From Enorma massiliensis phI (GTDB taxonomy: Bacteria > Actinomycetota > Coriobacteriia > Coriobacteriales > Coriobacteriaceae), in contig NZ_HE978575.1 in assembly GCF_000311845.1 (NCBI RefSeq), forward strand, positions 270,715 to 334,714: a stretch of 64,000 nucleotides of DNA, read 5' to 3'. This document shows positions 1-64,000 of the stretch, piece after piece (position 1 is the stretch's first letter; each line of letters opens with the position of its first letter). Position numbers and translations under genes: made by a program. The notes below the pieces were generated by a model. That model was not told where the DNA came from and searched no databases. It saw only the letters and a program-made list of their open reading frames with translations.

Positions 1-66
1 TAGCTCAATTCAGCGATTTTCTGCCCGAAAACTTTTCCGTCTAGTGGGGGATAGCCTGGTTGGGGG

Positions 67-164
67 TTCGCCCAGCTGAAAGACTTCGACCGGCTGGGTT
101 CGCCCGGCTGGAAGACTTCGCCCAGCTGGATTCGCCCAGCTGGAAGGTTTCGCCCGGCTGGTCT
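67..164. repeat. Tandem repeat, 32-bp period
   Basis: An 18-bp unit (TTCGCCCAGCTGAAAGAC at 67-84) alternates with a 14-bp unit (TTCGACCGGCTGGG at 85-98). The pair recurs as 99-116/117-130 and partly as 131-148/149-164. The core TTCGCCCRGCTGG is kept in nearly every unit. It resembles other intergenic arrays in this window in size but not in sequence. Confidence 0.8.
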
Positions 165-359
165 TGTCCTGTTGGAGGGTTCCATCCAGCTGAGGGGCTG
201 TTCTTCCAGGGCACACGTGGCCCATGGGCGTCCAACGTAACCTTCGTGCAAGCAGCAGGCAAACATTTGGCAAGAACTTCGCAGGACCCGCGCCATGCTG
301 GGGGGTTCTTGCTTTATGGTCTGAGGGATGCAGAAAATGCGCGCGTCGCGTCATATCAT

Positions 360-387
360 TTCGACGTGCGATTCTCTACTATATAGA
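360..387 (+). promoter_or_regulatory. Candidate promoter of pyk
   Basis: TTCGAC (360-365) and TATAGA (382-387) are separated by 16 bp in the only AT-rich stretch upstream of pyk, about 65 bp before its start. The -35 match is poor, so this is a plausible rather than firm call. Confidence 0.35.
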
Positions 388-453
388 CAAATGGAACGGG
401 CCAGCGCCGCGCCGCTCCGTAGGCTATGACGAACGGCTCAGATGGAGGAATTC

Positions 454-1914
454 ATGAACAAGCGCACCAAGATCGTATGCACCATGGGACCGGCGTGTGA
501 CGACGAGAACATCCTTCGCGAGATGATTCTTTCGGGCATGAACGTCGCCCGCTTCAACTTCAGCCATGGCAGCCATGAAGAGCACCATGAGCGCATGGAG
601 CGCGTGAAGCGCATCTCCCGCGAGCTCGACATCCCCGTGGGCATCCTGCTCGACACCAAGGGCCCCGAGATCCGCACCGGCTTCCTTGAAGGCCATGCCA
701 AGGTCACGCTTGTTGCCGGCAGCCAGGTCACGGTGACTGCCGCCGAGACCTCCGAGGAGCTCCAGGGCACCGCCGAGCATTTCTACCTCGACCACCTCGA
801 GCTGCCGCGCGAGGTGCACGAGGGCAGCACGATTCTCATCGACGACGGCCTCATCGGCCTCACCGTCGATAGCGTCGAGGGCCAAGATATCCTTTGCACC
901 GTTCAGAACGGTGGCGAGCTTGGTGAGAAGAAGGGCGTGAACGTGCCCAACGCAAAGCTTTCGCTGCCGAGCATCACCGAGCAGGACCGTTCGGATATCC
1001 TCTTCGGCTTGGAGGAGGGCATCGACTTCATTGCTGCCTCCTTCATCCGCGACGCCGATGGCGTGCGCGAGATTCGCCATCTCTGCTGTGAGAACGGCGG
1101 CGAGCACGTGGACATCTTCCCCAAGATTGAGTGCGCGCTGGCGGTCTATCACTTCGACGAGATCCTCAAGGTGTCCGACGGCATCATGGTCGCCCGCGGC
1201 GACCTGGGCGTAGAGGTGGCGCCGGAGGTGTGCCCCACCATCCAGAAAGAGATCATCGCTAAGTGCAACGCGGCGAGCAAGCCGGTCATCACGGCCACGC
1301 AGATGCTCGATTCCATGATTCGCAACCCGCGCCCCACGCGCGCCGAGGTTACCGACGTTGCCAACGCAATCAACGACGGCACGGATGCGGTTATGCTGTC
1401 CGGCGAGTCCGCCGCTGGCAAGTACCCGCTCGAGGCCGTGCGGATGATGGCGAACATCGCGCTCACCACCGAGGCGACGATTCCCGAGCACAAGCCGTTC
1501 GATTTCGACCTTATCGATCCCGGCCGCAACCGCGTGAATGCCGCCGTGGGTCTTTCCGCGGTGACCACGGCGTTCAACGTGGGCGCCAAGGCCATTCTCA
1601 CCCCGACGAACTCTGGCCGCTCCGCGCGCCTCGTGTCCAATTTCCGCCCGGTGCTGCCCATCCAGGCGGCTACGCCCAACGAGTGGGCCATGCGCAAGAT
1701 GACCGTGTACTGGGGCGTTGAGCCCAAGCTTTCCGGCCACACCGTGGGGAGCATCGCGTACGTGGTGAACAACGCGATGGTCGAGGCTAAGGAGTCTGGC
1801 ATCGTGAACAAGGACGACCTCGTGGTCGTGACCGCCGGCGACCCCGCGATCCCCGTGATCGTGCCGGGCAGCCAGGTGTCCACCAACGTGGTCTACGTCG
1901 CGCAGGTGCTGTAG
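454..1914 (+). CDS. pyk: Pyruvate kinase
   Basis: A 486-residue pyruvate kinase, which converts phosphoenolpyruvate and ADP to pyruvate and ATP at the last step of glycolysis. Visible family motifs are KIVCTMGPA at the N terminus, FPKIEC with the catalytic lysine, ARGDLGVE, and PTRAEVTDVANAI followed by MLSGESAAG. Length and C-terminal domain are normal for the family. The start is taken at ATG 454 because GGAGG (444-448) lies five bases before it. An in-frame ATG at 442 overlaps that ribosome binding site and is unlikely. The gene stands alone, convergent with ltaE, and a long perfect hairpin follows 60 bp downstream. Together with ppc it sets the fate of phosphoenolpyruvate. Confidence 0.97.
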   Translation: MNKRTKIVCTMGPACDDENILREMILSGMNVARFNFSHGSHEEHHERMERVKRISRELDIPVGILLDTKGPEIRTGFLEGHAKVTLVAGSQVTVTAAETSEELQGTAEHFYLDHLELPREVHEGSTILIDDGLIGLTVDSVEGQDILCTVQNGGELGEKKGVNVPNAKLSLPSITEQDRSDILFGLEEGIDFIAASFIRDADGVREIRHLCCENGGEHVDIFPKIECALAVYHFDEILKVSDGIMVARGDLGVEVAPEVCPTIQKEIIAKCNAASKPVITATQMLDSMIRNPRPTRAEVTDVANAINDGTDAVMLSGESAAGKYPLEAVRMMANIALTTEATIPEHKPFDFDLIDPGRNRVNAAVGLSAVTTAFNVGAKAILTPTNSGRSARLVSNFRPVLPIQAATPNEWAMRKMTVYWGVEPKLSGHTVGSIAYVVNNAMVEAKESGIVNKDDLVVVTAGDPAIPVIVPGSQVSTNVVYVAQVL

Positions 1915-1973
1915 CCGCGCGGGTGCTGTGGCTGGGAAGGCATGCGGACTGCCATAGTCGCTCCTGACGCAAC

Positions 1974-2039
1974 AGATTGCAACAATATGCAAGACAGGGA
2001 CTCGGTTTCGGGTCCCTGTCTTGCATATTGTTGCAATCT
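1974..2039. terminator. Perfect 28-bp inverted repeat between pyk and ltaE
   Basis: The left arm (1974-2001, beginning AGATTGCAACAATATGC) is the exact reverse complement of the right arm (2012-2039), with a 10-nt loop TCGGTTTCGG. The right arm runs into TTTTCTT, so it can end transcription from pyk. The arm is much longer than a usual terminator stem and is AT-rich on the outside. No other copy of this arm was seen in the window. Confidence 0.75.
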
Positions 2040-2068
2040 TTTCTTCGGGGTGAGCCCTCGATCGGCCC

Positions 2069-3151
2069 CTATTCCTTCACGGAGCGGGCGAAGGCAACGG
2101 CCTCGGCGACTGCGTTCTGCGGGGTTGCCCAGCTGGTCACGAAACGGACAAGCCCGCGTCCGGTACCGGAGGGGTCGTCGGCCGCCATGGGTTCGCAGCC
2201 GAGGCCCTCGGCAAGGCGCGCCGCTTCTCCCGTCGTGGCCCAGAAGAACTGCTGGTTGCCCGTTGTCGAAAGGAGCGGCTCATAACCGGCGTCTGCGAGG
2301 CCGCGTGCGAGCTCGACAGCGCAGGCGTTCGCATGCCGTGCGAGCTGCCAGTAGAGCACCTCGCCCGCCGCATCGCGCGTTGCGGGGTCAAAGGCCGCCT
2401 CGTACATCACGCCCATCACGCGCCCTTTTGCGGTGAGCTGCCCCGCGCGCTTGGTGAGGTAGGGGAGCCGCTCGATGGCGCGGCGTCCGCGCGCGGTGCG
2501 CGGGCTCACCACGAGAGCTTCGCCGAAGAGCATGCCGTTCTTCGTTCCTCCCAAGGTGAACGCGTCTGCTCGCTCAGCGATGTGCTGAATGGTGAGGTCC
2601 GTGCCCGCCGCCATGCAGCCGCTTGCCATGCGTGCGCCGTCCACGTAAACAGCAAGCTCGCGCTCGGCGGCCCAATCACAGAGCGCGTCGAATTCGGCGC
2701 GCGTATACACATATCCGAGCTCGCTCGTCTGCGAGAAGTAGAGCATGCCGGGGCGCGTGGTGGCGGCGCCGTTTGCCACGCTGGCGGCCCAAAGCGGCTC
2801 CATGCCTAAGCAGGTTAGGCGGCCCAAGGGGTCGCGCGTGGCCAGGAGGCGCCGTCCGTGCGCCTCGATCGCGCCCGTCTCGTGAATGGTGGGGTGCGCA
2901 TCGGCGGCACAGAGCGGGCCCTCGAACTCCTCGGTCAGGCTCGTGATGGCGAGGATGTTTGCCGGCGTGCCCCCGGGAACGAAGGTGACGGAGGCATCTG
3001 GTTGCCCGATTTCGGCGCGGATGAGCGCGGCTGCCCGGGAGCAATGCTCGTCGGCTCCGTAGCCCACGCACTGCTCGAGGTTAGTTCGCACAAGCGCGTC
3101 GAGAATCGCGGGCGCGGCGCCCTCGCTGTAGTCGTTGCGGAATTGATGCAT
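2069..3151 (-). CDS. ltaE: Low-specificity threonine aldolase-like PLP enzyme
   Basis: A 360-residue fold-type I pyridoxal-phosphate enzyme of the beta-eliminating lyase family. It probably cleaves L-threonine or L-allo-threonine to glycine and acetaldehyde. Evidence includes the N-terminal FRNDYSEGAAP, GYGADEHCSRA, the substrate-handling HPTIHETGAIEAHG, VDGARMASG, and the PLP lysine in TLGGTKNG. The start at 3151 is preferred over 3166 because GAGG lies a few bases before it on the minus strand. The gene is convergent with pyk and divergent from hisS. The substrate preference (threonine, phenylserine or other 3-hydroxy amino acids) cannot be read from sequence. Confidence 0.85.
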   Translation of the reverse strand: MHQFRNDYSEGAAPAILDALVRTNLEQCVGYGADEHCSRAAALIRAEIGQPDASVTFVPGGTPANILAITSLTEEFEGPLCAADAHPTIHETGAIEAHGRRLLATRDPLGRLTCLGMEPLWAASVANGAATTRPGMLYFSQTSELGYVYTRAEFDALCDWAAERELAVYVDGARMASGCMAAGTDLTIQHIAERADAFTLGGTKNGMLFGEALVVSPRTARGRRAIERLPYLTKRAGQLTAKGRVMGVMYEAAFDPATRDAAGEVLYWQLARHANACAVELARGLADAGYEPLLSTTGNQQFFWATTGEAARLAEGLGCEPMAADDPSGTGRGLVRFVTSWATPQNAVAEAVAFARSVKE

Positions 3152-3191
3152 GGGTGCCTCTTTCATACGCGTTGGTTTGTGCGGCCGGATT

Positions 3192-3261
3192 GAAGGCGCG
3201 GCAATGGGCAGGCGGCTGCTTCAGGATCGAGGGCCACCTCCGGTTCTGTTGCCGCGCCTTC
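3192..3261. repeat. Inverted repeat with 13-bp perfect stem in the ltaE-hisS divergent region
   Basis: GAAGGCGCGGCAA (3192-3204) is exactly complementary to 3249-3261, enclosing 44 bp. It lies in the leader of ltaE, about 40 bp before its start, and upstream of the hisS promoter. It does not match the T-box sequence expected for a leader of an aminoacyl-tRNA synthetase gene. Confidence 0.6.
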
Positions 3262-3347
3262 ACCGTCAACTCGACAGTTTACTCCGACTCCGCCATCGCG
3301 GCCCATTGCCAACTTATGTCGAGATTGCCCTTGCGGACGGGCTCGGT

Positions 3348-3376
3348 TTGCGAGGGAAAACTCGCGCCCATATAAT
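3348..3376 (+). promoter_or_regulatory. Promoter of hisS
   Basis: TTGCGA (3348-3353) and a perfect TATAAT (3371-3376) are spaced by 17 bp, about 90 bp before the hisS start. This is the best sigma-70-type match in the region. Confidence 0.65.
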
Positions 3377-3468
3377 AAGTGCCCGAATAGCACGAGACCG
3401 TAGCGCGAGCGAGCTTCTCGGGTAGATTGACTCGCCGCGCAGGGCGATTGACGATGGGAAGGCATGCC

Positions 3469-4782
3469 ATGCAGGCACAGAAAGCAGAGGGCACCAAGGA
3501 CCTGATCGGGCGCGAGATGCGCGCATGGCAGCGCATGCAGCGTGTGGCTGCCGAGGTGTTCGGGCCGTACGGCTTCGAGCCGGTGGAGACGCCTGCCATC
3601 GAGCAGGTTGACGTGTTCGTGCACGGCATCGGGCAATCCACCGACGTGGTGCGCAAGGAGATGTTCCGCGTATTCTCGGGCGCCAACCTTGAGCGCGCGC
3701 TCGCGGAGGGCACGGATGCCAAGCTCAAGGCCAAGCAGCGCCTCGCTCTTCGTCCCGAGGGCACGGCCGGCGTGGTGCGCTCCGTGGTAGAGAACAACCT
3801 CGTGCCGCAGGGTGCCTCGCCCGTCAAGCTCTACTATGCCGAGGCGATGTTTCGCGGCGAGCGCCCGCAGAAGGGGCGCCTGCGCCAGTTCCACCAGGTA
3901 GGTATCGAATGGCTCGGCGCGCCCGATCCGGCGGCGGATGCCGAGTGCATCATCATGCTCATGGAGTTCTACCAGCGCCTGGGCTTCGACCTTTCCAAGC
4001 TGCGCCTGCTCATCAACTCGATGGGCGATCCGGCGTGCCGGCCTGCATACCGCGATAAGGTGCGTCAGTTCATCCTCGACCATGCGGACGATATGTGTGA
4101 CGAATGCCGCGAGCGCGCAGAGCTCAACCCGCTGCGCGCCTTCGATTGCAAGAACGACCATTGCCGCGAAATCATGAAAGACGCCCCGCTCATGCGCGAT
4201 GAGCTTTGCGACGAATGCCGCGGCCACTATGAGCAGGTTAAACGCTACCTCGATGCGGCGGGCATCGCCTATATCGAGGACCCGACCCTTGTGCGCGGTC
4301 TGGACTACTACACGCGCACGGTCTTCGAGGTGGAGGCGCCGGGTGCAGGCGTGGGTTCCATCGGCGGCGGCGGGCGCTACGACGGGCTCGTGGAGCTCGA
4401 GGGGGGCAAGCCGACCCCGGGCGTTGGCTTCGCGGTGGGCTTCGAGCGGGCAATGCTCGCACTCGAGGCGTTCGGCGTAGAGCTTGGCGACGAGCTCGAG
4501 CCCTGCGTGTACGTGGCGAACGCCGGCGACGAGCTTCGCGGTGAGGTGTTCGGCATCACCCATGAGCTGCGCAAGGCGGGCGTGCGAACCGAGGCGAACT
4601 ATCAGGGCCGCTCCCTCAAGAGCCAGTTCAAGCAGGCCGATAAGCTCGGCGTGCGCCTCATTGCGGTGGTGGGTGGCGATGAGCTTGCCCAGGGCGTCGT
4701 GCGCCTGCGCGACATGGCAACGCATGACGAAGCGCTCGTCGCGCGCGATGAGCTCGTTGAAGAGGTTCGTGCGCGCTTGTAG
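3469..4782 (+). CDS. hisS: Histidyl-tRNA synthetase
   Basis: A 437-residue class II synthetase charging tRNA-His with histidine. Visible are QKAEGTKDLIG at the N terminus, motif 2 (AMFRGERPQKGRLRQFHQ), the histidine-specific LVRGLDYYTRTVFE, and motif 3 in GGRYDGLVELEGG...GFAVGFER. The C-terminal anticodon-binding domain ends normally. An in-frame frame start at 3427 exists, but ATG 3469 has GGAAGG six bases upstream and fits the family N terminus. It has its own promoter; ppc follows in the same direction after a 169-bp gap. Confidence 0.97.
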   Translation: MQAQKAEGTKDLIGREMRAWQRMQRVAAEVFGPYGFEPVETPAIEQVDVFVHGIGQSTDVVRKEMFRVFSGANLERALAEGTDAKLKAKQRLALRPEGTAGVVRSVVENNLVPQGASPVKLYYAEAMFRGERPQKGRLRQFHQVGIEWLGAPDPAADAECIIMLMEFYQRLGFDLSKLRLLINSMGDPACRPAYRDKVRQFILDHADDMCDECRERAELNPLRAFDCKNDHCREIMKDAPLMRDELCDECRGHYEQVKRYLDAAGIAYIEDPTLVRGLDYYTRTVFEVEAPGAGVGSIGGGGRYDGLVELEGGKPTPGVGFAVGFERAMLALEAFGVELGDELEPCVYVANAGDELRGEVFGITHELRKAGVRTEANYQGRSLKSQFKQADKLGVRLIAVVGGDELAQGVVRLRDMATHDEALVARDELVEEVRARL

Positions 4783-4895
4783 CCCCTAAGGCTCGGCTCT
4801 AGGGCTGCAGCCATAGTCGTGGTTCGCGATATGAACAGAGATATGAATAGTCGTTATCGCTTCGGCGGTATGCGGCCGCAACGGAGCAACTTCCC

Positions 4896-4901
4896 TATAA
4901 T
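4896..4901 (+). promoter_or_regulatory. Candidate -10 box of ppc
   Basis: A perfect TATAAT 51 bp before the ppc start, without a recognisable -35 box 16-18 bp upstream. It could be activator-dependent. Confidence 0.4.
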
Positions 4902-4951
4902 GTGACGCGGCGTGCCCATTGTGGGATGTTCCCGACCAGTAAGGAGGCACC

Positions 4952-7744
4952 GTGGAGAGTGTAAGCAACGGCGGCTATCTAGGCGGCGAGGTGGCGGAGC
5001 ATAAGCTCGGCGCTGCCGACACCGACCTCGTGATCAGAAGCTACGCTGAGATCGAGCTGCCCGAGAGCCTGCGCGATAACCTGGCGCTTTTCATGCGCTT
5101 GGAGCGGCAGGTGCTCCGCGACTACAGTCCGAAGCTTTGTGACACCTTTGATCAGCTGCTCAACAACGTGACCCGCGCCAACGAGGGCGACCCGGGCGGC
5201 ATGGCTGCGGCCGAGACCACCGACGGGGAGGGCGTGCCCACTGCGGACACCGAGAGCGCCTGCGCGTTCCGCGATGCGGTGGCTATGCTCGATAGCCTTG
5301 ATATCGACGAGAAGCAGATGGTGGTGCGCGCGTTTACGTCGTTCTTCCATCTGGCGAATCTCTCCGAAGAGAACTACCGCGTGGAGACGCTCCTTGAGCG
5401 CGAGCGCGAGGTTTCCATCGACTCTGCCATCGATTCGTCGAATGAGCTCACGGTGGCCTACGACCAGCTCGTGCGCGAGATGGGGGGCGGTCCGGCGACG
5501 CAGCTCTTGGCCAAGCTCGAGTTTCATCCGGTCTTTACCGCGCATCCCACCGAGGCGCGCCGCAAGGCCGTCGAAGGCAAGATCCGTCGCATTTCGCAGC
5601 TGCTGGGCGAGCATCCGCGCCTTGGCGGCTCTGCTCTCGTGGAAAACGAGCGGCATCTCTTGCAGGAGATCGACGCTCTCGTGCGCACGAGCCCCATCGC
5701 GGTGAAGAAGCCGACGCCCGTCGAGGAAGCCGATACCATCATCGATATCTTCGACAACACGCTCTTCGATACCATTCCCGAGGTATATCGTCGTTTCGAC
5801 GACTGGGTTCTGGGCGAGTATGCCGGCTCGGTGCCGCCGGTGTGCCCGGCGTTCTTCCATCCCGGTAGCTGGATCGGTTCGGATCGCGACGGCAATCCCA
5901 ACGTCACCGCTAAGGTATCGCGGCAGGTAGCAGCTAAGTTCGCTACGCATATGGTTCAGAAGCTTGCCGAGAAGTGCCGCCGCGTGGGGCGCAACCTCAC
6001 GCTCGAGGCACGCTACACCAAGCCGTCCGACGAGCTGCTCAATCTCTGGAACCATCAGGTCGAGATGAGCGAGGTGCTCACGAGCCGTGCCGACGCTATC
6101 AGCGCGTCCGAGCCGCATCGCGCCGTGATGCTCGTCATGGCCGACCGCCTCGACGCCACGGTGCGTCGCAATGCCGACACCATGTATCGCTCTGCCGACG
6201 ACTTCCTGGCCGATCTGCGCATCGTGCAGCGCTCGCTTGCCGATGCCGGCGCGCCCCGCGCGGCGTACGGTCCGGTGCAGACGCTGATCTGGCAGGTCGA
6301 GACCTTCGGCTTCCATATGGTCGAGATGGAGTTCCGTCAGCATTCGCTCGTGCATACGCGCGCGCTGGCCGATTTGCGCGAGCACGGCCGCCACGGCGAC
6401 CTTGCGCCCATGACGCGCGAAGTGCTCGATACGTTCCGCGCGATCGGTTCCATCCAGAAGCGCTACGGCGAGAAGATGGCGCATCGCTACATCATCAGCT
6501 TCACCAAGAGCGCCCAGCACGTGGCCGACGTATACGAGCTCGCCCAGCTTGCCTTCGCTCACCCGGAGGACGTGCCCGCGCTCGACGTGATTCCGCTCTT
6601 CGAACAGCTCGAGGACCTCGAGGGCTGCGTCGACGTGCTGAACGAGATGCTCGAGCTGCCTGCCGTGCAGAAGCGCCTGGCGCAGACCAATCGCAAGATG
6701 GAGGTCATGCTCGGGTACTCGGACTCGTCGAAGGACGCCGGCCCCACGACCGCTACGCTCGCACTTCACTCCGCGCAGGCGCGTATCGCCGAATGGGCGG
6801 AGAAGAATGATATCGACCTCGTGCTCATGCATGGCCGCGGCGGCGCCGTGGGCCGCGGCGGCGGTCCCGCCAACCGAGCGGTGCTCGCGCAGCCCAAGGG
6901 CTCGGTTAACTGCCACTTCAAGGTGACGGAGCAAGGCGAGGTCATCTTCGCGCGCTACGGCAACCCGCTTCTGGCCCGCCGCCACATCGAGAGCGTTGCC
7001 GCGGCGACGCTGCTCAACTCTGCGCCTTCCGTGGAGCGGACCAACACCGAGACCACCGAGCGCTATGCAGAGATGGCGGAACGCCTGAACGATGTCTCGC
7101 ATGACCGGTACCTCGACCTGCTGAACACCGACGACTTCGCGCCGTGGTTCTCTATCGTGACGCCGCTTACCGAGGTGGGCTTGCTGCCCATCGGCTCGCG
7201 TCCGGCCAAGCGCGGCCTGGGGGCGCAGTCCCTCGACGATCTTCGCACCATTCCGTGGGTGTTCTCGTGGTCTCAGGCGCGCATCAACCTGGCGGCTTGG
7301 TACGGGTTGGGAAGTGCTTGCGAGTCGCTCGGCGACCTTGAGCTTTTGCAGCGCGCATACCGTGAATGGCCGCTTTTCAGCACCTTCATCGATAACATCG
7401 AGATGTCCATCGCGAAGACCGACGGGCGTATCGCCAAGATGTATCTGGCGCTCGGCGACCGCGATGACCTTGCGAAAAAGGTGTACGACGAGATGCAGCT
7501 CACGCGAAAGTGGACGCTCGCCATCGTGGGCGACGCGTGGCCGCTGGAGCATCGCCATGTGCTTGGCCGGGCGGTGCGCGTGCGCAACCCCTATGTGGAT
7601 GCCTTGTCGCTCGCACAGGTGCGCGCGCTTCGCGTGGTGCGTGAGCAGCAGGAAGAGCTCTCCGAGGAGGCGAAGGCGGAGCTCTTGTCGCTCATCCTTT
7701 CGACCGTGACCGGCGTTTCTGCGGGGCTTCAGAACACGGGGTAA
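4952..7744 (+). CDS. ppc: Phosphoenolpyruvate carboxylase
   Basis: A 930-residue enzyme adding bicarbonate to phosphoenolpyruvate to give oxaloacetate, the anaplerotic step. Catalytic signatures are all present: FTAHPTEARRK with the essential histidine, GSDRDGNPNVT, LGYSDSSKDAGP, MHGRGGAVGRGGGPANRA, and the QNTG C terminus. The start is GTG 4952, with AAGGAGG (4941-4947) four bases before it. The region corresponding to residues 60-110 is an acidic, poorly conserved insert. A family-1 structured element begins 27 nt after the stop. Confidence 0.97.
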   Translation: MESVSNGGYLGGEVAEHKLGAADTDLVIRSYAEIELPESLRDNLALFMRLERQVLRDYSPKLCDTFDQLLNNVTRANEGDPGGMAAAETTDGEGVPTADTESACAFRDAVAMLDSLDIDEKQMVVRAFTSFFHLANLSEENYRVETLLEREREVSIDSAIDSSNELTVAYDQLVREMGGGPATQLLAKLEFHPVFTAHPTEARRKAVEGKIRRISQLLGEHPRLGGSALVENERHLLQEIDALVRTSPIAVKKPTPVEEADTIIDIFDNTLFDTIPEVYRRFDDWVLGEYAGSVPPVCPAFFHPGSWIGSDRDGNPNVTAKVSRQVAAKFATHMVQKLAEKCRRVGRNLTLEARYTKPSDELLNLWNHQVEMSEVLTSRADAISASEPHRAVMLVMADRLDATVRRNADTMYRSADDFLADLRIVQRSLADAGAPRAAYGPVQTLIWQVETFGFHMVEMEFRQHSLVHTRALADLREHGRHGDLAPMTREVLDTFRAIGSIQKRYGEKMAHRYIISFTKSAQHVADVYELAQLAFAHPEDVPALDVIPLFEQLEDLEGCVDVLNEMLELPAVQKRLAQTNRKMEVMLGYSDSSKDAGPTTATLALHSAQARIAEWAEKNDIDLVLMHGRGGAVGRGGGPANRAVLAQPKGSVNCHFKVTEQGEVIFARYGNPLLARRHIESVAAATLLNSAPSVERTNTETTERYAEMAERLNDVSHDRYLDLLNTDDFAPWFSIVTPLTEVGLLPIGSRPAKRGLGAQSLDDLRTIPWVFSWSQARINLAAWYGLGSACESLGDLELLQRAYREWPLFSTFIDNIEMSIAKTDGRIAKMYLALGDRDDLAKKVYDEMQLTRKWTLAIVGDAWPLEHRHVLGRAVRVRNPYVDALSLAQVRALRVVREQQEELSEEAKAELLSLILSTVTGVSAGLQNTG

Positions 7745-7770
7745 GCGAAGGCCGCTCGATCCCGACGGAG

Positions 7771-7867
7771 GGGCGGGCATATCGTGCTGTGCTCAAACAG
7801 TCCTCGAACAAGGGTCCCTTCTGGGGCCCTTGTTCTGCGGAACTGCGCCAGCGCGATATGTCCGCCC
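7771..7867 (-). repeat. Family-1 structured 3' element, copy C (after ppc)
   Basis: A 19-bp outer stem (7771-7789 with 7849-7867, two positions that can pair as G-U) encloses an inner hairpin (7806-7818 with 7823-7835). Read on the minus strand, the linker before the inner stem ends AGTTCCGCA and the linker after it begins GAGGACTG. These linkers are shared with the elements at 23371 and 33493, while the stems differ. It begins 27 nt after the ppc stop. No T-run follows, so it is not an ordinary terminator. Confidence 0.7.
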
Positions 7868-7939
7868 ATCTTGCAAAACTTCGCCAGCGCGATATGCCCG
7901 CCCATCTTGCAAAACTTCGCCAGCGCGATATGTCCGCCC
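7847..7939. repeat. 36-bp tandem repeat, 2.6 copies
   Basis: Units at 7847-7882, 7883-7918 and a partial 7919-7939 share GCCAGCGCGATATGYCCGCC and then CATCTTGCAAAACTTC. Each unit carries the right outer arm of the preceding structured element, so the left arm at 7771-7789 has three possible pairing partners. The copies differ by a single base. Spacing is fixed with no spacer diversity, so this is not a CRISPR array. Confidence 0.85.
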
Positions 7940-8024
7940 TCCTGCGCTTACGGCCTGCGACTTAGATTGGGAGCATGATAGTTTGCAGTGCGATGGTAGG
8001 CAGTGTCACTGCTGGAGTGCGTTT

Positions 8025-8109
8025 GTGCTTCTCGCGATGATTGTCGTACAAATTGTTGCTTTTGACTTTGAAAATCGTCCATTTCATTCGACAATTTTCG
8101 CGATAGCAC
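8025..8109. repeat. Imperfect long palindrome, about 21-bp arms
   Basis: The arm at 8025-8046 (GTGCTTCTCGCGATGATTG onward) is nearly complementary to 8089-8109, enclosing a 42-bp AT-rich centre. It lies just downstream of the minus-strand XRE regulator gene and may serve as its 3' end. The rest of the 7940-8146 gap shows nothing recognisable. Confidence 0.6.
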
Positions 8110-8146
8110 TGAGTGGCATCGCGGCGGCATCAGGTGATCAGGGCCT

Positions 8147-9307
8147 TCACTCGGCATCGAGTCGTTTTGCGAGAGCCGCATGCTCGGGGCTCTGCGCGAG
8201 AGCTCCCCAGAGGCGCGCGTCGAGAATCATGTGTCGAGCGGCCTCGGGGTAGCGGGCGTAGCTTGCGCTCTCGCGCATATGGGCGAGCGCCTCATCGTCG
8301 GTAATCGCGGGCAGCATGTTGCTTGCGACGCGGTTTCCTAGCGGGTTCTCTGGAATGCGCCCGTTGCCGAGTGCGCATACCTCACCTGCCGCTCGCTCGA
8401 GCAGCTCGAGTGCCGCCGCATCATCGCCGAGCGTGTTCATGATCGTTGCGGCGGCGATATGCATAGCAGGCAGCGTTGGTGCGGAGCGATGAGAGAGGTC
8501 GAATGCGCGGTCGATTGCTTCCATCGCATGGACATATGCGGCGACCTCGGTCGCGGATGCTGCGCGCGTTAACAAGGTCCCTGCAAGCGAGGTCAGCTCT
8601 AAAGCGGATGCCGTCACGCATGCGGCGAGCGTCGCTGCGGCTTCTTCCTGCTCGCCGGCGGCCAGCTGCGCGGAGGCGAGCTCTGTTCCTACGCGATGCG
8701 TTTGCGCTTGGTAGAGTGGCGTGAGCCGCGCAATCGCTTCGGTGGGTTTGCCGGTGAGCACGGAGGACGCCGCGCAAACGCGTGTGGCATCAGCCATGAG
8801 CTCCGCGTCGTTGCATCCATCAAGCACCGGTTCGCAAAGCGAGCGTGCGTCCTCAGCTAGTGTGCACATCGTCTCTCGCGCACGTTCTTGTGCCTGCTCG
8901 TCATCAGGCGCGTCCTGGCAGATGCCGATCGCCACGCGGTTTGCAGCGCTCAGCAGCTCTGATGCCAAGCGAACGAGCAATTTCCAACACGAACGATGCT
9001 CGCGTGCGCGCATTCGAACGTACGTCGCCCCTTGAGACGCATCGGCAGCGAGCTTCTCGCGGGCAGTTTGCGCGCACGTCTCGATTTCGGCGTCGGTGAG
9101 GTGCGCTCGCCAATCAAAGAGCTCGTCAATGCTGAGCGCGAATTGCGCCGCAATGCTTGGTAGCAGCGCCGCGTCGGGCATGCTCTGACCAAGTTCCCAC
9201 TTGGAGACGGCTGCTTTGGTTACTCCTAAGCGGCGCGCGAGTTCCTCCTGCGTGAGGCCGAGCGCATTGCGTTCGCGGGCAACGACAGCTCCTATACGGT
9301 TGTCCAT
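8147..9307 (-). CDS. XRE-family transcriptional regulator with helical C-terminal region
   Basis: A 386-residue protein. The first 60 residues are a classic Cro/C1-type helix-turn-helix: GLTQEELARRLGVTKAAVSKWE followed by ALLPSIAAQFALSIDELF. The remaining 320 residues are alanine-rich and helical, with the look of TPR-like repeats, as in regulators that sense a peptide or protein partner. No enzymatic motif is seen. The start at 9307 is set by AAAGGA upstream on the minus strand; a longer frame reading into 9556 is repeat-derived and rejected. A 6+6-bp palindrome lies in its promoter region. The target genes are unknown. Confidence 0.85.
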   Translation of the reverse strand: MDNRIGAVVARERNALGLTQEELARRLGVTKAAVSKWELGQSMPDAALLPSIAAQFALSIDELFDWRAHLTDAEIETCAQTAREKLAADASQGATYVRMRAREHRSCWKLLVRLASELLSAANRVAIGICQDAPDDEQAQERARETMCTLAEDARSLCEPVLDGCNDAELMADATRVCAASSVLTGKPTEAIARLTPLYQAQTHRVGTELASAQLAAGEQEEAAATLAACVTASALELTSLAGTLLTRAASATEVAAYVHAMEAIDRAFDLSHRSAPTLPAMHIAAATIMNTLGDDAAALELLERAAGEVCALGNGRIPENPLGNRVASNMLPAITDDEALAHMRESASYARYPEAARHMILDARLWGALAQSPEHAALAKRLDAE

Positions 9308-9392
9308 GGCGGTCCTTTCGCTTGGAAACGATACCCAGATGCATCCTGCAACCATTGTGCGATGGATAAATCGGCAGGTAAAGCGAGTAATA

Positions 9393-9419
9393 GTTGACCT
9401 TTGCGGCTTGCTCGTCAAC
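9393..9419 (-). promoter_or_regulatory. Candidate operator/promoter of the XRE regulator
   Basis: GTTGAC (9393-9398) and GTCAAC (9414-9419) form a perfect 6-bp dyad separated by 15 bp, 86 bp upstream of the XRE gene start. On the minus strand TTGACG within it could serve as a -35 box, with a weak TATTAC about 20 bp on. Autoregulation is an inference. Confidence 0.35.
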
Positions 9420-9468
9420 CGTGCGGTAGCCGGCGTGCGCGTCCAGCTGCGACCGCCGCGGCAACCGG

Positions 9469-9618
9469 CACCCAGGCTCGCGGGCGCCCCGTGATCGGTC
9501 CCAACCCTGCAGGCGGTAGACGTCGCCGGACCCAAGTGCGCGGACGCCCCGTGCACGGCCCCAACCCTGCAGGAGTAGACGTCGCCGGCACCCAGGCACC
9601 CAGGCGCCCCGTGCCCTA
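9469..9618. repeat. GC-rich tandem repeat of about 60 bp
   Basis: Roughly two and a half degenerate copies sharing GCGCCCCGTG, CCCAACCCTGCAGG and GTAGACGTCGCCGG in the same order. The rest of 9308-9665 shows no gene. Confidence 0.75.
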
Positions 9619-9665
9619 GGGCTCTTTGCTAAGAAAATCGTCGTAAAGTTTGTCGATAATTGCAT

Positions 9666-10736
9666 TCAGGAAGCGATAAATTGTTCGATAATTTCTTTCG
9701 GAATCCTCATTTCCTGATACAAGAGGGCAGTGCGCGGAGATTTCGCTCCCAAACGCTTGATGGCGTCAGCGACATGCGGATCGCGCGGAATCCCATAGGC
9801 AGTGAGCTTCTCGACGAAACGTTTGGTGTTGATGAGGTCTTGGTATGAGAGCCGGAGTATCGGCATGCGGTACATGGTGAGCTGCGCCTCGCGGTGTTGC
9901 TCGTCGGCCAGCGTGCGGATGGCCGTTTGGCCGGGCCGCGCTGCATCTCGGGTGTACTTGATCATGCCGTCGACCTCGCCGATAACCGATCGTCCGCTTG
10001 CATGCTGCCAGAAGAAATCGACGCGATACGAGCGATCGGATTCAAGCGGGCGCGGAAGCTCGACCTGGAGGTCCGGTAGCGCGAATCCTTGGGTAATCAT
10101 GAGCGCTCGAGCTACTGATTCCGCCCAGCTCTCGCTGCGCGCGTTGGCATAGCTCAGGGTGCCGATAGCGCGGCTGATGTTGGCGCACCCTTTGCCGAAG
10201 CGCGCGAACGCGTCCTGAAGACGCTGCGGCCCGCTGTTCAAAAGCGCAAGCCCTCGGTCAGCGAGAGGGAGCCCCTCGACAAACGTGCTTGAGCGGAGGC
10301 AGTCAAACAGCGTCCGCTCGAGCGAGGTGACGCGCACGCCCTCGACGACGGTTTCGCTGTCCCCCTCGATGACGTGCCAGATGGCGTTGCCGCCAGATCG
10401 TCGCATTGCGCGCGTGTTCACGACATGAACCGCATCCATGCGGCGGTAGGTGAGCGGCAGCCCCCACACAAGAGCTGCGGATTCATGGCAAAACGTCCAC
10501 GAGGGATGCAGCTTCTGCAATCCGCGTACGATGTGGAGCGCTTGCTCGTCGGGGCGAAGCGCATTCCAGTATGCCGTGCGAGCAAAGAGCGAGCGGCGCG
10601 GCCGTATCACGTGCCCTGCGCGTGCCCGTTGGTTCAGCAGGCGGGCTGTGCGCTCACTTGGGGCAACCAAGCAGGTTTTGGAACGCTCTGCCTCGGCAAA
10701 CAGCCGGTCAAGTTCTTGGTCAACAGCCCTGCTCAT
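9666..10736 (-). CDS. AbiEi-like N-terminal domain fused to a PD-(D/E)XK-like nuclease domain
   Basis: A 356-residue protein of uncertain function. The N-terminal half (to about residue 170) resembles the AbiEi-type antitoxin/regulator layout: an HTH-like start, ARAGHVIRPRRSLFARTAYW, CHESAALVWGLP, VHVVNTRAMR and VEGVRVTSLERTLFDCLR. The C-terminal half has YRVDFFW, then IGEVDGMIKY, the D...ExD...K spacing of DUF559/Vsr-like nucleases. The start at 10736 is fixed by GGGGAGG on the minus strand. No AbiEii-type toxin partner lies next to it. The last codons (EIIEQFIAS) are formed by an AT-rich TTATCGA-containing repeat that recurs upstream of the gene. It could be a solo defence protein, an orphan antitoxin or a regulator. 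Confidence 0.65.
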   Translation of the reverse strand: MSRAVDQELDRLFAEAERSKTCLVAPSERTARLLNQRARAGHVIRPRRSLFARTAYWNALRPDEQALHIVRGLQKLHPSWTFCHESAALVWGLPLTYRRMDAVHVVNTRAMRRSGGNAIWHVIEGDSETVVEGVRVTSLERTLFDCLRSSTFVEGLPLADRGLALLNSGPQRLQDAFARFGKGCANISRAIGTLSYANARSESWAESVARALMITQGFALPDLQVELPRPLESDRSYRVDFFWQHASGRSVIGEVDGMIKYTRDAARPGQTAIRTLADEQHREAQLTMYRMPILRLSYQDLINTKRFVEKLTAYGIPRDPHVADAIKRLGAKSPRTALLYQEMRIPKEIIEQFIAS

Positions 10737-10814
10737 ACGGGCCTCCCCACATAGCCGAAAGCCGTAAAGCGCCACAACGGCGTGCGATGGCGCAACGCAG
10801 CGCCCCATCTCTCA

Positions 10815-10874
10815 GAATTATCGAATAATTTGTAGAAAGTAGGAACGAAAAATCGATAAAAAGTTCGACAATTC
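10815..10874. repeat. AT-rich palindrome upstream of the AbiEi-like gene
   Basis: GAATTATCGAA (10815-10825) pairs with TTCGACAATTC (10864-10874) apart from one position. TCGATAA-type motifs recur inside. The same motifs are found at 9650-9700 over the 3' end of the gene. It may contain the gene's promoter and operator. Confidence 0.5.
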
Positions 10875-10984
10875 AGCTACAGAAAACGCCGAATCGGTAT
10901 AGAACGGTCATGTGCGCAAAAAGCTCTGTTGGAACAAGGCCGGATTCCGCCACCTTCCGGATGCGAAGACTCTGAGAAAAATCG

Positions 10985-11012
10985 TTGACCCTGCAGCTAG
11001 ATGCGGTATACT
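10985..11012 (+). promoter_or_regulatory. Promoter of rplM-rpsI
   Basis: TTGACC (10985-10990), 16-bp spacer, TATACT (11007-11012), about 65 bp before rplM. This is a strong sigma-70-type match, as expected for ribosomal protein genes. Confidence 0.75.
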
Positions 11013-11076
11013 TCTACGGTCATTTGCAGAGCCCCGTGAATCTCTGTTACGACACGTCTTATTGGAGGAGTCCGAA

Positions 11077-11520
11077 GTGATTTCAAAGTCGACTCACTAC
11101 GCCAAGCAGGGTGAGGTCGCCCGCAACTGGGTCCTCATCGATGCTGAGGGCAAGGTGCTCGGCCGTCTGGCCACGCAGATCGCCATGATCCTGCGCGGCA
11201 AGAACAAGCCGCAGTACACGCCCAATTCCGACTGCGGCGACTTCGTGGTGGTCATCAACGCCGATAAGGTCCAGCTTACCGGCAACAAGGCCGACCACAA
11301 GACCTACTATCGCCACACCGGATACAACGGCGGCCTCAAGGCTGAGAGCTTCCGCACGGCGATGGAGAAGCACCCGGAGAAGGTCATCGAGCGCGCTGTT
11401 CGCGGCATGCTCCCCAAGACCACTCTTGGTCGCAAGCAGCTCGCCAAGCTCAAGGTCTATGCTGGCTCCGAGCATCCGCACGCTGCGCAGAATCCCGTCA
11501 AGATCGAGGTGGAGGCATAA
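11077..11520 (+). CDS. rplM: 50S ribosomal protein L13
   Basis: A 147-residue L13, an early-assembly protein of the large subunit. It reads [44 protein letters not shown], and [13 protein letters not shown] near the C terminus, all typical. The start is GTG 11077, with GGAGGA seven bases upstream; the longer upstream frame lacks family similarity. rpsI follows after three bases, the usual bacterial pairing. Confidence 0.97.
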
Positions 11521-11523
11521 GCT

Positions 11524-11919
<396 letters not shown>

Positions 11920-11951
11920 GGTCTTATCGGCGTTATACCGATTCCTTTGCG

Positions 11952-11984
11952 GAGCCCACCGATTCGATCGGTGGGCTCTTTTTC
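11952..11984 (+). terminator. Rho-independent terminator of rplM-rpsI
   Basis: A perfect 12-bp stem (GAGCCCACCGAT with its complement at 11967-11978), a 3-nt loop TCG, and a T-rich tail. Confidence 0.95.
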
Positions 11985-12312
11985 TTTGCGCGTTCTCGCA
12001 GGCAGACGGTTGTGTGAGAGATGGAGCGGCGACGCGCCCGTGCGTGGAATGGAGCGGCGGCGCGGCCGTGCGTGGGTTGGCCATGGCGCGTGAAAGGGCG
12101 TGCTGCGCTGGCACGCGGCTGCGCGAGGGCCGAGCCGGCGGGCGGCTGCGCGAGGGGCCGCGCTGGCAGGGTGCCCGCGTGAGGGTAGCGTCGAGCGCTT
12201 CAGGGCGGGGCGGCGACTCGATGGGTTCGAATGCTCCCCGCTCCATTCGATTTGCGGTACGATAGTGCCGATTCAATTCCGTCTGAGCTCATTGGTTGTT
12301 CCAAGGGGGATC
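11985..12312. other. Gene-free GC-rich spacer
   Basis: The stretch contains short direct repeats (GGAGCGGCGRCGCG with CGTGCGTGG near 12020-12080; GCTGGCACGCGGCTGCGCGAGG-like runs near 12105-12175). No start codon with a ribosome binding site and no family similarity were found. A possible -10 TACGAT near 12258 may serve the PTS gene. Confidence 0.6.
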
Positions 12313-12810
12313 ATGCTCAAATCGTTTTTGAAATCGCTTCGCCTGCACGGGCGCGATAGCGTGCTGCTTTCGCCTCTGGCCGGCAAGGTGATCCCGCTCT
12401 CAGACGTCAAGGACCCCACGTTTGCCTCGGGCTCGCTTGGCGATGGCGTCGCGATCGAGCCAACGGGCAGTAAGGTCGTTGCACCCTCTGACTCAAAAAT
12501 CCAGGCGATCTTCCCCACGGGCCATGCCGTCGCGCTCCATACGAACGAGGGGCTTGATGTGCTCATCCACGTTGGGCTCGATACCGAAAAGCTCGATGGC
12601 CGCCATTTCACCGTCCATGCTGCGGTGGGCGATACGGTCAAGAAGGGCGACGTCCTCATTGAATTCGACCGCGACGCGATATGCAAAGAGGGGTACGATA
12701 TTACCGCACCTATTCTGATATGTAATTCCGTCGAGTTTTCCAGCATCAAGGGGAATGTTGGGGACACGGTTTCTGAGCTGGAACAGCTCATCACGGCGCG
12801 CGAACGGTAG
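12313..12810 (+). CDS. crr: Stand-alone glucose-type PTS IIA protein
   Basis: A 165-residue single-domain EIIA of the glucose superfamily, a cytoplasmic carrier passing phosphate from HPr to a sugar-specific IIB/IIC partner. It shows LLSPLAGKVIPLSDVKDP, DGVAIEP, VVAPSDSKI, the second-histidine region HAVALHTNEG, and VLIHVGLDT with the phosphorylated histidine, then GDVLIEFD. AAGGGGG precedes ATG 12313. nagB follows 66 bp later, which suggests use in N-acetylglucosamine or glucosamine uptake. The matching IIBC gene is not in the window. Confidence 0.92.
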   Translation: MLKSFLKSLRLHGRDSVLLSPLAGKVIPLSDVKDPTFASGSLGDGVAIEPTGSKVVAPSDSKIQAIFPTGHAVALHTNEGLDVLIHVGLDTEKLDGRHFTVHAAVGDTVKKGDVLIEFDRDAICKEGYDITAPILICNSVEFSSIKGNVGDTVSELEQLITARER

Positions 12811-12876
12811 CGCGCGGAACCTAGGCACGTCGAGCCAATCGGGCTCGCAGTCATACCCAGGTGAAAGGGGTTCGGT

Positions 12877-13608
12877 ATGCTGAAGATCGTCAGCGCGCGC
12901 GACTACGATGACATGAGCCGCAAGGCGGCCAACATCATCTCCGCTCAGGTCATCCTGAAGCCGGATACGGTGCTGGGCCTTGCCACGGGCAGCACGCCCA
13001 TTGGCGCGTATCATCAGCTCATTGATTGGTACAAGAAGGGCGACGTCGACTTTTCCCAGGTTCGTACCTATAACCTGGATGAGTATCGCGGCTTGAGCCA
13101 CGACGACCCGCAGAGCTATCACTATTTCATGCGTGATAACTTCTTCGATCACATCAACATCGACCTGAACAACACGCATGTGCCCGATGGCGCCAATCCG
13201 GATGCCGAGGCGGCCTGCGCCGAGTACGACAAGATGGTTGCCGATGCGGGCTACCCCGATCTTCAGCTTCTTGGAATTGGCAACAACGGCCACATCGGCT
13301 TCAACGAGCCCGATGACCACTTCTCTAAGGGCACGCATTGCGTCGACCTCACCGAGTCCACGATTAAGGCGAACAGCCGTCTCTTCGAGCGCGAGGAGGA
13401 CGTGCCGCGTCAGGCGTACACCATGGGCGTGCAGACCATCATGTACGCCCGCATGATTCTCGTGGTCGCCAACGGCGCGGCCAAGGCTCAGGCTGTTCAC
13501 GATATGTGCTTTGGCCCGGTTACGCCGCAGTGCCCTGCCTCGATTCTGCAGCTGCATCCGAACGTGGTCCTCGTTGCCGACAAGGAAGCGCTTTCGCTCT
13601 GCGAGTAG
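12877..13608 (+). CDS. nagB: Glucosamine-6-phosphate deaminase
   Basis: A 243-residue enzyme converting glucosamine-6-phosphate to fructose-6-phosphate and ammonia. Signatures are GLATGSTPIGAYHQLI, YNLDEYRGL, LGIGNNGHIGFNEPDDHF with the catalytic aspartate and histidine, and MGVQTIM. The length matches short NagB forms lacking the C-terminal allosteric extension. It probably shares a transcript with the upstream PTS IIA gene, and a hairpin terminator follows. Confidence 0.96.
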   Translation: MLKIVSARDYDDMSRKAANIISAQVILKPDTVLGLATGSTPIGAYHQLIDWYKKGDVDFSQVRTYNLDEYRGLSHDDPQSYHYFMRDNFFDHINIDLNNTHVPDGANPDAEAACAEYDKMVADAGYPDLQLLGIGNNGHIGFNEPDDHFSKGTHCVDLTESTIKANSRLFEREEDVPRQAYTMGVQTIMYARMILVVANGAAKAQAVHDMCFGPVTPQCPASILQLHPNVVLVADKEALSLCE

Positions 13609-13653
13609 GGTGAAATAAAGAAGCTCATAGGGGTCATTCCGCCTGATTGGAAA

Positions 13654-13689
13654 GGGGCGCTCTCTTCGCTGGGGAGCGCCCCTTCTTTG
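13654..13689 (+). terminator. Terminator after nagB
   Basis: A 9-bp GC stem (GGGGCGCTC 13654-13662 with 13674-13682) followed by TTCTTT. Confidence 0.85.
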
Positions 13690-14303
13690 CATGGAGGGTC
13701 CCGCTTTCGATACCACCAAAGTTCATTCAGGGCACGGTTTATGAGAGAGCATAGAAGAGATCGTGCTCGATAAAGGCTTTTGGACGTCGCGTAGGTTCAT
13801 TCAAGGCGCAGCCGCTTGACACGAGGGTTAGCTGTTCCATCGTGGATGGCGGCCGCGCCTTTTGCTGTTGGATGAGTGCCGGCGCATGATTCTCTATCCT
13901 ATGCAGTTTTCAACAGAGCTTCTAGGTTTTCAACCGAGACGCGCCAGAGCGGGCTGCAATCTGAACAAATACTGGTAAGAACGGGTTCTCACGGCATGTA
14001 GAGAGGTGTTCCTAGTTGGTTCAAGTGTGCAATCAAAATTCTGTGAGAGGGGTCGCATAATACGTAGACGGTTTTGTGTGAGACCTAGAATGTGTCATTT
14101 GTGTTGTACGAGATGTCGGGTGGACCATTACACGGCCCATTAACTGCTATAACGCGAAAACCATTTATTGACACAGTAATGTACCCCCACCTAAACAAAA
14201 TCTGATCCTATTCTAAATCGGTGCGATGTTTGCAGGGACACGTCGCGGTATGTGGCCGCATGTCCCGGTACCGTGTGTTGTAGGGAAGGATGAGGAGTTG
14301 GGG
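13690..14303. other. Long AT-richer leader of the STAND/SARP regulator gene
   Basis: About 600 bp without a gene and with lower GC than its surroundings. Direct repeats are visible: GTTCATTCAGGGCACGG near 13720 with GTTCATTCAAGGCGCAG near 13797, and TTTTCAACAGAGC near 13908 with TTTTCAACCGAGAC near 13927. A perfect TTGACA (14168-14173) has only a weak -10 17 bp on. The stretch looks like a complex regulatory region for the next gene. Confidence 0.5.
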
Positions 14304-17300
14304 ATGAACACGACGGTAAAGAAACGCAAGAGTTCAGCGCCTTCAACGAAAGCAAGCAAGACGGGTCGTAGGCGCGTGCGCGAGACGGAGGTCGGGCGCG
14401 TTCACGACGCGCAGTGGCCGTTGCCCATGGGGCCGAGTTTCACGGTTGCGAGGACGCAGTTCATTCGAGAGATGGTCCGGTCAGTGCGACGATCGGGGGT
14501 CGTCGTGCTATGCGCCCCGAGTGGATTCGGCAAGACTGCCTTGCTGCTGCAGTTTGCCGACGAGGTACGCAGAGATCCCGGTAGGGGAACGGCTCGCGTG
14601 GTCGATGCGCGAGAGGCGATGCTCGACGAGTTGATTGTTCAACTCGATGCGATTGAACGTGAATGCGCGCAGGTACCGCACCCGGTCATTGCCATCGACG
14701 ACCTTCCCGCTTTCGAGGGCGATGCGGCAAAGGAGTTTGTCGCCCATGTGCGCGGCATGCGCGAGCAAGGTGTGGAGTTTGCCATCGCCTGCACGCCATT
14801 GGCTGGAGAAACGGTGCGGTTGCTCTCAGATTCGGCGAAGCTCACGGCCAAACAGCTCGCGGTGCGCCCGCGCGAGTTCGCTGAGTGGTCGCGCGTGCTC
14901 GCCATTTCCAGCAAGCTCGATGTATATAAGCTCACCCAGGGCGTACCGGCGCTGGTGGCGGCCTTGCAGGCGACGGTCGATACGATGGGGGAGGAGCGGC
15001 AACCGCTTGCCACAGCGACCTGCAATCTGTACAGTTCGGTCCTCGACGAGCTGGAGCGATCCGATGACGCGATCAGAATACTTGCGGAAACGCTCCTCCT
15101 CGTGGGAAGTGGGTCCCTGAGGGATTTTGCGGCGGCGGGAACGCCGGTGGATATGTCGTGTCTGCAGCGGCTCGTGCATGATTATCCGGTTTTCGGATAC
15201 GATGCCACAACGAACAGCTTCGCGTGCATGGGGGCAGACGAGGGCGTTTTGCAGCCAATAGGAGAGCGTATCGCGAAGGGCATGCCGCAGATTGTGCGCC
15301 GTGCCGTGCGCATCCAAGTGAGAGCAGGGAGAGCGGGCCGGGCGGTTGAGCTTCTGGACCGATTTCTATCGCCCACCGACGCTCTCCATGTGTTGTCGCA
15401 CGATCCTATGCGATTTGTGCTTTCAGGGCAGGCCCCCTTCATCAATAGGATTGTCGGCGGGTCGAAAGGTTTGGAGGAGCAAACGAATGCCGATCCCAAC
15501 CTCGAGCTTGCCGTGTATGGCGCGGCGCTCATCTCGGGCGATATGCGCCTTGCTCGCACCCTGGCGGGTACGTTTGCGATACAGGCGGAGGGCCTTGCTT
15601 CGCGCATTGATCAGCATGATTGGGAAGTGGCCCGCGCATTGGGGTCTCTTTGGTCCTCCTGTCGTGGCGTCGGGCTTCCGGAGGTATCGGGGTTTGCAGC
15701 GCTTTCTCCGGGTTCCTGCCAAGATGCAGAGGCGCTTGCCCTTCATGAGCGCTGTTTTCGCGGCCTCATCGAGCAGGGAACATGGACGGGCGAGGTCGAG
15801 CGCTTCCTGGAGCGTCGAGTTGGAAAGCCCTTTCCGCTCGCCTCGGATTCGGTTGCCTGCGGGATTGACATCCCGAATCTTCTGCTCACCTGCGATGTGC
15901 TGCTTGCGGAAGCGCTCACTGGAGTGCTCGGTCGCATCGATGAGCGAGATGTCGCACTTGCGGCGCTCGTCGAGCCGCTCCGTGAGCAGCGCCTGCTGCC
16001 AATCTTGAACCACGTGCGGCTCGTGTGTTCGGTCCGAAGGCTTCTTTCGGGCACCCCGCTGGTCGACGAGCAAGCGGTGGTAGATGCCAACACGCTGGCG
16101 GTGAGGACGTCCGACCTGTCACTGCAGCTGTTCAGCGCGATTATGGAGGGATGGCAGGATCTCACGGTCAATCAGGCGGGCAGCGCGCGGTTCCGCGGGC
16201 AGCAGGCGGCAAGGCTGGCCGATGCCCGCCATCCGTTTCTAGCACGCGGAGCGTTCTTTCTCGAGCGAGTAGCGAGCCTGCGCAGCATATCGCAGCTCGC
16301 CATTCGCGAGGAAGCGGGCGCAATCGATCTTAACCGGCGCGACGTGGATGCCGAGGATGCGTGGGCTTGCGCGCTCTACCTGTCTGCAGCCCATTGCGAT
16401 GCAGAGCTGACAGCGTGGTGCTCGCTGCAGAAGGACACGCTGTTCACCCCCTCGTTCAGGCTGTTCGCACGTTTGGCGCTTTCGGTGATGGGCGAGAAGG
16501 CGGACGCGCTTCGAAGGATGCTGCCCCGCCCCATGCTTCCGTACTACATCTTGGATGTCGGCGTGGTGTCCGCCCCATTGTTCGACGAGCCCGATCGCGC
16601 GGCCAAGCAGGAGGAGGCGGTGGGGCACATTACCTTCCGCATGCTCGGAGGGTTTTCGATTGAGCGCAACGGGCACATCATCACGTCAAACATCTGGAAA
16701 CGCAAGAAGACGGGCATGCTCGCGGCCCGCCTTGCCTTGGCACAGGGTGGGCTTGTTGATCGTCAGGTGCTGTATGACGAGTTCTGGCCCGAGATGGATT
16801 ACAAGCACGCTCGCGAAAACCTCTACGCAACGGTATCGATGCTTCGGCATTCGCTCGGCGAGAACGGGAAAGATGGGCCGCAGTACATCGTGCTTCAAGG
16901 GGGAAGCATTGGCGTCAATCCGGAGTTCATTTCTTCAGATGTGCAGTTCTTCGAAAAGCTCGCGCGCATCGTGCTGCTCGGCCATGTGCAGCTCAGCGCT
17001 CCAAAGACCATAGAGCTCTGCCTGCGCATCGAGCAACTCTATACAGGGCCGCTATTTGTTCCCACGGACGGCGTCACGACGTACTTCCAAAGGATGAAGC
17101 ACGTGTTGCAGTCGAAGTTCATCGACTGCATGGTTCGCGGAATAGATGTTGCCCTCGCCGAGGAGGACCTGACATCGGCACTTTGGATGGCGGAGGCTGG
17201 TCTTCAACAGGACGCAACGAGAGAAGACTTGATGCGCAGCGCAATGCACGTTTACGACGAGCTGGGACGGCGAAAGGATATCGTGGAGCTCTACGGCGCG

Positions 17301-17405
17301 CGCATGCAGAGCTTGGAGATGCAGGGGAAGGGAGGCCCGGAGCCGGAGACGAAGCGGCTCTACCGTGAAATCATCGAGCGGTATCGATTGCGCAGCATCA
17401 TGTAG
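14304..17405 (+). CDS. Large STAND-ATPase/SARP-type transcriptional regulator
   Basis: A 1033-residue regulator with a MalT/AfsR-like layout. Residues 71-78 form a P-loop (APSGFGKT) and VIAIDDLPAF near residue 130 is a Walker B-like strand, so the N-terminal part is a signalling ATPase. A long helical middle follows. From about residue 773 comes an OmpR-type winged helix in SARP style (FRMLGGFSIERNGH, GLVDRQVLYDEFWPEMD, ENLYATVSMLRHSLGE), then a BTAD-like helical domain to the end. The start at ATG 14304 has GAGGAG upstream; ATG 14226 lacks a ribosome binding site. No biosynthetic cluster adjoins it, so its targets are unknown. Confidence 0.85.
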   Translation: MNTTVKKRKSSAPSTKASKTGRRRVRETEVGRVHDAQWPLPMGPSFTVARTQFIREMVRSVRRSGVVVLCAPSGFGKTALLLQFADEVRRDPGRGTARVVDAREAMLDELIVQLDAIERECAQVPHPVIAIDDLPAFEGDAAKEFVAHVRGMREQGVEFAIACTPLAGETVRLLSDSAKLTAKQLAVRPREFAEWSRVLAISSKLDVYKLTQGVPALVAALQATVDTMGEERQPLATATCNLYSSVLDELERSDDAIRILAETLLLVGSGSLRDFAAAGTPVDMSCLQRLVHDYPVFGYDATTNSFACMGADEGVLQPIGERIAKGMPQIVRRAVRIQVRAGRAGRAVELLDRFLSPTDALHVLSHDPMRFVLSGQAPFINRIVGGSKGLEEQTNADPNLELAVYGAALISGDMRLARTLAGTFAIQAEGLASRIDQHDWEVARALGSLWSSCRGVGLPEVSGFAALSPGSCQDAEALALHERCFRGLIEQGTWTGEVERFLERRVGKPFPLASDSVACGIDIPNLLLTCDVLLAEALTGVLGRIDERDVALAALVEPLREQRLLPILNHVRLVCSVRRLLSGTPLVDEQAVVDANTLAVRTSDLSLQLFSAIMEGWQDLTVNQAGSARFRGQQAARLADARHPFLARGAFFLERVASLRSISQLAIREEAGAIDLNRRDVDAEDAWACALYLSAAHCDAELTAWCSLQKDTLFTPSFRLFARLALSVMGEKADALRRMLPRPMLPYYILDVGVVSAPLFDEPDRAAKQEEAVGHITFRMLGGFSIERNGHIITSNIWKRKKTGMLAARLALAQGGLVDRQVLYDEFWPEMDYKHARENLYATVSMLRHSLGENGKDGPQYIVLQGGSIGVNPEFISSDVQFFEKLARIVLLGHVQLSAPKTIELCLRIEQLYTGPLFVPTDGVTTYFQRMKHVLQSKFIDCMVRGIDVALAEEDLTSALWMAEAGLQQDATREDLMRSAMHVYDELGRRKDIVELYGARMQSLEMQGKGGPEPETKRLYREIIERYRLRSIM

Positions 17406-17507
17406 TGGCGATAACACTCGTCCACGCGGTTCAGCTGGGCCTTGGGGCCTAGCCTCGGGGTCTGGGCGAACATAATCCGGCTGGGCCTCGAGGTCTAGCC
17501 GGTGGAG

Positions 17508-17807
17508 CTAGTCGAGCTTGATCTTTTCGATGTCATCTCGGGAAGTTTCGCGGTAGATCGAGAACTTCCTGCCGATAACCTGGACGACTTCAGCGCTGCA
17601 GCGCTCAGCGAGCTCGCTGGCGGCTTCGCGGACGTCGAGGCTCGAGGTGTCGAGCACTGAGCATTTGATGAGCTCGTGTGCCTCGAGCGCGGCGTTCGCC
17701 TGCTCGACCGTGCCGTCGTTCACGTCTCCCTTGCCGATGATGATGGTGGGGTTGAGATGGTGCGCCAAGCTACGCAGCTGCCTGATGTTCTTGCCGGTCA
17801 ATGCCAT
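17508..17807 (-). CDS. yhbY: YhbY/CRM-domain RNA-binding protein
   Basis: A 99-residue single CRM-domain protein associated with 50S assembly intermediates in relatives. It starts MALTGKNIRQLRSLAHHLNP, carries IIGKGDVNDGTVEQANAAL with the GxxG-type loop, then HELIKCSVL, and ends with IGRKFSIYRE. The start at 17807 fits family length; an 18-codon upstream extension is unlikely. Just downstream (17432-17509) lies an imperfect 21-bp direct repeat with core GCTGGGCCTYGRGGYCTAGCC. Confidence 0.92.
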   Translation of the reverse strand: MALTGKNIRQLRSLAHHLNPTIIIGKGDVNDGTVEQANAALEAHELIKCSVLDTSSLDVREAASELAERCSAEVVQVIGRKFSIYRETSRDDIEKIKLD

Positions 17808-18134
17808 GGTTTTGCTCGCTTTCCGGGTGTGCTCGCATGCATGTTCTATAAGTCCGAACACGATACCGTAAAGAGCTAGTCAACGGCAAGGATGCATGTG
17901 AGACTTCACAGCTTCTGAGCAGGGAGGCCTTCACGTTTCGCGTGGGCGGGCCCTCGCCCGGCGGCAGCTATCTCCCGGCCGGCGCCGTGTGGCGTCGGGG
18001 GTGCAGCGCGTATCTTGTGTGAAGGAGCACGTGCGGAGAACAAGGAGGGCGCGGTCTCTGCCTGCGTCTTTTCGGTGCGTGCGCGGTGCGTATTTGCCTG
18101 CGCCGTCGTTTGCGCAGGATGCACTCAAGGGCAG
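17808..18134. other. Gene-free spacer between yhbY and nrdJ
   Basis: GC-rich with short inverted segments such as GGGCGGGCCCTCGCCCGG near 17943. No B12-box or other recognisable cobalamin riboswitch core was found here, despite the B12-dependent enzyme downstream. Confidence 0.5.
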
Positions 18135-18182
18135 CAACTATATATTGTGATACCGTTCGCGGAATGACACAAGATATTGGAT
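18135..18182 (+). promoter_or_regulatory. Tandem NrdR boxes upstream of nrdJ
   Basis: CAACTATATATTGTGA (18135-18150) and ACACAAGATATTGGAT (18167-18182) both match the known palindromic NrdR box (ACAC-WATATW-GTGT type). They are spaced 32 bp start to start, about three helical turns, as is usual for cooperative NrdR binding. They lie 140-190 bp before the nrdJ start. NrdR would repress the gene when dATP is plentiful. The nrdR gene itself is outside the window. Confidence 0.8.
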
Positions 18183-18321
18183 GCGTGTTGACGGGATGTT
18201 GATAGAATCGAATACAGCTGTCGCGGCTTCGGCTCTTGGGCCGGAGTCGCTCCTATTCTGTCCGCACGCGGCGCAATACTCCATGCAACGCGAAGCGCCC
18301 TCAAGAAAGCGAGGCATATCC

Positions 18322-21300
18322 ATGGCGACCACGATTGACGAGCTCGTAAGCCGCCGGTTCACATGCGATCTCGAGCGGCCCGAAAATGTCGGGAAAACCG
18401 TCTACGACCTGTTTGATTGGTCGAAGCGCGACGTGCTTCTTACGGACTATAAAACGGGCAAGACGCTCTGCGAGATGCACGATCTTGAGTTTCCCGCGAG
18501 CTATTCCCAAAATGCGGTGGACATCATCGCGTCCAAGTATTTTCGCCGGGCCGGCGTTCCCGGCACCGAGCATGAGGTGTCGCTCCGCCAGGTGGCGCAT
18601 CGCATGGTCGATTTCTGGGTCGCCGCGCTCATAGAGGAAGGCATGATCGAGGAAGGCGAGCAATCGCAGATACTGTACGACGAGCTCGTTTACCTCATCT
18701 TGGACCAGCGGTTCGCCCCGAATTCCCCGCAGTGGTTCAACACCGGGCTCAAGCGCTCGTACGGCATAGCCGGCGAACCTCAGGAGATGTATTACGTAGA
18801 CCCTCAGAGCGGCGAGGTCGTCGAATCGATCGACCAGTACACCCGAAGCCAGGCGAGCGCGTGCTTCATCGTGAGCGTCGAGGACAAGCTGTTGGGCGAG
18901 CACTCAATCTCGGATGAATATGTGACGGAGACCAAGCTCTTCAAGGGCGGGTCGGGCACCGGCTCCAACTTCAGCGCGCTTCGCGCCGAGGGCGAGAGGC
19001 TCTCGGGAGGCGGTGTTTCGAGCGGCGTCATGAGCTTCTTGCGCGGCCTCGACCGCAATGCCGACGCCATCAAGAGCGGCGGTACCACGCGCCGGGCCGC
19101 AAAGATGGTTTGCCTTGACATCGACCACCCGGATATCGAGCAGTTCATCACGTGGAAGGCGAAAGAGGAGGACAAGGCCCTCGCCCTCATGAAGATGGGT
19201 TACGACGGCGATATCAACGGCGAGGCCTATTCCACCGTCTCGGGCCAGAACTCCAATAACTCGCTGCGCATCGACAACGAGTTCATGGCGAAGGTTATGG
19301 AGCTGCCGGAGAATCCTGAGGTGACCTACGAGCTCAAGGGGCGCGTGGACCCATCGTTCGATCACGAGGTTTCCGTCAAGCACATCTGGGACACGTTTAA
19401 CGAGAGCGCGTGGCGTTGCGCCGACCCGGCCCCGCAGTTCAGCGATACGTTCAATGAATGGCACACCTGCCCGGGCGGCGAGGACGGTGTGGTGGGCGCG
19501 AGCTACAACCGCCTGAACTCCACGAACCCGTGCGGCGAGTACGCATTTCTTGACGATTCGAGCTGCAATCTCGCATCGATCAACGTCTACCGTTTCTACG
19601 ATCCCGCGACGGACCGCTTCGATGTCGAAGGGTACGAGCATGCAATCGACTTGATCCAGCTCGCGCTCGAGGCGTCCATCGCATGGGGCCAGTTCCCCAC
19701 GAAGGACATCGCGCGCAAAACCTATCGTTTCCGCGCCACGGGCCTCGGCATCTCTAATCTCGCGAGCCTGCTCATGGCGAAGGGCCTGCCCTATGATTCT
19801 GCTGCCGCCCGCGCCCTTGCTTCGGCACTTGTGGGCACGCTGACCGGGCGCAGCTACACCGCTTCCGCCATCATGGCGCGCAAGGTGGGGCCGTTCGATT
19901 GCTTCGATATCAACAAGCGCCATATGATGCGCGTGATTCGAAACCACGCGCGTGTGGCGGGCGCCCGCAACGATGCCTTCGAGGGCCTCACCGTCGAGCC
20001 GCCCATCGTAGACTTCGACCTGCTCACCGCTGCGGGCGAGGAGGAACTCGCCTCGGCGCTCATCGAGAGCTGGACGTTTGCCGAGGAACTCGGCGAGCGC
20101 TACGGGTATCGCAACGCGCAGGTGAGCGTCATGGCACCGACGGGCACCATCTCGTTCGCTATGGACTGCGGGGCCACCTCCATCGAGCCGTTCTTTAGCC
20201 ACATGGCGTACAAGAAGCTCTCGGGCGGCGGGTTCATGACCATCGCGAACCCGGTGATCGGCGATGCCCTGCGCCATCTGGGCTACACCGAAGACGAGGT
20301 GGAGGACATTCTCGCCTACGTGCAGGCAACGGATGAGAATGGCATGATCGTTGACGGTAAGATTGAGGGTGCGCCGCATCTCAAGCGCGAGCACCTGCCC
20401 GTGTTCGACACGGCGAATGTTTGCGGCTCGGGCGAGCGCTTCATCGCTCCGCGCGGGCACGTGCTCATGGTGGCGGCGCTCACGCCGCTCGTCTCCGGTG
20501 CCATTTCCAAGACGGTGAACTTGCCGCGCGAGGCTACGGTGCAGGATTTCAAAGACGTCATCATGCTCGCCTGGCAGACAGGTTGCAAGGGCATCACGCT
20601 CTATCGCGATGGCTCCAAGAACGCGCAGCCGCTCAACACGACGCTTGCCGACGACACCGACGAGAAGGATTTGGCCGAGCTCTCGTACGAGGCGTTGCTC
20701 GCATATGCGCGCGACGCACAGGGGCTCCTCGCCACCGCCCAGAAGCCTGCCCAGCGTAAGCGCATCGTGGGCATCCGCGACGGGCGCACGCATCTGGCGC
20801 AGATCGACGGTGTGAAAATCTACACGACGGTGAACCGAAACGATGCGGGCAAGATCTCCGAGCTCTTCGTAACGACCGACCGTGAGGGCACGACCATCAT
20901 GGGCCTTCTGAACTCGCTTTCGAAGACCATCTCGGTCATGCTGCAGTACGGCATTCCGCCGGAGAGCATCTCCAAGATGCTGCGCGGTCAGATGTACGAG
21001 CCCTATGGCTTTGTTCAGAGCCATCCGAACATCAAGTACGTGACGAGCATCTCGGACCTTATTTCCAAGGTGATCGATATCGAGTTGGGGGACTACACGC
21101 GCGTGCAGGTGAAGCCTGAGGGCTGGAGCCAGATTGCTGGCGCCACGCCCGCGCCGCCGGCGGCCGTGCCGCGCGTGGCCGAGCCCGATCCCGACGAGGA
21201 GCCAGTAGCTACCGAGGAAGAGCTTTCGCGTCTTACGGCGGTGAAGGAGCAGGAGCTTGCCGAGGAGACGGGCGCTGTCGATACCGGCGATGTCTATACG

Positions 21301-21456
21301 GCGGCTTTTGTGAACGAAGCCGTGCATGACGCCGCCCTTCACGGAGAGCGCCTGTATGACGGAAGCACCTGTCCGACCTGCGGTAGCTCCCGCATGGTGC
21401 AGAACGGAACGTGCAAGGTGTGCATGGACTGCGGTACTACGACGGGGTGCAGCTGA
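18322..21456 (+). CDS. nrdJ: Vitamin B12-dependent ribonucleoside-diphosphate reductase (class II)
   Basis: A 1044-residue adenosylcobalamin-dependent reductase making deoxyribonucleotides without oxygen or a radical-generating subunit. It shows FAPNSPQWFNTG, SQASACFIVSVED, KGGSGTGSNFS, LNSTNPCGEYAF and LDDSSCNLASIN, MAPTGTISFAMDCGATSIEP, and the C-terminal cysteine cluster CPTCGSS...GTCKVCMDCGTTTGCS that supplies reducing equivalents. The start at ATG 18322 has GAGG seven bases upstream. Regulation by NrdR is strongly suggested by the two boxes upstream. A Pro/Ala/Glu-rich linker precedes the cysteine tail. Confidence 0.96.
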   Translation: MATTIDELVSRRFTCDLERPENVGKTVYDLFDWSKRDVLLTDYKTGKTLCEMHDLEFPASYSQNAVDIIASKYFRRAGVPGTEHEVSLRQVAHRMVDFWVAALIEEGMIEEGEQSQILYDELVYLILDQRFAPNSPQWFNTGLKRSYGIAGEPQEMYYVDPQSGEVVESIDQYTRSQASACFIVSVEDKLLGEHSISDEYVTETKLFKGGSGTGSNFSALRAEGERLSGGGVSSGVMSFLRGLDRNADAIKSGGTTRRAAKMVCLDIDHPDIEQFITWKAKEEDKALALMKMGYDGDINGEAYSTVSGQNSNNSLRIDNEFMAKVMELPENPEVTYELKGRVDPSFDHEVSVKHIWDTFNESAWRCADPAPQFSDTFNEWHTCPGGEDGVVGASYNRLNSTNPCGEYAFLDDSSCNLASINVYRFYDPATDRFDVEGYEHAIDLIQLALEASIAWGQFPTKDIARKTYRFRATGLGISNLASLLMAKGLPYDSAAARALASALVGTLTGRSYTASAIMARKVGPFDCFDINKRHMMRVIRNHARVAGARNDAFEGLTVEPPIVDFDLLTAAGEEELASALIESWTFAEELGERYGYRNAQVSVMAPTGTISFAMDCGATSIEPFFSHMAYKKLSGGGFMTIANPVIGDALRHLGYTEDEVEDILAYVQATDENGMIVDGKIEGAPHLKREHLPVFDTANVCGSGERFIAPRGHVLMVAALTPLVSGAISKTVNLPREATVQDFKDVIMLAWQTGCKGITLYRDGSKNAQPLNTTLADDTDEKDLAELSYEALLAYARDAQGLLATAQKPAQRKRIVGIRDGRTHLAQIDGVKIYTTVNRNDAGKISELFVTTDREGTTIMGLLNSLSKTISVMLQYGIPPESISKMLRGQMYEPYGFVQSHPNIKYVTSISDLISKVIDIELGDYTRVQVKPEGWSQIAGATPAPPAAVPRVAEPDPDEEPVATEEELSRLTAVKEQELAEETGAVDTGDVYTAAFVNEAVHDAALHGERLYDGSTCPTCGSSRMVQNGTCKVCMDCGTTTGCS

Positions 21457-21663
21457 TACCGCTCGATAACCCATACGCGTCTTGGCATCCGGGTGCGTCT
21501 TGCCATTCGGATGCCTGTCCGCGCGGTATCGTCTGCCTGCGAGGTGTCGTTCACCGAGATCAAGGGTGTCTGGCTGCAATCCGTACCTTTTTGGTGGGGA
21601 GCCGGGGCTTCGAGGCGCGCGATGGTAAGCTGAGGGCTCGTTACGCGAGACAAGGGAGTTCCC

Positions 21664-22641
21664 ATGTCACGAGAATCCAAGCCCTCTCAGCCTCATCAGG
21701 CACCATCTTCTCGGCGGCCTGCTCATCGCTCCGCGCCTGCCGCGGGCGGCTCCCAGTCCCAGGCAGCCCATCACTCCGTGCCTCCCGCTCGCGGTGTCCA
21801 GCGCTCTGAGGCCGCTTATCGTTCCATACCCGCCGCTCGCGGTGCCCATCGCCCCGTGCGAACTGGAGGCATCCACCGTTCCGCATCCGCTGCAGGCGCC
21901 CATATGCGCGCGCCCGAGCGCGAGGTTCCTCGGTCTGCGGCGTCTGTCGGCCGCACCGCTGGAGCCCATGCGAGCGGCGCTGCTCAGGCGCCTATCAACG
22001 CCGTTGACGCGGCTCACCGGGCCGCCCGATCCGACGCCGGGCAGGCTGAGCGGTTCCGTCGAGAGGCGGCCGGGCATGCGGTTGCCACAAAAGCATCGCC
22101 TGGGGCGGGCAGATCGGGCCGCGCACTCGTAGTCGTCTCGGCGTTCGTTGGCATTGCGCTCGCGGTGGCGTTGCTCGTTGTGGTGGGAAGCGCGGTGGTC
22201 GGCGCCTTGCTGCAGGACGAGCAGCCTCGTACTGAGGTTGCGGCAAACGATAGCGCGGCGAGTACAACGCCCGAGGACGTGTTCGTGCTCGCCACGGACG
22301 GCGGGACGATAGAGCTCGATGGCTCGGCCTACTCGCTCGTCTCGTCCGGTGATGGGTATTCCTTTGCCAGCCAGCGAGTGGGCTCGACGGATGAGCCCAT
22401 GGCGCTTTTTGAGGTCACGGGAGAGCCGGTCGGCTTCGCGATTCATCGCGGCACGTTTTATGTGGTGTCAAATGCGGACGGCTCATGTTACGTGCAGTCT
22501 TTCGTTCCGAGCGACGGGTCGATCCCTACGGATTACTACAGCGGCGCAGGCACGATTTCGACCATCGATATCAAGAATGCACAGCTCATTCTCACCGATG
22601 ACGCGGGCGAGCAGCACGCTATCGATTTGCCGCAGGGGTAG
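21664..22641 (+). CDS. Membrane-anchored protein of unknown function with low-complexity N terminus
   Basis: A 325-residue protein I do not recognise. Residues 1-150 are rich in Arg, Ser, Ala, Pro and His, built from degenerate 12-15-residue repeats around HRSAPAAGG, HHSVPPARG and YRSIPAARG. Residues 154-183 form one transmembrane helix. The remaining 140 residues are acidic and beta-rich, probably outside the cell (positive-inside rule). GGGAG precedes the ATG. The repeated N terminus has the DNA character of the intergenic arrays nearby. It is convergent with the next small membrane protein gene. Confidence 0.75.
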   Translation: MSRESKPSQPHQAPSSRRPAHRSAPAAGGSQSQAAHHSVPPARGVQRSEAAYRSIPAARGAHRPVRTGGIHRSASAAGAHMRAPEREVPRSAASVGRTAGAHASGAAQAPINAVDAAHRAARSDAGQAERFRREAAGHAVATKASPGAGRSGRALVVVSAFVGIALAVALLVVVGSAVVGALLQDEQPRTEVAANDSAASTTPEDVFVLATDGGTIELDGSAYSLVSSGDGYSFASQRVGSTDEPMALFEVTGEPVGFAIHRGTFYVVSNADGSCYVQSFVPSDGSIPTDYYSGAGTISTIDIKNAQLILTDDAGEQHAIDLPQG

Positions 22642-22734
22642 GCTGTGCCCTGGGGTTGGCTCGCGAGGCAGGCGGCAGGGAAGTTGGGTATGTGGAAGCG
22701 GTCACCGATCTGCTCTGCCGAATATCACTCGCAG

Positions 22735-23196
22735 CTACAGGTAGGCAAGGAGCGAGACGTAAGATTGGGCGCTTTCGGGAACGGAGAGCGTAAGCTCTTG
22801 GCCCAAGGCATCAACTGTGACGTATGAGGGGTCGGCATAGGTGGTGACCGTTGCGCTGGCTCCTTGGTAGGTGGTGTTGAACGTTCCGGTTGCGGATGCA
22901 TTCGAGGGAAGTGTCGTCACGCTCCACGATTCGATGTTGAGCTGGTCGATGGCGGAGGTAACCTGGCTCTCGCTCATGCCGGTTGCCGAGGCGATAGCCG
23001 AAACGTTCTCGCGCAGCGTGCTGTCGATCTGACCCTTGATGCCCGATGCGTCGAGGGCGGCGTTGGCAACGCCGGTGCCGATCATGTCTTCGAGCGGCGT
23101 GCCTTTGAGCGCAAAGTTCCACGCGGCTGAGAGCACGCCCAGCACGATCACAATTCCCAATAAGGTTCCGGCAATGGCCCGCGTAACCGTTCTCAA
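22735..23196 (-). CDS. Small membrane-anchored or secreted protein, unknown
   Basis: A 153-residue protein beginning with a TTG start at 23196; GGAGG lies nine bases upstream on the minus strand. Residues 7-27 are a hydrophobic anchor or signal sequence. The rest is Ser/Thr/Ala-rich with a DUF-like helical part (IDSTLRENVSAIASATGM) and a beta-rich C terminus. No catalytic motif is seen. An envelope role is likely but unproven. Confidence 0.7.
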   Translation of the reverse strand: MRTVTRAIAGTLLGIVIVLGVLSAAWNFALKGTPLEDMIGTGVANAALDASGIKGQIDSTLRENVSAIASATGMSESQVTSAIDQLNIESWSVTTLPSNASATGTFNTTYQGASATVTTYADPSYVTVDALGQELTLSVPESAQSYVSLLAYL

Positions 23197-23370
23197 ATTC
23201 TTCCGCCTCCTCAGCCCCGTTTACGTCTTGCATTTCCGTATGCCCAAACAGCCTGCATCGATCTCTATCTAGTGCGAGGCTCCCAAAAAGCCCACACCGG
23301 TCAAGCCCGCGGCAGCGCCCATCGCCCCATGCGCTCGTACCTGACCTTTGCTCTGCAAGTACGCAGCGCA

Positions 23371-23470
23371 GGCCCCTCCGCCTTTTCTCCGGGGCGAGTT
23401 CCGCAGCGTCTCGTAGCTGCGCTGCGAGACGCGAGGACTGCTCGAGCCCGGGAGAAAAGGCGGAGGGGCC
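23371..23470 (+). repeat. Family-1 structured 3' element, copy A (after the UPF0210 gene)
   Basis: A perfect 20-bp outer stem (23371-23390 with 23451-23470) encloses a perfect 8-bp inner stem (GCGTCTCG 23406-23413 with 23425-23432). The linkers read GGCGAGTTCCGCA before and GAGGACTGCTCGAGCCC after the inner stem, shared with the copies at 7771 and 33493. It lies 10 nt past the UPF0210 stop codon on the minus strand, in the same orientation to that gene as the other copies are to ppc and glnA. The remaining gap to 23197 shows nothing else. Confidence 0.75.
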
Positions 23471-23479
23471 GCCGGGAAC

Positions 23480-24844
23480 CTAGTTCTTGAGCGAATTGAG
23501 TGGTGCCGGGAATCGTCCGCCGCGGTGCGCAAAGACCGTACCGGCGTGCGGGTTCACCTGCATGACCGGAGCGCGTCCAAAAAGACCGCCGTACTCGACC
23601 GTGTCACCCACGCCCTTGCCGATGGCAGGGATCACGCGCACGGCCGTCGTCTTGTTGTTGATCACGCCGATAGCCATCTCGTCGGCGATGATGCCCGCAA
23701 TCGCCTCGATCGGCGTGTCTCCGGGGATGGCGATCATGTCCAGGCCCACCGAGCACACGCAGGTCATAGCCTCGAGCTTTTCGAGTGACAGGGCGCCCGC
23801 CTCGACTGCTTCGATCATGCCAGCATCTTCCGACACGGGGATGAACGCGCCCGAAAGGCCGCCCACGCTCGAGGTGGCCATGACGCCGCCCTTCTTCACG
23901 CAGTCGTTGAGGAGCGCCAGCGCCGCGGTGGTGCCGGGGCCGCCGCAGGTGCCCACGCCGATGATCTCGAGAATGCGCGCCACCGAGTCGCCGATAGCGG
24001 GCGTCGGGGCGAGCGAGAGGTCTACGATGCCCTTCTCCACGCCCAGGCGCCGCGCAGCCTCGCGGCTCATAAGCTCGCCGGCGCGCGTGATCTTAAATGC
24101 AGTCTTCTTGATTTCTTCAGCCACTTCCATCATGTTGGCGGTCTCGGGCAGTTGCTCGAGCGCGGCGGCCATCACGCCGGGGCCGGAGACGCCCACGTTG
24201 ATGACGGCGTCGGCCTCGCCGGAGCCGTGCACGGCGCCGGCCATGAAGGGGGAGTCCTCGACCATGTTGGCGAAAACCACGAACTTCGAGGCGCCCACGG
24301 AATCCTCGTCTGCGGTGAGGCGCGCTGCATCGAGGACCGTCTGCGCCACCATGAGCACGGCGTCCATGTTGATGCCCGCGCGCAGACTCGCCACGTTCAC
24401 GCTCGAGCACACGCGGCTCGTGTTGGCAAGGGCCTCGGGAATGCTTTGGATGAGCCGTCGGTCGGCGTCGCCAATGCCCTTTTGCACGAGAGCCGAGAAT
24501 CCGCCAAGGTAATCGATGCCGAGGGTCTCGGCAGCGCGGTCGAGCGCGTGCGCGAGCGGGGTGAGGTCCTCTTCGGCGCAGCACGCAGCGATTTGCGCCA
24601 CAGGGGTAACCGAGACGCGCTTGTTCACGATGGGAATGCCGTATTCGCGCTCGAGGCTCTCGGCCGTTTCCACCAGATGCTCGGCGGTCGACGTCACGTG
24701 GTCGTAGACCTTGGTGCACATGCGGCCCAGATCCTCATCGGCGCAGCCCATGAGCGAGATGCCCATGGTCACGGTGCGAATGTCCAGATGCTGCTCCGCG
24801 ACCATGCCGCGGGTTTCGGCGATTTCTGCCGGGGTGATAGCCAT
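23480..24844 (-). CDS. UPF0210 (PFL/DUF711 family) protein
   Basis: A 454-residue protein of a conserved family with no assigned biochemical role. Recognisable segments include [63 protein letters not shown]-like text, [17 protein letters not shown], and [18 protein letters not shown]. The start at 24844 has AGGAG upstream. In many bacteria this gene sits beside an ACT-domain gene (UPF0237); that partner is missing here. Oligomeric, possibly glycyl-radical-like fold similarity has been suggested for relatives, but no activity can be assigned. Confidence 0.9.
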
Positions 24845-25001
24845 AGGAGCTCCTGTCTGCCGTTTCACGTCCGTCTATTCTACCGTGGGCGAGTGCTAGG
24901 CTGCGTCGAAGCGCGGCGTTACCCGCACGTTAACATGAGAATGGTACGAACGTGGCACGCAGGCGATCGGCGTGCGAAGGCGAGGGCGGGCGCCTGCGGC
25001 G

Positions 25002-25122
25002 CGCGAGCAGGGCGTGCGGGCGAGAGCGGGGGCGCGGGTGCGAGCGGCATGCGAAGGCAAGGACGGGCGTGCGTTCGCGCGGCGTGCACGGCCGCGAGCA
25101 GGGCGTGCGGGCGAGAGCGGGG
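25002..25122. repeat. 30-bp direct repeat in a GC-rich spacer
   Basis: CGCGAGCAGGGCGTGCGGGC onward is found at 25002-25031 and identically at 25093-25122, within a region rich in GCGTGCGAAGGC-type motifs. The 24845-25157 gap otherwise holds no gene. Confidence 0.8.
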
Positions 25123-25157
25123 CATCCTTGCGCGAACGAGGTCCGCGGGCCCTGTGG

Positions 25158-25973
25158 TTATGCAGCCTGCACGTCACCAGTGGCGTAGTCGATATCCCAA
25201 CCATTGGCGGTGTTGTAGACAAGCACCCGTTCATCGATGCTCCCGTCGTCGGTCCTGATGTCCACGACCACGGCGCGGGGGATGGTCTCGTCACCTTGAT
25301 AGATGGGGGTCGCAGCGTACCAGAGCATGCCTTGCGGGTTTTGGTCGAGCCACGTGCGTGCGAGGTCTTCGGTGTAGCCCATACCACCGGGCGAAACATT
25401 GTCACCGATGTTTTGAGTGCGGGTGCCGGGCACGATATTCGCTGCTTCCATGGAACCGCCCAGGCTCCAGGCGACGAGATGGCTGCGGTTCCACAAGCGT
25501 CCGTGGTAGGTGCGTCTTCCGTCAATTCCCTCGATTGAGACCTCGGGGTTTATGCGCGGCCAGCCAACAGGGTCTGCAGGGTCGGGTGCGTTATTGCGGT
25601 CCTGAGCCCTCACGGCGGCGCGCATCTCGCCCGTGATCCAGCCGCCCGCCCAGGTGGCTCGCCCAAGAGCGTCGAGGTCACCGTAGGCAATGCCCGGATC
25701 GGCGCCTTCATCAACATCTTGCGCCGTGCCGAGCACGCGATAATAGTCGGGGTAGTCGTTAGCCGACCAGGAGAGATCTGCTTCGCCTAGCTGCGCGATT
25801 CCATTATTGGCCTGTTCAAGCGACCTGGTGTCGGTAGCCTCGCTAAAACCCGATGCTGCGAGCAGCGCGTCGAGCGGATTTGGCCCATCGACGGCGGCGT
25901 AGCCGCCCAGCGCGGCGAGCGCGGCGACGATAGCGGCGAGCCATCGGGCAAAACGGCTGGGCAAGCGGGGCAT
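25158..25973 (-). CDS. Secreted DNA/RNA non-specific endonuclease (EndA/NucA-like)
   Basis: A 271-residue protein with an N-terminal hydrophobic segment (FARWLAAIVAALAALGGYAA) acting as signal or anchor, so the nuclease faces outward. The C-terminal half carries the His-Asn-type nuclease core: YHGRLWNRSHLVAWSLGG with the catalytic histidine near residue 165, NIVPGTRTQN with the metal-binding asparagine, and a GGMGY segment. This matches DNA-entry nucleases of the competence type; nutrient scavenging is an alternative. Two adjacent ATGs (25973 and 25976) follow AAGGAG. A family-2 element lies 27 bp upstream. Confidence 0.85.
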   Translation of the reverse strand: MPRLPSRFARWLAAIVAALAALGGYAAVDGPNPLDALLAASGFSEATDTRSLEQANNGIAQLGEADLSWSANDYPDYYRVLGTAQDVDEGADPGIAYGDLDALGRATWAGGWITGEMRAAVRAQDRNNAPDPADPVGWPRINPEVSIEGIDGRRTYHGRLWNRSHLVAWSLGGSMEAANIVPGTRTQNIGDNVSPGGMGYTEDLARTWLDQNPQGMLWYAATPIYQGDETIPRAVVVDIRTDDGSIDERVLVYNTANGWDIDYATGDVQAA

Positions 25974-25999
25974 CATCTCTCCTTCGGTAGTGGGTGGGA

Positions 26000-26146
26000 G
26001 CAAAACTTGCCTCAAAGGATTGAATTTTGGGCTGAGGGTCAAGTAGCAGAAAATCGGGCGCCCTCGTGAGCTGGTGTTTCTTGCCACTGAGTAGGCAGTG
26101 TACTCAGGCTGTCCGCGAAAAAACGATCCTTTGACAGGAGTTTTGC
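26000..26146 (+). repeat. Family-2 147-bp inverted-ended element, copy 2
   Basis: The ends begin GCAAAACTTGCCTCAAAGGA (26000-) and finish with the imperfect complement (26118-26146), matching at 22 of 29 positions. Core landmarks are AAGTA at offset 41, GCCC at offset 60 and TACTC at offset 101, aligned with the copies at 33621, 43081 and 47869. There is no open frame. It sits directly upstream of the nuclease gene. Confidence 0.7.
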
Positions 26147-26152
26147 AAAAAC

Positions 26153-26275
26153 GGGCGAAGCATGGTCCTGCTTGCGCGCGTTATTGCCGCGCTTGGGCCA
26201 TGCTTCGCCCATTGCGCGCATTCTCAACGGCGCGTGAGGCTGGCATCGACCTTGGGCGCCGTCGAGAATGCGCGC
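26153..26275. terminator. Two consecutive long hairpins downstream of metH
   Basis: The first stem (26153-26168 with 26195-26210, GGGCGAAGCATGG core) matches at 15 of 16 positions. The second (26214-26233 with 26256-26275, GCGCGCATTCTC core) matches at 19 of 20. They end nine bases past the metH stop. No T-run follows on the minus strand, so they may be stability elements rather than terminators. Confidence 0.6.
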
Positions 26276-26283
26276 AGCCGGCA

Positions 26284-28920
26284 TCACTCCTTGAGCACGT
26301 CTTCGACGATGCGCGCCGTCGCGGCGGCATCCTTGGCGTAGAAGTCCGCGCCAATCTGCTCGGCGTATTCTGGGGTGAGCACGGCCCCTCCGACGATGAT
26401 CTTGACTTCCGGCGCCTCGCGGTGCAGAAGCTCGATCGTCTTTTCCATATTGGCGACTGTGGTGGTCATGAGGGCGGAAAGCCCCACGAGCTTGAGGTCG
26501 CGCTCGCGCACGGCATCGAGTATCGCGTGTGGGTCCACATCGCGTCCCAGGTCGAAGACCACGTAGCCATAGTTTTCAAGCAACATGCGAACGATATTCT
26601 TGCCGATATCGTGGATGTCGCCCTTTACGGTGGCGAGCGCAATGCCGCCTTTGTCGCCGAGCTCGCTGGCCGGCATGACCGCGCGGATGGTGTCAAAGCC
26701 CGCACGCGCCGCTTCCGCCGAGGCCATGAGCTGGGGAAGGAAGAAGGCTCCGCGGTCGAATCGGTCGCCAACCTCATCGAGCGCAGGGATAAAACATTCG
26801 TTGATGAGCTTCATGGGGTCACATTTTTGAAGTGCCGTACGCGTGGCGGCTGGCATATCGCCCTTGCGTCCAGTGATGATGAGATGGCGAATGGTGTCGT
26901 TCGCGTCGGCTGAAGAGGCGCCGGGCTCAGCGGCGCTACCGCCCGTGGTGCTCGCTGCGGCAGCGTTCATCGTGGCAGGTGCCGCCATGGCGTTGACGCT
27001 ACCTCCAGTGCGGGGAGCCTCGGTGCGCCCATCGGCAACCTTATAGGGGTCGGGGGCGCCCGCGTAGCGCTCGATGAATGCGGCCGAGCCCTCGTCTTCG
27101 GAGTTCAGCACGCGGAAGCTGCGCACCACATCCATATAACGATCCGAGCCGGGGTTCATGATGGCGGCGTCGAGCCCCGCGCCGAGCGCGGCGGCGAGGA
27201 AGGTCGCGTTCAGGAGCTCGCGCGCGGGCAGACCGAAGCTCACGTTTGAGACGCCAAGCGAGGTGCGCACGCCCAGATGCTCTCGGCAGAGCTCGACGGC
27301 ACGAAGGATGTCGAGCACTTGGTGCTGGTTCGTCGAGGCGGTCATGACGAGGCAATCTACGAGAATCCGCTCGCGGCCGATTCCATAGCGGGCGGCTTCC
27401 TTCACGATGCGCTCGGCAATTTGCAGGCGCGCTTCCGCCGTCGCGGGGATGCCGGCCTCGTCGAGCGTGAGGGCTACGATGTCGCAGCCGTAGTGCGCCG
27501 CGATGGGAAGCACCGCATCCATGCTCTCACGCTTTCCGTTTACCGAGTTGATGATGGGTTTCCCTGGGTAGCGTCGCACCGCAGCCTCGATGGCGACGGG
27601 GCTGGTCGAGTCGATTTGGAGGGGGAGGAGGGTCGAGCCCTGCAACTCCTCGCAGGCGCGCACCATCATGGCGGGCTCGTCGATCTCGGGCAGGCCCACG
27701 TTCACATCGAGCACGTCGGCGCCCTGTTCCTGCTGGCTGATGCCCTGGCCGACGATGTAGGCGAGGTCGCCGGTGCGGAGCGCTGCCTGGAGCTTCTTCT
27801 TGCCCGTCGGGTTGATGCGCTCGCCGATGACGGCGATGCGACGGCCGTCGAGCGTGGTGAGCTTTTGGGCGCTCGTGCAGGTGAAGGGGTGTGTCGCCTG
27901 TCGCGGCTCGGGCTTATGGCCGCCAAGCTTCTGGGCGAGAAGGCGGATGTAGGCGGGGGTGGTGCCGCAGCAGCCTCCAACGATGCCCGCACCGTCGGCG
28001 ATTATGTCGCCCACTGCTTCTGCATAGTCTTCAGGCGTGATGTCGTAGACGGTCTGGCCATTTTCAACGCGGGGGAGCCCGGCGTTCGCCTGAACGATTA
28101 GAGGCTTGTTGGTCACAGCGAGCATGCGCTGCGCGAACGGGCGGATTTCCTTCGGTCCGAGCGAGCAATTAATGCCGAGGGCGTCCACCCCGAGCGCGTC
28201 GAGCGATGCGGCGGCGATCTCTGGCGAGGTGCCGAGGAACGTTCGGCCGTCGGCCTCAAAGGTCATCGTGGCGATGATGGGCAGGTTCGTACACTCCTTG
28301 GCGGCGAGCACGGCTGCTTTGACCTCGAGGAGATCGGTCATGGTCTCGATGACGATTAGGTCGGCGCCTGCCTGCTCGGCTACACGTGCCTGTTGGGCGA
28401 AGAGCGCGTACGCCTCATCGAACGAGAGCGTTCCAAGGGGGCGCAGCAGCGCGCCGATGGGCCCGATGTCTGCCGCGACATAGCGCGGATGCGCGGCGCG
28501 TGCCGCCTGCACCGCAGCTGTGAAGACCTCCTCAACCGACGCTGCGTCGCCGAGCTTGAGCGCGTTGGCACCGAAGGTATTAGTGGTGACCACCTCGCTG
28601 CCTGCTTCAACATAGGCGGCGTGCACGCGAGTGATGACCTCCGGGTTCATGAGGTTGAGGAGCTCGGGGACCTCGCCCGCTGCCATGCCCGCAGCTTGCA
28701 GCATGGTGCCCATACCGCCGTCGAAGAGCAGGTGACGCCGGCCCTCGAGGACGAGGCGCAGGTCCTTGTCGGCGATGCGAAGTGTGTCGAGCGTGCGCGG
28801 GCGATAGGTCTCGCCGGCGGCAAGTCGCTCGGTGAGTGGGGCGAGGGATGCGCTCGGCGCGGGGGTGGTTGAGGTGCCTGGGGAGGCAGGGGTAGCCGGG
28901 GCGGCGGGGGTGACGGTCAT
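26284..28920 (-). CDS. metH: Cobalamin-dependent methionine synthase lacking the reactivation domain
   Basis: An 878-residue enzyme transferring a methyl group from methyl-tetrahydrofolate through cobalamin to homocysteine. Order of domains: a Pro/Ala/Thr-rich N-terminal tail (1-45), homocysteine-binding domain (LFDGGMGTMLQAAG, zinc cysteines in GINCSLGPKE and GGCCGTTPAYI), pterin domain (IGERINPTGKKK), an Ala/Ser-rich linker, then the cobalamin cap and B12 domain (KGDIHDIGKN with the cobalt-ligand histidine, [10 protein letters not shown]). The fourth, AdoMet-binding reactivation domain is absent and is encoded separately upstream. AAAGGA precedes the start at 28920. Confidence 0.95.
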   Translation of the reverse strand: MTVTPAAPATPASPGTSTTPAPSASLAPLTERLAAGETYRPRTLDTLRIADKDLRLVLEGRRHLLFDGGMGTMLQAAGMAAGEVPELLNLMNPEVITRVHAAYVEAGSEVVTTNTFGANALKLGDAASVEEVFTAAVQAARAAHPRYVAADIGPIGALLRPLGTLSFDEAYALFAQQARVAEQAGADLIVIETMTDLLEVKAAVLAAKECTNLPIIATMTFEADGRTFLGTSPEIAAASLDALGVDALGINCSLGPKEIRPFAQRMLAVTNKPLIVQANAGLPRVENGQTVYDITPEDYAEAVGDIIADGAGIVGGCCGTTPAYIRLLAQKLGGHKPEPRQATHPFTCTSAQKLTTLDGRRIAVIGERINPTGKKKLQAALRTGDLAYIVGQGISQQEQGADVLDVNVGLPEIDEPAMMVRACEELQGSTLLPLQIDSTSPVAIEAAVRRYPGKPIINSVNGKRESMDAVLPIAAHYGCDIVALTLDEAGIPATAEARLQIAERIVKEAARYGIGRERILVDCLVMTASTNQHQVLDILRAVELCREHLGVRTSLGVSNVSFGLPARELLNATFLAAALGAGLDAAIMNPGSDRYMDVVRSFRVLNSEDEGSAAFIERYAGAPDPYKVADGRTEAPRTGGSVNAMAAPATMNAAAASTTGGSAAEPGASSADANDTIRHLIITGRKGDMPAATRTALQKCDPMKLINECFIPALDEVGDRFDRGAFFLPQLMASAEAARAGFDTIRAVMPASELGDKGGIALATVKGDIHDIGKNIVRMLLENYGYVVFDLGRDVDPHAILDAVRERDLKLVGLSALMTTTVANMEKTIELLHREAPEVKIIVGGAVLTPEYAEQIGADFYAKDAAATARIVEDVLKE

Positions 28921-28984
28921 GCGAATCCTTTCGATAGATGCACGAGATTGTACGCTACCTTGCACGCTGCCGAGGGCTGCGAAG

Positions 28985-29205
28985 GCGTGTCGGGTATCTG
29001 GTGGCGGCGTGGGGAGGCTGCGAACCACGAGTGCCAGGCTGCTGGGTGTCGCCTTGCGTGCTGGCGGCAAGCAACGCGCCTGCCAGCGGTGAGCGCCTTG
29101 CCTGCTGGAAGCGGGCATCGCACCTGCCGGCAGTGAGCGCCTACCAGCAGTGAGCGCCTTGCGTGTTGGCGCGCGTGCCGCGCCTACCAGCAGTGAGCGC
29201 CGCGA
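28985..29205. repeat. Degenerate repeats between metH and its activator
   Basis: Five copies of GTGAGCGCC, mostly within CCAGCRGTGAGCGCCTTGCS-type units. The array runs into the 3' end of the reactivation gene, whose last residues (RGAHCW) and stop codon come from the repeat. Confidence 0.75.
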
Positions 29206-30008
29206 GCGCGGAACGGACATCCCGATGCCACGCGACAACCCGCGCAAGAGCGCACTGCATCCGACGAGTGCGGATCGCCTTCGAAGAGCCCGATGAAAGC
29301 CGTGATGCTCTTGGTGGGCATGAGTAGGTTGGTTGGCGTGGCGGTGATGCCACAGAGTCGCGTGGCGTTGAGCGTGGCGAGCACCGTGGGCTGAGCGGCG
29401 AGCGGAAGGTCGCCGTATCCGGGGCTAAACCGTGTGTTGCAGGAAAGGCCCGCGGCTTGGGCGGCGGCTTCAATCTCGCAGTTGAGCGCATCGGCTGCGC
29501 TTTCCACCAAGGCGGAGCAGGCTGCATCAAAGACGGCTCCCTCGAGTGGGTTCTGGCTGCTCAACACGCGTAGGCGCTGCTCGGAGGCCATGCCGAGTGT
29601 GACGGCGAGAACGGCGACATATCGTGCGTCCTTGAGATGGCGGAAGATGTCGCGCCCTGTGAGCGCCAACGCTGTGCCCTCGAGCGCGATATGGCCCGCA
29701 GCAACTGGGGTTTGGTTCGCAGACACCGGGTGTTCGCGTTTCACCGGGGTGTCGTATGCCATTCCGCGGGGGAAGACTGCCCAGATGCCAGCGGGAGCTA
29801 TGCGGGTCACGGCATCGGCCGCGACGGCATCGATGCGCTCGGCGAGCTCTGGCTCGATCTTTTGCCCGTGATATCCAAGGTAGCGGAGCATCTCGTCGCG
29901 GTCGAGCGGCACCGTTTTCGCCCCTGGCCGCCATACGCGTGGAACGCCCAGCGGCAAGGGCGCCCGTCCGGCTTCGCTTTGCCCTGTCCCCGTTTCGCGT
30001 TCGGCCAC
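29184..30008 (-). CDS. Methionine synthase reactivation protein (AdoMet-binding domain as a separate gene)
   Basis: A 274-residue homologue of the C-terminal MetH activation domain. The reductive methylation of inactive cob(II)alamin with AdoMet is its expected role. Diagnostic features are the motif RFSPGYGDLPLAAQP followed by LGI/CGITATPTNLLMPTKSITAFIGL, and the terminal SCAGCRVASGCPFR. GTG 30008 has GGAG six bases upstream and lies 13 bases after metF, so the two are probably co-translated. The C-terminal tail after CPFR is repeat-derived. With metF and metH it forms a complete methyl-transfer unit. Confidence 0.88.
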   Translation of the reverse strand: MAERETGTGQSEAGRAPLPLGVPRVWRPGAKTVPLDRDEMLRYLGYHGQKIEPELAERIDAVAADAVTRIAPAGIWAVFPRGMAYDTPVKREHPVSANQTPVAAGHIALEGTALALTGRDIFRHLKDARYVAVLAVTLGMASEQRLRVLSSQNPLEGAVFDAACSALVESAADALNCEIEAAAQAAGLSCNTRFSPGYGDLPLAAQPTVLATLNATRLCGITATPTNLLMPTKSITAFIGLFEGDPHSSDAVRSCAGCRVASGCPFRARGAHCW

Positions 30009-30021
30009 GATAGCTCCGGCG

Positions 30022-30897
30022 CTATCGGCCGAGCGCCTGCATCGCAGCGGACGCGACCGAGGGGCGGTTCATGGTATAGACGTGCAGGCCGTCCACGCCG
30101 TGCTCCTTGAGGTCTTGGAGCTGGCGGCATGCGTAGTCGATGCCCGCCTGCGCGAGGCTCGCCGGGTCATCGTCATATTTGGCCAGGAGCTTGATGACGG
30201 GCGAGGGGAGCGACGCCCCGCACATGAGCACCATGCGCGTGATCTGCTGCTTGCTTACAAAGGGCATGATTCCGCAGGTGATGGGCACCGTGATGCCGGA
30301 CTTTTCGGCAAGGTCCAGGAACCGGTAGCAGTATTCGTTATCAAAGAAGAGCTGGGTAACGAAGAAGCTCGCCCCTGCATCCTGTTTGAGCTTAAGATGC
30401 TCGATGCTCGTCTCGAGGCTCTCGCATTCAATATGTCCTTCGGGATACGCTGCGCCGCCCACGCAGAATCCGGCCTCGATGAGCGCGGGGATGATCTGGG
30501 CCGCGAACGAGAAGTCGCTTGGGGCGCCGTAGAGCGGGCTGTCTTTCGTGGGGCGATCGCCGCGAAGGGCGAGCACGTTCTCCACACCAGCGGCCTTGTA
30601 CTGGGCGATGCGCTCCTTGAGCCCTTCCTGCGTGAGCGAAATGCAGGTAAGGTGCGCCACAGAGTTGACGTTGAATTCGCTTTCGAGCATCGAGGCGATG
30701 GCGGCGGTCTGGGCGAAATTACCGCCCCCGCCGGCAGAGCAGGTGACACTGATGAAGTCTGGCCCGTAGGCGCTCAGCTTCTTTGCCGCGTCGTGGGCCT
30801 TGTCGAGGGTGAGCTCCCCCTTGGGCGGGAACATCTCGAACGAAACGGGGATCTTGCCTGCTGCGTGGGCTTTGGTAAAGATGTCGTCGACGTGCAT
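30022..30897 (-). CDS. metF: 5,10-methylenetetrahydrofolate reductase
   Basis: A 291-residue flavoprotein reducing methylene-THF to methyl-THF, the methyl donor for MetH. It shows VSFEMFPPKGE at the N terminus, FISVTCSAGGGGN, AHLTCISLTQEG, VLALRGDRPT, GGAAYPEGH, and KQDAGASFFVTQLFFD, all standard. AAAGG precedes ATG 30897. It is the first gene of the minus-strand unit metF - reactivation gene - metH. Confidence 0.96.
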   Translation of the reverse strand: MHVDDIFTKAHAAGKIPVSFEMFPPKGELTLDKAHDAAKKLSAYGPDFISVTCSAGGGGNFAQTAAIASMLESEFNVNSVAHLTCISLTQEGLKERIAQYKAAGVENVLALRGDRPTKDSPLYGAPSDFSFAAQIIPALIEAGFCVGGAAYPEGHIECESLETSIEHLKLKQDAGASFFVTQLFFDNEYCYRFLDLAEKSGITVPITCGIMPFVSKQQITRMVLMCGASLPSPVIKLLAKYDDDPASLAQAGIDYACRQLQDLKEHGVDGLHVYTMNRPSVASAAMQALGR

Positions 30898-31386
30898 GGT
30901 TCGCCTTTCGGTCGAGGTGCTCGAATCGTTGCCCTGTACAATGTCATGCGCCGTGTGGTGCCGCGAGGTCAGCGGGCCCCGGTGCACGGTGCCGCCGCCG
31001 AGGTGGCGCTGCCAAGCTGGCGCGCTGCGCGGTACCGCCGAAACAACGCCGGAGCAGCGCACCCGGCATGCCGCCCAGGCAGCGCGCCCGGCATGCCAAC
31101 GACGGCGCTTCCGGCATGCCGCCGAGACGACGGGCACTGTTAGCATTATGGAAGCTGAGCGCACTGCTGTGAGGCTGATTTTAGAAATTATTTTTATCGC
31201 GTCCCGGTAGCGTGCCGTAACGAGCCTCCGCGGCGCTCATGCTGTTACACTAGCTTCTCGGAATGGTATCGCGCCCGCAACGCGTCCGAAATGCCGCGGA
31301 AACATGGCGCGACTACCCTGCTTTGTGTTCAGCAGGCAGTTGTTGCCGCGGTATGTGCGCGCGGCGCGTGAACGAAGGGAGCCTCG
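30898..31386. other. Divergent intergenic region metF/glnA
   Basis: A gene-free stretch with repeated CCGGCATGCCGCC or near copies at about 31068-31125. No S-box or B12 riboswitch core was recognised upstream of metF. A TTACACT-like sequence near 31246 may be the glnA -10. Promoters here cannot be assigned with confidence. Confidence 0.4.
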
Positions 31387-33477
31387 ATGGCAGACCTAAC
31401 CGATCGCTTCGGGACCATGGTGTTCTCGGAAAGCGTCATGCAGGATTACCTCCCCAAAGACGTGTACAAGACCCTCCTTGCAACCATCGAGGAAGGTGAG
31501 CCGCTCAACCTGGACGTTGCGAATGCCGTCGCGCACGCCATGAAGACGTGGGCGCTCGAGCACGGCGCGACGCATTACGCGCACTGGTTCCAGCCGCTTT
31601 CCGGCATCACGAGCGAGAAGCACGATAGCTTCCTCGAGCCGGCGGGCAACGGCACAGCCATCACCAAATTCACGGGCAAGGCGCTCATCCAGGGCGAGCC
31701 CGATGCGTCGAGCTTCCCCAATGGCGGCCTCCGCGCTACGTTCGAGGCACGCGGCTACACCGCATGGGATCCCACGAGCCCTGCCTTCATCAAGGACGAG
31801 GTGCTCTGCATCCCCACGGCTTTCTGCGGCTATAACGGTGAGGCGCTCGACAAGAAGACTCCGCTTCTGCGCTCCATGAAGGTGCTCGACACGCAGGCCA
31901 AGCGCGTGCTCGCGCTTTTCGGCAAGACGCCGAAGCGCGTGGTGCCGAGCGTGGGCCTCGAGCAGGAGTACTTCCTTATCAAGAAGGACGCCTACCGCAA
32001 GCGCCGCGACCTCGTTATTACGGGCCGCACGCTTTTCGGTGCGCCGCCGTGCAAGGGCCAGGAGCTCGAGGAGCATTACTTCGGCGCTATCCGCCCCTCT
32101 GTTTCCAAATACATGAAGGCGCTCGATGACGAGCTGTGGGCGCTCGGCATCCCGGCGAAGACCAAGCACAACGAGGTCGCGCCGTGCCAGCACGAGCTCG
32201 CGCCCGTGTATACCGAGCTCAACGAGGGCATCGACAACAACATGCTCGTGATGGAGAAGATGAAGCTCGTGGCCACGAATTTCGACCTCACGTGCCTGTT
32301 GCACGAGAAGCCGTTCGAGGGTATCAACGGGTCCGGCAAGCACAACAACTGGTCGATTAGCGCCGGTGACGAGAACCTGCTCGACCCGGGCGACACCCCG
32401 CTCGAGAACCTGCAGTTCGTGGTGTTCCTCACGGCGGTCATCGAGGCGGTCGACAAGTACCAGGACCTGCTGCGCATGTCGGTGGCGAGCTGCGGCAACG
32501 ACCATCGCCTTGGTGCGAACGAGGCGCCGCCGGCGATTATCTCCATCTTCCTGGGCGACCAGCTCACCGAGGTCGTGCAGAAGATCATGGACGGCAAGGC
32601 GAGCGTCCACGCCACGCATGGCGTGCTCGACCTGGGTGCCGACGTGCTGCCCAACCTGCAGCAGGACAACACCGACCGCAACCGCACCTCGCCGTTCGCC
32701 TTCACGGGCAACAAGTTCGAGTTCCGTGCGGTGGGTTCCGAGGCTAACCCCTCCGACCCGAACCTCGTGCTCGATACCGCCGTTGCCGAGGCCCTGAAGG
32801 AATTCGCCGACGCGCTCGAGGGCACACCTGAGGACGACTTCGCCGAGAAGGCACTCGAGTACTGCAAGCAGAAGCTGATCGAGCACCGTCGCATCCTCTT
32901 CTCGGGCGACGGCTACTCCGACGAATGGCAGGCCGAGGCCGAGCGCCGCGGCTTGGCGAATCTTCGCACCACGGCCGACGCGCTGTCCGCGATGGTGGCT
33001 CCCAAGAACCTTGCGCTTTGGCAGAGCATGGGCGTGCTTTCCGAGACCGAGGCGTTCAGCCGCTACGAGGTGAAGCTCGAGAAGTACAACAAGCTCATGA
33101 ACATCGAGGCCACGACGATGATTCGCGAGGCGCGCCGCACGTACCGCCCGGCGATTACCGCCTACGCCACCAAGGTCGCCAAGGGTCTGGAGACCATTCG
33201 CGCTGCCGGCGCCGATGCAGCCATGCAGTGCGAGCAGAACACGCTCAACAAGCTGTGCAACGGCATCACCGAGATCAACGAGTCCATCAAGGCGCTCGAC
33301 GCGGTGCATCAGAAGGCCGAGGCGCTTCTCGACGCGCAGGGGCAAGCGAATTGCTACGCGCATGAGGTGAATCCCGCCATGGAGACGCTGCGTGCCGCGG
33401 TGGATGCCATGGAAGAGATCGTTGCCGCCGATTACTGGCCGGTACCGACCTACGACGACATCCTGTTCTACGTGTAG
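31387..33477 (+). CDS. glnA: Glutamine synthetase, type III
   Basis: A 696-residue GSIII (GlnN type) joining ammonia and glutamate with ATP. Its length is far above type I (about 470) and typical of GSIII. Distinctive segments are [71 protein letters not shown] and [20 protein letters not shown]. No type I adenylylation site is expected. GGGAG lies upstream of ATG 31387. Structured element B begins 16 nt after the stop. It works with the amt-glnK pair at 40.5 kb. Confidence 0.97.
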
Positions 33478-33492
33478 GGCGCACTCCCGGAA

Positions 33493-33578
33493 GAAGCCCC
33501 CGCTTCCTCCTTCGCTGGTCCTCGGAGCTCGGCTTTGCCGAGCTCCTGCGGAATCGCTCAGGAGGAAGCGGGGGCTTC
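33493..33578 (-). repeat. Family-1 structured 3' element, copy B (after glnA)
   Basis: A perfect 18-bp outer stem (33493-33510 with 33561-33578) encloses a perfect 10-bp inner stem GGAGCTCGGC (33524-33533 with 33537-33546) closed by TTT. On the minus strand the linkers are TGAGCGATTCCGCA and GAGGACCAGCGAA, matching copies A and C. It begins 16 nt after the glnA stop, and no T-run follows. Confidence 0.75.
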
Positions 33579-33620
33579 CTGCGTTTACCCTGCCCGAAAG
33601 GCTAAAAGGGACGCTGTTGC

Positions 33621-33767
33621 GGGGCACTTGCAACTTTTGGGCACTCGGACGCCGATGGGCAGAGTAGCCGGAACCATGGCAAGCCGATGACCTGCTGTTT
33701 TGATAACGCTTAGACCGGGTATACTCGGCGAGTCTTCGGTCAAGTGCCCAAAAGTTGAAAAGGGCTC
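33621..33767 (+). repeat. Family-2 147-bp inverted-ended element, copy 4
   Basis: The ends share a different arm sequence from the other copies (CAACTTTTGGGCACT paired over 15 contiguous positions at 33631-33645), yet the frame is the same 147 bp. Core landmarks GAGTA (offset 41), GCCG (offset 62) and TACTC (offset 101) fall at the same places. It lies between glnA and the tRNA-Glu gene. Confidence 0.6.
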
Positions 33768-33803
33768 GTCGGCATCCGCTTTCTGGCCATGAGCTACGCT
33801 CCG

Positions 33804-33844
33804 CAAACGAACGAACCCGCAGGGCTCAAGGCCTCGCGGGTTCG
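33804..33844 (-). terminator. Terminator of the tRNA-Glu gene
   Basis: CGAACCCGC (33812-33820) pairs with GCGGGTTCG (33836-33844). On the minus strand the stem is followed by TTCGTTTG, 14 nt after the tRNA CCA end. Confidence 0.7.
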
Positions 33845-33857
33845 TACTTCTTGCATA

Positions 33858-33934
33858 TGGTGCCCCCAGCGGGATTCGAACCCGCGATCTTCGCCTTGAA
33901 AGGGCGACGTCCTAGGCCGCTAGACGATGGGGAC
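33858..33934 (-). tRNA. tRNA-Glu (anticodon UUC)
   Basis: On the minus strand the acceptor GTCCCCA pairs with TGGGGGC, the anticodon stem TCGCC/GGCGA carries loop CTTTCAA (anticodon TTC), and the T arm reads GCGGG-TTCGAAT-CCCGC. CCA is encoded. The 77-nt cloverleaf is complete. A strong promoter precedes it and a hairpin follows. Confidence 0.96.
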
Positions 33935-33945
33935 AGCATCGGTAG

Positions 33946-33974
33946 AGTATAGCAGAGCGCTGCGCGTCCGCCAA
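33946..33974 (-). promoter_or_regulatory. Promoter of tRNA-Glu
   Basis: On the minus strand TTGGCG (33974-33969), a 17-bp spacer and TATACT (33951-33946), with TGC before the -10 giving an extended element. The -10 ends 11 bp before the tRNA 5' end. Confidence 0.75.
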
Positions 33975-34080
33975 GGTCGATTGACGATGGTTTCGTGGCG
34001 CGCGCGTTCATCGCGCCGAGCTGCGCATTCGGCAGGCGCGTATCATAGATGTAGCTGGCTCGCCACGGGGAGGCGCAGAC

Positions 34081-35172
34081 ATGGAGACGGGATTTATGGA
34101 CCGGTTGCTACTTGCACAGACGACCATTGACTACGATGTCGACCGGCGCAGCGAGGAGGGGCTCATCGGGCGGTTGCTTGCAAGCGACCGCACGCGGGTG
34201 GTCATTGTCGATAACGGGCTCGTCGCCGTGCCCAAGCGCTTTGGGTCGGTGACGCCGGCGGCGCTTGATTGCACGGCCGATCCCGCTGCGCCCCGCCCGG
34301 ATGCCGAGGCCCCCGTTGGGACGGTGCGGCTAGCTACGGTTAGCGCCGCCGATGTGCGATCCGAGGAGCATCGGCCGGGAGCGCTCTTTGTATATCTTGG
34401 GCTCGATCGAGAGGTGGGGCCATCTGCACAGCCCGTTCCGTATCTCGCCCTCGACATCACGCGCGCGGTCGATGAGCCTCGTAATGCTGCCGTCGGTGCC
34501 GATCACGAGCTCGGCCGCTCGGCTGTCACCTTTTCGCAGCGAGCGCTTCGCGACTTTGATTGGGTGGAGCTACGCTCGTTCGCGCCTTGCGCGTCGACGC
34601 GCGATGCTGGGCTGGCCACGAGTGCCGTTGCGATCTGCGCATGGCATAGCCAGCAGCGGTTCTGCCCAGCATGCGGCGCTCCAGTGCGGCCCGTGCTCGC
34701 CGGCTGGGCGCAGGCCTGCACGAATCCCTCAGATGCGGACCGCCTGCTCTTCCCGCGCATCGAGCCCGCGGTGATCACGGCCATCGTCGATGACGAGGAG
34801 CGTATCCTCTTGCAGCACAACACGGCGTGGCGCGAGCGGTTCTACTCGGTGTCTGCCGGATTCGTGGAGGCGGGCGAGAGCCTCGAGCACGCGGTGCGCC
34901 GCGAGGCGCACGAAGAGGTGGGCGTGGGGCTCGACGAGGTGTGCTACCTCGGTTCGCAGCCCTGGCCCTTCCCGGCGTCAATCATGTTGGGCTTCCGGGC
35001 CCACGCTCGAACCGCAGAGGTCGCCGTCGACCATGAGGAGGTTGCGGCGGCGCGCTGGTTCACGCGCGAGGACCTTGCCCGTGCCGTCGCGTCGGGTGAG
35101 GTCGAGCTGCCTGGCCGCGCGTCCATCGCCCGGCACATGATTGAGAACTGGTACGGCGGGGAAATCGGGTAA
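34081..35172 (+). CDS. nudC: NAD(H) diphosphatase, Nudix family
   Basis: A 363-residue NudC-type hydrolase splitting NADH or NAD+ into NMN(H) and AMP; it may also remove NAD caps from RNA. The Nudix box GFVEAGESLEHAVRREAHEEVG and the NudC-specific SQPWPFPASIM are intact. The zinc-ribbon region has only CPAC and one later cysteine (QACTNPSDAD); the usual fourth cysteine is missing. GGAGG precedes ATG 34081 by seven bases. It is followed closely by usp on the opposite strand. Confidence 0.92.
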   Translation: METGFMDRLLLAQTTIDYDVDRRSEEGLIGRLLASDRTRVVIVDNGLVAVPKRFGSVTPAALDCTADPAAPRPDAEAPVGTVRLATVSAADVRSEEHRPGALFVYLGLDREVGPSAQPVPYLALDITRAVDEPRNAAVGADHELGRSAVTFSQRALRDFDWVELRSFAPCASTRDAGLATSAVAICAWHSQQRFCPACGAPVRPVLAGWAQACTNPSDADRLLFPRIEPAVITAIVDDEERILLQHNTAWRERFYSVSAGFVEAGESLEHAVRREAHEEVGVGLDEVCYLGSQPWPFPASIMLGFRAHARTAEVAVDHEEVAAARWFTREDLARAVASGEVELPGRASIARHMIENWYGGEIG

Positions 35173-35192
35173 GCGGAGCGAGCGCACGCTGC

Positions 35193-35666
35193 TTACTTCA
35201 CCGTAAGCACCGGCACGTCGACCGAGCGCAGTACGCCGAAGCTCACGCTGCCGAGCATGCCGCGGAGGGCTCCAAGGCCACGGCGCCCCATGACCACGAG
35301 GTCGATGTTGTGGTTGTCCACGTATTCCGCGATGCCTTCCACAGGAGAGCCTGAAAGTGCCGCGCTCGTCACGATCTGGCACGAGGCGTCGTCGCGCGCG
35401 TCATCGACCACGTGCTGGATTTCGGTGCGCATGCGGTGGAGCGCGGGCCCCATGACGCCGTCGGATTCGAGCTCCTCGCTTAGGTTATCGGGCGCATCGA
35501 AGGCGTCGCTGCTGAGCGTGGGCGAGGCGAGCGGCCCTGCCGCTACGACCGTGACAACGTGAATCGTAGCTTCGGGATCTCCTCCCACCATGCCGAACGC
35601 GATGTGCAGCGCGCTCAGGGCGTGTTCAGATTCGTCGTAGGGCACCAGGACGTTTTTGAAGAACAT
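35193..35666 (-). CDS. Universal stress protein (UspA family)
   Basis: A 157-residue single-domain UspA protein. It starts FKNVLVPYDESEHALSALH, has the central VDNHNIDLVVMGRRGLGALRG and the ATP-binding GxxGS...VPVLTV-type end (LGSVSFGVLRSVDVPVLTV). The nucleotide-binding form is therefore likely. The start at 35666 is set by GGAAGGAG on the minus strand, not the longer frame. It is divergent from the MFS gene. Confidence 0.93.
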   Translation of the reverse strand: MFFKNVLVPYDESEHALSALHIAFGMVGGDPEATIHVVTVVAAGPLASPTLSSDAFDAPDNLSEELESDGVMGPALHRMRTEIQHVVDDARDDASCQIVTSAALSGSPVEGIAEYVDNHNIDLVVMGRRGLGALRGMLGSVSFGVLRSVDVPVLTVK

Positions 35667-35969
35667 GGCGGCTCCTTCCCGCATGACGACCTTTCCTTGG
35701 TTATACCCGGGCAGCGGGCGTTTTCCCTGTGGAAGGGCGGCGGGCTGCGCAAGCGGCGGGTGGGGCGGGGCGAGCGCGCAGGCGGTTGATTTTACTGTGA
35801 GGCAGGCTGTTCGCTGGCGCTGCCGTGCTATGATGCTGCGGCCGATCGCGGTGCGGTCGCCGGTCAATGGCGGCCACCCGCACGCGATAAGCGCCTGGGG
35901 CTGTATGCCCCGGGGAGGCGCGCTCCAAGGCGCGTGGATGTGTCCGCGTCTGCCTGGGGAGGTTTGCGC
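35667..35969. other. Divergent intergenic region usp/MFS
   Basis: A TATAAC on the minus strand (35705-35700) and an extended -10 TGCTATGAT on the plus strand (35826-35834) are candidate promoter elements. Neither has a good -35. No gene or repeat family is seen. Confidence 0.35.
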
Positions 35970-37622
35970 ATGAATCATGCTGAGAACAGGCAATCTGTCG
36001 AAGTGGCCCGCAGCGGGCGGGAGACGTGTGCCGCGCAGGCACCCTGCGCTGTGCAGGCACCGGACGCTGTGCAGGTGCCGTGTGCCGCGCAGGCGTCGCA
36101 CCCTGCAGAGTCGCCACGTTCCGCGCAGGAGCAGGGCGGTGAGCGTGTACCGCGCCCTGCACAGGCGTCGCAGTCCGCGCCGACGCCGCATGCCGTGCCT
36201 GCGCCCCGTCCGACCGCTGGCAAATGGGTCGTGCTCTTCACCGTCGTAGCCATGACCTTCATGTCTACGCTCGACAGCAGCATCGTGAACGTTGCTCTGC
36301 CCGCGATGCAGCGCGAGCTCGGCGTGGGGGCAGCCGATATCCAATGGGTTTCGAGCATCTACCTGCTCGCATGCTGCGTAACCGTGCTCGTGTTCGGCCG
36401 CTTGGGCGACCGTTACGGCAAGGTGCGCTTCTTCCAGGTTGGCGTCGCGCTCTTTACAGCGGGCTCGGCGCTCTGCGGCCTTGCAACGACGCTGCCCGTG
36501 CTCATTGGCGCCCGCGTGGTGCAGGCGCTTGGCGCCGCGAGCGCGACGGCGAACAACATGGGCATCGTGACCGAGGTGTTCCCTGCGAGCCAGCGAGGCC
36601 GCGCGCTCGGTATAACCTCGACGTTCGTGTCGCTCGGCCTCATGTGCGGCCCCACGATCGGCGGCATGCTTGTGGCGGTGTATCCGTGGGAATCGATTTT
36701 CCTCATCAACGTGCCGGTGGGCATCGTGGCATTTCTGGTGGGCCTGAAGACCTTGCCGCGCGACGCGCCGCGCACCGAGGCCGGCCGGTCCGCGCGCACG
36801 GGCTTCGATACCGCGGGTTCTCTACTGCTCGCTCCGGCGATTACCTTCACCTTCTTCTCACTTACCAGCCTCGCGAACGGCGCCACGCCGCTCCTCATGG
36901 GCTTGCTTGCGGCGGGCCTTGCGTTGCTCGTGGTGTTCGTGTTGGTAGAGCGCCGCGTGGAGGCTCCGCTTGTCCGCCTCGACCTCTTCGGCAACGCGGT
37001 CTTTTCGGCCAACCTTGCCGCGATGTTCCTCTGCTTCCTTGCGGTGGGCGCAACCGAATACCTGCTTCCCTTCTTTTTGCAGGACGCCTGTGGGTACGAG
37101 TCGAATGTTGCCGGCTTCATCCTCACGGCGATTCCGCTCGGCATGGCCATCATGGGCCCGCTGGGCGGTGCGCTCTCGGACCGTATCGGCAGCTTCTGGC
37201 CGTGCCTCGTGGGGCTTGTGATCTACGCAGCGGGCGTCTGGTTCGTCGGCGGGCTTTCGGACGATGCGGGCGTCGTCGTTATCGTGTTGCTTATGGCGGC
37301 CATGGCGGCGGGCACCGGACTGTTCCAGTCGCCGAACAACGCGCTCGTCATGGGGTCGGTTGAGACAGAGGACCTCGGCTTTGCGGGGAGTCTCGTCTCG
37401 CTCGTGCGCTACATGGGTATGTCGGCTGGCGTGACGGGTGGCACGGTGCTGCTGTACGGGCAGATGAGTTCCCTGGCAGGCCATGCGGTGACCGGCTATG
37501 TGGAGGGGCGCCCGGAGCTCTTCCTTGCGGGCTTCTCGTTTACGTTCGACGTGCTCGCCGTGCTCGTCCTGTTGGGCGCGGCCCTGCTCGTGGTGGGCGC
37601 GGTCTTGAAGCGCGGGCGTTGA
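35970..37622 (+). CDS. MFS drug/metabolite exporter, DHA2 (14-TM) type
   Basis: A 550-residue transporter. Residues 1-85 are a cytoplasmic Ala/Gln/Pro-rich tail made of hexamers such as CAVQAP and CAAQAS, unusual for the family. The rest matches EmrB/QacA-type exporters: FMSTLDSSIVNVALPAMQRELG in the first helix, WVSSIYLLACCVTVLVFGRLGDRYGK with motif A, and LFQSPNNALVMGSV later. It probably extrudes toxic compounds by proton antiport; the substrate is unknown. GGGGAGG precedes ATG 35970. Confidence 0.88.
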   Translation: MNHAENRQSVEVARSGRETCAAQAPCAVQAPDAVQVPCAAQASHPAESPRSAQEQGGERVPRPAQASQSAPTPHAVPAPRPTAGKWVVLFTVVAMTFMSTLDSSIVNVALPAMQRELGVGAADIQWVSSIYLLACCVTVLVFGRLGDRYGKVRFFQVGVALFTAGSALCGLATTLPVLIGARVVQALGAASATANNMGIVTEVFPASQRGRALGITSTFVSLGLMCGPTIGGMLVAVYPWESIFLINVPVGIVAFLVGLKTLPRDAPRTEAGRSARTGFDTAGSLLLAPAITFTFFSLTSLANGATPLLMGLLAAGLALLVVFVLVERRVEAPLVRLDLFGNAVFSANLAAMFLCFLAVGATEYLLPFFLQDACGYESNVAGFILTAIPLGMAIMGPLGGALSDRIGSFWPCLVGLVIYAAGVWFVGGLSDDAGVVVIVLLMAAMAAGTGLFQSPNNALVMGSVETEDLGFAGSLVSLVRYMGMSAGVTGGTVLLYGQMSSLAGHAVTGYVEGRPELFLAGFSFTFDVLAVLVLLGAALLVVGAVLKRGR

Positions 37623-37927
37623 TGCGCGACGGTTGCCGTTTGGCAGCCGCCGCTCGCATACCGATCCGGCTTGAGTGCTCGCATCGGTTCGAGCGCCCGT
37701 GATGGTTCGTTCGTTTGCGCTCGCCCGCCCCTGCGCCCGCGCCGGCACGCCCCTGCCGGTCGTCGCGCGTGCGCCGGCCCGCGCACCCGCACGTGAGCCA
37801 CATGTCCATGCCGGCCTTCGCGCGTGCGCCGGCCCTCGCACCCTCTCGCAAGCCGCATGCGCGATCCGACCCGTGTCGAGCGGACGCGGGCGAAGTAGTC
37901 CCGTGTGTCGGGGTCCCATGCGCGCAA

Positions 37928-38003
37928 TTCATTCTCGGGCAAGAATGTGTCGAAAAGATGGCTCTAGAAGCCGAGTTTCGACACAATCTTGCCCAAGAAT
38001 GAA
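37928..38003. repeat. Long palindrome with 28-bp arms between MFS and prfC
   Basis: The arm 37928-37955 (TTCATTCTCGGGCAAGAATG onward) matches the complement of 37976-38003 at 26 of 28 positions. The 20-bp centre has its own GGCT...AGCC hairpin. The remaining 37623-38240 region is GC-rich with short repeats and no supported gene. Confidence 0.75.
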
Positions 38004-38240
38004 GATCGATGAGGAGTCGGCGGTTCGGACGCGTACGCTTTCGGCATCGGAGGGGGTGCGCAGACGGCGTGGGCGCGGGCGAAGTGCGTTACAATACGTC
38101 CGGTTGAAATCGCACATCATCGGAGCACAGACGCACGTCCTGCTTGCCATGCTCGCGCTTGCACCTGCCGCTCGTCGCCTCGCGCGTCGGCGGCCACATG
38201 TCAGCGCATGGCAGACCGGCGCGTTGCGCAGAGGAGACCC

Positions 38241-39854
38241 ATGCCAAGCATCGCCGAAGAGGTCGCTTCGCGACGCACCTTCGCCATCATCTCGCACCCG
38301 GACGCGGGCAAGACCACACTTACCGAGAAGCTCCTCCTCTATACCGGCACCATCCAGGCGGCAGGTTCGGTAAAGGGGAAGAGCAGTGCCAAGCACGCGG
38401 TCTCCGACTGGATGGAGATCGAGAAGCAGCGCGGCATCTCGGTGACTTCGTCGGTGCTGCAGTTCACCTACGACGGCTGCTGCGTGAATATCTTGGACAC
38501 CCCCGGCCACCAGGACTTTTCGGAAGATACGTACCGTACGCTCATGGCCGCCGACGCCGCCGTCATGGTGATCGATGGCGCGAAGGGCGTGGAGGCGCAG
38601 ACCGTTAAGCTCTTTCGCGTCTGCGCGCTGCGCGGTATTCCCATCTTCACGTTCGTGAACAAGCTCGACCGCGAGACGCGCGACCCGTTCGATCTTCTGG
38701 ACGAGATCGAGACGGTGCTCGGCATCTCGACCTACCCCATGAACTGGCCCATCGGCTGCGGCCAGAATTTCCGCGGCGTCTTCGAGCGCGCGAGCCGCCA
38801 TGTGCTCGCTTTCGAGGGCGACGGCCGCGCGAATGCCACCAAGAAGGTGGATGAGATTGAGGCCGAGCTGGGCGATCCAGCGCTCGATGAGCTCATCGGG
38901 GCCGAGAATCACCGTAATCTCATGGACGACATCGAGCTTCTTGATGGAGCGGCGGACGAATTCGACCTCGAGGCCGTTCGTGCGGGCAAGCTCAGCCCCG
39001 TCTTCTTTGGTTCGGCGCTCACTAACTTCGGCGTAGAGCCGTTCCTCAAAGACTTCTTGAGGCTTGCGCCGGCACCGAGCCCGCATAAGGACGCGCTCAC
39101 GGGCGAGCTGGTCGACCCGGCGTCGGACGAGTTCTCCGGCTTCGTGTTCAAGATCCAGGCCAACATGGACAAGAACCACCGCGACCGCATCGCCTTCCTG
39201 CGCATCTGCTCGGGCAAGTTCGAACGCGGTATGGACGCTTTCCATATGCAGGGCGGGCGCAAGCTCAAGCTCGCCACGGGCACGGCCATGATGGCCGACG
39301 ACCGCGCCATCGTGGACGAGGCGTACGCGGGCGACATCGTGGGCCTCTTCGATCCGGGCATCTTCTCTATTGGCGACACGCTCTGCGCCGGTAAGCGCCG
39401 CGTGCAGTATGCGGGCATCCCTACCTTCGCGCCGGAGCATTTTGCGCGCATCAGCCAGGTGGACACCATGAAGCGCAAGCAGTTCGTGAAGGGAATGGAG
39501 GAGCTTGCACAGGAGGGTGCGGTCCAGATATTCCGTGAGATTGGCGCCGGCATGGAAAGCGTAATCGTGGGTGTGGTGGGCGTGCTTCAGTTCGACGTGC
39601 TGGAGCAGCGGCTCAAGAGCGAGTACCACGTTGAGGTGCGCCGCCAGCCGCTCGGCTACACCGATATTCGCTGGATAGCCAACGAACCTGGCTCGGTGGA
39701 CGTGAAGGCGCTCGACCTTACGCGCGACACCCTGCGCGTGGAAGACATGCGCGGCAGCAAGCTGCTGCTGTTCACGAGCCCCTGGAACGTTGACTGGGCG
39801 CACGATCACAACCCTGAGCTCGAGCTTTCCGAGTTCGGCAACGTTTCGTTCTAG
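38241..39854 (+). CDS. prfC: Peptide chain release factor 3
   Basis: A 537-residue translational GTPase that recycles RF1 and RF2 after peptide release. G-domain motifs: SHPDAGKTTLTEKLL (P-loop), GISVTSSV (switch), DTPGHQDF, and NKLDRETRDP. The RF3-specific WMEIEKQRGISVTSS and the C-terminal HNPELELSEFG are present. GAGGAG lies four bases before ATG 38241. An upstream in-frame start at 38208 lacks a site. Confidence 0.96.
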   Translation: MPSIAEEVASRRTFAIISHPDAGKTTLTEKLLLYTGTIQAAGSVKGKSSAKHAVSDWMEIEKQRGISVTSSVLQFTYDGCCVNILDTPGHQDFSEDTYRTLMAADAAVMVIDGAKGVEAQTVKLFRVCALRGIPIFTFVNKLDRETRDPFDLLDEIETVLGISTYPMNWPIGCGQNFRGVFERASRHVLAFEGDGRANATKKVDEIEAELGDPALDELIGAENHRNLMDDIELLDGAADEFDLEAVRAGKLSPVFFGSALTNFGVEPFLKDFLRLAPAPSPHKDALTGELVDPASDEFSGFVFKIQANMDKNHRDRIAFLRICSGKFERGMDAFHMQGGRKLKLATGTAMMADDRAIVDEAYAGDIVGLFDPGIFSIGDTLCAGKRRVQYAGIPTFAPEHFARISQVDTMKRKQFVKGMEELAQEGAVQIFREIGAGMESVIVGVVGVLQFDVLEQRLKSEYHVEVRRQPLGYTDIRWIANEPGSVDVKALDLTRDTLRVEDMRGSKLLLFTSPWNVDWAHDHNPELELSEFGNVSF

Positions 39855-39896
39855 CGCCTGCGCCTGTGACGGCGTTGGGGGCGTCTGGTCTGCAGG

Positions 39897-40005
39897 CGCC
39901 CGCGCCGGAGGCGTCTGATCCGCAAGTGCCGGTGCCCGCGCCCAGGGCGTCCGGTCTGCTGGAGCCGGGGCCCGCGCCCAGGGCGTCCGGTCTGCTGGAG
40001 CCGGC
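39897..40005. repeat. 36-bp tandem repeat after prfC
   Basis: Exact copies at 39934-39969 and 39970-40005 (GCCCGCGCCCAGGGCGTCCG onward), with a degenerate copy at 39897-39933 and a partial one after 40005. The period is a multiple of three, but no gene is supported over it. Confidence 0.85.
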
Positions 40006-40408
40006 GCCCGCGCCGGAGGCCACCAGCTCATGATCATGGACGGCGAGCAGGGGACTGTCGACTTTCCCTCTTGCGAGCGCGGCGTGACGGGGCCAGGAGA
40101 GACTTTCCATGGCGTTCATAGCTATGTACACGCGCGTTTCCGGCGCGTTGCGGGCTGGTTTCTCTTGCGTGTACGTGTGCTTTCCGCCCCGTTGCCGTTC
40201 GGTTGCCGATGTTTCAGGCTCGTTGTAGCTCGGTAAACGAGGCGAATCTGCCGGGCGGCGACCGTTTAGCTTTTTACCATAGTCGCATTCCATCGGAAGC
40301 GGGCCTGCGTGCCGGCGTGGTGGCTCATCGCGAGTTCGGGCCATCGGATTCGCGGCGTGCCATCAGGTGGCGAGTTGCCATGCGGCGTGTGGAGCGCGCC
40401 GTGCAGCA

Positions 40409-40468
40409 ACGTAGCCGTACGGCCGTGTAGCCACGTAGCCGTGCGGCCGTGTAGCCACGAAGCCGTGC
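40409..40468. repeat. 24-bp tandem repeat before amt
   Basis: ACGTAGCCGTACGGCCGTGT at 40409 onward, repeated at 40433-40456 with one change and partly at 40457-40468. It ends about 30 bp before the amt start. The intervening 40006-40408 segment shows no gene. Confidence 0.85.
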
Positions 40469-40499
40469 ATGACCCGCTCGATACGAAGGGGGAATGCGC

Positions 40500-41777
40500 A
40501 TGTATGACACTGGCTCTACCGCGTTCATGCTCGTCTGCACGATGCTCGTGCTCCTGATGACGCCGGGGCTCGCCTTTTTCTACGGTGGTCTCTCGCGGCG
40601 CAAGAACGTCATCAACACCATGTTCATGTCATTCATGGTGATTGGCATCGCGGGGCTCACCTGGGTGTTTGTGGGTTGGTCGCTCGCCTACGGCGGGAGC
40701 GGCGACAATCCTATCATCGGTGGTTTCGACCAGGTAGGACTCGCTGGAACAGTTGAGCTGCTCCTTGCGGAGGCCCAGAGCGTGCCCGACGGCACCCTCT
40801 ACCCAACGGTTCTCGACATCGTTTTCCAGATGGCGTTTGCGCTCATCACGGCTGGCATCGTGACGGGGTCAGTGGCCGGGCGCATGCGCTTCGGAGCGAT
40901 CGCGCTGTTCATCGGCATCTGGTCGGTCGTGGTCTATGCGCCGCTCGCGCACATGGTGTGGGGCGGTGAGGAAAGCCTCATCGGGGGTATCATCGGCGCG
41001 CTCGATTTTGCCGGAGGCGACGTGGTTCACATCAGCTCGGGCCTCACGGGGCTTGTCCTTTGCCTGTTTCTCGGCGGCCGCAAGGGCTTCGGTCTCAAGA
41101 CGTACCGCGCGCATAATGTTCCGTTCGTTGCGCTCGGCGCGGGGTTGCTCTGGTTCGGATGGTTCGGCTTCAACGGCGGGTCGGCGTTCGCGGCGGATCA
41201 CATCGCGGTGCTCGCAGTGCTGAATACCGTGGTCTCAAGTGCGGCAGGTATGGCCTCATGGATGGTCGTGGACCGATTGGCAACGGGAAAGTGCACGCTC
41301 GTTGGCGCATGCACGGGCCTCGTCGCCGGCCTCGTGGTGGTCACGCCGGCGGCAGGCTACGTGGAGCCATGGGCTGCGGTGGTCATGGGGATCGTCGTTT
41401 CGCCGGTGTGCTTCTTTGCGATCTCGCATCTTAAGGCGCGGCTTGGTTACGATGACGCGCTCGATGCGTTTGGTTGTCATGGCATCGGCGGTATCCTGGG
41501 CGGTGTTCTAACCGGAATCTTTTGCGTTCCGGAGCTTTCGCCGACGGGAATCGGCGGGCTCATCTACACGGGCAATGCGGAGCTTCTTGCTGACCAGGTG
41601 CTGGGCATTCTCGTTACGGTGGCGGCCGTTCTCGTGCTCGATGTGGCCATCGCGATCGTGGTGAAAGCCGTGTTCCATGGGCGGTTGCGTGTGGACGGCG
41701 GCGAGGAGGCGCTCGGCCTTGACGTGGCTCAGCACGGTGAGAGCGCGTACCCGGCGTACACGGGGCTGGATGTGTAG
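40500..41777 (+). CDS. amt: Ammonium transporter
   Basis: A 425-residue Amt/Mep/Rh channel with about 11 membrane helices. Signatures are MTPGLAFFYGGLSRRKNVINTM, DFAGGDVVHISSG, FGWFGFNGGSA and DALDAFGCHGIGGILGG, which include the twin pore histidines. ATG 40500 is favoured over 40494 because GGGGG is then seven bases upstream. glnK lies 200 bp downstream, the standard pairing in which PII gates the channel. Confidence 0.95.
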   Translation: MYDTGSTAFMLVCTMLVLLMTPGLAFFYGGLSRRKNVINTMFMSFMVIGIAGLTWVFVGWSLAYGGSGDNPIIGGFDQVGLAGTVELLLAEAQSVPDGTLYPTVLDIVFQMAFALITAGIVTGSVAGRMRFGAIALFIGIWSVVVYAPLAHMVWGGEESLIGGIIGALDFAGGDVVHISSGLTGLVLCLFLGGRKGFGLKTYRAHNVPFVALGAGLLWFGWFGFNGGSAFAADHIAVLAVLNTVVSSAAGMASWMVVDRLATGKCTLVGACTGLVAGLVVVTPAAGYVEPWAAVVMGIVVSPVCFFAISHLKARLGYDDALDAFGCHGIGGILGGVLTGIFCVPELSPTGIGGLIYTGNAELLADQVLGILVTVAAVLVLDVAIAIVVKAVFHGRLRVDGGEEALGLDVAQHGESAYPAYTGLDV

Positions 41778-41977
41778 CGGCGCACTGGTAGAGTGGGCAG
41801 CGGGCAGCGCCGCATGGACAGACGACTCGCCCGTTCGAGCCGGCGGCGGGAATGTTGCGCAGGCAAGGGGGCAATGCCCGGGCGGCTGGCGTTGCCACGC
41901 GGACGACGGCCCGGTGCCGTAGCCTCGGCAACCGCCACCTATCCTGCGAGAGCGAAGGTATTCAACAGGAGGATTCC

Positions 41978-42316
41978 ATGAAGCAAATAACGGCAATCGT
42001 TCGACCCGAGATGCTCGAGCCGCTCAAGGATGCGCTCACCAGCGCGGGCGTGCATGGCATGGCGGTTTCGGAGGTGCAGGGTTTCGGCAACCAGCGTGGC
42101 TGGAAGGAGTTCTATCGCGGTACCGAGGTGCTGCTCAACATGGTGCCCAAGGTCAAGATGTGCCTCGTGGTGGCAGATGGGGAAGTCGAGGAGCTTATCG
42201 ATATCATTTGCGCGGTTGCTAAGACGGGCGAGGTCGGCGACGGCAAGATTTTCGTGACCCCGGTCGAGGAGGCTGTTCGTATTCGCACCGGCGAGCGCGG
42301 TGAGGACGCCCTGTAA
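41978..42316 (+). CDS. glnK: PII signal protein (GlnK type) with Val at position 51
   Basis: A 112-residue PII protein sensing 2-oxoglutarate and ATP/ADP, expected to block Amt. It begins MKQITAIVRPEMLEPLKDAL, with GFGNQRGWKEFYRGTEV in the T-loop and PKVKMCLVV, GDGKIFVTPVEEAVRIRTGE near the end. Tyr46 is present, but position 51, the tyrosine uridylylated or adenylylated in many PII proteins, is Val. Covalent control at that site is therefore not possible. AGGAGG precedes the ATG. The TAA stop touches a palindromic terminator. Confidence 0.95.
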   Translation: MKQITAIVRPEMLEPLKDALTSAGVHGMAVSEVQGFGNQRGWKEFYRGTEVLLNMVPKVKMCLVVADGEVEELIDIICAVAKTGEVGDGKIFVTPVEEAVRIRTGERGEDAL

Positions 42317-42317
42317 A

Positions 42318-42350
42318 AATGATAAAACGAACCGGGTTCGTTTTATCATT
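42318..42350. terminator. Family-3 perfect palindrome between glnK and trmL (bidirectional terminator)
   Basis: AATGATAAAACGAACC (42318-42333) and its exact complement (42335-42350) surround one base. A-rich and T-rich flanks suit termination from both sides. The trmL stop codon lies inside it. A compensating relative is found at 46567. Confidence 0.85.
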
Positions 42351-42990
42351 CCATGCCGGGGAAGTCAGTTTGGCGGAGCGCCTCATAGAGGACAACGGCG
42401 GCTGCATTGGAAAGGTTGAGCGCGCTGATGCGGTAATCCGCGGGATCGATGAAGTTGCCGCAGATGTCTTGCCGTCGAAGCGCCTCATGCCCGCCCGCTT
42501 GGCCGCGTTCGGCTTGCTCCGCCGGAGCGTACCCCTCTTCGGCGAGCTCGCCGGTGCGGTGCTCCCAGGCGGCGCGGTTGGCGAGCGTCGCCTTGTCAGG
42601 CAGCATCGGAATGCGTTCGCAGCTCTCGGCATAGCGCGCGAGCAGCTCCTCGGGGATGCCTGAGCTCTCCTTTCCGAGAACGAGATAATCTCCGTCGCGG
42701 TACGTGGACTCCGCATGGGTTCGGCGCGCTTTCTTGGTTAGAAGGTGCAGCCGGGGTTCGGGACCGCGCGCGGCCAGTCCATTGCGGAGACAGAAGTCGT
42801 TCCAGTCCGGGTACACCGCAAGGTCGAGATTGCCCCAGTATCCCAAGCCCGCCCGCTTGAGCGCGCGCTCGTCGAGCGAGAAGCCGAGCGGTTCGATGAG
42901 ATGCAGCCTTGTGCCCGTGACCACGCAGGTTCGGCCGATATTGCCCGTATTGGCTGGTATCTCCGGCTCGAACAGCACAAGGTTGAACAT
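42346..42990 (-). CDS. trmL: tRNA (cytidine/uridine-2'-O-)-methyltransferase with an insertion
   Basis: A 214-residue SPOUT methylase modifying the wobble base of certain leucine tRNAs. Motif 1 (LFEPEIPANTGNIGRTC), GYWGNLDLAVYPDW, LVLGKESSGIPEELL and motif 3 (SALNLSNAAAVVLYEALRQ) are intact. Between motifs 2 and 3 there is an extra segment of about 58 residues (131-188); TrmL is usually about 155 residues. GAGGAGG precedes the start at 42990. Confidence 0.9.
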   Translation of the reverse strand: MFNLVLFEPEIPANTGNIGRTCVVTGTRLHLIEPLGFSLDERALKRAGLGYWGNLDLAVYPDWNDFCLRNGLAARGPEPRLHLLTKKARRTHAESTYRDGDYLVLGKESSGIPEELLARYAESCERIPMLPDKATLANRAAWEHRTGELAEEGYAPAEQAERGQAGGHEALRRQDICGNFIDPADYRISALNLSNAAAVVLYEALRQTDFPGME

Positions 42991-43080
42991 CGCGGCCTCC
43001 TCGCAGGGGACAAAGGTGCTGAGTTGGGACAAGGATGGAACAAAGGCGCCAGGATATTGTGTCCCACTTCAGGCTTCAAA

Positions 43081-43227
43081 GCAAAACTCTCGCCAAAGGA
43101 TCGAATTTTACGCGTACGTCCAAGTATCACGAAAGTGCGCAGGCCCTCTAGCTGGCATTCTTTCGAGCGCAATTGCGGCTGTACTCGGATGGTGGCCAAA
43201 AATTCGATCCTTTGGCGAGAGTTTTGC
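43081..43227 (+). repeat. Family-2 147-bp inverted-ended element, copy 1
   Basis: Perfect 29-bp ends (43081-43109 with 43199-43227), beginning GCAAAACTCTCGCCAAAGGA. The core has AAGTA at offset 41, GCCC at offset 62 and TACTC at offset 101. It lies in the divergent trmL/aldo-keto reductase region. No target-site duplication is evident. Confidence 0.8.
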
Positions 43228-43251
43228 GTCGCGGGGCCGCATTGGATGTCT

Positions 43252-43360
43252 TGAGGCTTGTTTTCCGGGCGAGTATGCGTCGCGCGCATAGCGGCATATC
43301 GGGGTAGACGGCGGTGTGCCGGCCTGCTGCGGACACAATGGTGGCGAAGCACAACGATGC
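43252..43360 (+). promoter_or_regulatory. Upstream region shared with the second aldo/keto reductase gene
   Basis: The stretch carries GGCTTGTTTTC, GCGAGTATGCG, ATAGCGGCATATCG, TAGACG and CACAATGG in order. All recur with small changes upstream of the reductase at 45582. ATAGCGGCATAT is partly palindromic and may be an operator. Confidence 0.55.
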
Positions 43361-43390
43361 CGTGCGAGCACGGCGGAAAGCGAGGCTACC

Positions 43391-44239
43391 ATGGAGTATC
43401 TGAAGCTTAACAACGATGTCAAAATGCCGGTCGAGGGCCTGGGCACCTTTCTTATGAGCCCGGCCGAGGCCGAGGCTGCGTCGCTCGCGGCACTTGAGGC
43501 CGGCTACGAGCATATCGATACTGCGAACGCCTACATGAACGAGAAGGCTGTGGGCCGCGCCATTGCCAAGAGCGGTGTTGTGCGCGATAAGCTTTTCGTT
43601 TCTACCAAGCTTTGGCCCTCGGTCTACGAGGCCGGCGACGCTGCCATCGAGGGCACGCTCAATCGCCTGGGCTTGGATTACGTTGACATGCTCATCCTCC
43701 ACCAGCCGGTGGGCAACTACCTCGCTGCATGGAAGACCATGGAGAAGGCCTATAAGGAGGGCAAGGTTCGCGCGCTCGGCCTTTCCAACTTCCCGCAGGG
43801 GAAGATTGCCGAGGTCATCGATCATGCGGAGATTAAGCCGCAGCTCGTGACGGTGGAGTGCCACCCGTACTTCGCCCAGTCGGACCTCCGTGAGTACCTG
43901 AGCCAGTACGGTATCGTGATTGAGGCTTGGTATCCGCTCGGCCATGGCGACAAGGGCCTGCAGGAGGAGCCGTTCTTCACCAAGCTTGCTGAGAAGTACG
44001 GCAAGACGCCGGCTCAGGTCATTCTACGCTGGCATGTGCAGATGGGTACGTCGATCATTCCGGGCTCCAAGAATCCCGCCCACATCGCAGATAACGCTGA
44101 CATCTTCGATTTCGAGCTCACTGACGAAGAGATGGCAGAGGTCGCCAAGCTCGACGGCACGAAGAAATTCTACGAGGCCACCGAGGAAGCGCTTGCTGGT
44201 TACCTCGCTATCAAGCCCGACTTCGACGCGCAGGAGTAG
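43391..44239 (+). CDS. Aldo/keto reductase
   Basis: A 282-residue NADPH-dependent reductase of the 2,5-diketo-gluconate reductase-like group. The catalytic tetrad is visible: Asp and Tyr in HIDTANAYMNEKAVG, Lys in VSTKLWPS, His in MLILHQP. GLSNFPQG and the NADPH-binding IIPGSKNPAHI complete it. ATG 43391 follows AAAGCGAGG. It resembles the reductase at 45582 and shares its upstream region. The natural substrate is unknown. Confidence 0.9.
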   Translation: MEYLKLNNDVKMPVEGLGTFLMSPAEAEAASLAALEAGYEHIDTANAYMNEKAVGRAIAKSGVVRDKLFVSTKLWPSVYEAGDAAIEGTLNRLGLDYVDMLILHQPVGNYLAAWKTMEKAYKEGKVRALGLSNFPQGKIAEVIDHAEIKPQLVTVECHPYFAQSDLREYLSQYGIVIEAWYPLGHGDKGLQEEPFFTKLAEKYGKTPAQVILRWHVQMGTSIIPGSKNPAHIADNADIFDFELTDEEMAEVAKLDGTKKFYEATEEALAGYLAIKPDFDAQE

Positions 44240-44569
44240 CGGGCTCCGGCGCTGCATGAGATGGCAGTGAGATTGTTGCCCCACGCTCGCTTTCGGTTTG
44301 CTCCGCATCCCGTTCGGATGCGCTTCGTATTTTGTTCCGAAGCGCGCCCCCGTGCTTTGCCTCATCCGGTATGAACCTGCAACCGTATCATTGCATTCTA
44401 AGAAATGGTTGCGGTATTTGAGCTGCGTCGTGCCGAGGTTCTGCCGTAGCGACCACGGTGACGTGCAAAGACGACGCACGGGTGGCGTAACTGATAATCC
44501 TCGCGGAAGACGGGGTAGAAGGCTCGTAAACTGGTGGTAATGACCAGCCTTTGTAAAGGAGCGAACTGT
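44240..44569. other. Gene-free spacer before the second PTS IIA gene
   Basis: Short hairpins are visible (GCATCC...GGATGC near 44306 and a GCAACC...GGTTGC dyad near 44380-44412), but no known RNA family or strong promoter was recognised. Confidence 0.45.
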
Positions 44570-45109
44570 ATGGGACTCTTCGATAAGTTCAAGAAGGCCG
44601 TTTCGGCTGAGCCTTCCGCCCCGGCCACGCCCGCTGCGATCACCGCGCAGGCTTCCGACTTCGCGCTGTGCGCCCCGGTTTCGGGGAAGGCCGTCAAAAT
44701 GGCCGACGTGCCCGATCCGGTCTTCAGCGGCGAGGTGCTCGGCAAGGGGTGCGCGATCTGGCCCGAGAACGACGTGGTGTATGCGCCCGTGTCTGGAGAA
44801 GTGACCGTGACCATGGGGCATGCGGTGGGCCTCAAGAGCGATAGCGGCGTCGAGGTTCTCGTGCATGTGGGCGTCGATACCGTGGACATGAAGGGCCGCG
44901 GCTTCACGGGCTATGTGAAGCAGGGCGACCACGTAAGCGCCGGCGACCCCATGATCAAGATCGATCGCAGCGAGATCGCCGCCGCTGGGCATCCTGATTG
45001 CGTGGTGCTTGCCGTGTCCAACACGGCTGAGTATGCCAGCGTGACCATGACTGCCGAGGCAGATGTGCACGTTGACGCGGGCGCCGCTGTCGTGGAGGTC
45101 GCGAAGTAG
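44570..45109 (+). CDS. Stand-alone glucose-type PTS IIA protein (second copy)
   Basis: A 179-residue EIIA-Glc domain preceded by a short Ala/Pro linker. It shows LCAPVSGKAVKMADVPDPVF, VYAPVSGEVTVTMGHAVGL with the first histidine, and EVLVHVGVDTVDM with the phosphorylated one. It parallels the protein at 12313 but differs in surface loops. AAAGGA lies nine bases before ATG 44570. No IIB or IIC gene is nearby, so the partner is elsewhere. Confidence 0.92.
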   Translation: MGLFDKFKKAVSAEPSAPATPAAITAQASDFALCAPVSGKAVKMADVPDPVFSGEVLGKGCAIWPENDVVYAPVSGEVTVTMGHAVGLKSDSGVEVLVHVGVDTVDMKGRGFTGYVKQGDHVSAGDPMIKIDRSEIAAAGHPDCVVLAVSNTAEYASVTMTAEADVHVDAGAAVVEVAK

Positions 45110-45140
45110 GCGTCTGCTCATACGTTACACAGTGTGTTTC

Positions 45141-45180
45141 GAACGGCGCTGCAGGTGAGTTGCCTGCAGCGCCGTTTTTT
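45141..45180 (+). terminator. Terminator after the second PTS IIA gene
   Basis: ACGGCGCTGCAGG (45143-45155) pairs with 45163-45175, followed by a run of T. Confidence 0.95.
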
Positions 45181-45251
45181 GCGCGAGGGAGGTGTGCTTG
45201 TGGGCCGGCGTGCTCCTACGATGTCGTCCTCTGCATAGACGGGTTCATAAA

Positions 45252-45331
45252 CTTGCCGAGTGCTCCGCATAATCTTGCCGAAGTTACGTGATTTGCGACA
45301 TTCGATAAGTTTTTGCGGAGCACTCGACAAG
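45252..45331. repeat. Long nested palindrome upstream of the second aldo/keto reductase
   Basis: CTTGCCGAGTGCTCCGCA (45252-45269) pairs with 45314-45331 at 17 of 18 positions. Inside, CTTGCCGAA near 45274 partly pairs with TTCGATAAG near 45301. No protein is encoded. Confidence 0.75.
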
Positions 45332-45423
45332 ATAGTGAGCGGTATTGCGGAGAGGTCCCCATAGAAGACGAGATAATCATCGTCTGCTTGTTTTTGAGCC
45401 CTCCTCTGATGAAGGACCTTCTG

Positions 45424-45530
45424 GGCTGTTTTCGCATTGCGCCGAGCATGCATCTGGCGTATAGCGGCATATCGTCATAGACGCGGGAATAGCCGTGGCA
45501 TGCGAGCACAATGGAGCCAAGCACAAGCCA
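45424..45530 (+). promoter_or_regulatory. Upstream region shared with the first aldo/keto reductase gene
   Basis: This is the counterpart of 43252-43360: GGCTGTTTTCG, GCCGAGCATGC, TATAGCGGCATATCG, ATAGACGCGGG and CACAATGGAG in the same order. Common regulation of the two reductases is the simplest explanation. Confidence 0.55.
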
Positions 45531-45581
45531 TGCACTCGCGGCGCCACGGGTTACGGCGCGGGAGGCACAAAGGAGGTTCCC

Positions 45582-46445
45582 ATGGAGTACAAGACCCTTT
45601 CCAACGGTGTGAAGATGCCCATGCTCGGCTACGGCGTGTTCCAGATCGACGACGCTACCACCGAGCGCTGCGTTGCGGACGCCATCGCGAGCGGTTACCG
45701 CATGATCGACACAGCTCAGGCGTATGGCAACGAGCGCGGCGTGGGCGCCGGCATCAAGGCGAGCGGCGTTGCGCGCGACGAGCTCTTCATCGTGAGCAAG
45801 GTGTGGGTTTCCAACTACGGCGAGGGCAAGACCTACGACTCCATCAAGCAGTCGCTCGAGCTCCTTGGCGTGGATCAGATCGACCTTATGCTCCTGCACC
45901 AGGCCTACAACGATTACCATGCGGCGTGGCGCGACATGGAGCGTGCGTACAAGGACGGCCTCGTCCGCGCGATCGGCATTTCCAACTTCGATCCCACGCG
46001 CCTGCTCGACATCTGCACGTTCGCCGGGGTAGCGCCGATGGTCAACCAGGTCGAGACCCATGTGTTCTGGCAGCAGCATTACGCGCATGAGAACATGGAG
46101 AACCTCGGCGTAGCGCACATGGCGTGGGGTCCGTTCGCCGAGGGCGCCAACAACTTCTTCCAGAACCCGCTGCTCTCCGAGATTGGCGAGAAGTACGGCA
46201 AGTCTGTGGGCCAGGTGGCGCTGCGCTACCTCCTCGACCTCGGCGTCATCGTGATTCCCAAGTCTACGCACAAGGAGCGCATGGAAGAGAACTTCGACGT
46301 GTTCGACTTTCAGCTTTCCGACGAGGATAAGGCGAAGATTGCCGAGCTCGATTGCGACCGCTCGATTTGCTATGACCATCGCGACGTGCAGCTTATCGGC
46401 GGCCTGCTGAATCTTGTGAAGGGGCAGATTGCCGCGCAGGCGTAG
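45582..46445 (+). CDS. Aldo/keto reductase
   Basis: A 287-residue NADPH-dependent reductase. The tetrad residues are in MIDTAQAYGNERGVG (Asp, Tyr), FIVSKVWVS (Lys) and LMLLHQAYND (His). GISNFDPTRL and the cofactor motif VIPKSTHKERM are standard. AGGAGG lies six bases before ATG 45582, an optimal site. It is convergent with the LysR gene. Confidence 0.92.
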   Translation: MEYKTLSNGVKMPMLGYGVFQIDDATTERCVADAIASGYRMIDTAQAYGNERGVGAGIKASGVARDELFIVSKVWVSNYGEGKTYDSIKQSLELLGVDQIDLMLLHQAYNDYHAAWRDMERAYKDGLVRAIGISNFDPTRLLDICTFAGVAPMVNQVETHVFWQQHYAHENMENLGVAHMAWGPFAEGANNFFQNPLLSEIGEKYGKSVGQVALRYLLDLGVIVIPKSTHKERMEENFDVFDFQLSDEDKAKIAELDCDRSICYDHRDVQLIGGLLNLVKGQIAAQA

Positions 46446-46510
46446 GCGTGCAGCCGAAAGGCATGGTGGCATGCGCGCTCGGTATCGAGCGCGAGGCGAT
46501 AGTGCAGGAT

Positions 46511-46543
46511 AGGCGGGTGTCCTTCGGGTTGCCCGCCTTTTCT
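46511..46543 (+). terminator. Terminator after the aldo/keto reductase
   Basis: AGGCGGG (46511-46517) pairs with CCCGCCT (46532-46538), followed by TTTTCT. Confidence 0.8.
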
Positions 46544-46566
46544 AGTGCGGGAATAGGCCGATCGAA

Positions 46567-46614
46567 AATGATAAAACTAACCCGGTTAGTTGTATCACCC
46601 GGTTAGTTGTATCG
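46567..46614. repeat. Family-3 palindrome with a duplicated right arm
   Basis: AATGATAAAACTAACC (46567-46582) pairs with GGTTAGTTGTATCA (46584-46597) except for one base. The right arm is repeated as GGTTAGTTGTATCG (46601-46614). Compared with 42318, the G/C pair is replaced by T/A on both arms, so pairing is kept. Confidence 0.7.
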
Positions 46615-46725
46615 TATGGCGGGGCCGGAGCATGTTCCAGCGCTGCCTTGCGTACAATATCGGTCCTGCTTGGCCGCGGGTTCCATTGCTGCCAGGGTGT
46701 TCACCGGGCGACCTCGGCTGCGCAG

Positions 46726-47568
46726 CTACCGCCTAACCGCCTCGACGATATCCAGCACGGCCTGCGGCGCGTCGATCATGGCGACCACGTAGAACGTGGC
46801 GTGCGCGTCGGCGTCTTGGATGGGCACGCGCACGCGGTTCTCGTCGGGGTGGTTGAACTCGGATACGTCGGTGACAAAGCCCAGCACATCCGACGTGCGA
46901 ATCAGCTGTGCGAGCACGTTGGAATCCTGCTGCATGATGATTCGCGCGTTGGGCAGTGCCGCGCGCGTCATGTCGCCCCAGAAGCCGACGTCGGCGTTCA
47001 TGAGGAAGGTGCGCCCGTCGAGGTCCGCGAGCCTGACGCTCGTCTGCTGCGCGATGGGGTCCGTTGCCGGTGCGTAGATGAAGAGGTTCTCGACCATGAA
47101 CGGCACGCAGACCACGTTGGGCAGGCCGATGGGCCGCCGCGTGATTGCAAGGTCGGCCGAGCGGTCGAAGAGCCTTCTCTCGACTTCTTGCTCGTCATCG
47201 ATGGTTTCCGAGGTGAGCATGGTGCCCGGAAAGCGCTCGGTTACGCGTGAGGCGAGCCTCCAGACCGGTGCCGGTGCGACGGACGCGACGTTGAGCGTGC
47301 GGTTGGTTCGGGTAAGGTCGTCGAACGCATCGCGCATGCGGCGCTCCTCCGCCAAGATGGCGCGCGCGTGCTTGAGGGCGAGTTCGCCGGCCTCGTTGAG
47401 TTCAACATGGTTGCGCGATCGGTTGAAGAGCTCGCAGCCCAGCTCGCGCTCGAGCGCGCGCATGGATCGGCTCACCGATGGCTGCGAGGTGTGAAGCGCT
47501 TCGGCAGCGGCGGAGAAGGTGCCGGTGCGGGCGATGGCGTCTATTTGGCGAAGCTGTTCGAATTCCAC
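46726..47568 (-). CDS. LysR-family transcriptional regulator
   Basis: A 280-residue regulator. The N-terminal winged helix reads FEQLRQIDAIARTGTFSAAA, then LHTSQPSVSRSMRALERELG and LFNRSRNHVELNEAGEL. The effector-binding domain is full length (VASVAPAPVWRLAS... to VLDIVEAVRR). A GTG start at 47568 has AAAGG upstream and gives the canonical N terminus; the ATG further up does not. It is convergent with the reductase at 45582; its target is unknown but the redox genes on either side are candidates. Confidence 0.9.
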   Translation of the reverse strand: MEFEQLRQIDAIARTGTFSAAAEALHTSQPSVSRSMRALERELGCELFNRSRNHVELNEAGELALKHARAILAEERRMRDAFDDLTRTNRTLNVASVAPAPVWRLASRVTERFPGTMLTSETIDDEQEVERRLFDRSADLAITRRPIGLPNVVCVPFMVENLFIYAPATDPIAQQTSVRLADLDGRTFLMNADVGFWGDMTRAALPNARIIMQQDSNVLAQLIRTSDVLGFVTDVSEFNHPDENRVRVPIQDADAHATFYVVAMIDAPQAVLDIVEAVRR

Positions 47569-47868
47569 AGCGAGACCTTTCACGAGGCGCGTGCAACTGC
47601 TACACATTCTGCAACTATTCCCGCTGGATCACTGGGTTATGCAGCGAGAGAATAGAGGCGATAGGCGGCAATGCGATGCGGTGCGGCGCGGCAGCGCGAT
47701 GCGGGTGGCGGCAGCGCGGCGTGACGGCGGTGCGGCGGCAGCGCGGCGGAATGTTTTTGCACGCTGCGGTTCGTCTCCGTTGAGTGTTTTGAGCTGCCGG
47801 TCTGTCGTATTTGGGACAGGCTTGCGGCACTTTTGCATAGATTTGCTGTCGAATGGAGCTACCATAAA

Positions 47869-48013
47869 CAAAAGTCCGGCCAAAGGATCGGATTTTCACC
47901 TACCCCTGAAGTAGACCGTTTTTACGCGAGCCCGTGAGCAGGCATTTTATGGCGGGCTGCTCTCTGTATACATAGGGGTATCCCGAAAATCCGATCCTTT
48001 GGCGGGAGTTTTG
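47869..48013 (+). repeat. Family-2 145-bp inverted-ended element, copy 3
   Basis: The ends (47869-47897 with 47985-48013) match at 26 of 29 positions and share CCAAAGGATCG with copies 1 and 2. The core has AAGTA at offset 40, GCCC at offset 61 and TACAT at offset 100. The rest of the 47569-48223 gap holds a GCGGCAGCGCG-type low-complexity tract (47680-47750) and nothing else recognisable. Confidence 0.75.
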
Positions 48014-48223
48014 ATCCCGGCCTGCGCTTTGGATGCCGGACGGGGCCTTCGCCGCTGCGCCGAGGCCAGCTTTCCGGCCACGAATTGGAAGAGTGGGGCT
48101 TTCTACGGCGGCAAGGGCTTTGGGTGTGTCGACCGTGCCCCTGCGTCTTCAGTGCTCGGCGCTGTTTTCGAGCCGCTTGTTGGCGCATGTCCGAGCGACC
48201 ATCATCGTTTGGTTAACGGTCGC

Positions 48224-48982
48224 TCAGGCAAAGGACCAATCACGAGAGACGCTGTTGGCACCAAGCTCGAAGTGCAGCTTAGCGATGCCAAGGTCGATGT
48301 GCCCGCATGAGACGGCGGGCAGCGCCCGGGCGTGCACGGCGTGTTCGTCGGCGGCAAGCTCGAAGCGAAAGCGCTGCTGGTTGACGGCGGTGGGGGCGAG
48401 CTGAGCAGCCTCGAGACCAGCAGCGAACCAGGCGGGCGCCGTAGCGAGTTCCGAGCCGGCGGCCGTTCGGCCAAGCTTCTCGATCGGCTTTACCTTATGC
48501 GCAGCGCCGGTCTTTTCGCCATATCCGAGCGCGATGCAGCAGACGAACTTCTCGCCCGCCGCCACGCGCGCGGCACTTGCCTTCTTGCTATACGTGAGCG
48601 CCACCCAGCAGGTATTGAGTCCGAGTTCTTGCGCGAGTAGCACGAGCCGTTCGCCCGCATAGCCGCACGCCTCATCGAGGCCGGGGCGCGTGGGTCCTAC
48701 GAGCGCGATGTGGTTGCGCACGTTGCGAAACGACCCGTAGTGTGCGAGCCGGCCGTCGAATGCCTCGGGGTTGTCGAGGCAGAGTTGGATGGAAAGGCCG
48801 AGCCGCTCGTTCAGAGCGTCGGCCTCGGCCTGCAGCTGCGCGACGGCACCTTCCTCGATGGGCCGGTCAGTGAAGCTTCGCACTGAGTGGCGCGCGGCGA
48901 GGAGACTCATGAGGTCGGTGCGGTTGAGCGTGGCGATGTGTCGGTCGAAGGGGCTGGGCGGCGTGACGGTCGGTGCGGTCAT
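48224..48982 (-). CDS. Nitroreductase-family flavoprotein
   Basis: A 252-residue FMN-dependent oxidoreductase. The N-terminal LLAARHSVRSFTDRPIEEGAV is the family FMN-binding arginine/serine motif, and NTCWVALTYSKKA and CCIALGYGEK lie in the second half, followed by an APTAVNQQRFRFEL segment. It resembles the TM1586-type group more than classic NfsB. It overlaps the upstream ArsR gene by four bases (ATGA), so the two are translationally coupled. Its substrate is unknown. Confidence 0.88.
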   Translation of the reverse strand: MTAPTVTPPSPFDRHIATLNRTDLMSLLAARHSVRSFTDRPIEEGAVAQLQAEADALNERLGLSIQLCLDNPEAFDGRLAHYGSFRNVRNHIALVGPTRPGLDEACGYAGERLVLLAQELGLNTCWVALTYSKKASAARVAAGEKFVCCIALGYGEKTGAAHKVKPIEKLGRTAAGSELATAPAWFAAGLEAAQLAPTAVNQQRFRFELAADEHAVHARALPAVSCGHIDLGIAKLHFELGANSVSRDWSFA

Positions 48983-49617
48983 GCGGGTTCCTTTCTGGAG
49001 ATGGCCGAATGGGGTGAGGGGGATGAGCCTGCGGCAGGGGATGGGCCTGCGGTGGAAAGCTCCGCGGTGGAGGATGAGCCCGCGGAGGAGGATCCTGCGG
49101 CGGCGAAGGTCGCTGAAGTGGGGGATTTCGCGGCAGAGCGCGTCGCGGTGGAGGGCCCTGCAGCGGGAGAAGGGTTCGTGGCAGCGCGGCTGTCTGTGGC
49201 AGGGGAAGGGTCGGAGCCGGATTCGCTACACGCGTGCTTCCCGGCTTCTGCCCGCGCATCAAGTTCTTGGACGAGGCGTACGAATTGCTCAGCATGCGCG
49301 GTCACGCGAGCGAGCTGCGCCCAACGGTCGAGGCGAGCGCTTGCGTGGTAGTAGTTCTTCGTTCCCTGCTGATAATGATCGACGAGGCCAGCGTCCTGCA
49401 GAACCTTGAGATGGTGCGAAGTCGCGGGGTGCGAAAGCCGTGCAAGTTTGGCAAGATCGCCTACGCGCACGCCGCCGGGGTGCTCGAGCAGCGCCACGAA
49501 AATGAGCTGGCGATTCTCGTTGCCGAGCGCTACAAGCATGTTCCGGCAAGCGCTGAACTCGCGCGCGAGCTGCTGCATGGAACGCGCCGCTGCTTGCGAG
49601 CCGCAGATATCGCTCAT
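48979..49617 (-). CDS. ArsR-family regulator with a low-complexity C-terminal tail
   Basis: A 212-residue protein. Residues 20-110 are a winged-helix ArsR domain (LVALGNENRQLIFVALLEHP, RLSHPATSHHLKVLQDAGLV, QGTKNYYH). No cysteine pair for metal binding is seen in the recognition helix. Residues 128-212 are almost only Ser, Ala, Thr and Pro in short repeats, coming from GCGG-type DNA repeats. GGGAGG precedes the start. It probably controls itself and the coupled nitroreductase gene. Confidence 0.85.
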   Translation of the reverse strand: MSDICGSQAAARSMQQLAREFSACRNMLVALGNENRQLIFVALLEHPGGVRVGDLAKLARLSHPATSHHLKVLQDAGLVDHYQQGTKNYYHASARLDRWAQLARVTAHAEQFVRLVQELDARAEAGKHACSESGSDPSPATDSRAATNPSPAAGPSTATRSAAKSPTSATFAAAGSSSAGSSSTAELSTAGPSPAAGSSPSPHSAISRKEPA

Positions 49618-49651
49618 GGCGCCTCCCTTGCTCGGACGTTTATGCGGTACC

Positions 49652-49681
49652 GTTCAATGGTTCACAAAAGCGAATCGTTCA
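49652..49681 (-). promoter_or_regulatory. Candidate operator of the ArsR-nitroreductase unit
   Basis: Three GTTCA motifs (49652, 49660 and 49677; TGAAC on the coding strand) lie 35-65 bp before the ArsR start, over a TTGTGA/CATAAA promoter-like pair. The rest of 49618-50045 shows no gene. Confidence 0.4.
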
Positions 49682-50045
49682 CCGCATTGTGGGGCATCGG
49701 GTGCACGTTGTCATCATCGGGAAAGAAAAACGAGACCAATGAATGGCTATCGGGGAAGGCATTGCGGCAGGAATGCGTTCGGTCATACCGTATTCCCGCG
49801 AAACCCTGCGCTGGCCTACTGTTCGTGCGATTCGTGGTTTGCGTGTTATCACAACGCACTATTCACAGCGGACCCGTCAGCTGTTGTCCGCACCAGCATC
49901 TATACTTACATTTAGAGGGACATGCGAAGCAGCAGCGACCGCGTGCCGTCGCCCATGCGTTATCGGCGCCGGTGTTTGTGCTGGTAGCGCTGCTTGCGGC
50001 AGGCATGGATGTCGCCGTCTGCTTCGTCAACAAGGGGAGGGCATC

Positions 50046-51197
50046 ATGCAGTACCGCACGCTTGGCAACACAGGGCTCAAGGTCAGCGAGATCGGCTTTG
50101 GCGGCGAATGGATGGACGGCACGCTCGAGGAAACGATCGCCGTCACGCGCGCCTGCGAGGATGCGGGCATCAACATCCTCGATTGTTGGATGCCCGACCC
50201 CACGCGCCGCTCCAACCTGGGCGACGCGCTTCAGGAGCTCGGCAGTCGCGAGCGCTGGATTATCCAAGGGCACCTCGGCTCCACGTGGCAGGGCGAGCAA
50301 TACGTGCGCACGCGCGACCTCGACCAGGTCAAGCCCGCCTTCGAGGACCTGCTTCAGCGCTTCCATACCGACTACATGGACCTTGGCATGATTCACTACG
50401 TGGATAAGGTCGAGGAGTTCGAGCAGATTATGGCCGGCCCGTTCTGGGGCTACGTGCAGGAGCTCAAGCAGACCGGTACCATCCACCACGTCGGCCTTTC
50501 CACCCACAATCCAGCGGTGGCCAAGCTCGCGGCGGCCGAGCCGGGCATCGAGATGATGCTCTTCTCTGTGAACCCGGCGTTCGACATGATGCCCGCGAGC
50601 GATAACCTCGACGACCTCTTCGGCGATTACAGCGACGAGAGCCTCGACGGCATCAACCCCGATCGCGCGGAGCTCTATGCGCTCGCCGAGCAGGCGGGCA
50701 CGGGCATTACGGTCATGAAGGGCTACGCGGGCGGCCGCCTGCTCGACGCCGCGACCTCGCCGTTCGGCGTCGCGCTCACACCGGTGCAGTGCATCCACTA
50801 CGCGCTCACTCGCCCGGCGGTGGCGAGCATCATGGTCGGTTTCACCACGCCGGAGCACGTGGCCGAGGCCGTGGCGTACGAGACGGCAGGGCCCGAGGAG
50901 CGCGACTACGCAAGCGTGCTTGCCGGTGCGCCGCGCCACGCCTACTACGGGCAGTGCACGTACTGCGGCCACTGTGCGCCGTGTCCCAAGGGCATCGACA
51001 TCCCCACGGTCAATAAGTTTTACGACCTCGCGGCCATGCAGGCGGAGGTGCCGGATTCCGTGCGCGAGCACTACCGTGCGCTTGATGTGCGCGCCGACGC
51101 GTGCATCGCCTGTCATGCGTGCGAGGGTCGTTGCCCCTTCGGCGTGAAAGTGGCCGAGAAGATGGCGCAGGCGGCGGAGCTTTTCGGCCGCTGGTAG
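50046..51197 (+). CDS. Aldo/keto reductase with C-terminal 2x[4Fe-4S] ferredoxin domain
   Basis: A 383-residue fusion enzyme. The N-terminal 280 residues form an AKR barrel (RTLGNTGLKVSEIGFGGEW, HVGLSTHNPAVAK, VMKGYAGGR). The C terminus carries CTYCGHCAPCPKGIDI and CIACHACEGRCPFGV, two bacterial-ferredoxin-type cluster sites. The usual tyrosine of the tetrad is replaced in the region ILDCWMPDP, as seen in other members of this group, so the barrel may not use the standard mechanism. GGGGAGG precedes ATG 50046. Electron transfer in anaerobic metabolism is the likely setting. Confidence 0.88.
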   Translation: MQYRTLGNTGLKVSEIGFGGEWMDGTLEETIAVTRACEDAGINILDCWMPDPTRRSNLGDALQELGSRERWIIQGHLGSTWQGEQYVRTRDLDQVKPAFEDLLQRFHTDYMDLGMIHYVDKVEEFEQIMAGPFWGYVQELKQTGTIHHVGLSTHNPAVAKLAAAEPGIEMMLFSVNPAFDMMPASDNLDDLFGDYSDESLDGINPDRAELYALAEQAGTGITVMKGYAGGRLLDAATSPFGVALTPVQCIHYALTRPAVASIMVGFTTPEHVAEAVAYETAGPEERDYASVLAGAPRHAYYGQCTYCGHCAPCPKGIDIPTVNKFYDLAAMQAEVPDSVREHYRALDVRADACIACHACEGRCPFGVKVAEKMAQAAELFGRW

Positions 51198-51222
51198 CTC
51201 GATGGGTGAGGCTAGCTCGGTT

Positions 51223-52704
51223 TTACCGCTCCGAGACGGCGCCGCCCTCGACGCGCCACGTGCGCGCGGTGCAGGCACGCAGAAACGCATGGTCGTGGCT
51301 TACGAGCAGCAGCGCGCCGGGGTACGCGGCAAGCGCCCGCTCGAGGGCCTCGACCGAATGAAGGTCTAAGTGGTTGGTGGGCTCATCCATGATGATGAGC
51401 TCGGGCGCGCGCAGCATTCCAAGCGCTAGCATAAGTTTGCGCAGCTCGCCGGGGCTTGTTCTTCCGCCTTCGAGGATGCGGTCCGGTTCGGAGTTGAGCT
51501 GTGCCACGGTCGAGAGCACGCGTCCGCGCTCGGCGGGGGATAGTTCGGCCACGCGCCGCACAACGCGTTGCCGCTCTTCGGTTGTCAGTTCCTGCGGAAT
51601 ATCAAGGACGGCGAGGTCGGCGGCGATGCGAGGCTTCAGATAGCGCAGGAGCGTGCTTTTGCCCGCGCCGTTCGGCCCCACGATGCCGATATGGTCGGTG
51701 TTGCCCACGAACAGGCGCGGCACCGTGAGCACGCTGGGCCCGCAGGGTATTTCGGTCGCGTCGATGCGCAGAAGCGTCTTGCGCGGGCTCGGCCGCGCTT
51801 CGAGCCAGAGGTCGCCGTCGTAGCGCTTTTCGATGCGCGCTTGGTCGAGGCGGTCGCGCGCGGCGGCAACCCGTGCGTCCATTTGAGCGGAGAGCCTGCC
51901 CCGCGCGCCGTCCTGCCCGGTGAACTTGGCAAGGTCGATCTTACCCTTAGCGGAATGGTCCTTCGGGTCGAGGTGGCGTTTAGAGAGGCGCGCCTGCGCC
52001 CGCGCGGCTTCGTGCGCTCGGGCATCCTTTTCGGCAGCGAGGCGCGCCAACTGGGTTTTTGCCGCCTGTCGCTCTCTTTGGTTTGCCGTCCGTTCACGCT
52101 CTGCCTGTGCATGCGCTGCCGTGTAGCCGCCGGGCCGCCCAATGAGCTTGCCCGCTTCGAACGAGATGCAGCGGTCCGCGAGCGCATCGAGTAGGTCGCG
52201 GTCGTGGCTCACGAGGATACCCACGCCGGTGAAGCTGCGGAGCGCTTGGGCGAGTTCCTCGCGGGCTTCGTGATCGATATGGTTGGTCGGCTCGTCGAGC
52301 ACGAGCGCGTCGGGTCGCTGCCAAAGCGCAACGGCGACCTGCAGCTTTTTGCGCTCGCCATGCGAGAGCTCGTCGAAGCGCCAGGGCATCTCGTCGTCCA
52401 GATGAAAGATCTCTCGCAACCGCCGCGCTTCGCGTCCATAGTCGAGGGCAAAGTCTGCGAGCGCGTCGGGTGGGGTGTCCGTTTCTTGGGGGCAGAGCAC
52501 GCAGAAGAGGCCTCCCGTCACGCTGCCAGAGTCAGGCTTGAGCGCGCCAACCGCAATGCGCGCGAGCGTGGTCTTGCCGCAACCGTTGTCGCCCAGAAGG
52601 CCGCTCCAGCCTTGTGGGAAGGTGACATTTACGTTGTTCAGGATGGGTTCCGTGGCGCCAGGATAGGCGTAGCGCACGTTCGAAAGGGTAATCTGCATTG
52701 GCAT
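51223..52704 (-). CDS. ABC-F family ATPase
   Basis: A 493-residue soluble protein with two ABC domains and no membrane segment. First domain: GDNGCGKTTLAR, LSHGERKKLQVA, LVLDEPTNHID. A charged helical linker follows (residues 200-275). Second domain: GPNGAGKSTLL, TSPGELRKLMLALG, IIMDEPTNHLDLHS. This is the layout of ribosome-acting ABC-F proteins, some of which protect against antibiotics. The start at 52704 has AGGA upstream. Confidence 0.92.
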   Translation of the reverse strand: MPMQITLSNVRYAYPGATEPILNNVNVTFPQGWSGLLGDNGCGKTTLARIAVGALKPDSGSVTGGLFCVLCPQETDTPPDALADFALDYGREARRLREIFHLDDEMPWRFDELSHGERKKLQVAVALWQRPDALVLDEPTNHIDHEAREELAQALRSFTGVGILVSHDRDLLDALADRCISFEAGKLIGRPGGYTAAHAQAERERTANQRERQAAKTQLARLAAEKDARAHEAARAQARLSKRHLDPKDHSAKGKIDLAKFTGQDGARGRLSAQMDARVAAARDRLDQARIEKRYDGDLWLEARPSPRKTLLRIDATEIPCGPSVLTVPRLFVGNTDHIGIVGPNGAGKSTLLRYLKPRIAADLAVLDIPQELTTEERQRVVRRVAELSPAERGRVLSTVAQLNSEPDRILEGGRTSPGELRKLMLALGMLRAPELIIMDEPTNHLDLHSVEALERALAAYPGALLLVSHDHAFLRACTARTWRVEGGAVSER

Positions 52705-53034
52705 GTCTTCCTGGTAGGGCGTCGTGCTCGGTGCCATGGGACTCTTGGCGAACCGGTGTGGCCGCGGGTTGCGACGCCACAGTGCGGCTGCCGGCTACGA
52801 GCGCCAAATGAATAAGTGGTTGAACATGTCTAGCAGATGCGCACGGTACCTCGTTCCTCCTCGCCGGACCGATGGCGTCGCCACACGCGCTGCAGGGCCT
52901 CATGCCCTACTCGGTCAACGGCGCCAGTATACGGCCCTTCCCGCTCGCGCGCAATGCCAAAACTGTCGAATGGGGCTGCCTCCATTTGACATGCTTGTTG
53001 CCATTTTTCGATGCCGGTCCGTTGCCGCTTTTCA

Positions 53035-53110
53035 ATAAACTTTCATGCCGAAGTACGCAGTAAGGGACTGAAATCTCTTTCTTATTGCGTAATTCGGCAT
53101 GAAAGTTTAT
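53035..53110. repeat. Long palindrome with 30-bp arms
   Basis: ATAAACTTTCATGCCGAA (53035-53052) continues as a 30-bp arm matching the complement of 53081-53110 at 27 positions, with a 16-bp loop. The rest of 52705-53397 shows no gene or recognisable signal. Confidence 0.75.
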
Positions 53111-53397
53111 ATGAGAGGTTGGCCTGGCGTCACGTTGAACGCGTTTCGTCTGCCTGCGGTCTGCCGTGGCACTCGTTTGCACCGTAGCGTCCGTCCATGC
53201 CATGCGTATCAGTTTTATATTCACTCTTGCCTTGCGATTGAAAAGTTTCAAGCAGGGAGTGGCAGCGTAGAGGTGCCTAGAGTGAAGAGCTGCTTGGGCG
53301 GGTGCCGGAGCGCGATGGAGGTCTTCGCGCTTCAGGCCAAATGAAGGGGACCGGGCGAACGGCGGGCGTGCGGCGAACTCGCCGCAGAAAGCACCTG

Positions 53398-54474
53398 TTA
53401 GAACCCGTTGCGGTTGGCGAAGCGCTCTGATTCGTCGTAGACGCCGTCAACGGATTCCGCCCAGGGAATGAAGTCGGGCGTGTCGACGATGATGCCGTCG
53501 GCGTCCCATGCCGCTTGGTGAGAGAGGTCCCAGGCTTCGCGCGGTTGCGGGCGCACGGGCAGGTACGGTGCCATGTAGGTGGGGTTGAGCAGGAAGAACG
53601 CTCCTCCTTCGCATCGCGCGGCAAAATCGCGGAGCGCCCTGCGCGCGGGCTTGCGGCGACCGAGCTTGTAGAGCAGGAGCGTGCGGGCAAGCAGGAACCA
53701 CGGCGAATCGTCGAGCACCGCGGCGGCGCGCTCGCCGCGCTCCGCCTCGAGTTCATGGGCGAAGGCGAAAAAGCCCTCCTCATCTTCCAAGCGCGCGAGC
53801 GCCAGGAACACCGTGCCCTCGGCATGGCTCGGGTACCCCGAAGCCCGAAGCACCAGGCGCGCATAGCGCTCGGCCGCCCGGTAGCGCGCGCTCGCGAGGC
53901 ACATCTGGGCGAGCGCTTCGAGCGTGTGGAGCCAACCGACGAGCGTCGGCTCCTCGACGGTCAAGACGGCTGTCGTGGTGATCGGGTCTGCGCCTTCGAG
54001 CGTGCGCTCCGCCACGAACCGTTCATCCCAAAAATGAGGCGCGTTGTCGGAGAACCCCGCTACGTTGCTCACGAGCTGCTCGTGCACGCGGTGCTCGAGC
54101 TTCATGAGCTCGCCGAGGCAGGCGTCGATGCTGATGTTCGAGAGCAAAAGCCCCACGAGGTTCGCGTCGATGCACATGCGGTCGGTTTCGGCGATCTTGA
54201 ACAGGGCGAGCCGCGTCTCGTCGAAGAGCTGGGCGCGCTTGCGATCGAACTCTTCGTCGTCCGGAACGTCCTCGATGGCGCGGAGGCGCTGCATGAGGTG
54301 CTCGTGGGCATGGGCGTAGGCAACGAGAGCCTGCTCATGGGCGCTGTTGGCGTATTTCTCCATGCGCTGCGGGATGTCTTTGTGCACGAGCTCGCGCGCC
54401 GCCGCCGTAAGCTCCGGGTGCGCCGCCAGATACATGCGCTCCAGGTATGCCGAGACGTAGGTCCGCGCTTCCAT
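53398..54474 (-). CDS. Unknown helical-repeat protein, partner 2
   Basis: A 358-residue, alpha-helical, acidic protein that I cannot assign. The C-terminal half has TPR-like helices (CLASARYRAAERYARLVLRA, ERAAAVLDDSPWFLLARTLLLYKLGRRKPARRAL), followed by an aromatic tail (NPTYMAPYLPVRPQPREAWD). No signal peptide or catalytic motif is visible. Its ATG overlaps the stop of the upstream gene by one base (TGATG), so it is translationally coupled. Confidence 0.8.
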   Translation of the reverse strand: MEARTYVSAYLERMYLAAHPELTAAARELVHKDIPQRMEKYANSAHEQALVAYAHAHEHLMQRLRAIEDVPDDEEFDRKRAQLFDETRLALFKIAETDRMCIDANLVGLLLSNISIDACLGELMKLEHRVHEQLVSNVAGFSDNAPHFWDERFVAERTLEGADPITTTAVLTVEEPTLVGWLHTLEALAQMCLASARYRAAERYARLVLRASGYPSHAEGTVFLALARLEDEEGFFAFAHELEAERGERAAAVLDDSPWFLLARTLLLYKLGRRKPARRALRDFAARCEGGAFFLLNPTYMAPYLPVRPQPREAWDLSHQAAWDADGIIVDTPDFIPWAESVDGVYDESERFANRNGF

Positions 54475-55562
54475 CAGTTCTCGCCTCCGCCGCCCACGCC
54501 CCGCGCGCCATGTGGAGCGCGCTGGCGTTTCGCGGATTCCTGAAGGTCTCCCTCAACGAGCTCGTGCGTGGCGATCCACACTGCGAGTCCGGCGTTGTCG
54601 GGCGCACCGAGCCCCTCTTGCAGGAGCGGCGTAGCTTCGCTTATGGCGAGCACGAGTTCATCCTCGCTTCCGGGCATCACGTTAACGCGCCCGAAGACGC
54701 CGTCGGGGAACTCGGCTTGGAAGTAAAGCGCCTCGGCTGCGTGCGGGTAGGTCTGGAGTATCGAGCGCAGTGCCCGGGTCGCGCCCGCGAAGTCGAGCTC
54801 GTGGTAGGCGATGGCGAGCTCGGCAAGAAGCTCCCATGCGTCAGAGGTCTTTTCGGCAAGATGGTGCCGGCGGCGGGCGGGTGTGGGCGAGCGGTACGCC
54901 GCGGCGTGCTTCTGACGAAAGCGACGCAGGTCATCGCGGGTACATTCAAGTTTTGCCATGGCGAGCACCGCGGTCAGGCGCACATCGGCGGGATCGTCGG
55001 GCGCGAAAGCGAGGCAGTCTTCGGCAGCATCGAGCGCGAGGCGGTATTGCCCGGCTACGAGCGCGCGTGCGGCGATGGCGGCAAGCCAGCGCACATAGGG
55101 CCGCTTGCCAAACCCGTTCGCGAATTCCCGCGCATAGACATCGTGGGCGGAGGAGACCATCTGCTCGAGGTCCGCCTCTACCTCAGCCCGGTGGTCGATG
55201 AGGTAGCCCACATAGGCGTCGTTCGTTTCGGCTTCCACCGCCGCGAGCATGCGCTTGGCGTCCCAGTTACCGGGGTCGAGCTCGCATGCCTCGCGTAGCT
55301 GCGCCTCGGCTTCTGCCGCCTCGCGATCGGCGGTTTCGTCGTCTTGGGCGAAGGGCAGGCGGTAGTCGATGGTCTCGGTAGCAAGGGTGACCAGGTGGAA
55401 TGACCTATCGCAATCGGTGGCAACGAGGCTCGCCGGGTCGCGGTTGTACTTCTGCAGGCACGATTCGATGAACGGCGCGTTCTCGATGGGATAGATGCGC
55501 TCGCGCTGCATCGCGCCGAGGATCAGGCGCAGGCAATCTTCTTGTATGGGGTCGTATGCCAT
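54474..55562 (-). CDS. Unknown helical-repeat protein, partner 1
   Basis: A 362-residue protein, first of a coupled pair. It begins MAYDPIQEDCLRLILGAMQR and contains TPR-like segments (AAEAEAQLREACELDPGNWDAKRMLAAVEAE, ALVAGQYRLALDAAEDCLAFAPDD). The tail is basic and glycine-rich. GGGAGG precedes the start at 55562. The length of about 360 residues and the TPR content match partner 2, so an old duplication or a heteromeric complex is possible. Confidence 0.8.
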   Translation of the reverse strand: MAYDPIQEDCLRLILGAMQRERIYPIENAPFIESCLQKYNRDPASLVATDCDRSFHLVTLATETIDYRLPFAQDDETADREAAEAEAQLREACELDPGNWDAKRMLAAVEAETNDAYVGYLIDHRAEVEADLEQMVSSAHDVYAREFANGFGKRPYVRWLAAIAARALVAGQYRLALDAAEDCLAFAPDDPADVRLTAVLAMAKLECTRDDLRRFRQKHAAAYRSPTPARRRHHLAEKTSDAWELLAELAIAYHELDFAGATRALRSILQTYPHAAEALYFQAEFPDGVFGRVNVMPGSEDELVLAISEATPLLQEGLGAPDNAGLAVWIATHELVEGDLQESAKRQRAPHGARGVGGGGEN

Positions 55563-55784
55563 GGGCCTCCCTCCGCGCTGTCTGAGCGCATTACCGCGTG
55601 CGCTATGGCTGCTCTCCGCGCGCCGACGTATCTCGGCGCTTCGTATGGTGAATGAAATAGGATAGCACGTACGGGTATGTTCTGCCACGCGCGTGCTTGC
55701 GAGCGCGTTTGTGTGAGGGCTTTGGGGTAGTGCTCGCGTTCTCGGGCGAGTTTCGGACAACGTTTGCCTTGTCGGGCGAAGTTC

Positions 55785-55814
55785 GAGCGCCGCCCGCGTT
55801 CTCGGGCGGCGCTC
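55785..55814. repeat. Perfect 12-bp GC hairpin upstream of the alcohol dehydrogenase
   Basis: GAGCGCCGCCCG (55785-55796) pairs with 55803-55814 around a 6-nt loop. It lies in a set of TCGGGCGAGTTTCG-type repeats. No T-run follows. The gap 55563-56136 also has an AT-rich patch near 55915-55975 with a TAGAAT that may belong to the adh promoter; no clear Rex site was found. Confidence 0.6.
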
Positions 55815-56136
55815 CAACCCCGTCCGATAACGTGCATCGCGCGCTGTGTCACGGGCGCATCCAGCACTGTGCTCCGCGTGTGATCAATTTCAACTCCTCG
55901 CATTTCCCGCGAGGCTAAAGACCCCCTCTTTTATGCAATCGACTGAATACAAAATGTTTCCGCGCGGTAGAATGTCCGTTGGTGACAGGGATGAGCGAGA
56001 AGCCCGGGGCGGTTCCGAGCTGTGCGAGCCGCAGGTTTCCGGGGAGATTGCGCCCGGTCTATGGTGGTCCTAACGGGGCCGAATGAGCGGTCTCGTGAGT
56101 AATCAAGCCGAGAGAGGCTTGTGTTTGGAGGCACAT

Positions 56137-57351
56137 ATGGGACGTTTTACCAACCCGCGCGACCTGTACTTTGGTGAGGGCGCCCGTCATGAGGTGAAGA
56201 ACCTCAAGGGCTCTCGTGCCATGATCGTCACCGGTGGCGGCTCCATGCGCCGCGGCGGCTTCCTGCAGGATGTCGAGGCGGACCTCAAGGAGGCCGGCTT
56301 CGAGGTCGAGATCTTCGAGGGCGTCGAGTCCGACCCGTCCGTCGAGACCGTCATGAAGGGCGCGAAGGCCATGGAGGCCTTCCAGCCCGACTGGATCGTC
56401 GCCATCGGCGGCGGCAGCCCTATCGACGCCGCCAAGGCCATGTGGCTGTTCTATGAGTATCCGGAGGAGACCTTCGAGCAGGCCATCGTGCCGTTCAGCT
56501 TCCCCGAGCTCCGCACCAAGGCCAAGTTCTGCGCCATCGCCTCGACCTCCGGTACCGCGACCGAGGTCACCGCGTTCTCCGTCATCACGGACTACGAGAA
56601 GGGCATCAAGTACCCGCTCGCCGACTTCAACATCACGCCTGACGTGGCCATCGTTGACCCCGAGCTTACCTACACCATGCCGCAGAAGCTCTGCGCGCAC
56701 ACCGGTATGGACGCGCTGACCCACGCCATCGAGGCCTATGTCTCCACCGCGGGCTCCATGTTCACCGACGCCAACGCGCTGCACGCCATCCGCGAGATCG
56801 TCGAGTGGCTGCCCAAGAGCTACCAGGGCGACAAGGAGGCCCGTCAGCACATGCACGAGGCTCAGTGCATCGCCGGTATCGCCTTCTCCTCTGGCCTGCT
56901 CGGCATCGTGCACTCCATGGCGCACAAGACCGGTGCTGCCTTCACCGGTGACCACATCATCCATGGTTGCGCCAACGCCATGTACCTTGGCAAGGTCATC
57001 CAGTTCAACGCCAAGGACGCCCGCGCCAAGAGCCGCTACGCCTACATCGCCAAGGAGGTCCTGCACCTCGCCGGTGAGACCGAGGACGAGCTCGTGGCCG
57101 CCCTCGTGCAGGAGATCCGCGACCTCAACGACAAGCTGGACATCCCGCAGGGCATCAAGAACTACGGCAAGGGCGGCGTGAAGGCCGACGAGTCCATCAT
57201 CGACTACGCCGAGTTCGAGGAGAAGAAGAGCCGCATCGCCGTCGACGCCATCGGCGACGCCTGCACTGGCTCCAACCCGCGCCAGCCAACGCCCGAGGAG
57301 ATGGAGAAGCTCCTCGAGTGCGTCTACAACGACGTGGACGTGGACTTCTAA
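56137..57351 (+). CDS. Iron-containing alcohol dehydrogenase
   Basis: A 404-residue group III Fe-ADH of the butanol-dehydrogenase/fermentative type. It shows YFGEGARHEVK, the NAD(P)-binding VAIGGGSPIDAAKAMW, STSGTATEVTAFSVI, the metal-binding TGMDALTHAIEAYVS, and HSMAHKTGAAF with further ligands. GGAGG lies five bases before ATG 56137. Codon use is strikingly uniform (almost only C- or G-ending preferred codons), which suggests high expression. A strong terminator follows. It probably reoxidises NADH in fermentation. Confidence 0.93.
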   Translation: MGRFTNPRDLYFGEGARHEVKNLKGSRAMIVTGGGSMRRGGFLQDVEADLKEAGFEVEIFEGVESDPSVETVMKGAKAMEAFQPDWIVAIGGGSPIDAAKAMWLFYEYPEETFEQAIVPFSFPELRTKAKFCAIASTSGTATEVTAFSVITDYEKGIKYPLADFNITPDVAIVDPELTYTMPQKLCAHTGMDALTHAIEAYVSTAGSMFTDANALHAIREIVEWLPKSYQGDKEARQHMHEAQCIAGIAFSSGLLGIVHSMAHKTGAAFTGDHIIHGCANAMYLGKVIQFNAKDARAKSRYAYIAKEVLHLAGETEDELVAALVQEIRDLNDKLDIPQGIKNYGKGGVKADESIIDYAEFEEKKSRIAVDAIGDACTGSNPRQPTPEEMEKLLECVYNDVDVDF

Positions 57352-57379
57352 CGTAAACGCTGCAACGCTGCATGCGCGG

Positions 57380-57418
57380 GGGCCCGCCTCGGACACGGTC
57401 CGGGGCGGGCCCTCTTTT
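57380..57418 (+). terminator. Terminator after the Fe-alcohol dehydrogenase
   Basis: GGGCCCGCC (57380-57388) pairs with 57404-57412, with further pairing of CGGAC and GTCCG inside, followed by TCTTTT. Confidence 0.93.
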
Positions 57419-57443
57419 GCTGTGCGCCCTGTGGCTTTCTCTG

Positions 57444-58520
57444 CTAACCGATGATTTGCACGCCCTTGGGGTAGCGGTTGAGCACCTCGCAGCCGTCCTC
57501 GGTCACGATGACGAGGTCCTCGATGCGAACTCCCAGGTCTCCCGGCAGGTAGATACCCGGCTCGATGGAGAAGCACATGCCCGGCTGCACCGGCTCATCG
57601 TGCGTGGCCGAGACATCGCCGGGCTCATGATCTTGAAGACCGATCTGGTGGCCCAGGCGATGGTTGAACTGCGGACCCCAGCCGGCGTCTTCGATGATGC
57701 GCCGCGCGGTGAGATCGATCTCGGCGAAGGTGACGCCGGGCCGCACGATGGCCTCGGCTGCCTCGTTGGCGCGAAGCACCGTCTCGTACACGGCCCGCTG
57801 GTGTTCGGTGGGCTCGGCCGTGAAGAACGTGCGCGTCATGTCCGAGCAGTACCAATCGCGCTTGCAACCCACGTCGAAGAGCACCATGTCGCCCGCGGCG
57901 AGCGCCGTTTCGTCGGGTTCGTGGTGCGGGTCGGCGGCGTTCGGGCCAAAGCTCACGATGGGCGAGAACGAATGGTCCTCGGCTCCCAGGCGCCGGTACG
58001 TGCCAAGGAGGCCCTCGGCGATGGCAAGCTCGGTAACGCCGGGACGAACCTGCTCAACGAGCCATGCCATGGCCTCGTCGTTTGCCGCGGAGGCGGCGCG
58101 CATGAGCTCCTGCTCGCGGGCGTCTTTGATGGCGCGGGCGTCGTCGACGGCATCCGAGGCGAGCACGAAGGCGCGTGCGGCCCCCGCTTGCATGAGCGGG
58201 ACGAGCCAGCGAGCGGAGAGTTCCTTATCGACGCCCAGCGGGCGCGTGGGGTCGATGACCGCCGAGAGCATGGGGATCGGGTCGTCCGTATCGGAATGCG
58301 AGACGATGCGCGCCCCCGTGTTTGAGGCATCGGGGAAGAGCCGGTTTACGAAGAGCGTCGGTACGCCGGTGCGGGGCAGGTAGAGTGCCAGCAGGCGTTC
58401 GTACGGCTCGGTGTAATAGCCCGTGAGCCACCAGATGGAGAGCGGGTCGACGATAAGCAGCTGGTCGAGGTCGCGTGCCTGCAAGTTAGCGCGCACGCGA
58501 TCGATACGTTGGGTGTTCAT
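57444..58520 (-). CDS. M24-family Xaa-Pro aminopeptidase/dipeptidase
   Basis: A 358-residue metallopeptidase cleaving X-Pro bonds. The creatinase-like N-terminal domain (LLIVDPLSIWWLTGYY) is followed by the pita-bread fold with VLFDVGCKRDWYCSDMTRTFF (first metal aspartates), FNHRLGHQIGLQDHEPG (histidine) and SIEPGIYLPGDLGVRIEDLVIV (glutamates). All five metal ligands appear to be present. GGAGG precedes the start at 58520. Confidence 0.92.
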   Translation of the reverse strand: MNTQRIDRVRANLQARDLDQLLIVDPLSIWWLTGYYTEPYERLLALYLPRTGVPTLFVNRLFPDASNTGARIVSHSDTDDPIPMLSAVIDPTRPLGVDKELSARWLVPLMQAGAARAFVLASDAVDDARAIKDAREQELMRAASAANDEAMAWLVEQVRPGVTELAIAEGLLGTYRRLGAEDHSFSPIVSFGPNAADPHHEPDETALAAGDMVLFDVGCKRDWYCSDMTRTFFTAEPTEHQRAVYETVLRANEAAEAIVRPGVTFAEIDLTARRIIEDAGWGPQFNHRLGHQIGLQDHEPGDVSATHDEPVQPGMCFSIEPGIYLPGDLGVRIEDLVIVTEDGCEVLNRYPKGVQIIG

Positions 58521-58566
58521 GAAGCCTCCTCGGTGGCAAGCGGGATGCGGGGCCCCCGCTGCGTGT

Positions 58567-59256
58567 TCAGTCAACGCTGAGTGTACGCCACGCGCGCCGT
58601 GCGGTTTGGCGGGAAACCGAATGGTGACATATGGTTGCCGGGCTCGTTGAGCAGTCGGTGCGCAGTAATCGGTTCGCAGCAGAGAGTATGCTGTGGGCAC
58701 TGCTAAGGATACGTGGCCCGTTTGTGCTGCGCGCCTTTCGCGAGAGCAATCCGGCAGGGCGTTCCATGAGCCGCCGGAAGACCGACGCCGCATCGGGTTC
58801 GCCCGCGGGATCGCGGCTCTCGAGCAGCACGTCGACTAGGCCGTTCTCGAGCATCGAGCGCAGCGCGCTCATGGGCGCCATGCGAATCACCGGATCGAAC
58901 CCCTCGACCTCAGCATTCATGCGCTTGAGGGCAGAGGCGATAAGCTGCGCCTCAAGGCCGTCATGCACGCCGATGCGAAGCTGCTGCGAGCTCGGGCGCT
59001 GCTTGTGTTTCAAGCGACGCTCGGCGCGTGCGGCAAGGTCGAGGATGTCGTTTGCGTATTCAAGAAAGGCAAAGCCGTCGTCCGTGAGGCAGACGGTGCG
59101 CGTGCTTCGCACGAGCAGCGCGCAACCCAGTTCGTCTTCGAGTGCCTTGATCTGGTGGCTCACCGTGGGCTGCGACACGTGGAGCGCCTCGGCCGCCTTG
59201 GAAAACGAGAGCTGCGCGGCCACCTCGACAAAGCAGCTCAGTTGCATGGTGTTCAT
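58567..59256 (-). pseudogene. Truncated LysR-family regulator
   Basis: A 229-residue frame. The DNA-binding part is intact (LSCFVEVAAQLSFSKAAEAL, VSQPTVSHQIKALEDELGC, RSTRTVCLTDDGFAFLEYA), and the effector domain starts normally (LRIGVHDGLEAQLIASALK). Similarity ends near residue 165 at FRRLMERP. The last 60 residues look random, and no continuation is found in another frame, so about 130 residues are lost by deletion. It may still bind DNA. It ends 47 bp before the M24 peptidase start. Confidence 0.7.
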
Positions 59257-59299
59257 AGGAGCCTCCCATCAGGCGGGTGTGGGGCTGCATGACGGACAC

Positions 59300-59318
59300 T
59301 AAACGCAAATCTCGTTTA
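59300..59318 (-). promoter_or_regulatory. Candidate LysR-type operator
   Basis: TAAACG (59300-59305) and CGTTTA (59313-59318) form a perfect dyad with a 7-bp centre, 44-62 bp before the LysR gene, the usual position for an autoregulatory site. A likely -10 of gatCAB (TATAAT 59453-59458) lies further on in this divergent region. Confidence 0.5.
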
Positions 59319-59490
59319 CTTATATTCGGAAGGGCTCGAGGCACGAGCCGCTGATGGAAGCGCGGGCATGGTTGCGAGGGCTCCGCCTGGCGCGCCCTGT
59401 GTTTCCACTTGGGACGACGCGCGCCTCCGGTGGCCGCTGAGCCGAGGCAACGTATAATAGAGCGCATTCATGCAACCGGAAGGAGCGCTC

Positions 59491-59796
59491 ATGGCACTCA
59501 GCGAAGACGACGTGCGCGGTATCGCAGACTACGCGCGCATCGCGCTCGAGGGCGACGAGCTTACCGAGATGTGCGCCTACCTGAACGACGCCGTCGCGAT
59601 GCTCGAGCCCGTGCTCGCCTATAACCTGCCCGATATCGATCCCACGTTCCATCCCATCGGAAGCCTTTCGAACGTCATGCGCGACGACATCCCGGATACC
59701 GGGCGCGCGCTTGGCATCGAGGCCGCTTTGGGCAATGCCGGCAGCGCGCGCGACCGCAGCTTCCGCGTGCCTTCGATCTTGGGGGAGGAGGAGTAA
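59491..59796 (+). CDS. gatC: Asp-tRNA(Asn)/Glu-tRNA(Gln) amidotransferase subunit C
   Basis: A 101-residue GatC that wraps GatA and GatB. It begins MALSEDDVRGIADYARIALE and has LNDAVAMLEPVLAYNLPDIDPT and MRDDIPD in the family order. GGAAGGAG precedes ATG 59491; the frame start at 59470 overlaps that site. gatA follows with a one-base overlap. Confidence 0.93.
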   Translation: MALSEDDVRGIADYARIALEGDELTEMCAYLNDAVAMLEPVLAYNLPDIDPTFHPIGSLSNVMRDDIPDTGRALGIEAALGNAGSARDRSFRVPSILGEEE

Positions 59797-61346
59797 TGGC
59801 TGCCATCGACACCCTCTCTGCCGCGCAGATCGCGGCGGGCATTGCCGCCGGCGAGTACTCCGCCGTCGAGGTCGCTCAGGCTGCACTTGCCGCCGTTGAT
59901 GCTCGCGACCCACAGATTCAGGCGTTCCTGCAGGTCACGCCCGAACTCGCTCTGGCTGCCGCGAAACGCGTGGATGCCGCGCGCGCGGCGGGCGAACCCT
60001 TGCCGCCGCTTGCGGGCGTGCCGTTCGCCATCAAGGACAACATGAACCTCGCGGGCACGCGCACGACCTGCGCCTCCCGTATGCTCGAGACCTACGAGAG
60101 CCCCTACACCGCCACCTGTGTCCAGCGCATGCTCGACGCGGGCTGCGTGCCCGTGGGTAAGGCGAATATGGACGAGTTCGCATTCGGCTCCTCGACAGAT
60201 ACCTCGGCCTTCCATCCCACGAACAATCCGTGGAATACCGCGTGCGTGCCGGGCGGTTCGTCGGGCGGCTCGGCGGCTTCCGTTGCCGCGGGCATGACAC
60301 CCATCGCGCTCGGCTCCGATACGGGCGGCTCCATCCGCCAGCCGGCGGCGTTCTGCGGCGTGGTGGGCATGAAGCCCACGTACGGCGCCGTGAGTCGTTA
60401 TGGTGTGGTTGCCTTTGGCAGCTCGCTCGACCAGGTGGGGCCCTTCGGGCGCACGGTCGAGGACGTGGCGCTCGCCATGGATGCGCTCGTGGCGGGCGGC
60501 TCCGATCCGTTCGATTCCACCGCGCAAGAGGTTCCGGCAGTTTTTGCCGAGCATGTGGGGGCGAGCATCGCTGGCAAGCGCGTGGGCATCATTCCCGCGT
60601 TCATGGAGGCCGAGGGCCTCACAGCGGAGGTGCGTCGTGCCGTCGAGGAGGCAGCTCGTGCCCTCGAGGCCGCGGGTGCTGAGCTCGTGGACGTAGACCT
60701 CCCGCACCTCGACGCTGCCATCGCCGCATATTATGTGATCGGCCCGGCCGAGGCATTCAGCAATCTCGCCCGCTTCGACGGCGTGCGCTACGGCTACCAG
60801 GAGCCGGGCTGCACCACGCTTGCGGCGCAGAGTTCGCTTTCGCGCGCGCACGGCTTCGGCGCGGAGGCCAAGCGCCGTCAGATGCTCGGCGCGTACCTGC
60901 TCTCCAGCGGCATTTACGACAAGTACTATTACGCTGCCCAGAAGGCGCGCACGCTCATCACCGAGGATTACGCCCGCGCGTACGAGCAAGTCGACGTCAT
61001 CCTTATGCCCGCGGCGCCGCGCACCGCGTTCAAGCATGGCGAGATCAGCGACCCCACGCAGATGTACCTCTCCGATATGTACACCATCTCGATTAACATC
61101 GCGGGCAACGGCGGCATGACCGTTCCTTTGGGCGTGGGCGAGGAATCTGGCCTGCCGGTTGCCGCGCAGCTTGTGGCACCGGCATTCAAGGACGAGCGAC
61201 TCATCGCGTTCGGCTCCGCGCTCGAGCGTGCGGTGGCTGCCACGCCGGGCGCATGGGGTGCGGGGGTTGCCGACGCGGAGCGCGGTGGCCGGCTCGGGGC
61301 GCCCTGTGCGCCCGCATTCGCTGGGAAGGGAGGTGAGCTCGCATGA
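59796..61346 (+). CDS. gatA: Asp-tRNA(Asn)/Glu-tRNA(Gln) amidotransferase subunit A
   Basis: A 516-residue amidase releasing ammonia from glutamine for the amidation of misacylated tRNA. The Ser-cisSer-Lys triad is visible: Lys in GVPFAIKDNMN, serines in CVPGGSSGGSAASVAAG and SDTGGSIRQPA. It starts one base before the gatC stop (TAATG) and overlaps gatB by four bases (ATGA), so the operon is fully coupled. The C-terminal 25 residues are Gly/Ala-rich. Confidence 0.97.
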   Translation: MAAIDTLSAAQIAAGIAAGEYSAVEVAQAALAAVDARDPQIQAFLQVTPELALAAAKRVDAARAAGEPLPPLAGVPFAIKDNMNLAGTRTTCASRMLETYESPYTATCVQRMLDAGCVPVGKANMDEFAFGSSTDTSAFHPTNNPWNTACVPGGSSGGSAASVAAGMTPIALGSDTGGSIRQPAAFCGVVGMKPTYGAVSRYGVVAFGSSLDQVGPFGRTVEDVALAMDALVAGGSDPFDSTAQEVPAVFAEHVGASIAGKRVGIIPAFMEAEGLTAEVRRAVEEAARALEAAGAELVDVDLPHLDAAIAAYYVIGPAEAFSNLARFDGVRYGYQEPGCTTLAAQSSLSRAHGFGAEAKRRQMLGAYLLSSGIYDKYYYAAQKARTLITEDYARAYEQVDVILMPAAPRTAFKHGEISDPTQMYLSDMYTISINIAGNGGMTVPLGVGEESGLPVAAQLVAPAFKDERLIAFGSALERAVAATPGAWGAGVADAERGGRLGAPCAPAFAGKGGELA

Positions 61347-63124
61347 AGGAGCTCAGCGAGGTTCTGAAGGACTGGGAGGCCGTAATCGGTCTTGAGATTC
61401 ATACCGAGCTCACGACGCTCGACACCAAGATGTTCTGCGGCTGCAAGATTGGCCACGACGACGAGCCGAACACCAATGTGTGCCCGGTCTGCCTGGGCCT
61501 GCCCGGGGCGCTCCCCGTGCCCAACGAGCGCGCGATCGAGTACATCGTGAAGGCGGGCCTCGCCACCAACTGCGAGATCCAGAAGCATTCGATGTTCTAC
61601 CGCAAACACTACTTCTATCCGGATATGGCGAAGAACTTCCAGACCACGCAGGGTCCGGTGGCCTTCGCCATGCATGGCCGGCTCGATCTGGAGGTTACCG
61701 GCCGCGGCGCCGCAGAGCGCCCGGAGTGCGCGTTCGGAGATGCGGAGGCCGAGAGCCTTGCCAGCGCGAGCGCCAACGCCGTGGGCCTCTCGACCGCGAT
61801 GTCTCGCGACCTTCCCGAAGGCATGGCATCGGGCGCGGGTTCGTCTGTTAAGCCGGACCATGCCGGCGCCGTGTCGACGATGAGCCAAAATGACCCCGCC
61901 CCAGAAGAGGCAGCAGAAGGTGCCACATCGGCGCTGGCGGGCATGAGCGGGTACGACACCGCGAACCTCGCGGTCCCGGTGCGCCACGAGGACGGCTCCT
62001 ATACCGTCCCCATCCGAATCCTGCGCATCCACATGGAGGAAGATGCCGCCAAGATGGTGCACGTGGGCGGTGAAGAGGGCCGCATCGGTGGGGCGGCAGA
62101 GAGCCTTATCGACTACAACCGCTGCGGTACGCCGCTCATCGAACTCGTCACCGAGCCCGACCTGCGCACGCCGGAGGAGGCGCGCCTCTTCATGGAGAAG
62201 CTCCGCCGCATCTTCCTCACGCTCGGCATCTCGGACTGTTCGATGGAGAAGGGCTCCATGCGCTGCGATGGCAACGTGAGCCTGCGCCGCCGCGGCAGCT
62301 CCAAGCTGGGCACGAAGACCGAGCTCAAGAACCTCAACTCCTTCAAGGCGCTGCACGACGGTCTTGCGTACGAGATCTGCCGCCAGGCGGAGGTGCTCGA
62401 GGAGGGCGGCGAGATCTACCAGGAGACGCGCCACTGGGAGCCCAGCCGCAAGCGCACGGTGGTCATGCGCACCAAGGAGACGGCGGACGACTACCGGCTC
62501 TTCCCGGATCCCGACCTTGCGCCCTTCGACCTTTCGGATGCCTTCATCGAGCATTGCCGTGCGGAGATTCCCGAGTTGCCGGACGCCAAGCGCGATCGCT
62601 ACGAGCGCGACTTCGGGATCAAGCGCGCCGACGCCGAGCAGATTGCCGGCGACCCCGAGACCGCTGCGTTCTTCGAGACGGCGGCAGGCGTGGTCGCGGC
62701 GGGCAAGGAGGCCCAGACGGTCGCGAACCTCATCGTGAACGAGCTGCCCGCCCATCTTCGGGCCGCGGGTTGCACGCTTGCGGAATCGGGGCTCGAGCCC
62801 GCGCAGGTGGCATCGCTCGCCAAGCTGCTTGCCTCGGATGCCATCAGCTCGAACCAGGGACACGAGGTCTTCGAGGCCATGGCCCAGACGGGCGACGACC
62901 CCGAAAAGATTGTGGACGAGCGCGGCATGCGCCAGGTGAGCGACGCCGGGGCGCTTCAGGCGTACGTTGACGAGGTGCTTGCCAACTGCCCCGACCAGGC
63001 CCAGCAGTATCGCGACGGCAACCAAAAGGTGCTCGGCTTCCTTGTTGGGCAATGCATGCGGGCGAGCAAGGGGCAGGGCAATCCCAAGCTCTTCAACGAG
63101 CTCTTGCGCCAGGCACTGTCGTAG
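61343..63124 (+). CDS. gatB: Asp-tRNA(Asn)/Glu-tRNA(Gln) amidotransferase subunit B with an insertion
   Basis: A 593-residue kinase/transamidase subunit that binds tRNA and activates the side chain with ATP. It shows VIGLEIHTELTT, the zinc cysteines in FCGCKIG and NVCPVCLGLPGALPV, FYPDMAKNFQ, DYNRCGTPLIELVTEPD and the C-terminal tRNA-binding domain. The family is usually about 480 residues; the excess is an acidic/Ser-Ala-rich segment at about residues 121-218, between RLDLEV and TVPIRILRIHMEED. The reading frame is continuous, so the insert is translated. Confidence 0.95.
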   Translation: MKELSEVLKDWEAVIGLEIHTELTTLDTKMFCGCKIGHDDEPNTNVCPVCLGLPGALPVPNERAIEYIVKAGLATNCEIQKHSMFYRKHYFYPDMAKNFQTTQGPVAFAMHGRLDLEVTGRGAAERPECAFGDAEAESLASASANAVGLSTAMSRDLPEGMASGAGSSVKPDHAGAVSTMSQNDPAPEEAAEGATSALAGMSGYDTANLAVPVRHEDGSYTVPIRILRIHMEEDAAKMVHVGGEEGRIGGAAESLIDYNRCGTPLIELVTEPDLRTPEEARLFMEKLRRIFLTLGISDCSMEKGSMRCDGNVSLRRRGSSKLGTKTELKNLNSFKALHDGLAYEICRQAEVLEEGGEIYQETRHWEPSRKRTVVMRTKETADDYRLFPDPDLAPFDLSDAFIEHCRAEIPELPDAKRDRYERDFGIKRADAEQIAGDPETAAFFETAAGVVAAGKEAQTVANLIVNELPAHLRAAGCTLAESGLEPAQVASLAKLLASDAISSNQGHEVFEAMAQTGDDPEKIVDERGMRQVSDAGALQAYVDEVLANCPDQAQQYRDGNQKVLGFLVGQCMRASKGQGNPKLFNELLRQALS

Positions 63125-63252
63125 GGTTTTCGACGGCCGGTAGGCAAAAGCGGCCCGTTTGCGGCTCTGCAAGCGAAGTGCGGCTCGCCGGCTGCCCGGC
63201 AGGGGAAGAGCAACTCGCCGGCTGCCCGGTAGACAAAGCGCTCTCGGCTTTC

Positions 63253-63285
63253 AAGCGGGTGGGACGATGTCCCGCCTGCTTTTTG
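63253..63285 (+). terminator. Terminator of gatCAB
   Basis: AAGCGGGTGGGAC (63253-63265) pairs with 63269-63281 (two non-Watson-Crick positions), followed by TTTT. Before it, CTCGCCGGCTGCCCGG occurs twice (near 63186 and 63212). Confidence 0.8.
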
Positions 63286-63291
63286 CTATGA

Positions 63292-63359
63292 AAAACGTGT
63301 ACACGAGCGTCACGAAAAGCTCGAAATAAGGCATTTTTTGACGCTCGTGTACACGTTTT
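63292..63359. repeat. Perfect 21-bp inverted repeat after gatCAB
   Basis: AAAACGTGTACACGAGCGTC (63292-63311) plus one base is exactly complementary to 63339-63359 around a 26-bp AT-rich loop. The arm contains the palindrome GTGTACAC. The gap to 63619 shows no gene. Confidence 0.85.
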
Positions 63360-63619
63360 GCTCCGTGGGTCGCGGCCTGAGCGGCGCGGTGCAGAAGCCC
63401 CGTTGTCCTAAACCCCGTGCAGGCGATCATGATTGACGGCATGGAAGCCCCGCGCGGGCGACCATGAAAGCCGTCATGGTCGTATAAACCCACTGATTCG
63501 AGGCTCGAACATGTTGACGGCAGCTTCTTACGAGGCGAGCCGTTCCGCTGCCGTCCTTAGCACCCGCGCGTTTCATGGGTATAACGGTCGAAAGACTGAC
63601 TGCGCAGGAGGCGGTGTGC

Positions 63620-64000
63620 ATGACGTTCAGCCCGTTTACCGACGACCAAGGCAATCCCAAGGATTTGGCCAACGTGACGTTTGCCGACCTTGCTCAGCTC
63701 GCCGATATGGACGAAGGCTATGTGCTTGAGTTCAAGCAGTCGCTCACGGTGGGCGTGAAGCGCAAGATTCCTAAGATCATCGCGTCGTTTGCTAATTCAC
63801 GGGGAGGGTGGCTGGTCATCGGCATCGCGGATGACGACCATGCCGTGTGCCCCGTTCCGCGCCTTTCGGCGGACTACGGCCAGCTTATCGGGGAGCTGTG
63901 CCGCAGGCACGTTTCTCCCGCCCCTCCCTTCGATGTGCGCTTCATCGCCGATCCCGATGCTCCCGACCAGGGGGTTGTCGTGGTGCGTGTAGATGAAGGG
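63620..64000 (+). CDS. AlbA_2-domain (schlafen-like) putative regulator, 3' end cut by the window
   Basis: The first 127 codons of a longer gene. ATG 63620 has AGGAGG eight bases upstream; an in-frame ATG at 63575 lacks a site. After a 35-residue lead comes the AlbA_2 signature GYVLEFKQS, then KIPKIIASFANSRGGWLVIGIADD, typical of proteins with an AlbA_2 domain followed by a helix-turn-helix. Such proteins are putative DNA-binding or ATP-dependent regulators. The C-terminal part is outside the window. Confidence 0.85.
   Translation, partial: MTFSPFTDDQGNPKDLANVTFADLAQLADMDEGYVLEFKQSLTVGVKRKIPKIIASFANSRGGWLVIGIADDDHAVCPVPRLSADYGQLIGELCRRHVSPAPPFDVRFIADPDAPDQGVVVVRVDEG

Follow-up and report, generated by a model that had tools for sequence, protein, structure and literature searches.

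Gene content of the locus

The window, the whole stretch of 64,000 nucleotides of Enorma massiliensis phI analysed here, contains two aldo/keto reductase genes (AKR1 and AKR2) that flank a PTS EIIA gene, followed by a LysR-type regulator gene. Each reductase gene is preceded by an upstream block in which the same short motifs recur, together with a predicted box for a LysR-type transcriptional regulator (LTTR). The features are, in window coordinates:

43274..43290, + strand: predicted LTTR box of AKR1, TATGC-GTCGCGC-GCATA, a perfect inverted repeat
43286..43301, + strand: right half-site and third half-site as an 8-bp direct repeat, GCATAGCG-GCATATCG, read from the sequence
43288-43300 and 45461-45473: ATAGCGGCATATC, a 13-mer singled out by the first-pass annotation
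43305-43310 and 45478-45483: TAGACG, close to the -35 place in the window blocks
43334..43339, + strand: putative -10 CACAAT of AKR1, 43 nt after the box
43334-43341 and 45507-45514: CACAATGG
43347-43354 and 45519-45526: AAGCACAA
43391..44239, + strand: AKR1, aldo/keto reductase (PF00248, E 1e-51)
44570..45109, + strand: PTS EIIA gene between the two reductases; best upstream box match with 3 mismatches
45447..45463, + strand: degenerate predicted LTTR box of AKR2, CATGC-ATCTGGC-GTATA, 2/10 mismatches
45507..45512, + strand: putative -10 CACAAT of AKR2, 43 nt after the box
45582..46445, + strand: AKR2, aldo/keto reductase (PF00248, E 3.5e-47)
46726-47568, - strand: LysR-type regulator (HTH_1 and LysR_substrate), the proposed regulator; GTG start at 47568 from alignment with relatives
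47638..47654, - strand: possible autoregulatory box TATTCTCTCGCTGCATA, 1 mismatch, 69 nt upstream of the LysR start

The frame at 46729-47607 on the reverse strand encodes the domains HTH_1 (5.6e-22) and LysR_substrate (3.5e-16). The regulator gene is convergent with AKR2 and does not show the classical divergent layout. The PTS EIIA gene has no match at 1e-15 in any of the 20 relatives' loci examined. Both reductases resemble DkgA/DkgB- and YvgN-like enzymes, with 1vp5 (2,5-diketo-D-gluconic acid reductase), 4mhb and 3d3f (YvgN) among their best PDB matches and DkgA as the top NCBIfam model. They differ in scoring below the curated cut-offs, with 238.8 and 231.2 bits for DkgA (cut-off 425) and 160.4 and 177.2 bits for DkgB (cut-off 327) for the two proteins. 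A DkgA/DkgB substrate assignment was rejected because these scores lie far under the cut-offs. Hence, a carbonyl or redox signal for regulation is plausible by enzyme class only. In the surroundings of the cluster, a 16-nt perfect inverted repeat (AATGATAAAACGAACC / GGTTCGTTTTATCATT, 42318-42350) lies between a P-II-like gene, judged by eye, and a SpoU gene. A related sequence follows AKR2 at 46565-46613, where ACCCGGTTAGTTGTATC occurs twice in tandem.

Conservation of the upstream block

Over 300 nt upstream of the two reductases, the best local alignment joins 43250-43375 to 45418-45543 with 89 of 119 aligned bases identical. The alignment score of 80 exceeds every one of 2000 dinucleotide shuffles (mean 23.5, sd 4.1, maximum 45), in agreement with the conserved region that the first-pass annotation had described upstream of both genes. 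The motifs quoted there were located in one order in both blocks. The coding regions have indeed diverged more than the upstream motif, as had been claimed, with identity at 112 of 283 aligned residues in the proteins and at 136 of 283 third codon positions in the genes. Similarity is thus higher upstream than within the genes. A very recent segmental duplication of AKR1 and AKR2, which had been named as the observation that would overturn the annotation, is ruled out by the divergence of the genes and by separate orthologues of both in another genus (locus L035, 88% and 93%).

The exact 13-mer ATAGCGGCATATC occurs twice in the 2.28 Mb genome, both times in these blocks, and a whole-genome search for ATAGCGGCATATC-N4-TAGACG with up to three mismatches recovered the same two places only. 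Combined with TAGACG and with up to two mismatches, the motif was found in no genome but its own among five genomes of the genus. As a 13-mer near reductases, with up to two mismatches, it was found in two other genomes (loci L029 and L007) among 34 loci. On these results the motif was dropped as a search key.

An inverted repeat upstream of both reductases

The 13-mer consists of the right half of an inverted repeat, the AKR1 box, plus a third half-site. The AKR1 dyad contains T-N11-A. The genome has only one further perfect match, at C1:1037197, which long open frames on both strands overlap in a crude test. A third half-site resembling that of AKR1, GCATAGYGRCATG, is found upstream of A1 in Enorma (L152) and in Collinsella sp. 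An7 (L161). The AKR2 box differs at positions 1 and 14 of 17 and keeps the T and A of T-N11-A. Alone, the AKR2 box is not significant, as 25 window sites are equal or better versus 17.7 expected, a number reached by 7 of 100 shuffles. It gains support from its place in a homologous block and from boxes that precede AKR2-like genes in relatives. The 43-nt spacing to CACAAT also occurs in loci L159 and L160. Autoregulation of the LysR gene via 47638-47654 is possible, where the chance level for a box with up to one mismatch is 67 in 3000 random 300-nt window stretches.

Genome-wide, 47 sites match the box with up to one mismatch versus 33 for the reversed pattern. Apart from the site upstream of the LysR gene, 46 of these were examined further. 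Exact CACAAT at 41-47 nt was found for the AKR1 site and for one other site only (L124, C1:837049, reverse direction, 42 nt). Open frames of at least 500 nt cover 40 of the 46 sites, a crude test because the AKR1 site is itself covered by such a frame. We claim no further targets of a wider regulon. Upstream of the EIIA gene, a nitroreductase gene and an Fe-S aldo/keto reductase gene at 50043, no box is better than 3, 4 and 4 mismatches, respectively.

Distribution of the box and the regulator

Among 65 genomes of the family, AKR1 has matches in 61, many of them weak, and the LysR-type regulator has a homologue (E up to 1e-20) in 20. All 20 regulator-bearing genomes carry a box with up to one mismatch upstream of a reductase adjoining the regulator. 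Sixteen of these were recognized by direct family comparison, and G006, G038, G044 and G059 via loci L223, L213, L222 and L214. From the 45 genomes without the regulator, 10 were checked, each with an AKR match (five at 48-89% identity, five at 39-41%), and one of the 10, G045, has the box. No repeat with up to one mismatch was found in G034, G042, G008 and G051 (AKR1 at 48-83% identity), G051 having one repeat with two mismatches. There was likewise no box in G033, G060, G025, G004 and G002, with reductases at 39-41%. The Fisher test gives 7e-7 for 20/20 versus 1/10 and 4e-4 against the five closer cases (1/5), both values ignoring relatedness. G045 has a perfect box and no regulator detected at 1e-20. 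Its AKR1 match (L040, 6287 onwards) reaches 89% identity over about 161 residues and then departs from the family. Within the window's genus, no homologue of the regulator (E up to 1e-20) was found in the four other genomes.

A scan with the regulator alignment confirmed at least 525 loci, of which the best 80 were analysed. These 80 overlap the family genomes and stem from Enorma, Collinsella, Olsenella, Thermophilibacter, Atopobiaceae, Eggerthellaceae, Actinomyces and some Firmicutes. Reductase upstreams were counted at 40% identity or more, with the start present and no more than 4.5 kb from the regulator, which gave 84 upstreams from 56 loci. A box with up to one mismatch within 300 nt precedes 50 of the 84 reductases and is present in 43 of the 56 loci among these best 80. 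For comparison, where the locus gave no reductase hit, the box stands upstream of 3 of 24 regulators (Fisher test for 50/84 versus 3/24, 5e-5, relatedness ignored). Nine spacers were tried in the best 80 loci, and enrichment was found at 7 only. Spacers of 3, 4, 5, 6, 8, 9, 10 and 11 gave 1, 1, 2, 0, 0, 2, 0 and 3 of the 84 reductase upstreams and 0 to 2 of the 24 regulator upstreams, and two rearranged patterns at spacer 7 gave 0/84 and 1/84. Gene order varies among the loci (divergent, convergent or with the regulator flanked by two reductases), and the boxes remain upstream of the reductases.

The 34 of 84 reductase upstreams lacking a box within 300 nt in the best 80 loci include 14 second genes behind a boxed reductase and 11 cases outside Coriobacteriia (Actinomyces, Pseudopropionibacterium, Firmicutes). 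The nine true misses are AKR2 of L157, L166, L170 and L202, AKR1 of L168 and L172, the more distant AKR2 of L181 and both reductases of L225. In L170, a perfect repeat lies at 439 nt, beyond the 300-nt limit. A locus of Eggerthellaceae (L197) carries a regulator homologue without a reductase hit and two perfect TATGC-N7-GCATA boxes at 4363 and 7319, one of them just before the regulator, which may act on another gene there.

Promoter geometry in relatives

Promoter layout was compared in 46 boxed upstreams, which are the 50 above minus one with a short segment and three identical to another over 40 nt; the window copies were excluded. Selection of the sites accounts in part for the conservation of the box columns, and the -35 and -10 columns played no part in that selection. 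In 31 of the 46, GCATT follows the box at a distance of exactly 16 nt. At a fixed distance, the -10 hexamer has A at the second and T at the sixth position in 91% each. Exact CACWAT, TATAGT, TATACT or TAATAT occur 15 times at 43 to 46 nt after the box and once elsewhere in the segment. The commonest layout in relatives is TATGC-N7-GCATA, 16 nt, GCATTGTAC, 18 nt and the -10 element. Given a start 7 nt after the -10 element, we infer the box centre to lie at about -64. The GCATTGTAC element is not recognizable in the window blocks, where GACGGCGGT and GACGCGGGA occupy its place.

A dispersed element beside the cluster

A 145-bp element whose arms are 28-bp inverted repeats (CAAAACTCNCGCCAAAGGATCGRATTTT) is dispersed in the genome and lies at 43082-43226, 47869-48013 and about 26001-26145 of the window. 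The 2.28 Mb genome holds 14 arm pairs at an offset of 106-107 bp, and the interior of the element is variable in sequence and almost constant in length. Fourteen copies were aligned, 13 from those pairs and one whose second arm is weaker. In these, the two arms have changed jointly at 8 of 28 pairs and on one side only at 3. Little of the interior is conserved except AGTA/TACT and an ACCTGC-like core, and 13 of the 14 copies lie between genes by a crude ORF test. With up to one mismatch, 297 genomes of the order yielded only a single paired copy, which is in G045, and solitary arms in three other genomes. G045, the genome with a perfect box and no detected regulator, thus carries the only paired copy found outside. 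No exact match was found in viral contigs. The element could be a miniature mobile element or else serve as a site of recombination.

Proposed regulation by a LysR-type regulator

Each of the two blocks very likely represents an operator-promoter of the LTTR class. According to PMC8407307, LTTR recognition sites have the form T-N11-A and are frequently located near -65, and the activation site is at -35/-10; recognition and activation sites are also described in PMC11739112. The window shares with such operators an inverted repeat with T-N11-A and a LysR-family regulator in the cluster, with putative promoter elements downstream of the repeat; a box centre near -64, as reckoned from the -10-like element, would fit as well. 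It differs in the convergent orientation of the regulator and AKR2, in having two operator copies and near -35, where the GCATT element of relatives (31/46) and thus their -35/activation element is not recognizable. The operator class is well known, and the locus presents an operator-promoter of a known kind in two copies before two reductases. An open-access literature search found no description of this particular operator. The promoter and operator proposed by the first-pass annotation are hence well supported, with the correction that the operator core is TATGC-N7-GCATA and that the motif highlighted at first covers only half of it plus the third half-site. A second difference concerns the regulator, for which the evidence points to the LysR-type class and a gene within the cluster.

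The LysR gene at 46726-47568 on the reverse strand is likely the regulator of the blocks, and the two reductases are probably controlled together. The regulator would bind TATGC-N7-GCATA as a high-affinity recognition site centred near -64 and touch a second, weaker activation region towards -35, in the window lineage perhaps the third half-site GCATATC. Binding of an effector would then let RNA polymerase fire from the -10 element CACAAT. This would place AKR1 and AKR2, which flank the PTS EIIA gene, under common control, and the regulator might also control itself via 47638-47654.

Copying of the promoter stretch and other explanations

The likeness of the two blocks could also be residual, with a recent gene conversion or promoter duplication that left little time for divergence. 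We consider this explanation a substantial possibility, if somewhat short of probable. The window A1 and A2 upstreams (300 nt) score 80 against each other, and lower against those of orthologues, with 47 for A1 and Enorma A1, 27 for A2 and Enorma A2 and 33 for A2 and L153 A2. Of the 13 relatives' upstreams compared, L161 A1 comes closest to A1 (score 53) and Enorma A1 closest to A2 (score 59). Elsewhere, pairs of reductase upstreams within a genome score 28 (L152), 56 (L157) and 56 (L158). Furthermore, both window upstreams contain AAGCACAA, which is absent from all 13 upstreams of relatives. Since the window blocks are closer to each other than to those of their orthologues, recent copying of the promoter stretch probably contributes. 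However, the AKR1 and AKR2 genes were not recently duplicated, and residual similarity would explain neither the box nor its fixed spacing, nor why it precedes reductases in 43 of 56 loci. Copying thus adds to the operator explanation rather than replacing it, and the confidence in one overlaps with the confidence in the other.

A recent copy event in the window lineage probably explains the matches beyond the box, and function keeps the box. Selection, as suggested by the first-pass annotation, probably does not account alone for the similarity outside the box.

The blocks might instead be operators of another regulator, such as an unlinked redox or carbonyl sensor, with the LysR gene being incidental. 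Palindromes suit many dimeric regulators, and G045 has the box with no regulator homologue at E up to 1e-20. Such a regulator is nevertheless improbable given that box and LysR-type regulator occur together in 20 of 20 regulator-bearing family genomes, and that the T-N11-A core and the inferred centre at -64 fit the LTTR class. A structured RNA leader or attenuator, as an inverted repeat upstream of genes may suggest, is highly improbable, because the box sits 5' of the -10-like element at a fixed distance and would not be transcribed from that promoter; Rfam has no family at the block, and its two window hits, both at 45078-45178, stay below the gathering score.

For the LTTR operator-promoter favored here, the proposed set of regulator, operator and targets is found in Coriobacteriaceae and Atopobiaceae, and it comes with a defined motif by which it can be recognized in draft genomes. 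We tentatively suggest that, in the window lineage, a copy of one reductase's operator-promoter stretch took the place of the other's, a form of concerted evolution at the promoter level. The ancestral -35/activation element would have given way to the third half-site 8 bp from the box. The locus might serve as a small example from nature of diverged paralogues between which a promoter was probably copied. If true, promoter copying would keep a single regulator in control of two enzymes that are 40% identical and physically separated.
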